Part shown: one piece after another, positions 1-20,050 of the stretch
How positions within the stretch are numbered: the first letter of the stretch is position 1
How the letters are laid out: each line of letters opens with the position of its first letter
Origin: a virus
Length of the DNA: 20,050 nt
Strand: one strand, 5' to 3'
Virus record (IMG/VR): IMGVR_UViG_3300027749_000560
Span: 1 to 20,050 of that record
The notes under the pieces: generated by a model
Told to the model about the DNA's origin: nothing
Databases searched by the model: none
The model's input: only the letters and a program-made list of their open reading frames with translations
Program-made: the position numbers and the translations under genes

Positions 1-2
1 AT

Positions 3-122
3 TGTTTATTTGTATCAAAAGAAAGAATTCGCCAAATAGAAGGCAACGCATTAAGAAGATTAAAAAGGGTTGCAAACTTAAATGATATTGTGAAATATGG
101 AGATAGCTATGAGTTTCATTGA
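3..122 (+). CDS. Sigma-70 region 4.2-like protein, C-terminal end (partial)
   Basis: The gene enters from the left edge with no start in the window. The 39 visible residues begin CLFVSKERIRQIEGNALRRL and end KYGDSYEFH. The run V-S-K-E-R-I-R-Q-I-E-x-x-A-L-R-R-L-K is the recognition helix of sigma-70 region 4.2, which contacts the -35 promoter element in RpoD/RpoS/RpoH-type factors. About 17 residues follow the helix, a little more than in many sigma factors. The stop codon overlaps the primase start by 14 bases, so both are probably translated from one message. The product could be a full sigma factor redirecting host RNA polymerase or a short region-4-only DNA-binding protein; the window does not show which. 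The family match is confident for the visible piece, and the role is inferred. Confidence 0.8.
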   Translation, partial: CLFVSKERIRQIEGNALRRLKRVANLNDIVKYGDSYEFH

Positions 123-993
123 TTTTGCACGCGCCCATGGCGTAGAGATTGAACAAAACAACCTGTACCCCTCAGAACGTATTCGTCGCTGTGGGACGAT
201 AGATAAACCTAAGTCAACCAACGGCGCATTCTTTTACGATGGCAAGCGTGGTTGGGTGATGAACTGGGCAGAAGAAGCCAAAGTAATTTGGTACGAAGAT
301 CCAAACGTCAAACCGTGGACTGATACGGAAAAGTCTGATTGGGCGGCGAAGCGTCAAATGATGAGTGCTGACAGGAACCGCTCATACGACATGGCCGCGG
401 ATCGTGCGGATATGCTTTTGCGTACAGCGAAGATGGAGAGTCACCCCTACCTAGAGATTAAAGGCTTTGCGGACATGCAGGGTTACGTGATGGGCGGCAA
501 ATTGCTGATACCCATGCGTAACGTGGTGACCAACAAATTTCAGGGCTTGCAAGAGATCTATTGGGATGAGCCAAACCGCAGGTACGAGAAGAAAATGATC
601 CACGGTATGCGCGCTAAGAATGCTGTGCTGTATATGGGCTCCAGAGAGGCTTCAGAGACGTGGTTTGTTGAAGGGTATGCCACAGGTCTATCCCTGCACA
701 AAGCCCTGCGTAGCACTGGCTCTAACGCATCTGTGGTGGTTTGTTTCTCAGCATCCAACATGGTCAATGTGGCCAGCCAAGTCAAAGGCGATAGATTTAT
801 CTTTGCTGATAACGACGAGAGCAAGACAGGCGAGAAGGCGGCTATAGAGACTGGCTTGCCTTGGACGATGGCTGACGAGGTGGGATACGACGTTAACGAC
901 CTGCACGATAAGTGCGGTTTGATGGCAGTTGTTAAGAAAGTTATGGACTTACGCAAAAAGGCATATGCAAACAAAATAGAAATGTCTGTATAA
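109..993 (+). CDS. Toprim-domain protein, primase-like
   Basis: A 294-residue protein with a C-terminal Toprim fold as in DNA primases of the P4/T7 type. It has the Toprim glutamate in WFVEGYATGLSLHKAL (E188), then FIFADNDESKTGEKAA with the D-x-D pair (D234, D236), then GYDVNDLHDKCG. LLIPMRN near 133 and FQGLQEIYW near 144 match the beta strands that usually precede Toprim in these proteins. The N-terminal 55 residues (RIRRCG, NGAFFYDGKRGWVMNW) resemble a primase zinc ribbon but keep only one cysteine. There is no helicase domain, so it would act with a separate helicase or as a primase only. The start is placed at 109 because GGAG at 99-102 lies six bases before it; the in-frame ATG at 97 has no such site. 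It overlaps the sigma-like gene. Confidence 0.85.
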   Translation: MSFIDFARAHGVEIEQNNLYPSERIRRCGTIDKPKSTNGAFFYDGKRGWVMNWAEEAKVIWYEDPNVKPWTDTEKSDWAAKRQMMSADRNRSYDMAADRADMLLRTAKMESHPYLEIKGFADMQGYVMGGKLLIPMRNVVTNKFQGLQEIYWDEPNRRYEKKMIHGMRAKNAVLYMGSREASETWFVEGYATGLSLHKALRSTGSNASVVVCFSASNMVNVASQVKGDRFIFADNDESKTGEKAAIETGLPWTMADEVGYDVNDLHDKCGLMAVVKKVMDLRKKAYANKIEMSV

Positions 994-994
994 T
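989..994 (+). promoter_or_regulatory. Possible -10 element over the primase stop codon
   Basis: A perfect TATAAT hexamer lies over the end of the primase gene. Transcription from it would begin near 1001, at the start of the structured stretch. No convincing -35 hexamer is seen 16-18 bases upstream and there is no extended -10 TG, so this is only a possible promoter. Confidence 0.3.
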
Positions 995-997
995 AAA

Positions 998-1023
998 AAC
1001 TGTTGTAGTCGTTCACAACAGTT
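998..1023 (+). repeat. 9-bp inverted repeat after the primase gene
   Basis: AACTGTTGT (998-1006) pairs perfectly with ACAACAGTT (1015-1023) around an 8-base loop. No T-run follows on the plus strand. On the minus strand the stem is followed by GTTTTTATT, so it could weakly end leftward readthrough. The arms share the hexamer ACTGTT with the palindrome at 1375-1391, so it could also be a protein-binding site. Confidence 0.6.
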
Positions 1024-1025
1024 GA

Positions 1026-1093
1026 AAGCCGTTACTCATGCATTGGCCTCCTTCACAGGAGGGAACGACCCAGTGCAGTAGTAACGGCTTTTT
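1026..1093 (+). terminator. Long hairpin followed by T5; terminator or attenuator
   Basis: An 11-bp perfect stem (1026-1036 with 1080-1090) closes an 8-bp stem with one G-U pair (1039-1046 with 1070-1077) and a 5-bp apical stem CCTCC/GGAGG (1047-1051 with 1058-1062) with loop TTCACA. A 7-base bulge, GAACGAC, lies at 1063-1069. TTTTT at 1089-1093 follows the outer stem, as in a Rho-independent terminator of the rightward transcript. The branched architecture is far more elaborate than an ordinary terminator, so it may be part of the structured RNA that continues to its right. Confidence 0.6.
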
Positions 1094-1097
1094 GCAT

Positions 1098-1306
1098 TTT
1101 GACGACCGCTGTATCGGACGCGCACTGGCGGTAGCGATACAGGGACACCTCTACTACGGGATAGATGTTGAGATAGAGGCATGGGTGGCGAAGATAGCGC
1201 CCTAACATCGAACGGCTGTCGGGTCATGTGGCTCCAGTTAGCAGAAACATGTGAAGGCTTAGCCCCCTGTGGGAGGGCTGAGTCTGTCCACCAGAAAGCA
1301 GTCAAA
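1098..1306 (+). ncRNA. Candidate structured non-coding RNA
   Basis: This stretch has no credible gene but many nested complementary segments found by eye. The outer helix TTTGAC/GTCAAA pairs 1098-1103 with 1301-1306. An 8-bp hairpin pairs CTGTATCG (1109-1116) with 1135-1142. A 5-bp helix pairs 1143-1147 with 1285-1289. A 5-bp hairpin pairs 1225-1229 with 1247-1251, and an 8-bp hairpin pairs 1258-1265 with 1275-1282. CCTCTA (1148-1153) pairs with 1174-1179, while its loop segment GATGTT (1164-1169) pairs with AACATC (1204-1209), giving a pseudoknot or two alternative folds. A T-tailed terminator follows at 1346-1367. It does not match tRNA, tmRNA, RNase P RNA or 6S RNA as far as can be recognised. 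The strand is inferred from the terminator; function unknown. Confidence 0.4.
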
Positions 1307-1345
1307 CAGGGATTAAGAAAGGGTTAATAAGGTAATAAGGAGTAC

Positions 1346-1367
1346 AGGGGGGGTGACCCCTTTTTTT
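1346..1367 (+). terminator. Rho-independent terminator
   Basis: AGGGG (1346-1350) pairs with CCCCT (1357-1361), with GGGTGA as the loop; a shifted GGGG/CCCC pairing is also possible. It is followed by a run of seven T (1361-1367). It would end rightward transcription of the primase and structured RNA just before the next promoter. Confidence 0.65.
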
Positions 1368-1368
1368 G

Positions 1369-1396
1369 TTTACAAACAGTAATAAACTGTTATAGT
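1369..1396 (+). promoter_or_regulatory. Sigma-70 type promoter for the small-gene operon
   Basis: TTTACA (1369-1374), a 16-base spacer and TATAGT (1391-1396) preceded by TG at 1388-1389, which makes it an extended -10. It lies directly after a terminator and about 40 bases before the first gene. The leader contains a small hairpin, ACCAC (1403-1407) with GTGGT (1414-1418), before the AAGGAG ribosome binding site. Confidence 0.65.
1375..1391. promoter_or_regulatory. Operator-like palindrome in the promoter spacer
   Basis: AACAGT, five bases (AATAA), then ACTGTT form a perfect 6-bp dyad that fills the space between the -35 and -10 elements. This is where a repressor dimer would block polymerase. 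The same ACTGTT hexamer occurs in the inverted repeat at 998-1023. No cognate regulator is visible in the window. Confidence 0.4.
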
Positions 1397-1433
1397 GTGA
1401 TTACCACGATGTTGTGGTTTAAGGAGAAATTAA

Positions 1434-1664
1434 ATGGCTACACCAGCTTTTCCACGTCCATTCAGTTTGGATACCCGTGAGGCTTTTGACGACAGTATTG
1501 CTCACCCTGCGCATACGGGAATAACGATTCAAGATTACTTTGCGGCTAAGGCTATGCAAGGCATGTTGTCAGAAAACTCTGGTATCAGATATCCAACTGA
1601 TGAACTTGCAAAGTTTGCTTATGAAGTTGCTGACGCAATGATAAAAGCGAGGTCTGAAGCATGA
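1434..1664 (+). CDS. Small conserved phage protein, unknown function
   Basis: A 76-residue soluble protein, first gene of a rightward operon. A strong AAGGAG site (1421-1426) lies seven bases before the ATG. The middle (DYFAAKAMQGMLSE) and end (ELAKFAYEVADAMIKARSE) resemble a short protein common in phages of proteobacteria, where the segment D-Y-F-A-A-K-A-M-Q-G and a C-terminal A-x-A-Y-x-x-A-D-A-M-x-K-x-R helix recur. The family has no known activity. The next gene begins within its stop codon (ATGA, 1661-1664), so the two are translationally coupled. It is probably an early or accessory function. Confidence 0.8.
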   Translation: MATPAFPRPFSLDTREAFDDSIAHPAHTGITIQDYFAAKAMQGMLSENSGIRYPTDELAKFAYEVADAMIKARSEA

Positions 1665-1969
1665 CACAAGATGAAATCATTGATATGGCTGACAAAGCAG
1701 ACGAAGAAGCCGACAACGTGCTGAACATGAAAGGTGAGTATCACCCAAACTGGCATCAAGTTCGTGATGAAGCCTTTGCCAAACTGGTAGCAGAGAAAGA
1801 GCGTGAGCGATTAACTGATGCCGCAATGAAAGCGGCTGAGAAAGCAGTTGATTCAGCAATCGCTCTTGAGCGTGAGGCGTGTGCAAAGATTGCTGACGAA
1901 TGGGCAGTGGGTTGGCCTCACCCATCACAAGTTATTGCAGAACGAATCAGAGCAAGGGGACAAGCATGA
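1661..1969 (+). CDS. Small helical phage protein, unknown function
   Basis: A 102-residue, strongly charged and probably all-helical protein. The middle (FAKLVAEKERERLTDAAMKAAEKAV) is likely coiled coil. The end carries the run EREACAKIADEWA followed by AERIRARGQA, a C-terminal motif seen repeatedly in small phage proteins of unknown role. It starts inside the stop codon of the preceding gene and ends by a matching ATGA overlap with the next small gene, so it is an internal member of a coupled operon. No membrane segment and no enzyme motif are seen. Confidence 0.75.
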   Translation: MTQDEIIDMADKADEEADNVLNMKGEYHPNWHQVRDEAFAKLVAEKERERLTDAAMKAAEKAVDSAIALEREACAKIADEWAVGWPHPSQVIAERIRARGQA

Positions 1970-2040
1970 CAGTAGACATTTTAAACAACGCCTTTTTATT
2001 TTTTATGATTTGTTTTTTTGTATGCGCAATAAACCGATAA
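1966..2040 (+). CDS. 24-residue membrane peptide
   Basis: This tiny gene reads MTVDILNNAFLFFMICFFVC and then AINR. Residues 8-21 are a phenylalanine-rich hydrophobic stretch long enough to enter, though only just to span, the inner membrane. Support for the gene is positional: its ATG overlaps the previous stop as ATGA (1966-1969), AGGGGA at 1955-1960 gives a ribosome site, and its TAA supplies part of the AAGGAG of the next gene. Such phage membrane microproteins often tune host envelope or lysis functions, but nothing specific can be assigned. Expression is likely rather than certain. Confidence 0.5.
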   Translation: MTVDILNNAFLFFMICFFVCAINR

Positions 2041-2052
2041 GGAGAAGAACAC

Positions 2053-2157
2053 ATGATTGAAAGCATACTAACCATTATTGTTTTACTACTTGTCGGCGCT
2101 TTTATAGGCGCTGGCATCCTAGTGGCTGTTCTGTGGGTCAGCGCTGACAAAGATTAA
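2053..2157 (+). CDS. 34-residue single-span membrane protein
   Basis: A short gene beginning MIESILTIIVLLLVGAFIGA and ending VAVLWVSADKD. Residues 4-29 form one long transmembrane helix with glycine spacing (G15, G19, G21). The charged C-terminus suggests an N-out/C-in or single-anchor topology, which cannot be decided from sequence. AAGGAG (2039-2044) lies eight bases upstream, a strong site formed partly by the stop codon of the previous gene. It is the last gene of the rightward operon, and its TAA overlaps the stop codon of the leftward endolysin gene by four bases. The small size and position suit a host-modifying peptide or a holin/antiholin-like partner, but this is inference. Confidence 0.65.
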   Translation: MIESILTIIVLLLVGAFIGAGILVAVLWVSADKD

Positions 2158-2603
2158 GCGTGGTACTCGGCTTCTGTAAGGATGCCAATCTTGTACTTGC
2201 CTTCTGGCTTGTAGATAGTCAATGATTGTTGGCGCATCTCAGGCGCAAACGATATGTGCATCCAGCGCCCATATTCGTGAATCATTTGGTCAAACTTAAT
2301 CCCTGCGTTCAAAACAATCTGACATAGTTCGTAAGGAGTATGAGCAGAAGAAGAGCAGTCAATAGCCCACCCGTCCATGTGACTGGATACTTTAGAGCCA
2401 CCAACAGCCACATTAACATCGGGCAAGCGTAGCCAAGAATTAACACGAAGAGCGCCTGTGACATTTCGCACCTCCTCTAGTTTCTCAGCCGCCATTTTCA
2501 TGTTGGCTAACTGTTGTTGATTGGGCTGGTTATCAATGTGCATCCGTATAGCAGTCTCGCTATATGTTGCCTCTTCTAGCGTGAAGTGTTCAGATAGATT
2601 CAT
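2154..2603 (-). CDS. Endolysin, peptidase M15 family
   Basis: A 149-residue zinc peptidase of the M15 (D-Ala-D-Ala carboxypeptidase-like) group, predicted to cut peptide cross-links in the host cell wall at lysis. The signature SSHMDGWAID (residues 73-82) supplies ligands H75 and D82, and RWMHIS supplies the third ligand H116; E110 in IHEYGRW is a likely catalytic base. The N-terminal NLSEHFTLEEATYSETA is the usual opening of phage M15A proteins. The length is normal for the family. There is no signal peptide, so it needs the holin encoded immediately upstream, with which it overlaps by an ATGA. It is the last gene of the leftward operon. Confidence 0.9.
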   Translation of the reverse strand: MNLSEHFTLEEATYSETAIRMHIDNQPNQQQLANMKMAAEKLEEVRNVTGALRVNSWLRLPDVNVAVGGSKVSSHMDGWAIDCSSSAHTPYELCQIVLNAGIKFDQMIHEYGRWMHISFAPEMRQQSLTIYKPEGKYKIGILTEAEYHA

Positions 2604-3097
2604 TTTGCGCCCTTAATCATTTCTTCAGTTTTAGCCTTACTGCCTGCGCTTGAACCTCTGTGGAAGTTGACCACAGTACCCGTAAGAGTCCATAAAGAAC
2701 CTAGCGCAGTAAATGCCATAGATTTGTTCTGCTCTGGTACGCCCACAATAAACACCACAAAGGTCATTGTGAGAGCGCCAGCAATGATTGCTACATCTAT
2801 TACATAAGCAATGTTTTTAGCCAACCAAGATGCTGTGGAAGAGTTCTGAATGTCTGAATTCATCTTTCTAGCGTCAGCAGTATTAGAGGCATCAATCTTT
2901 GCCATTTCTAGTTCTAGTTCTGCCAGTTTTTCAGCCGCCTTTGGGTCACCCACAATAGCCTTTGCAACAGCATCAATGGAATCAGAAACGCCAAACTTAT
3001 TAGCCAAAGCGGTAATAGCAACGCCACCCAAAGGGCCAGCGACAGCAGTTGCCAGCGTGGGTGCGACACCCTTGAGTAAATTGAGTAAGTCATTCAT
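2600..3097 (-). CDS. Holin, 3TM type
   Basis: A 165-residue membrane protein. A hydrophobic N-terminal segment (about 11-33), a charged helix (about 52-85) and two strong transmembrane helices (about 93-118 and 127-145) are followed by NFHRGSSAGSKAK. The F-x-x-G-S-S-x-G-S-x-x-K ending after the last helix is characteristic of the 3TM holins found in gene transfer agents and many phages of proteobacteria. Its role is to form the lesion that releases the endolysin, whose gene it overlaps by four bases. Upstream it also overlaps the short membrane/coiled-coil gene by ATGA, so the cassette is translated as a coupled set. Confidence 0.8.
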   Translation of the reverse strand: MNDLLNLLKGVAPTLATAVAGPLGGVAITALANKFGVSDSIDAVAKAIVGDPKAAEKLAELELEMAKIDASNTADARKMNSDIQNSSTASWLAKNIAYVIDVAIIAGALTMTFVVFIVGVPEQNKSMAFTALGSLWTLTGTVVNFHRGSSAGSKAKTEEMIKGAK

Positions 3098-3261
3098 TTG
3101 CTTTCCTTTATTTCTCGTTTGAGTTTACGCAGTTCTTTTATCTCTTGTTTAAGTTGCGCTTTCATGTACAGCGTTTCTATGTAGGCAATACTTGTTGTGG
3201 CAACGATTAAACACATCGCCACAGCAATTAAAACCCACCCGACAAGACGCGCAGTTGCCAC
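3094..3261 (-). CDS. Short membrane/coiled-coil lysis-cassette protein
   Basis: A 55-residue reading frame beginning at GTG. It has one transmembrane helix (about residues 6-27, LVGWVLIAVAMCLIVATTSI) and then a lysine/glutamate-rich helix (MKAQLKQEIKELRKLKREIKESK) that looks like a coiled coil. Membrane anchor plus coiled coil is the layout of an inner-membrane spanin (Rz-like), but this is much shorter than usual and no lipoprotein partner is seen. Its stop overlaps the holin start (ATGA, 3094-3097). GGGTGG (3267-3272) lies five bases before the GTG; a later ATG at 3216 would give only 40 residues and cut the membrane helix in half. With the GTG start it overlaps the preceding gene by 34 bases. 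Confidence 0.55.
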   Translation of the reverse strand: MATARLVGWVLIAVAMCLIVATTSIAYIETLYMKAQLKQEIKELRKLKREIKESK

Positions 3262-3911
3262 ATTAGCCACCCAAATATTAAAGATATAAACGCCACAGCA
3301 ATTACTCCGCTTGTTACTTCAATAAACCAGATTTCTTCTTGCTCTTGCTTCCAACGCTGTTGTCGTAACTTTCTAACCTCTTGGCTTCTAGCCCATTCTT
3401 GCTCTTGCTGAATCCTTGCATACATCTTCAGAAATCTTGTATATATCGCCTTCAGTTCAGCAGGCGCATATATGGTCATTTGTTCCCGAATTTGTCCGTC
3501 AAGGTTTTCCATTTGGAGTTCCACCAAGGCGCGTTCAATAGCCTTTTTAGAAGTATTTTGAGTTGGGTCATAGCGTTCCTTAGACTCTGCTTCCAAAGAA
3601 GCGTAGTAATTGGTTAGTTGGGCTTGTATGTCAAAGAAGTTCCCCAGTTGAATTCCGACATTCTTGATTGTTTCCAGTTCGAGGGTTTCGTAGGATTCAT
3701 CTTTTTTGGCTTTCTTTTGCGCCACAGGCTTGGCTTCGGTAGGCTTTGGTTTAGCAAATAACCCAACCAACCAATCCCACAACCCTTTAAGAGCCTTAAC
3801 ATCTTCCAAAACTCCTTCGGCAGTTGCTTTGGCGTTCTCCAGTTGCATCCTACCTTCGTGCAACATTGAGCATCCTTGCTTGATAGCAGAGACTGCACCT
3901 TGGGCAAGCAT
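3228..3911 (-). CDS. C-terminally anchored helical phage protein, unknown
   Basis: A 227-residue protein. The N-terminal part (GAVSAIKQGCSMLHEGR and onward) is helical, followed by a lysine/proline linker (KPKPTEAKPVAQKKAKK, about 54-70). A long charged helical middle follows (about 75-195, including EQEWARSQEVRKLRQQRWKQEQEE). One transmembrane segment lies near the end (VTSGVIAVAFISLIFGWLMW), with a 9-residue tail. The AIKQGC-x-ML-x-EGR opening is familiar from other phage genomes without a known role. It sits between an XhlA-like gene and the holin group, so an envelope or lysis-accessory role is possible. No ribosome site is seen before this ATG. The frame stays open upstream (…DPFSLLM…) and GGGG lies near 3940, so an unusual start at 3932 (ATT) cannot be excluded. 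Confidence 0.7.
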   Translation of the reverse strand: MLAQGAVSAIKQGCSMLHEGRMQLENAKATAEGVLEDVKALKGLWDWLVGLFAKPKPTEAKPVAQKKAKKDESYETLELETIKNVGIQLGNFFDIQAQLTNYYASLEAESKERYDPTQNTSKKAIERALVELQMENLDGQIREQMTIYAPAELKAIYTRFLKMYARIQQEQEWARSQEVRKLRQQRWKQEQEEIWFIEVTSGVIAVAFISLIFGWLMWQLRVLSGGF

Positions 3912-3933
3912 AAGAAGGCTAAAAGGGTCAATG

Positions 3934-4128
3934 TCACACCCCGAATAGTTTTTGAACGATGGTTGCCGCCACGCCTGGGCCTAGTAGAACGCAAGCCATA
4001 ACCGCATACAACAAGTATTCAATTTTGGTCATGCGCTTTTCGCCCACAGCCAATGAATCCTCAATCTTTTTGTATCGTTCAGCACAGATGGCTTCGTGGA
4101 CAGCGATGCGAGTTGCTATATCTTCCAT
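3934..4128 (-). CDS. XhlA-like small membrane protein
   Basis: A 64-residue protein with an amphipathic, charged N-terminal helix (EDIATRIAVHEAICAERYKK to about residue 38, with K-R-M-T-K-I-E at its end) and one C-terminal transmembrane helix (LLYAVMACVLLGPGVAATIV). This order matches the XhlA/haemolysin-type phage proteins that accompany holins, where the helix lies on the membrane and the C-terminus spans it. It lies one base after the stop of the tail fibre gene and ahead of the lysis genes. A holin-accessory role is inferred from size, layout and place; sequence identity to XhlA itself cannot be verified here. Confidence 0.6.
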   Translation of the reverse strand: MEDIATRIAVHEAICAERYKKIEDSLAVGEKRMTKIEYLLYAVMACVLLGPGVAATIVQKLFGV

Positions 4129-4129
4129 C

Positions 4130-4879
4130 TTAGGCTTTCTGGATAAACGCCAAAGCGTAGTAAGGGTTCAAGATGCTGAATGATGTACCAGAGCCAGCAG
4201 TTGCATTAGTTGTTGCAACACTAATGCCAGTTGTTGCGGTGTTTAAAGTAATAGTGCTAAAACTATAACCACCTCCAGCAATACCGCCACCACCAGAACC
4301 TGTGTACGCTTGGTAAGAAGTTGTGTGGGTGTGACCAGGGTCTGTCACAGTCGAGGTCGCTGTGTGCGTATGCGATGGCATATTGTTGGTTGTCAGCGTT
4401 ACAGATGACGCGCCACCAGTTCCGTTTACCGCATAAGTAGAACCAGCACCAATAATAAATCTGTCTGTCAGGTTAGGCGTTCCGTTTGAACCATCGCACA
4501 AATACCAACCCGATGGGATAGAACCAATCGAACCAGACCACATGGAAATAAGTCCCGCAGGAATAGTCGCACCGCTAGTTGCTTGTACGCCAATAATTCC
4601 GTAAAGATTGTCGTAAGTTTGTATCGTGCTATCACTAGAGTCTTTTAAAACAAACTTGTAGTTATAGCCATAAGTTAGCCATATTTCGCTAGATGGTCTG
4701 CCATCAGTACCTAACACGATAGGGTTGGCATTAGCCGTTGCACCCGTGTTATCGGTGTAGGTAGCAAGGGGCGTAGATGAACCCGCTTGGTAGGTGTATA
4801 TCTTGCCACCAGCAAGAGGTTGACCAGTAGTGGTAAAGAACTGAAAGCCGTTACCGATGGGGGAGAGATTGACTGCCAT
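4130..4879 (-). CDS. Tail fibre/collar-domain protein
   Basis: A 249-residue virion protein in two parts. Residues 1-90 (FFTTTGQPLAGGKIYTYQAG, TYTDNTGATANANPIVLGTDGR) form the beta-rich N-terminal module used by many podoviral tail spikes and fibres to attach to the tail. Residues 106-150 (IPAGLISMWSGSIGSIPSGWYLCDG…TPNLTDRFIIGAG) are a Phage_Tail_Collar domain. NNMPSHTHT (166-173) and PGHTHT (181-186) are the histidine pairs that bind metal in collar and short-tail-fibre trimers. The C-terminal ILNPYYALAFIQKA is the usual closing strand. It probably acts in host recognition at the tail tip. It follows the ejection proteins by nine bases. Confidence 0.85.
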   Translation of the reverse strand: MAVNLSPIGNGFQFFTTTGQPLAGGKIYTYQAGSSTPLATYTDNTGATANANPIVLGTDGRPSSEIWLTYGYNYKFVLKDSSDSTIQTYDNLYGIIGVQATSGATIPAGLISMWSGSIGSIPSGWYLCDGSNGTPNLTDRFIIGAGSTYAVNGTGGASSVTLTTNNMPSHTHTATSTVTDPGHTHTTSYQAYTGSGGGGIAGGGYSFSTITLNTATTGISVATTNATAGSGTSFSILNPYYALAFIQKA

Positions 4880-4888
4880 GTGTGTCCT

Positions 4889-7378
4889 TTAAGGTCTGTC
4901 AGGAAGCATATTGCTTAATTCGATTCTTGTTACATAGTCTGAGGCTTCTTTAGCACCACCATAACGACCAATGTCACGCAACATAGATTTGGTTGCCGAT
5001 ACTGTTGGTAATGCCATGCCAGCGCCAGGCTTCAACATTTCGTTTGCCGTCATTTGTTCAACTTTGCTAGTTACTTCTGGCGCGGCAAGGTTAGACAAAA
5101 CAGAGCCTACTGGAGATTGAGTTATAAAGTTGACTGCTTGACCAGCAAGCCCAACCCCTTGTCGTGCGGCATTTGCAATGTCTGTTTTGGAATAGTTTTT
5201 GTATTCACCGACTGGGCCTACTTTAGCGTTGTGCGAAGTAAGTTGAATGTCTGCAAGATGTTGCTTTTCAGCATCAGTTAAAAACTCACCCAATTTAGGT
5301 GCAACAAATGGGTCTTCTAATTGTTTTGTAAAAGTTGCATGAGCAAGGTCATCGCCACCAATAGTAATTCCCTTATCTTTAAGCCTATTTGTTAAAGTGG
5401 CTTTCATTAAATTTCTATATGTTGGGTCTTTGACTTCATTTGCCAAAGATTGCACTTCTTCTAAACTTCCACCAATGATGTGTTTTCTAACAAAATCTTC
5501 TGGTTCTGCCGCACCTTTGGTGTTATCTAATTTTGATGCAACAGCGTTATAGGCTGGAATATTTTTTTCTCTATCAAATTCTTGTTTAGCCAATCTAATA
5601 GCCGTATCTCGCGCTTCTTTGATAGGCAAATTTTCTACTGGCATAGGTAGATTTTCTAATTCTGAACGAGTTATGCCTAATACGTGCTTTACATTTCCAT
5701 CATTTGTGCTTCTTTGTGCAGATGCAATTTCTCCAGCAAGGTTTTTAAAGAGATTCATATTCATCTCTTTTTTGCCTTCTGCATATTGCATCAATTTTTT
5801 ATAAATTACTGGTGCGCCTTCTTTCAAAAAATCTAATTTATCTTCAGCATTTAAATTATTGATTACATTATCAGCCCACATTTTTCCATCGACAGGAAAT
5901 TTGCCACCATTTAACTTTTCTAAATCGTCATAGGCTTTACTAATGTCTGTACGATTATTTTTAATTTGCCCACCAATTTTCTCTATATGTTTTTTAGCAA
6001 GCCCATATTCATCAGCAATATTTCCATATTCACCACTTGCTTTTTTATGCAAAGTATCAAGGTTTTCAACAAGTTTTTTGCTAATGTTTGCAATGTGGGT
6101 TCTTACATCTTGATTAGCACCAATAGCGTTTTGTTCATTACTCCAAATGCCTGGGTCGCGCGTTGCCATGCCAGGCAATAAGTGCGTTCCCAATCTGTTA
6201 GCCGCGGCTTGGTTTTTGATGCCTTCTTCGTTTGGAATATGCCCTTTGTTTATGTCTGATACAAATTGTTTTTGTACTTGTGGGGTAGCAGACTGTAAAT
6301 CTATGTGCGCTTGTGGAGAAAGGTTGGCTTTTCTTGCGGCTTCTGCCACCACTTGGTCTGGCACTTTGCCCATCAATTTATTTGTAAATGCTCTTGCTAA
6401 ATCCATGCCAGCATTACCAACAGCCCCTACGCCACGCGCTATGCCAGCACCAATCGGGTAACCAGCAAAACCACCAGCGCCACCAAAGAAAATTTGTTTG
6501 GCTTTTTCTTCGCCATAGTTTTTTATGTCTGTAACTGGTTCTAATGCGCCTACAAATGCACCGCCTTTAGCAGACTGATACAACTTGTTAGCCAACGATG
6601 CACCTTCACCAATAGCGCCAACACCCGTAGGCGCAACGCCTGCAACAGTTCCCAAAATCTTTCCACCACCCGTCATATAAGGGCGTGACTTTTCGTATGG
6701 TGCTATTTCAGCGTTAATCTTTTTAATGCCCTCTAAAGCATCTTTTACTAGAGCGTTACCCGCTTCTTCAGCGCCAACGGCTTGCAAACCTTTGCCAATC
6801 AGTTGTTGACCGCCAAGTGCAAGTGAACCAAATCCGTGTGCCGCACCCATAGCAATAGATTCTGCGCGAGATGGTGGCTCTGCTTTCTGTACGGGCTTTG
6901 TTGTTTCGCCCTTTTTTTCTGGTGGCGTTTGAGAAATTAAATCAAAGTCTTTTGCATACTTTGTTGAAACTTCTGGTTGAAATTCTGACTTTGGATTGAT
7001 AGTTACATGAAACGGGTCTTTGCTACCCAATGGGCGATGCAACCCAACTTGTTCAAGATACTTATCTGGAACGCTTGCGCTGATGTCAACAGCATCGGTG
7101 TGATACAAGTCTTTTTTTACTTCATCTGGGTTAATAGGCATATTTATGCCTTTTTCACCCTTCTTGTAACGCTCAAACAAGTCTTTTTGTTGTGCGTATG
7201 TACGAACACCACTTGTCAAAGGCAAATCTTTGCCTGTATCGCGTTTGTAGATTTCTTGTAATTTCTCTAAGCGTGTACGCAAATCAGAATCTAAACCAGA
7301 TAAATCTACTTGGTTAGATTTGTTGTCGCTAGACATTCCAGCGCTCATCAGTTCAAAATCTTTTGCGAACTTGGTCAT
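4889..7378 (-). CDS. Ejection/internal virion protein with M15-like peptidase domain
   Basis: An 829-residue protein, the largest of three consecutive ejection-type proteins. Residues 35-130 resemble an M15/VanY-type peptidase: LPLTSGVRT (53-60), LYHTDAVDIS with H93 and D98, GLHRPLGSKDPFHVTI with H124. This would let the protein open peptidoglycan during DNA entry, as internal virion proteins with lytic domains do in T7 and relatives. The H-to-D spacing is two residues shorter than the usual seven. Two copies of a K-(F/Y)-A-K-D-F-x-L-x-S motif (3-12, 140-149) flank the domain. Glycine/alanine-rich stretches (173-205, 236-280, 298-325) could insert into membranes. The rest is helical (HIEKIGGQIKNN…). 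By position it corresponds to P22 gp16, but sequence homology is not established. It overlaps the preceding gene by ATGA. Confidence 0.75.
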   Translation of the reverse strand: MTKFAKDFELMSAGMSSDNKSNQVDLSGLDSDLRTRLEKLQEIYKRDTGKDLPLTSGVRTYAQQKDLFERYKKGEKGINMPINPDEVKKDLYHTDAVDISASVPDKYLEQVGLHRPLGSKDPFHVTINPKSEFQPEVSTKYAKDFDLISQTPPEKKGETTKPVQKAEPPSRAESIAMGAAHGFGSLALGGQQLIGKGLQAVGAEEAGNALVKDALEGIKKINAEIAPYEKSRPYMTGGGKILGTVAGVAPTGVGAIGEGASLANKLYQSAKGGAFVGALEPVTDIKNYGEEKAKQIFFGGAGGFAGYPIGAGIARGVGAVGNAGMDLARAFTNKLMGKVPDQVVAEAARKANLSPQAHIDLQSATPQVQKQFVSDINKGHIPNEEGIKNQAAANRLGTHLLPGMATRDPGIWSNEQNAIGANQDVRTHIANISKKLVENLDTLHKKASGEYGNIADEYGLAKKHIEKIGGQIKNNRTDISKAYDDLEKLNGGKFPVDGKMWADNVINNLNAEDKLDFLKEGAPVIYKKLMQYAEGKKEMNMNLFKNLAGEIASAQRSTNDGNVKHVLGITRSELENLPMPVENLPIKEARDTAIRLAKQEFDREKNIPAYNAVASKLDNTKGAAEPEDFVRKHIIGGSLEEVQSLANEVKDPTYRNLMKATLTNRLKDKGITIGGDDLAHATFTKQLEDPFVAPKLGEFLTDAEKQHLADIQLTSHNAKVGPVGEYKNYSKTDIANAARQGVGLAGQAVNFITQSPVGSVLSNLAAPEVTSKVEQMTANEMLKPGAGMALPTVSATKSMLRDIGRYGGAKEASDYVTRIELSNMLPDRP

Positions 7379-8766
7379 TTTGGAAACAAGCCTGTGTTAT
7401 ACCTTTGGTCTAACAACTCAAGCGCTTCAAGTTGTTGCTTAAACTTTGTTCTTTCTGTTGAAGTCATGCTGTTAATCATGGCTTTTTTATCCTCAACATT
7501 CATATTAGGATAATTCAAAGCCTGTGGCGTAGCAATAGCAGACCATCTTCTCAATTCTTCTGCATACTTCTTTGGGTCTCTTACATAGTTACCCATGTGC
7601 GTATTTTTAAGAAGTGCCAATTTCTTTTGCGCCATTACTTGGTCAGCGGCATTTTCAATGGCTTTTTGAGTCATCTTTGAACTAGGGTTAGCCGCACTTA
7701 ACAAAGCGCGTTCTGCGTCTGTATGGCCAGCGGTAGCCAAAATAGCCGCATTTTTTTCTAATTCATCCGTTGCTGTTTTTCTAATTTCGCTTTCAGAACG
7801 ACCAAGCAATGTATTTAAACCTTCAAGATATTGCCTTCTTGATTGCTCAGTGCCAGTAATAGCCGTCTTTGCCAATCCTTTAATTTTCTGTAAAGAATCA
7901 ATTTCCATTTGTGCTGTACTGGCATCTTTAACAGTTTTATCGTAATCTGATTGAACAGATTTAGCCTCAATTCCCGCACCGCCTTCAGATGGTGCAAGTT
8001 CTTTAGTGGCAAGCGTTCCAGATTTTTCAATCGTAGGTGCTTTGCCACCAACACTAGGCGTTGTTACTGTACTAACTACTTCTGGGCCTGTATCAAGAGT
8101 CCCTGCTTTAGGTGCAAACGCTTCTTGTGCTTCTGTTGGCGATAACAAGCCTTGGCTTGCCATAACTGCGCCTTGTGCTAAGTGTTTGCCTTTTGGAATT
8201 TGACCAAGGATTTGGCTTTGTGCATCAATTAAACGATGCAACTCTGGGTTATCTGGGTTTTGCTTTTTAAGCGCTTCAAATTCTTTTTGATAAACCTTTG
8301 GGTCTTCAATGCCAGCCCTACCCAAAATACCCATAGGGCCTGCCAAAATAGCGCGTTGTTTTTGCGTTAAGTTTTGTGATGCTTCTTTGGCTTCAGTTTG
8401 TGATTTGGCCAATTTAGAAAATTTATCAATAAATTCATGCCCTGTGTATGGTGCAATTTTCGGTACAACAGCGTTTAGTTTGTTTACATCAAATACGCCA
8501 TTGGTCATTACCGCATTGGGGTTTGTTTGCATCATTTCTTGTAATGCAATGCGTTCTTTATCTGCCTGACTTTTTTGACCAAGTTCAATAGCGCCTTTTG
8601 ATACTTCTTGACCTTTTCCAGTAATTTCTTGGCGTTGCTGTTCAAGCAACAAAGGATTCATTTCTTGCGCTTGTTGATAAGCCTGCGCCCCACGCGCGAT
8701 GTTAATCATGTCCCCAAGGCTCATTGGGGTCGGTGGTTTTACTCCAAGTGCTACTGGGTCTGCCAT
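7375..8766 (-). CDS. Ejection protein, probable internal virion protein
   Basis: A 463-residue, mostly helical protein rich in glutamine, lysine and alanine, with no signal peptide, cysteine cluster or transmembrane helix. The N-terminus (PMSLGDMINIARGAQAYQQA, LLLEQQRQEI) is a long amphipathic helix of the kind seen in podoviral DNA injection proteins. A flexible Thr/Ser/Gly-rich segment (about 225-265, TVTTPSVGGKAPTIEKSGT) divides two helical halves. It lies between a DNA transfer protein p32-like gene and the peptidase-bearing ejection protein, the place held by gp20-type proteins in P22-like phages. It is expected to sit inside the capsid and be expelled to build the DNA conduit. The assignment rests on context and composition more than on a clear motif. 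Confidence 0.65.
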   Translation of the reverse strand: MADPVALGVKPPTPMSLGDMINIARGAQAYQQAQEMNPLLLEQQRQEITGKGQEVSKGAIELGQKSQADKERIALQEMMQTNPNAVMTNGVFDVNKLNAVVPKIAPYTGHEFIDKFSKLAKSQTEAKEASQNLTQKQRAILAGPMGILGRAGIEDPKVYQKEFEALKKQNPDNPELHRLIDAQSQILGQIPKGKHLAQGAVMASQGLLSPTEAQEAFAPKAGTLDTGPEVVSTVTTPSVGGKAPTIEKSGTLATKELAPSEGGAGIEAKSVQSDYDKTVKDASTAQMEIDSLQKIKGLAKTAITGTEQSRRQYLEGLNTLLGRSESEIRKTATDELEKNAAILATAGHTDAERALLSAANPSSKMTQKAIENAADQVMAQKKLALLKNTHMGNYVRDPKKYAEELRRWSAIATPQALNYPNMNVEDKKAMINSMTSTERTKFKQQLEALELLDQRYNTGLFPK

Positions 8767-8769
8767 AAC

Positions 8770-9603
8770 TTATCCTAATTGTGGTTTATATGAAATGCCT
8801 TGTGCGCCACCCATATCTGGATTTGGTTGGGTTATGCCTTGAGGCGCACTTGATGTATATCCACCCAATGAATAATTTACTCCACCAGTTTTTGGCGCAA
8901 GTAACTGTGACAACATATATTGATTGCCAGCATTTTGCAAACCACCAGAAATAGCGTTAGCCGCACCTACTGTGCCACCCGCCTGTGCCGCGCCTATACC
9001 TTGAATTGTGCCGCCAATAGCATTAGCACCAGTTGTTCCTGTGCTTGCGCTTGTGTTGTATGCGTTTTGACCTAAACCAGCGATTCCAGCCAAAGTGTTG
9101 TAAATATTACTTCTTTGGTTTTGATAGTTAGTAAATGCGTTTTGATAAGCATTACCAGCATAATCTTGGGTATATCTATCTAAACCAGTCAAAGCGTTAC
9201 CGCCAATTACTCCACCACCTACATTTGCCATTCTGTTGGTTGCTTCTTGACCTTGACCCAACATAAAATCGTAATTAGGCGCTAAACCAGATTTTAAATC
9301 TTCTGCATTAAATTGATGAGTTAAATACCCAGTACCTGTACCAGTAGCACCAGTTGGATTGCCACTAGCATCGTACATTCCATAAGTACCAGAACCTAAT
9401 CCACCTAGTTGATTAAGGGCGTTATAACCAGCCGCACGACCAGGCGCACCTTGTTGTTGGATAGTGTTGAACTGCTGTTTTTGGAAATCTAACGCTTGTT
9501 GCGCTGATTGTGCTTGTGTGTTAGCCGCACTTTTAGCCGCGTCAGCGCCAATAAGTCCACTAACTAAGTTTGTTCCCGCTACTGCGGTCATTCCCCATGT
9601 CAT
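8770..9603 (-). CDS. DNA transfer protein p32-like ejection protein
   Basis: A 277-residue glycine/asparagine/glutamine-rich protein. The N-terminus (GTNLVSGLIGADAAKSAANT, then AQQALDFQKQQFNTIQQQ) has a hydrophobic stretch and a glutamine-rich helix. The centre has NYDFMLGQGQEATNRMANVGG and YTQDYAGNAYQNAFTNYQNQ followed by SNIYNTLAGIAGLGQNAYNT. This Y-A-G-x-A-Y-x-x-A-F-x-N-Y…I-Y-N-x-L-A-G-x-A-G-L-G-Q block is typical of phage proteins annotated as DNA transfer protein p32 and placed with P22 gp7-like ejection proteins. It is released with the DNA at infection. It overlaps the cupin gene upstream by four bases. Confidence 0.8.
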   Translation of the reverse strand: MTWGMTAVAGTNLVSGLIGADAAKSAANTQAQSAQQALDFQKQQFNTIQQQGAPGRAAGYNALNQLGGLGSGTYGMYDASGNPTGATGTGTGYLTHQFNAEDLKSGLAPNYDFMLGQGQEATNRMANVGGGVIGGNALTGLDRYTQDYAGNAYQNAFTNYQNQRSNIYNTLAGIAGLGQNAYNTSASTGTTGANAIGGTIQGIGAAQAGGTVGAANAISGGLQNAGNQYMLSQLLAPKTGGVNYSLGGYTSSAPQGITQPNPDMGGAQGISYKPQLG

Positions 9604-10139
9604 AGCAATTCCCCTTTATTTTGTGGCGCAGAGGCTATAAACCCCATTTCTTCGTAAGTTGGCGCAATAACTTCTTCTTCAATCTTGGCAAGGTTTTCCT
9701 CACCCTGATGTTCAGTCATGTGAACTGTTACCCAAATAGTGTCCTCTTCGGCATACACAGCCCGCTTTAAACCTACTTCAGAAACAAATATATGAGGCGC
9801 TTCAAAATACTTTTTACCGAATTCTGTGGCAACAGATACCTTGCCTTTCATAATAAAGTTCAAATGCTGATGCCTGTGAATCTTTCCTATGATGATTGTT
9901 CCCTTTGGGATAAACATTTCTCTTGCATAAGTTCCACATCCATATTTCTCGTCAATAGGCGAAAAATGGTGCGTTAACTTGCAATCTTCCAATGTTGATT
10001 CAATCTCGCCTTTAGCAATTTTGTCTATCAAACCATTCTGGAAAACCATTACATTATGGCGAAATTGGACTTTTTCTGGCGTGTTTTGACCTTGTTGCGC
10101 GATACCGCCAACAGCAAGTAAATCAATGACTTCGCTCAT
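9600..10139 (-). CDS. Cupin-fold protein in the virion operon
   Basis: A 179-residue soluble protein with a single cupin-like beta barrel. FIPKGTIIIGKIHRHQHLNF (about 76-95) and IMKGKVSV supply the first cupin motif, with H88, H90 and H92 as likely metal ligands. HIFVSEVGLKRAVYAEEDTIWVTVH (116-140) is the second motif, with H140. No substrate can be assigned. The place between a 78-residue tail-type protein and the p32-like ejection protein suggests a virion-assembly or structural use of the fold. The frame stays open to an ATG at 10178, but those codons lie over the conserved end of the upstream gene, so ATG 10139 or 10148 is preferred; none has a clear ribosome site. Confidence 0.7.
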   Translation of the reverse strand: MSEVIDLLAVGGIAQQGQNTPEKVQFRHNVMVFQNGLIDKIAKGEIESTLEDCKLTHHFSPIDEKYGCGTYAREMFIPKGTIIIGKIHRHQHLNFIMKGKVSVATEFGKKYFEAPHIFVSEVGLKRAVYAEEDTIWVTVHMTEHQGEENLAKIEEEVIAPTYEEMGFIASAPQNKGELL

Positions 10140-10140
10140 G

Positions 10141-10377
10141 TTAGACATTGTAATATGGCACTTTGTATGGCACACCATTTATGGTAATGTTTATAAACCC
10201 AACGGGGTTAGCAGGCAAAGTACCTGACCCAGCCGTAGCCGTTGTCGCAGAACTGAAGTTGAGAAGATTAAGGAAGAACTGTTGCCATGCCCTTGTGGGG
10301 CGCTTAGTCTGTCCATCCAAGAACTCAGTCTGTGGGTATGGGTTTAACTGCGTGGTATTGGAAATGCCCGTAGCCAT
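10141..10377 (-). CDS. Small tail-associated phage protein
   Basis: A 78-residue protein. The first half (PYPQTEFLDGQTKRPTRAWQ, FFLNLLNF) is probably helical. The second half ends with PANPVGFINITINGVPYKVPYYNV, a short beta motif (G-x-I-x-x-x-I-N-G-x-x-Y-K-V-P-Y-Y) that recurs at the C-terminus of small proteins encoded beside head-tail connector genes in podoviruses. Its role is unknown but a structural one is likely. Its start overlaps the stop of the gp10-like gene as TAATG. Confidence 0.75.
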   Translation of the reverse strand: MATGISNTTQLNPYPQTEFLDGQTKRPTRAWQQFFLNLLNFSSATTATAGSGTLPANPVGFINITINGVPYKVPYYNV

Positions 10378-12263
10378 TAGTTTTCCCCACCAGTTGCTTT
10401 TAGGTTAGCCGAAATAATCACAGCGTTGATAGGGTCGCTCACGACCACTTCAAACACTCTATCTCTAGCCATACCCAATCTGCGCCAAATAGCACGATTC
10501 TTATACTTACCGATTTGACCAATAGAAGTCCAATGTTCACTTGACCATGTAGAGCCACCATCGTTTGACCAGCGAAGCATAGCCTGCGGGTCAGCGCCAA
10601 CGACCTCATCGTTTAATGGGGTAGTGATGCCCGTGATGCCAACGCCAGGCTGAAACTGTATTTGCAGTTCATCAAAGTATTGGCGTTGTAGGTCAGTCAC
10701 CAAGTGTGGCGCTCTGCGAAGCCTACGGGTGTACTGTCCGTTGTCGGTGTAGTTGTTCTTGTCTATCTCATAGATTGAGCCGTCTTGGTAGTCACCCACC
10801 AAAACTAGCCCTTGGAACACCGCACAGCAATTACCTCTGTGACGGGTATAAGTTCCGTCATTGTTGCTGTATAACCATTTATGCCACATTCCAGAGGCTA
10901 GGTCATACGCCCAAGTTAACTCTAGAGTAGGGAAAGACACTACATAAACTTCGTGACCTTCTAACTGGTAAGTCCAAGCAATAGCATCATCTACATATTG
11001 ATTGGTTATGGAGTTCTCAACAGCGTGGTTAGATATGCGGGTAGGCACATAGCCCTTCATCTGCATAATCTGCGCTTGACCTCGGTTGTTGCGCGAGACA
11101 TAACAGAACGAATCACCAAATCTAGCAAGGGAAAACTTAGCCGCAATGCCGTGTTGGGTGTTAGTGCCTGGGATTCTTGAAAAAGGAAAAGGGTTTCCAC
11201 CTACATCTGTCCAAACCTCAGAGGAGTTCTCACCCATTAGGTAAACTTCTCGGTGGTCAACAATAAGCGCCACTAGGTTATCTGGTGAGCCATCTTTGCT
11301 AGAAAACGATGTGTTGCCAGAAATAGGCGATGACACGCCAGATGCACCAAATTGTTGTGATGCTGGTCTGTTGTATACAAAGTAGTTATCAACAATGTCA
11401 CAAGTCTCACCCCCTGTGAACGCACCATCGCTTGATGGCAAAACAGTCCAATTAAGGGCGTACATCGTGATGGATGCGATTGTCTGTGAGTTGTTTACTG
11501 TGTAAGTTCCTGCGCCACCAGTACCCGTACCCAACGCAGTAATGATGGTTTGTGTAGTAATGCCAGCGCCTTGGATGGTCTGACCGACATACAAAGTACC
11601 ACTAGCAACAGATGCAACAGTTAGCGTAGTTCCAGATATGGCGGCAGTAATTACAGCGCCAGGACTTGATGTGTACATCTGGCTAGAAGCGATTGATTGC
11701 GACAACCCAAGGGTATATGTACCCGTTCCACCAGTTCCAGTTCCCAAAGCCGTTATAACTGTCTCTTGAAGTGCGCCAACAGCAAATAGGTTTTGACCAA
11801 CAGCGATAGTGCCAGATTTAACAGAAGTAACAGTCAAAGTCGTGCCAGAAGTAGAGCCTGTAAACACAGCGGCAGTCACAGTAGAAATGCGCCATGTATA
11901 GCGATATGTGCCGTCTACGATATAAGCGTTGATTCCGTTGTCAGAAATGGTGACGCGACCCGTTGTAGTGTTTAACTGCCCAATCATTGTGGGAGTCAAA
12001 AGGCTGTTAAACACATAGACATAAGCGCCACAAACGGCAAGCATCCTTGTGCCACCAGATAGCGTTCTAAGCCCACGAACCTCTTGTTGGTTGGGCAAAA
12101 TGGCTTTAATCGTCAGACCTGGCGTTGGGTATAGCGCTACCACCCCTCGGTCACCAGGCTGTTTAAGTGGGTCAACTTCTGGAAGAAAGTTTATACACTC
12201 ATTCGAGTCTTGGTAAACCGAAGTCGCTGGGTAGGAGGGGCCAACAAAGCCAAAGTCTGCCAT
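10377..12263 (-). CDS. P22 gp10-like packaged DNA stabilisation protein
   Basis: A 628-residue head-closure protein related to P22 gp10, which joins the portal/gp4 ring to the tail needle and keeps packaged DNA in the capsid. The N-terminal [83 protein letters not shown] and ASGMWHKW runs are the usual landmarks of the family and describe a beta-propeller-like body. Two tandem 68-residue beta-rich repeats (about 131-198 and 203-270) interrupt that body and explain why the protein is longer than P22 gp10. It is joined to the gp4-like gene by TAATG (12261-12265), so the two head-completion proteins are coupled. Confidence 0.85.
11454..11873 (-). repeat. Two tandem beta-domain repeats in the gp10-like gene
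   Basis: Units at 11670-11873 and 11454-11657 encode about 68 residues each. Both share S-G-T-T-L-T-V-x-S-V-x-S-G-T-x-x-V-G-Q, then [13 protein letters not shown]-x-G-T-Y-T, then S-Q-x-I-A-S. The DNA copies have diverged, so the duplication is not recent. A third, more divergent unit lies in the gp4-like gene at 12791-13003. Confidence 0.8.
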
Positions 12264-13243
12264 TAAGTAAATCCACCATTTAATATAAACCCTGCATCTT
12301 TGGCGCGACCAACCAGTAATGAATCTGGGTATCTTGCAGTTTGCAATGGTGACATATTGGTGCGCTTGAGGGTTGCTTTTGCTTGTGCGGCAAAAGCGTT
12401 AATCATGGCAATTTGAGTTTGTGAGGCTTTGCCATACATAGGCATTAAACGCTCTGCCAAGCACCATCTGAGGCACATTGAATAGCCTTGTGGCAACGCG
12501 ATGTTGTCGTACAAAGTGTTGTATCTGCTAAAAATGGTGTTAGCAAACATGTGCATCTCGCCCTGTGAGGGGTTTGGCCACACAAAGAGGTTTCCCGTAT
12601 CAGCGCCAGCATTGAAATACAACGCTTTTGGCCACGGGCCATTCAGCGTCTTTAGACCAATCATCTCGTAATCTTCTAACGCCAAAATAGATATTGGGTA
12701 ATCCAATCCACCGCTTACGATGGGCATACCATTTGAGTTAGTGTTAATACGAACAAAAGCAGAGTTAATACCCAAAGGCTTTTCGTAGTAAGCAGTTATT
12801 GTGGTTGATGAAACTGTCTGGCTAATGTCCAGTTGATAAGTACCAACCTCATTTACATTACCGCCAGCGCCCGTCAAAAAGTCCACAATCTTTGTGCCTG
12901 CTGTGATTCCTGTGCCTTTAAGGGTTTGCCCTTGTGCCACAGCGCCAGAACCAATAGCGGTAACAGTTAGCACATCACCAGTAATTGAGCCTGTGAAAGA
13001 TGCACCAATGAAGTTTGCGGTAGACGCTACGGGGCCAATCGTGTATTGGGTCTGCCCCGCAATGACTGGGAAGATAATCTCAGTCACATTAAATACCATC
13101 ATGTCCTCATTTGACCATTGGTCAATGAGGTCGTTGAGCATATCCAGAGCGTCTGTCGCGGCATCCGAAGTCGGTGTTTCACCAGCCTCTAAAGCGCCTA
13201 TGTCTTTTAATGCTCTGCTAATAATGTCGATGGGCTGAGTCAT
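12263..13243 (-). CDS. P22 gp4-like tail accessory factor
   Basis: A 326-residue protein of the P22 gp4 type, the ring that binds under the portal after DNA packaging and begins head closure. Family landmarks are [40 protein letters not shown], the strand [13 protein letters not shown], then after an insertion [49 protein letters not shown] and the helical [22 protein letters not shown]. The usual P22 gp4 is about half this size. Part of the excess is a beta domain inserted at residues 81-151, matching the repeats in the neighbouring gp10-like protein. The gene lies three bases after the preceding one and shares TAATG with the next. Confidence 0.85.
12791..13003 (-). repeat. Related beta-domain insertion in the gp4-like gene
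   Basis: This encodes residues 81-151, with [16 protein letters not shown]-x-[17 protein letters not shown] and S-Q-T-V-S-S-T-T-I. The order of motifs is the same as in the two repeats at 11454-11873. It separates the strand TQYTIGP from EKPLGIN, which are adjacent in a standard gp4 fold. Confidence 0.75.
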
Positions 13244-13246
13244 GGT

Positions 13247-13564
13247 TTATCCAAGATTTACTGTAAAAACCTGAGCAACCCATGGCAATTTAACCTTGTC
13301 TTTTTCAAGATTAGCAAGTTGTTCCTCTAGGCGTGATTCTATGATATTTACGCCTTCTCGCATAGAGTCAGCCTTAACCCAAGCAATGACATCTTCTTCC
13401 TTTACTTCTAGCAAAGGCTTACGCAAAACGGGGTCTCCAAACTTCCAATAGCCCTCGGTTTCTACTGTGGTGTCTAAATGACGCGCTAAAACGCTGTACT
13501 TGACTTCTGTAATCAGCCCGTCAGTAGCGTCAATTTCGTGTATTTTCCATTTGTGGGTAATCAT
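13247..13564 (-). CDS. Conserved phage protein, MITHKW/TVETEG type
   Basis: A 105-residue soluble protein. It opens MITHKWKIHEIDATDGLITE, has TTVETEGYWKFGDPV in the middle, and ends with EEDVIAWVKADS, ESRLEEQL and LPWVAQVFT. This pattern is common in phage genomes beside tail-fibre genes (a domain-of-unknown-function family). The function is unknown, and a part in fibre attachment or assembly is only suggested by location. Its ATG overlaps the stop of the preceding 85-residue gene by four bases. Confidence 0.8.
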   Translation of the reverse strand: MITHKWKIHEIDATDGLITEVKYSVLARHLDTTVETEGYWKFGDPVLRKPLLEVKEEDVIAWVKADSMREGVNIIESRLEEQLANLEKDKVKLPWVAQVFTVNLG

Positions 13565-13818
13565 TTAGGAAACTCCTCTTTTACTGCTTGTATAGCCGAT
13601 TTCCAAGCGTCTAGCCCTTGGTGATAGATTAAATCTAGTTGGTCTGCAATGCTTGGATAGGCTTGTTGGCGTTTGGCTATGTAGGCATGAGCATCTATGT
13701 AGGCTTGAACTGCTGACTCGTCATAGGTAACGGGGTTGCCATTAGCGTCAAAAGCATCGTCACCACGGATAGTAACGACATTGCTATGTGTTGCAATAAT
13801 TGCTTGATGTTTGTTCAT
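13561..13818 (-). CDS. Small phage protein, possible tail-fibre assembly factor
   Basis: An 85-residue soluble protein. It begins with NKHQAIIATHSNVVTIRGDD, continues with FDANGNPVTYDESAVQAYID, and ends with a helix containing YPSIADQLDLIYHQGLDAWK and AIQAVKEEFPK. The segment Y-P-x-I-A-D-Q-L-D-x-I-x-H…A-x-x-A-V-K-x-x-x-P-K is widespread in small phage proteins encoded with tail fibres. A tail-assembly or chaperone role is likely by analogy but is not shown. It overlaps its neighbours on both sides by ATGA (13561-13564 and 13815-13818). Confidence 0.75.
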   Translation of the reverse strand: MNKHQAIIATHSNVVTIRGDDAFDANGNPVTYDESAVQAYIDAHAYIAKRQQAYPSIADQLDLIYHQGLDAWKSAIQAVKEEFPK

Positions 13819-14285
13819 GCCGCAATCTCCATAAGTGTTAATGTAGAAGTTGTTGCATTAGAAGAATAATCATTTATTCTTGCGGCATTTCCCGCAGAGG
13901 TGCTTGCTAGTCTAATGGTATAACTTATTGCACTTGTCGTTGCTGGAGAATCAAGATATGTCAAACTTGAAGAACTATATACAATATTAGATGCATATTG
14001 AGCAAGATACGCTAAAACTGTTCCAGCATTGTTATTTAAAGAAACATTAAGATACCCTGTCAATCCATTAGCATTACAAAGTATTAAAACTTTGTTAGAA
14101 GCGTTTGATGGCGTAATCGTAGTTGTTAATACTGTTGTAAATGATGTTGATGTAGTTGATGTATAAGTATTTACTAAAGTACTTACAACTTGCAAAACCT
14201 TACCAGAAGATGCTTGCACCGCAGATGTTCCACCCGCTGTTACTGGGAATGTGATACCAGCCGTTCCATCCAATGTAAGTGCCAT
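13815..14285 (-). CDS. Tail fibre-like beta protein
   Basis: A 156-residue protein rich in threonine, serine and alanine with almost no charged residues, typical of trimeric fibre tips. The opening ALTLDGTAGITFPVTAGGTS and SSGKVLQVVST are found at the start of many short phage fibre proteins. The rest alternates short beta strands and ends TSTLTLMEIAA, a common last strand. It has no enzyme motif. It shares TAATG with the S74 fibre gene; GGAGAG six bases upstream of its ATG is a good ribosome site. It is probably part of the receptor-binding apparatus. Confidence 0.7.
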   Translation of the reverse strand: MALTLDGTAGITFPVTAGGTSAVQASSGKVLQVVSTLVNTYTSTTSTSFTTVLTTTITPSNASNKVLILCNANGLTGYLNVSLNNNAGTVLAYLAQYASNIVYSSSSLTYLDSPATTSAISYTIRLASTSAGNAARINDYSSNATTSTLTLMEIAA

Positions 14286-15235
14286 TATTTGCTCTCCAAG
14301 GCCACCACACGGGCGGTTAGTGCGTCATTCTTTGCTGAAAGTTCTTGTATAGCCGCTGTTAGTGTTGCTACTAGGAATGATGTGTCAATGCCTTGATATA
14401 CGGGGTTTCCGTGTTCATCTACTGCATCTTTAGAACCAGTTACACATTCTGGTACTACTGCTTGCAGTTCATGTGCAATAAAACCTTGACTAGCAGAACC
14501 ATCAATTTTCCATTTATATGTAACGGGTTTTAATTGTGAAACAGTATTTAATGCACCCGTCATAGGTGCAATGTTTTCTTTTAAGCGGTGGTCAGAAGAT
14601 GTGTTGTAAGCAGTAGAAGAAGCGCCAGGAACAATAGTTCCAACAGTTGAACCAGCAACATTATTAAAAACCATGGCATTGAAACTATCAGTTACTGATG
14701 CTTGAATTCCCATTCCCCATTTAGAGGCTGGATTAACTTTTAGATTTATATAAGCCGCAGAACTAACAGCACTTGTAGTCCCCACCAGCAAGTTACCGCT
14801 AGAGTCGATACGCATACGCTCTGTTGTAGAACTATTTGTACCGCTAGTTCCAAAAGTTAAAGCCGCCCCGTTTTCATAAGCAGAAAACTCATAGTTTCCG
14901 CTAGATAAACGACCTATGCGACCATAAATAGAAGCGTTATAAGAAAACTGCGCCTGTGCAGTTGTAGTATTAAGAATGTCAAGTTTGCTTCCTGGCGAAG
15001 CAGTACCAATCCCCACATTCTGTGAAGTATCAATAGTTACTGCCGTAGTAGTTCCATTAGATGCAAGTGTTAATGCGCCAGCAGAAGTTACTTTTCCAGC
15101 AAAAGTAGCGTTTTGACTAGTATCAATAGTTACTGCCGTAGTGCCAGCAGTTTGTAGTGCTAATGAGCCAGAATTGTCACCAGTAGCAATAAAGCCACCC
15201 GCCCCCGCAGTAGAGGCATTAAGCGTAGTTGTCAA
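14285..15235 (-). CDS. Tail fibre with peptidase S74 chaperone domain
   Basis: A 316-residue fibre. The N-terminal LNASTAGAGGFIATGDNSGS and two copies of TTAVTIDTSQN (about 32-42 and 63-73) are fibre repeats; a beta region with ERMRIDSSGNLLVGT follows. The C-terminal 105 residues are an intramolecular chaperone auto-processing (peptidase S74) domain: SSDHRLKENI (213-222) gives the Ser-Asp and Lys signature for self-cleavage, then GFIAHELQAVVPECVTG and a coiled-coil end. The domain trimerises the fibre and is then cut off. The start is taken as TTG at 15235 because AAGGAG (15243-15248) lies seven bases upstream; another TTG at 15259 would add eight residues. It overlaps the end of the endonuclease gene. 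Confidence 0.85.
   Translation of the reverse strand: MTTTLNASTAGAGGFIATGDNSGSLALQTAGTTAVTIDTSQNATFAGKVTSAGALTLASNGTTTAVTIDTSQNVGIGTASPGSKLDILNTTTAQAQFSYNASIYGRIGRLSSGNYEFSAYENGAALTFGTSGTNSSTTERMRIDSSGNLLVGTTSAVSSAAYINLKVNPASKWGMGIQASVTDSFNAMVFNNVAGSTVGTIVPGASSTAYNTSSDHRLKENIAPMTGALNTVSQLKPVTYKWKIDGSASQGFIAHELQAVVPECVTGSKDAVDEHGNPVYQGIDTSFLVATLTAAIQELSAKNDALTARVVALESK
15027..15142 (-). repeat. 23-bp perfect direct repeat in the S74 fibre gene
   Basis: The 23 bases at 15027-15049 recur exactly at 15120-15142, 93 bases (31 codons) apart. They encode the shared T-A-V-T-I-D-T of the two fibre repeats. The identity at DNA level suggests a fairly recent duplication or gene conversion between fibre units. 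Confidence 0.8.
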
Positions 15236-15893
15236 TTTGTTTCTCCTTGCAGTTGTCAAAATGCCACCTAGGCATTGCTGTTACCCCGCCTTGCTTACTG
15301 CAATGAGGACAAGTAATTATTTCATGTTTACGCCCTTTATGGGCATTACTTAACGATTGCCGACCAGCATCAGACAATACAGTTCTTGGTTTGTTTGCTT
15401 TGATTTTGGCAATAGTTTCTGCCGTATGTTTTATGCCTTTACGATGACTTGGTTTGCCAATCTTGGCATCACTTAGTTTTTGCTTTACATCATCAGGCGT
15501 TTCCATGCCTTTATTCCATGCAGTTTTAAACAAAGAAATTTGCTTCTTAATAATGCCTTTTCCTTTGTTTGGCGGTGTTTTACCAAGACCATACTGGTTT
15601 CCATAAACAGAAGGAGGTTTCCCCCCGCCTTTGGTTATATTCCAACCTATTTCGTTCTGCGCTCTTAACTTTGTTTCAATCATCAAACAATAGGCTTCAT
15701 CAGCAATTAACAATACTTTTTTGATAAGAGCATCCCAACCATATTTTTTTATAGCATTTCCAAGATGAGGGTTTTGTGCTTCACGCTTGTGGCGATTCCA
15801 TCTAGCACGAACATTATTGGACACACCAATGTATCCCTGACTGAACATATCTGTATGGTCAGGGTGGTGAATCCAATAGACGCTAGATGTCAT
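15219..15893 (-). CDS. GIY-YIG homing endonuclease with NUMOD3-like repeats and zinc finger
   Basis: A 224-residue free-standing homing endonuclease. VYWIHHP…QGYIGVSNN (5-27) is the GIY-YIG motif, R31 and H35 lie in RARWNRH, and E73 in MIETKLRAQ is the metal-binding catalytic glutamate. Short glycine/lysine repeats of the NUMOD3 DNA-binding kind follow: PPNKGKG (107-113), WNKGM (126-130), KIGKPSHRKGIKHT (144-157) and AHKGRK (184-189). The end, CPHCSKQGG…RWHFDNCK, has C195, C198, H211 and C215 as a C2HC zinc finger. It would nick or cut a related phage genome lacking the gene and copy itself across. It sits between two fibre genes, starts in the stop codon of the small XkdW-like gene, and its last codons contain the next gene's ribosome site. 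Confidence 0.9.
   Translation of the reverse strand: MTSSVYWIHHPDHTDMFSQGYIGVSNNVRARWNRHKREAQNPHLGNAIKKYGWDALIKKVLLIADEAYCLMIETKLRAQNEIGWNITKGGGKPPSVYGNQYGLGKTPPNKGKGIIKKQISLFKTAWNKGMETPDDVKQKLSDAKIGKPSHRKGIKHTAETIAKIKANKPRTVLSDAGRQSLSNAHKGRKHEIITCPHCSKQGGVTAMPRWHFDNCKEKQIDNYA
15227..15259 (-). promoter_or_regulatory. Ribosome site AAGGAG with paired TTG starts in a 9-bp repeat
   Basis: AAGGAG at 15243-15248 lies seven bases before TTG 15235. The nonamer TTGACAACT occurs twice on the minus strand, at 15251-15259 and 15227-15235, so each copy opens with an in-frame TTG. The upstream copy also has a weaker AGGTGG before it. The site lies within the last codons of the endonuclease. Confidence 0.6.
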
Positions 15894-16051
15894 GCTAATT
15901 GTTCCTCAGTTGGTCTAGCAATGGTTTGGTGTTCCCACTTGGCTATGTAATCGCCTTTGCCATCAGAGTCGTTTTGTAGTGTGATTACAGTCATAAAGTC
16001 ATGTTCTGTAAGTTCTGGGTATAGGGTTTTGATTTTTTCGTATAGCATCAT
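15890..16051 (-). CDS. XkdW-like small tail protein
   Basis: A 53-residue gene. The protein begins MMLYEKIKTLYPELTEHDFM and ends LQNDSDGKGDYIAKWEHQTIARPTEEQLA. The pattern Y-E-K-I…Y-P-x-L…D-F and L-x-N-D-S-D-G-K-G-D-Y-I-A-K-W-E-H…R-P-T-x-E-Q-L is that of the XkdW family found beside phage tail-fibre genes. AGGGG precedes the start. ATG 16051 overlaps the C1q-like gene's stop (ATGA), with a second ATG at 16048. Its own stop overlaps the endonuclease start by ATGA, so the endonuclease was added exactly at its end. Its role in fibre assembly is unproven. Confidence 0.8.
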   Translation of the reverse strand: MMLYEKIKTLYPELTEHDFMTVITLQNDSDGKGDYIAKWEHQTIARPTEEQLA

Positions 16052-16587
16052 GCGCCCCTAATCATTGAGCCAGTAAACCAAGTTGCAATAGTGCTGTTTG
16101 TTCCAATAGATATACTTCCGCCACTTATTTGTAATCCATATATTTCTACATAATCAGTAGAACCATTGAAGTAAAGCACAGTAGAAATAACGGGTCTAAT
16201 GCCATAACTTACATTTAATGGCATTTGCGAACCACTTTGCCATTCGTTACCATTTTTATATATTGCAACTGATGCAATTCCAGTAGCAGATGAAGGAAAA
16301 TTTAAACCAGCGTTTATTTGGTAATAACCAGAAATAGTTGGTGTAAAACGGCTAGATGCAAAATTGTTGTTTGTATCAAAATCTTCAACTTGAAACAAAA
16401 CTTTTGTAAGAGTATTGTTTGAAATGCTTTGGCTTGCATTGTTATATGCGCTAAACGCTGGCATATTGCCACTAACCATCACAGTACCAGTTGCGGCTGG
16501 TAGCGTTAGCGTAGTAGAACCAGACACGGCTGGCGCTTGTAGCGTTATCGTTCCGCTTGTGTCTCCAGCAATAATTACTTGACTCAT
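16048..16587 (-). CDS. Tail fibre protein with C1q-like domain
   Basis: A 179-residue fibre-tip protein. Residues 1-40 (SQVIIAGDTSGTITLQAPAV, TLTLPAATGTVMVSG) form the short beta leader that many phage fibres carry. Residues 43-179 resemble a C1q/TNF-like jelly roll: FSAYNNASQSIS, KVLFQVEDFDTNNNFASSRF, TPTISGYYQINAGLNFPSSA, VAIYKNGNEW, YFNGSTDYVEIYGLQIS and ATWFTGSMI. C1q-type heads form trimers and in phages are presumed to bind surface glycans or proteins. It follows the large fibre by nine bases and overlaps the XkdW-like gene. The domain assignment rests on the order of these strands. Confidence 0.75.
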   Translation of the reverse strand: MSQVIIAGDTSGTITLQAPAVSGSTTLTLPAATGTVMVSGNMPAFSAYNNASQSISNNTLTKVLFQVEDFDTNNNFASSRFTPTISGYYQINAGLNFPSSATGIASVAIYKNGNEWQSGSQMPLNVSYGIRPVISTVLYFNGSTDYVEIYGLQISGGSISIGTNSTIATWFTGSMIRGA

Positions 16588-16596
16588 GCTTATCCT

Positions 16597-19194
16597 TTAA
16601 AGAACAATCCAACGCTGTCCAGATGTGACTGTTACTGCTTGACCGCTTGCCACAGTTATCGGGCCTACCGAGAATCCGTTATTGCCGCTTGCTATTGTGT
16701 AACTTGCGCTTACTGTCGTGCCGTTAATCAATATGCCGTTTGATGCAATAACTTCTGGGGCGGTCAATTCGCCTGTGCTTGGGTTGTACTTGTACTTTGT
16801 AGAACTTACATACTCCGTACTTACAGTACCACTTGTAGCGTTAGCAAACAATGGATAGCGCGTGGCGTTTGTGGTTGTATCGTCACTAATCGTTACCGCA
16901 GTTCCAGCCGTTGCCCAAGTGAAAGCCGTTCCACTCCAAGTCAATGCTGTGCTTGCCGTGGTTGGCGCTACAACAAAAGAAGTCGCGCCAACGCCCGTTT
17001 GGTAAGGAATCTGGTTAGCCGTTCCACCACCGATGTTTGTTGCGGTCGTTGCGGTTGTCGCAGTTGTAGCGGTAGCCGCGTTGCCACCAATAGACAAACT
17101 AGAAGCCGTACCTGTAAGACCCGTACCCGCGCCAGAGAACGATGTAGAGGTTAAAACGCCCGTAGAAGGGTTAAATTGGTACTTGGTAGAGGATACATAC
17201 TCTGTCGTTAGATTACCGCTTGTAGCGTTGGCATACAGAGGGTATCGGGTCGCATTAGTAGTCGTATCGTCTGTGACTGTTGCATACGATGTTGGCGTTG
17301 ACCAACTAGGTGCGCTTGAGCCGTTAGAGGTTAGAACTTGACCAGTAGTGCCAGCAGTAGTTACCGCCAACGCTGTGGTAGTAGAGCCATAAACTATGCC
17401 ACCAGCAACAAACAAAGATGATTGTCCTGTGCCACCTCGGTTATAGGCAATAACATTGCCGTTCCATGTGCCAGAAGTGAATGAGCCAGCGTAATCAAAT
17501 GTATTGGTTGACCAAGAAACATTGGATGGGGCAAAGTTATGCACATCCCATGAACCCGCGGCTATTGAGTTACTCAGCAAAATTACATCAACATAACCGC
17601 CCGATTGGATGGTTGCGACAGTCGTGCTTGAGTTGTTTTGGACAACAATCGTTCCACTTGTTTGGTTGTTGTTAAATGTGTAGTTAGCGCCATTAGCCAA
17701 TGTGGTGGCATCTGGCAATTTATAAGTCTGACCGCCCGAACCAGTTACTACATAGTTAGGCACAGAAGCAACAGTAAGCACAGTTGTTGTGCCTGCCGCG
17801 GCAACATTAGAAAACCCTTCGCTTACAGCGTTTGCGCTAATGTTTACGCTTGCATCTCTTAAAACTACCGAGTTAGCACCAGTTGACGCTGTTACACCAG
17901 TTCCACCATTTGCCACATTAAGCGTTCCAGACAATGTGACCGCGCCCGTTGTGTTACTCGAAGGCGTGAAACCCGTTGTACCAGCAGAGAATGTGCTTAC
18001 AAAGTTGCCAGATAAAGCACTTGTAGGAATTGTTGTAGACGCTGTTACCGCGCTACTGCCATTACCATATAGATAGCCCGTCAAACTGCTTGTAATCAGC
18101 GTTCCAAGCGTTGCCGAGCCACCAGTAATCGCTACTGAATTGGCGTTTTGGGTTGACATTGTGCCAAGCCCAGAAATATCCGTGTTCGGTATTGTTGAAA
18201 CAGTCGTAAAAGCGGTTGTTCCGCTTGCTTTTACATAACCAGCACTAAAAGTCGTTGCGCCAGTACCGCCATAAGCAACACCGATGGTCGATGCGTTCCA
18301 AGTGCCTGCGGTTAGCGTTCCTACGCCCGTAATGCCTGTGTAAGAGCCAGAAATTCGTGCTGTGTCTATCGTGCCAGATGTAATCTGATTCGCGGCAATC
18401 GCAATGCTTGTGTTAGTTACCGATGTAACTTGACCACTAGCGTTGGTGACAAATACTGGAACGCTTGATGCCGAGCCATAAGTGCCTGCTGTTCCTACGG
18501 GCGTGATACTGAATTGAAAGCCAGCAAGGGTTAGCCCTGTTCCAGCCGTATAAATTGCGTTGTTCGAGAATTGAACAAAAGTAACGGGCGTAGTTCCTAG
18601 AGTGCCACCAAGTTGGTTTGTGTCAACCCAAGATGAGCCACTCCACACAGTACCAGAAATGATGAAAAGGTAAGCCGCGACTATCTCTGTCCATACATTT
18701 GCATCATCTGAACGCACCCAAGCAGTAGCAGAAGCCACATAAATGCCGTTTTCAGCGCCAGAAGTTTGGTTTTTTACAAGAATTCTGTTGCCAGCAGTTA
18801 GCGTAGCAGTCCAATCACCATTTGCTTGTACAGCGAGACCAGAAAGCGTAATGTTTCCAGTTGTGGTGAAGTTTGCTGGTTGTTTAAACGATAAACCCTG
18901 TGATGTAGCGTCTACATAAGCCTTGTTTGCTATGTCAGTTGACGCGCTTGGGCTTGTAAATATCGTTCCAGTATTAGTGGTGATATTTGTAAATACTCCC
19001 GTTGAAGGAGTAGTTGCACCAATAGTCGTTGAATCTATCGTGCTATTTGTGATTACTAGCCCAGATTGAAATGGGCTAATAGTCGCTAAGAATGGCTGAC
19101 CCTGACCAATAAATGTTTGAAAAACCCCGTCAACCGAAAAGTACGCTTGAACGGGGAGTAAATTTTGTATAACAGAATTGGCAGGGTTAGCCAT
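16597..19194 (-). CDS. Long tail fibre protein
   Basis: An 865-residue, Ser/Thr/Gly/Ala-rich fibre with hardly any charged residues. Residues 1-50 (VIQNLLPVQAYFSVDGVFQT, FIGQGQPFLATIS) are probably the tail-attachment part. DIANKAYVDATSQGLSFKQP and ILVKNQTSGAENGIYVASATAWVRSDDANVW (87-168) form a repeat-type domain common in long phage fibres. The shaft has GGTG turns (AYGGTG 308, NGGTG 429, RGGTG 586). Near the end a 44-residue unit, DDTTTNATRYPL…TEYVSSTKY…NPSTG, occurs twice (639-682 and 768-811), and alanine/threonine repeats lie at 705-720. No S74 or collar domain closes it, so trimerisation depends on other factors. AAGGGG precedes the ATG. Confidence 0.85.
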   Translation of the reverse strand: MANPANSVIQNLLPVQAYFSVDGVFQTFIGQGQPFLATISPFQSGLVITNSTIDSTTIGATTPSTGVFTNITTNTGTIFTSPSASTDIANKAYVDATSQGLSFKQPANFTTTGNITLSGLAVQANGDWTATLTAGNRILVKNQTSGAENGIYVASATAWVRSDDANVWTEIVAAYLFIISGTVWSGSSWVDTNQLGGTLGTTPVTFVQFSNNAIYTAGTGLTLAGFQFSITPVGTAGTYGSASSVPVFVTNASGQVTSVTNTSIAIAANQITSGTIDTARISGSYTGITGVGTLTAGTWNASTIGVAYGGTGATTFSAGYVKASGTTAFTTVSTIPNTDISGLGTMSTQNANSVAITGGSATLGTLITSSLTGYLYGNGSSAVTASTTIPTSALSGNFVSTFSAGTTGFTPSSNTTGAVTLSGTLNVANGGTGVTASTGANSVVLRDASVNISANAVSEGFSNVAAAGTTTVLTVASVPNYVVTGSGGQTYKLPDATTLANGANYTFNNNQTSGTIVVQNNSSTTVATIQSGGYVDVILLSNSIAAGSWDVHNFAPSNVSWSTNTFDYAGSFTSGTWNGNVIAYNRGGTGQSSLFVAGGIVYGSTTTALAVTTAGTTGQVLTSNGSSAPSWSTPTSYATVTDDTTTNATRYPLYANATSGNLTTEYVSSTKYQFNPSTGVLTSTSFSGAGTGLTGTASSLSIGGNAATATTATTATTATNIGGGTANQIPYQTGVGATSFVVAPTTASTALTWSGTAFTWATAGTAVTISDDTTTNATRYPLFANATSGTVSTEYVSSTKYKYNPSTGELTAPEVIASNGILINGTTVSASYTIASGNNGFSVGPITVASGQAVTVTSGQRWIVL
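16762..17280 (-). repeat. Duplicated 132-bp fibre segment plus short tandem repeats
   Basis: Units at 17149-17280 and 16762-16893 encode nearly the same 44 residues, with differences mostly at third positions and a few replacements (L/F, NLTT/TVST, QF/KY). Between them, 17035-17082 encodes an alanine-threonine-threonine run from imperfect 9-base units. Such repeats can recombine and change fibre length. Confidence 0.75.
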
Positions 19195-19203
19195 ACCGCC
19201 CCT

Positions 19204-19548
19204 TTAACTTTGATAGACAGAAGGCGTTACATACATGATGCCAGCAGTACCAGAATTGGATTTTGCTGTTAAGTAGTATGGGGTAACTGGTGTTGCAACA
19301 ATTAAAGGTCTTGTCATGCCAGCAGGCAAAACAAAATCTCCATTTGTTCCATCAACAGGAAAGACGGGCGCGCCTGGGTCGGTCGTTCCCCACTTCACCG
19401 CAATAGGGCTTGCACCCGTATTAAGGAAAGATGTGTAGTTCACTTGGTCGTTGGTAGCATCATCAATCAAAACCGCCGCGTGTGCGGTAGAAGTAACTGA
19501 TAACGCTACTGTTTGACCAGCAGTTCTAAGAACAGATGAGCCAGCCAT
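19204..19548 (-). CDS. Small virion-type protein, unknown
   Basis: A 114-residue beta-rich protein with few charges. It opens AGSSVLRTAGQTVALSVTST and has VNYTSFLNTGASPIAVKWGT, then FVLPAGMTRPLIVATPVTPY and YYLTAKSNSGTAGIMYVTPS. This N-T-G…P-I-A-V-K-W-G style of single jelly-roll-like domain is frequent in small phage proteins near capsid genes and may decorate the head or tail. It stands between the 112-residue protein and the long fibre. The two-base gap to the preceding gene and the lack of a clear ribosome site suggest coupling to it. Confidence 0.65.
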   Translation of the reverse strand: MAGSSVLRTAGQTVALSVTSTAHAAVLIDDATNDQVNYTSFLNTGASPIAVKWGTTDPGAPVFPVDGTNGDFVLPAGMTRPLIVATPVTPYYLTAKSNSGTAGIMYVTPSVYQS

Positions 19549-19550
19549 GA

Positions 19551-19889
19551 TTAAGCCGCATTAGTTGCTGGTGGCGTTCCATCTGGGCGTACCACTTTAA
19601 AGTAGTAAGTACCAGCCGCAGGCGTAATCGCAGTAGCACCGCCAGAAGTGTTCTGAAACTGTACTGTCAGACTATTGTCAGCAGTTATATCGCAGTTAGT
19701 AATGGCAATATCTTTAGTTTGATTACCAGCATATTGCATGAAATACACAATATCGCTTGCTTTTAATCCAGCAATAGGAAAGGCTTGCAATGATTGGGTG
19801 GTGCTAGTAACTAAAACTGCGGGAGTGAGTGAAGGGGCAATAACAAACGCTTCGAGAATGTTGCCACGGGTGACAGTCGTAGATGACAT
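19551..19889 (-). CDS. Small virion-type protein, unknown
   Basis: A 112-residue protein. STTVTRGNILEAFVIAPSLT is followed by beta strands (LKASDIVYFMQYAGNQTKDIAITN, LTVQFQNTSGGATAITPAAG, YYFKVVRPDG). The end TYYFKVVRPDGTPP is a common closing strand in small proteins near capsid genes. AAGGA just before the ATG is a good ribosome site. It is the first gene after the terminator that follows the probable capsid gene, so it may be read through at a reduced level or have its own weak promoter. A structural role is likely from position only. Confidence 0.65.
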   Translation of the reverse strand: MSSTTVTRGNILEAFVIAPSLTPAVLVTSTTQSLQAFPIAGLKASDIVYFMQYAGNQTKDIAITNCDITADNSLTVQFQNTSGGATAITPAAGTYYFKVVRPDGTPPATNAA

Positions 19890-19931
19890 GGTTATTCCTT
19901 AAAAGAATGGGTTAATTGTATCTTAAAAGCG

Positions 19932-19960
19932 AAAAAAGCCACCCCTTGTGAGGATGGCTT
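19932..19960 (-). terminator. Rho-independent terminator after the probable capsid gene
   Basis: On the minus strand AAGCCATCC pairs with GGGTGGCTT (one G-U pair; positions 19952-19960 with 19936-19944) around a short loop, followed by TTTTTT (19937-19932). It lies about 20 bases after the stop codon at 19979 and would lower transcription of the genes that follow relative to the capsid gene. Confidence 0.8.
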
Positions 19961-19978
19961 CTCTCTATTTATCCCCGA

Positions 19979-20050
19979 TTAAAACTCGGAGAAATCGTAC
20001 CCGTAAACAAAGATGTCAACAGTACCGCCAGAAACGGCTGTGCCAACTTT
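19979..20050 (-). CDS. C-terminal end of probable major capsid protein (partial)
   Basis: The last 23 residues of a gene that continues beyond the right edge: KVGTAVSGGTVDIFVYGYDF then SEF. A beta strand G-x-V-D-I-F-V-Y-G ending close to the stop is usual for HK97-fold or P22-type coat proteins, and the gene stands just ahead of small virion proteins with a strong terminator after it, as capsid genes often do. So little is visible that this identity is a guess from ending and position; it could be another virion protein. Confidence 0.5.
   Translation of the reverse strand, partial: KVGTAVSGGTVDIFVYGYDFSEF

Follow-up and report, generated by a model that had tools for sequence, protein, structure and literature searches.

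Mobile beta domains on virions and inserted domains in nozzle proteins are already known from tailed phages. The Ig-like domains of tailed phages are exchanged horizontally and are found in head, tail and sheath proteins (PMC9230969). The propellers of T7, SU10 and phicrAss001 bear nozzle or Ig-like domains that emerge at blade 2/3 (PMC6702177, PMC9509320, PMC10172136). The nozzle tip of T7 is connected through a blade-3 loop (PMC6702177), and phicrAss001 has two Ig-like domains, one placed between blades 2 and 3 and the other within blade 3 (PMC10172136). The adaptors of T7 and SU10 carry a fibre dock, which is reported to be absent in P22 (PMC6702177, PMC9509320). New to the locus described here are the module family, the use of two insertion sites together, and a gp10 hairpin that has been used repeatedly.

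The window, which is the whole 20,050-base stretch of the viral record that was analysed, encodes a beta module of approximately 66 residues three times, and the module is found nowhere else in the record. Two copies lie in a gp10-like nozzle protein and one in a gp4-like head-tail adaptor:

10377..12263, minus strand: gp10-like (Hc3) nozzle protein, 628 aa (phrog_578, 4.4e-96).
11457..11873, minus strand: insert in the propeller of the gp10-like protein, two tandem modules in one hairpin, aa 131-269.
11667..11873, minus strand: first module in the gp10-like protein, aa 131-199, with the module copy at 11673-11852.
11454..11657, minus strand: second module in the gp10-like protein, aa 203-270, with the module copy at 11457-11645.
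12263..13243, minus strand: gp4-like adaptor between head and tail, 326 aa, with a Pfam match to SU10_adaptor above the cut-off (4.8e-9).
12791..13027, minus strand: insert in the beta domain of the adaptor, one module and an extra NVNE-type loop, aa 73-151.
12794-12988, minus strand: module copy of the adaptor, within the gp4-like open reading frame.

The initial annotation had described three copies of the module that interrupt the gp10-like protein twice. The number of copies stands, but the gp10-like protein is interrupted only once, by a tandem pair (139 aa) at what is a single hairpin in module-free homologues. Aligned in pairs under BLOSUM62, the three copies score 198, 127 and 132, against at most 88, 80 and 77 in 2,000 shuffles per pair. 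The copies are 60-63% and 44-46% identical and have a common consensus frame, G..LTV....SG....GQ.....G....T.I....TG.GG..GTY....SQ...S. They are repeats at the protein level only; a DNA repeat scan of the record found at least 60 families, none of the 20 largest of which contains the modules, and the GC content of the modules does not differ from that of the flanks.

The modules are rich in G, T and S, as would be expected if a G/T-rich low-complexity stretch had grown neutrally and served no function. Such neutral growth is very improbable. The pN/pS of the modules is 0.27-0.34 and that of the core 0.22-0.25, values indicative of purifying selection, although pS is close to saturation and the selection on the modules is estimated roughly, which leaves neutral growth some room. 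The lack of a DNA-level repeat among the families listed also speaks against it, as does the fold: in AF2 models, the module is an all-beta unit in both host proteins and is largely predicted with confidence. Moreover, the number of modules is constant at two throughout the clade of gp10 carriers, with extra inserts in only a few members. Because they are under purifying selection, the modules are probably functional.

The gp10-like protein is composed of a seven-bladed beta-propeller and a C-terminal part. Its family aligns with P22 gp10 (hhalign probability 99, E 5.5e-19). In a fold search, its AF2 model (mean pLDDT 83.7, approximately 86-95 across the insert) matched P22 gp10 (8eap_D; Z 36.6, rmsd 5.1, 368 aligned) and more weakly resembled the nozzle proteins of phicrAss001, SU10 and VP1. 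Foldseek also matched the model to a collagen-repeat protein of the giant virus Indivirus ILV1 (BFVD A0A1V0SCQ2; E 8.5e-12, 25% identity), with a low TM of 0.17. In the model, strands 120-125 and 272-275 flank the insert, and the blade concerned is the second full one, counting from the N-terminal end. This blade could be blade 3 under velcro numbering, since the velcro closure makes the blade number ambiguous by one. By analogy, the hairpin would be near the propeller opening that carries the nozzle tip in T7 and SU10.

The gp10 insert is missing from all ten named relatives that were aligned, which have a tight hairpin instead; MW202674 (61% identical) and MW202520 (57%) are among these. P22 gp10 likewise aligns straight through the hairpin in hhalign, with no insert. 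Among 217 distinct full-length homologues, the hairpin has 0-9 residues in 88, approximately 140 residues in 108, and other lengths in the rest. The notion that the repeats are conserved core that was lost in relatives has a negligible probability. The repeats are stable inside the carrier clade and nothing else was found in favour of loss, whereas outgroups down to P22 lack the inserts and the flanks rejoin as a tight hairpin. Sequence comparison shows the modules to be insertions, as the initial annotation had claimed, and not part of the core; the relatives with a tight hairpin and P22 gp10, the homologue in which the repeats were to be looked for, are free of them.

The adaptor has a helix bundle and a beta domain of the fibre-dock type. 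In its AF2 model (mean pLDDT 77.3), the beta-domain strands (52-69 and 158-236) are located between helices 26-45 and 252-270. The four-helix core of the model matches P22 gp4 (8u10_m; Z 14.8, rmsd 2.1, 112 aligned). By sequence, the match to phrog_637 (P22 gp4 / Ad3; E 0.0038) covers residues 1-46 only, and hhalign with P22 gp4 gives a probability of 3. The adaptors of T7, SU10 and LME-1 match the model with Z 9-12 over 172-198 residues, including T7 7ey7_M (Z 10.8 over 172) and SU10 7z47_B (Z 9.0 over 198). Judging from the model, the adaptor is not simply P22-gp4-like but also has a predicted beta "fiber dock" domain of the T7/SU10 kind.

The module interrupts the fibre-dock-type domain of the adaptor model and is placed between YTIGP and an RPL-type stretch. 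Seven of ten named relatives (MW202557, P26218, PAE2, MW202483, DSL-LC05, MW202573 and phiAX1) lack the insert and have just 8-9 residues at this position; MW202520 and MW202674 have it. The insert in the PBR31 adaptor may be a remote cousin of the module (E 1e-4 in a tiny database, hhalign probability 37). In a set of 220 distinct homologues that is enriched for the module, the position after YTIGP is the sole adaptor site with large inserts, and 210 of the homologues have an insert there. The dock-type domain holds one to three extra modules, which seem to be nested in some genomes.

Several other genes of the record were observed in the course of the analysis. A 192-aa protein encoded at 9600-10178, between the gp10-like and ejection genes, has no Pfam match and looks cupin-like by eye (HRHQHLNFIMKGKV). 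A large 829-aa protein (4889-7378) is encoded next to the ejection-protein genes and has a weak N-terminal endolysin/VanY-like match (phrog_2649, 2.5e-4; PF02557, 0.038); it is perhaps an ejected peptidase. An endolysin-like Peptidase_M15_3 gene (1.3e-12) is located at 2154-2603. Inside the virion gene block, a GIY-YIG/NUMOD3 homing-endonuclease-like open reading frame (15219-15893; NUMOD3 1.4e-6, GIY-YIG 7.6e-4) overlaps the TTG start of an S74-chaperone fibre open reading frame (14285-15259).

The order in which the two proteins gained the module can be read from a tree of the gp10 core, built from sampled homologues with the insert removed. All 35 module-carrier representatives form one clade (support 0.74), and the sister clade comprises 35 representatives with no such module in gp10. 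Because the adaptor carries the module in both clades, and more distant phages have it in neither protein, the sampled sequences show that the adaptor module was gained first and the gp10 pair later. In the first set of loci, both proteins contain modules at 134 of the 153 loci with a gp10-like match, and among 80 gp10 loci of the sister group the module is in the adaptor where one was found (77) and never in gp10; these samples were drawn via searches for the module or close homologues, so carrier frequencies are biased upward and the counts are not frequencies.

The joint occurrence at 134 loci would fit a clamp, in which the like domains of two touching proteins pair and stabilise head closure. 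However, the sister group has modules in the adaptor and none in gp10, so pairing is not required, and the two sites are in different parts of the two folds. It is quite unlikely that the modules act as such a clamp. Nor is one shared neck site, as the wording of the initial annotation suggests, supported, as one insert is in the gp10 propeller, probably near the nozzle opening, and the other in the fibre-dock-type domain of the adaptor.

Lateral spread of the module between genes had been offered as an alternative to display at the neck. The mean identity among the three copies is 49-53%, and their identity to the modules of unrelated proteins is 51-53%. In a module tree, which has only 66 columns and weak resolution, each of the three slots forms its own clade. 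Neither the identities nor the slot clades favour copying from one of the two genes to the other, including from gp4 to gp10 within the genome, since the three copies resemble each other no more than they resemble the modules of unrelated proteins. It is most likely, given the separate slot clades and these identities, that the copies were recruited separately from a common pool.

The proposal that the module is a mobile domain is strengthened by its presence in many other virion-surface proteins. These include tail sheath proteins (DUF3383), a neck terminator (PF23961), a cement or minor capsid protein, Collar-type tail fibres, a LamG virion protein and a baseplate wedge protein. Among 42 additional proteins that were scanned, individual members matched families for lambda-D-like decoration, Baseplate_J, capsid and a second type of sheath, and individual members also matched secreted-protein domains. 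One module-bearing member matched a head maturation protease family. In nearly every case that could be named, the host of the module is a virion or secreted protein. Some loci have the module in several proteins: a myovirus-like locus (L128) in three virion proteins, and locus L342 in four proteins, including a sheath, a neck terminator and a head protein. The 30 phage sheath homologues that were listed align in two distinct segments, with at most 78% of the query covered, which is consistent with their lacking the module. The distribution of the module across unrelated proteins shows that it is a mobile domain. The module was also seen in a 1902-aa protein (L354:2217-7922) on a contig binned as Nitrosarchaeum (an archaeal MAG); the contig could be a virus or the result of misbinning.

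Neither Pfam-A nor NCBIfam matches the module, whether it is in gp10, gp4, sheath, cement or fibre proteins, and profile searches found no match among PDB sequences. No module peptide string turned up in a literature search, a weak negative, as sequences are seldom printed in papers. A tblastn search of a phage collection also gave no match, but this is a false negative, probably due to the low-complexity filter, as MW202520 and MW202674 in that collection carry the module. The fold search, which queried whole-protein models, gave weak matches (Z 6.5-7) of the adaptor module to a barrel, domain 2 of EF1A/eEFSec, and to a chain of 124 residues from Arthrobacter phage Bridgette. Curated libraries have no entry for this module family, although it is present on proteins of the head, neck, sheath, baseplate, fibres and short tail.

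The gp10 hairpin is the sole internal site of the protein with inserts longer than approximately 80 residues (128 of the 217 proteins); a second site, near the C-terminus, has inserts of approximately 35-80 residues (76 of 217). Module carriers and close homologues are over-represented in this sample, and its counts do not give frequencies. At least three insert families occur at the hairpin in related genomes. Among distant homologues, one (L367, 24% identical) has a single module of the same family, another (L338) has a different module, and two (L118 and L278) have GYTxAP-type repeats. The L278 homologue (L278:5769-8096), with a 281-aa insert of this other repeat type, adjoins an adaptor with three modules (L278:4332-5756). 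In several carrier-clade members, the second gp10 copy itself contains further nested modules. The gp10-like genes of L127, L107 and L304 were seen to contain other modules inside or between the two modules. Sequence comparison revealed no convincing kinship of the L338, L118/L278-type or nested inserts with the module. It is conceivable, if somewhat short of an even chance, that short-tailed phages use two hairpins, a single fixed site on each ring protein (the gp10 propeller and the adaptor dock), as general plug-in ports into which mobile beta modules are loaded time and again, the gp10 port having taken up the GTYT module, GYTxAP-type repeats, a TGETIIIAGA-type module and nested modules. 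If so, phages would exchange tail surface chemistry at set ports, separately from their fibres and tailspikes.

The most favoured explanation, with a probability of roughly 0.6, is that a mobile surface domain of tailed-phage virions entered a hairpin of the adaptor and then one of the nozzle in a P22-like podovirus lineage, and provides an accessory attachment surface. The first insertion was into the fibre-dock-type beta domain of the adaptor, with 12 copies expected per virion, and the later one, of the tandem pair, into a hairpin on the probable outer side of the hexameric propeller/nozzle, with 12 modules expected; both numbers are taken from P22/T7 stoichiometry. Both sites are tight hairpins that tolerate large inserts. 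Based on homology with the T7, SU10 and phicrAss001 structures, both are likely outward or distal, and the modules would add two rings of surface domains to the short tail. The nozzle ring may make weak contact with host-surface polymers, and the adaptor ring may pack against or hold the tail fibres. An adhesive or docking role is thereby suggested for the modules.

Alternatively, the modules may be structural only, the adaptor copy docking a fibre and the gp10 pair lengthening the nozzle tip to seat the needle or fibres, and neither touching the host. The adaptor insert is indeed within the beta domain that docks fibres in T7 and SU10, and the gp10 insert probably exits the propeller near the nozzle-domain opening. 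However, the same module is found in non-docking proteins (cement, lambda-D-like decoration and tail sheath), and the different insert families in one gp10 slot better fit a generic surface role than a specific interface. A purely structural role is therefore considered unlikely, and an accessory attachment surface is preferred. The results point to specific adaptor and nozzle hairpins where phages alter the tail surface while leaving the fibres untouched. Further, some P22-type gp10 proteins with the insert are approximately 61-63% identical to others without it, making the role of inserted nozzle domains testable through such relatives.

Like the Ig-like domains of phages, for which an accessory surface role has been proposed, the module is a beta domain of small size, found again and again, as an insert or end extension, in many unrelated virion proteins. 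Unlike them, it has no Pfam Ig-like or other Pfam match and sits in adaptor and nozzle hairpins. The phrog_21413 and phrog_38233 profiles include the module, but each describes a whole-protein family (595 and 896 columns; unknown function and tail fiber, respectively) rather than the module. The adaptor resembles T7 gp11 and SU10 gp11 in having a helix bundle and a beta domain, and differs from them in that its dock-type domain carries extra modules. The gp10-like protein, similar to SU10 gp17, T7 gp12 and phicrAss001 gp44, is a seven-bladed propeller with inserted beta domains, which in those proteins are around blades 2-3. In contrast to those nozzles, the protein here is a P22-type gp10 with another family of inserted domain, its nearest sister group is mostly insert-free, and the gain of the domain can be placed on a tree.

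Follow-up and report, generated by a model that had tools for sequence, protein, structure and literature searches.

A free-standing GIY-YIG homing endonuclease gene, probably mobile, at the very 5' end of a phage tail-fibre gene

How does an endonuclease gene come to lie between two overlapping virion genes without breaking either of them? The question is raised by a 20,050-base virus fragment (hereafter, the window), whose virion genes form one run, all read in one direction on the minus strand. A preliminary description, made from the letters alone, had placed a GIY-YIG homing endonuclease at positions 15219-15893 of this run, between an XkdW-like gene and an S74 fibre gene, and had suggested that it could drive co-conversion of the neighbouring receptor-binding genes. 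The open reading frame of this homing endonuclease gene (HEG) is exactly as described (15219..15893, minus strand; 224 aa, intact), and both neighbours, also intact and on the minus strand, score above the Pfam cut-offs, the upstream gene (15890..16051; 53 aa) with XkdW (32.6 bits versus a cut-off of 24.6), and the downstream gene (14285..15235) with Peptidase_S74, the C-terminal S74 chaperone domain (53.2 versus 22). The overlap with the XkdW gene is 4 nt (15890-15893), and the overlap with the fibre gene is 17 nt if the latter starts at the TTG at 15235, the probable start, which has an AAGGAG 7 nt upstream; a longer listed TTG start, at 15259, has no counterpart in the HEG-free alleles. The HEG is located outside any intron or intein, between two complete genes, and a search of the locus with Rfam detected no intron or other RNA family at the gene, so the possibility of an intron-borne gene was rejected. 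An assembly artefact was rejected as well, since the same arrangement is present on contigs L001 and L002 and in the cultured phage MEP301. As these two contigs represent further sightings of the window's own phage, and as the HEG is under purifying selection, the arrangement is not due to chance.

As to the nature of the gene product, comparison with known families identifies it as a GIY-YIG homing endonuclease, a putative nuclease. Its residues 1-90 (15624..15893, minus strand) correspond to the catalytic domain, with Y6, Y21-G23, R31, H35, E73 and N85 recognized through alignment, an AlphaFold2 model and PDB matches. Across 39 aligned relatives, no variation is seen at Y21, G23, R31, E73, N85, G89 or G90, and very little at Y6 and H35. 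The Pfam score for GIY-YIG (20.2 bits) is just under the cut-off (22.6), and the PHROG homing-endonuclease families are matched with a best E of 7.6e-20. The model (mean pLDDT 77.3, pTM 0.44) is of low confidence for residues 93-128, with pLDDT mostly above 85 for residues 1-90, and its best PDB matches by Foldseek are structures of the I-TevI catalytic domain, 1mk0 (probability 1.00, E 0.017, target TM 0.64) and 1ln0 (target TM 0.68); neither the profile nor the fold (Foldseek) search against the PDB gave a match under E 0.001. The NUMOD3-like repeats of the preliminary description turn out to be one stretch only, above the Pfam cut-off (residues 136-164, 15402..15488, minus strand; 28.6 bits versus 20.4), while the residues of its C2HC finger (C195, C198, H211 and C215; 15249..15311, minus strand) are all in place, and are conserved in the 39-member alignment. 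I-TevI is likewise made up of a GIY-YIG domain, a zinc finger and other DNA-binding parts. The two enzymes are alike in catalytic fold (sequence E 0.034) and, as predicted below, in having a target close to the insertion point, but I-TevI is intron-encoded, whereas the HEG of the window has no intron, and its finger is C-terminal and of the C2HC type. Between the HEGs of the window and of locus L003, dN is 0.032 and dS is 0.495, a ratio that indicates purifying selection on the protein. With the catalytic residues conserved and dN/dS low, a catalytically dead relic was rejected; presence with mutated catalytic residues only, an outcome that the preliminary description had considered, did not occur.

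Multiple empty sites reveal the HEG as an insertion. The preliminary description had proposed a search for relatives with the adjacent fibre genes and no endonuclease, and two such loci, L088 and L241, have the XkdW gene running straight into the same fibre gene (MTTTLNASTAGAGGFIAT...). When the reverse-complemented window is aligned with these loci, similarity extends to window base 4162 and resumes at 4817, the subject positions overlapping by four bases. The identical junction and the alignment gap together imply that the window carries an insertion of about 658 bp at the fibre start, approximately at 15235..15892 (minus strand), the edges being ambiguous by a few nucleotides (ATGA/TTGA). 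In the HEG-free relatives the XkdW gene ends, and the fibre protein begins, as in the window, so that neither neighbour is broken, as had been proposed. Another example is L089, which possesses the same junction followed by a different S74 gene. In L003, a HEG 94% identical at the protein level is found at the same fibre start, behind a different upstream gene, and the HEG-free counterparts of this context (L240, L265, L286 and L287) proceed directly from that upstream gene to the fibre start.

This comparison was extended to 80 of the 253 HEG relatives. The 97 HEG copies were reduced to 72 distinct ones, 69 of them with a downstream gene, of which 40 belong to the near clade, and 38 of these 40 were used, two being without left flank. 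A HEG-free counterpart, with similarity stopping at the junction, was found for 18 of these 38 loci, and no HEG-free counterpart was found for the other 20 among the loci compared. Conversely, of the 79 loci with XkdW, one was removed by a coverage filter (two others have less than 100 nt downstream), and in only seven of the 78 placeable ones, the window's own phage being one of the seven, does a member of the HEG family directly follow XkdW. Rather than being carried by all relatives, an outcome also considered in the preliminary description, the gene is thus present or absent at matching junctions, and a stable resident gene was rejected on the grounds of its absence from most XkdW junctions. 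The intact state of the HEG, its co-orientation and its translational coupling to the fibre genes would also suit a domesticated gene, one settled in the fibre operon as a regulator or assembly factor and no longer mobile, but its low frequency after XkdW, the presence of the same HEG in different contexts and the complete appearance of the HEG-free relatives make domestication very improbable.

What else was brought along with the HEG can be judged from the start of the fibre gene, for which 15 distinct alleles were compared, two with the HEG (the window and L003) and 13 without (L273/L274, which represent the window's phage, and L280, a duplicate of L279, were left out). Seven columns (nt 1, 6, 12, 15, 30, 33 and 36) fully separate the HEG-bearing from the HEG-free alleles, the former representing two independent lineages of the window's fibre allele, whose HEGs are related; no fixed difference is found among the 15 alleles in nt 46-123. 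Seven private columns are reached by one of the 105 possible allele pairs, namely the occupied one. Apart from a start codon switched from ATG to TTG, and an Ala-Val replacement in L003, the changes are synonymous, so that the fixed differences of the window are all synonymous but for its start codon. Beyond nt 45, the nearest alleles are L277/L278 for the window and L294, L287 and L290 for L003, all of these HEG-free. Compared to the nearest HEG-free start, that of L240, the window shows 31% mismatch in nt 1-18, 22% in nt 19-36 and none in nt 37-111. In the HEG-bearing alleles of the window, L003, L004 and L014, mismatch is high in nt 1-36 and absent from nt 37-54, while in a fifth, L015, the mismatches extend into nt 37-54. 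When five HEG-bearing starts are compared with 74 HEG-free control starts, the excess is limited to nt 1-36 (p 3e-4 and 2.3e-3 for bins 1-18 and 19-36), and with a looser threshold (12 versus 106 starts) these bins give p 8.5e-6 and 1.2e-4. The matching was run twice with different windows, the second chosen after the first had been seen, and the excess in nt 1-36 appeared in both; in the first run, the 55-90 bin was also nominally higher in HEG-bearing starts (p 0.046). An exact scan of the viral collection with a 20-mer from the recoded tract returned three contigs, the two of the window's phage and L003, all HEG-bearing, while the pattern of the uninterrupted type returned 11 contigs, whose alleles were all scored as HEG-free.

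These first 36 nt of the fibre gene (15200..15235, minus strand), shared only by the other HEG-bearing allele, have the appearance expected of a short co-conversion tract, and would at the same time represent an altered target, the target itself being predicted within the first ~40-54 nt. As nt 37-54 are conserved in nearly all alleles, the edge of the tract is placed between nt 36 and ~54, and not finer. The similarity between the window and L003 continues beyond the tract, from the second base of the HEG to 124 bp inside the fibre gene. The N-terminal module is also kept in HEG-free genes (over 119 bp of it, the identity between L240 and the window is 92%), and therefore this longer similarity alone is no evidence of transfer; the recoded 36 nt are the informative part. 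The recoding might also be simply the divergent fibre start of the lineage from which the HEG came, carried along while resistance to cutting was not selected for. The same pattern would be expected with a distantly related donor, and other HEG-bearing tracts include amino acid changes (L014 versus L345, L004 versus L163), but the differences in the window are synonymous bar the start codon, and the recoded 20-mer occurs only with the HEG. We see such a passive origin as quite plausible, if somewhat short of an even chance; it contradicts the self-protection part alone, and still implies co-transfer with the HEG. Overall, these comparisons support co-conversion of flanking DNA along with the HEG, short and one-sided, covering the first ~12-18 codons of the downstream fibre gene.

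The co-conversion of receptor-binding genes anticipated in the preliminary description is thus supported for the first 36 nt of the fibre gene: because the detectable tract covers the first ~12-18 codons only and the fibre bodies differ between otherwise matching HEG-bearing loci, exchange of receptor-binding parts driven by the HEG is no more than a possibility. Similarity between the window and L003 falls from 0.94 for the HEG and 0.82 for the downstream N-terminus to 0.36 for the fibre body and 0.09 for the upstream gene, and the fibre bodies differ in the closest HEG pairs in general. L104 and L255 have in common the HEG and about 100 bp, while L241 and L124 have in common the HEG and everything downstream, but not the upstream gene. 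Correlations were calculated for sets of 36, 33 and 29 loci, as left by filters. HEG similarity correlates with similarity over the 45 N-terminal aa of the downstream product (rho 0.58 for 36 loci, 0.43-0.44 in the reduced sets; p 0.001), and hardly with that of the upstream gene (rho 0.15, p 0.005 for 36 loci; 0.01, p >0.4 in the reduced sets). Controlling for the N-terminus leaves a weak correlation with the fibre body (partial rho 0.17-0.27, p <= 0.003). As far as these loci tell, it is the N-terminus of the downstream gene that HEG similarity tracks.

This pattern bears on the possibility that cutting is not the driver at all, and that the HEG arrives at gene boundaries by ordinary illegitimate or homologous recombination, with selection keeping those insertions that can be translated. 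Fibre regions are highly mosaic, unrelated endonucleases (HNH_3 and other GIY-YIG types) are also found directly after XkdW, and the exact position at a gene boundary could be a survivorship effect. Such a passive process does not easily account for HEG type following the downstream N-terminal module and not the upstream gene, for recoded tracts that stop close to nt 36 in four HEG-bearing alleles, or for the conserved catalytic residues and low dN/dS, and we regard it as unlikely. Our preferred reading, which we consider likely, is that the free-standing GIY-YIG homing endonuclease is mobile and inserts its gene right at the 5' end of tail-fibre genes.

The HEG also appears to take over the signals of the gene that it displaces. 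Judged from the HEG-free counterparts that were compared closely, the position of the HEG coincides with the beginning of the downstream gene or falls a few codons further in. A GAGG near the end of the XkdW gene (15904..15907, minus strand), which serves the fibre gene in HEG-free relatives, would be the Shine-Dalgarno sequence inherited by the HEG. Some HEGs begin with the codons of a fibre gene: the endonuclease of L114 shares its first 11 nt with the HEG-free fibre start of L143, and that of L241 shares its first 10 nt with the fibre start of L240. One example from a cultured phage is presented by MEP301, in which the enzyme carries MASIKLQGDTS as a fused leader, and MASIKLQGDVSG, in different codons, stands at the renewed start of the gene that follows. 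A permutation test over 38 loci detects resemblance between leader and downstream gene (p 0.0018, significant for the loci as a set only), carried by a handful of loci; the leader of the window, at rank 16 of 38, represents no clear capture of the gene now downstream.

The displaced gene, in turn, seems to be provided with a new signal. The AAGGAG at 15243..15248 (minus strand), encoded by Lys216-Glu217 of the HEG, is, from its sequence and from comparison of copies, the likely Shine-Dalgarno sequence of the fibre gene. A Shine-Dalgarno core of at least 4 nt is present within the last codons in 67 of the 69 distinct copies with an identifiable next gene, and in all 69 the start of the next gene is either no more than 4 nt from the HEG stop or located inside the HEG itself. 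In HEGs ending with Cys-Lys-Glu, the lysine is encoded by AAG in 33 of 35 copies, versus 26.5% elsewhere in these genes (p 3e-17); the two exceptions carry AAAGAA, and L013 and L016, with AAAGAA, have AAGGA a few codons later. In one fibre class, TTG is the start codon of the following gene in 7 of 12 cases with the HEG, versus 1 of 46 without it. Compact phage operons commonly place a Shine-Dalgarno sequence within the gene before, and the end of XkdW is another such case; what appears unusual is that a conserved zinc-finger tail would supply it wherever the HEG lands, including before non-fibre genes in other phages. No description of a downstream-gene Shine-Dalgarno sequence embedded in an endonuclease was found in the accessible portions of the open-access literature, including those of PMC2988022, PMC8594841, PMC3296691 and PMC4546147. 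In a distant HEG branch (L046, L048, L050, L054, L056, L058 and L060), the gene directly following starts with MQVPILSGIYTD.../VTQIAILNGIYAD..., a Shine-Dalgarno sequence is again present in the finger tail, and some loci match the Hc3 protein of the window.

For the mobile element that we favour, the following sequence of events may be proposed. The enzyme would make its cut in the first ~40-54 bp of an uninterrupted fibre gene. Repair of the break from a HEG-bearing genome would copy in the HEG along with the first ~36 nt of that genome's fibre gene, the synonymous changes in which could also prevent re-cutting. The resident ribosome-binding site and start position would then serve the HEG, the first codons of the fibre gene being retained in some loci as a leader, and the displaced fibre gene would be translated from the Shine-Dalgarno sequence in the C-terminal Cys-Lys-Glu codons, leaving both neighbours intact and the operon still coupled. 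The natural series of occupied and empty alleles thus places the predicted cleavage target within a few dozen base pairs and shows how a selfish gene can enter between overlapping genes without harm; with cut sites, tract lengths and resistance alleles predicted, the suspected link between homing endonucleases and tail-fibre exchange becomes directly testable.

Among known systems, the SegA-SegG enzymes of phage T4 are similar in being free-standing GIY-YIG endonucleases with intronless homing, encoded between structural or replication genes, co-oriented with them (segD excepted), and in co-converting their flanks (PMC2988022). According to the same text, T4 free-standing enzymes cut hundreds to thousands of bp away from their own gene or insertion site, whereas the predicted target of the window's HEG is at the insertion point, the recoded tract pointing to <=~54 nt. 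Within the coding region of some T4 free-standing endonuclease genes there are promoters that serve the gene downstream (PMC2988022); the signal proposed here is instead a Shine-Dalgarno sequence in a zinc-finger tail, which would act in translation, and the element of the window would also seize the start codon of the fibre gene. The closest likeness in a cultured phage is gp20 of Methylophilales phage MEP301, a putative endonuclease, 47% identical over 80% of the query and encoded directly between tail structural and tail fibre genes. It differs in being placed behind the first 11 fibre codons, in having no C2HC finger, in the codons that hold the Shine-Dalgarno sequence, and in being annotated only as an endonuclease.

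A broader proposal, tentative enough that we would rather bet against it, is that this is a family of start-codon parasites, in which the conserved zinc-finger tail would be a portable ribosome-binding site, allowing the element to land on almost any gene start in an operon, take its start signals and hand over a new one. In fibre operons, it would target the conserved N-terminal modules of receptor-binding proteins, cut near nt 36 and recode the tract, thereby creating recombination points that may reshuffle the variable fibre bodies between phages.

The site after XkdW looks like a hotspot, as it also hosts HNH_3, other GIY-YIG and I-HmuI-like endonucleases. The HNH_3 endonucleases of L140, L147, L010 and L091 occupy the same XkdW-fibre junction as the HEG and possess an unrelated nuclease fold. 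Three of these proteins (L140:5159-5725, L147:1450-2001 and L010:2277-2798), encoded directly after XkdW, begin with a fibre-type N-terminal module, and the gene that follows belongs to another fibre type in L140 and L147, which gives the leader the look of a scar left by a fibre gene since replaced. Two diverged copies of the HEG family are present in one fibre gene cluster in L009 (4995-5744 and 6623-7351) and in L082 (2083-2742 and 3974-4453).

Other features of the window are also of note. Positions 1107-1224 (plus strand) match the Rfam family Betaproteobacteria-1 RNA (103 bits), which suggests that the host is a betaproteobacterium and that the phage carries a copy of this RNA family. 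The head-closure-like and SU10-adaptor-like proteins (10377-12263 and 12263-13243, minus strand) both contain a similar glycine/threonine-rich module (phrog_21413, phrog_38233), which resembles a decoration module that has entered virion genes unrelated to each other. An 865-aa fibre gene (16597-19194, minus strand) contains an internal duplication, apparent from an off-diagonal match to L001 (75% identity over 104 bp), and a Toprim_3 protein is encoded at 97-993 (plus strand), on the strand opposite to the virion genes.
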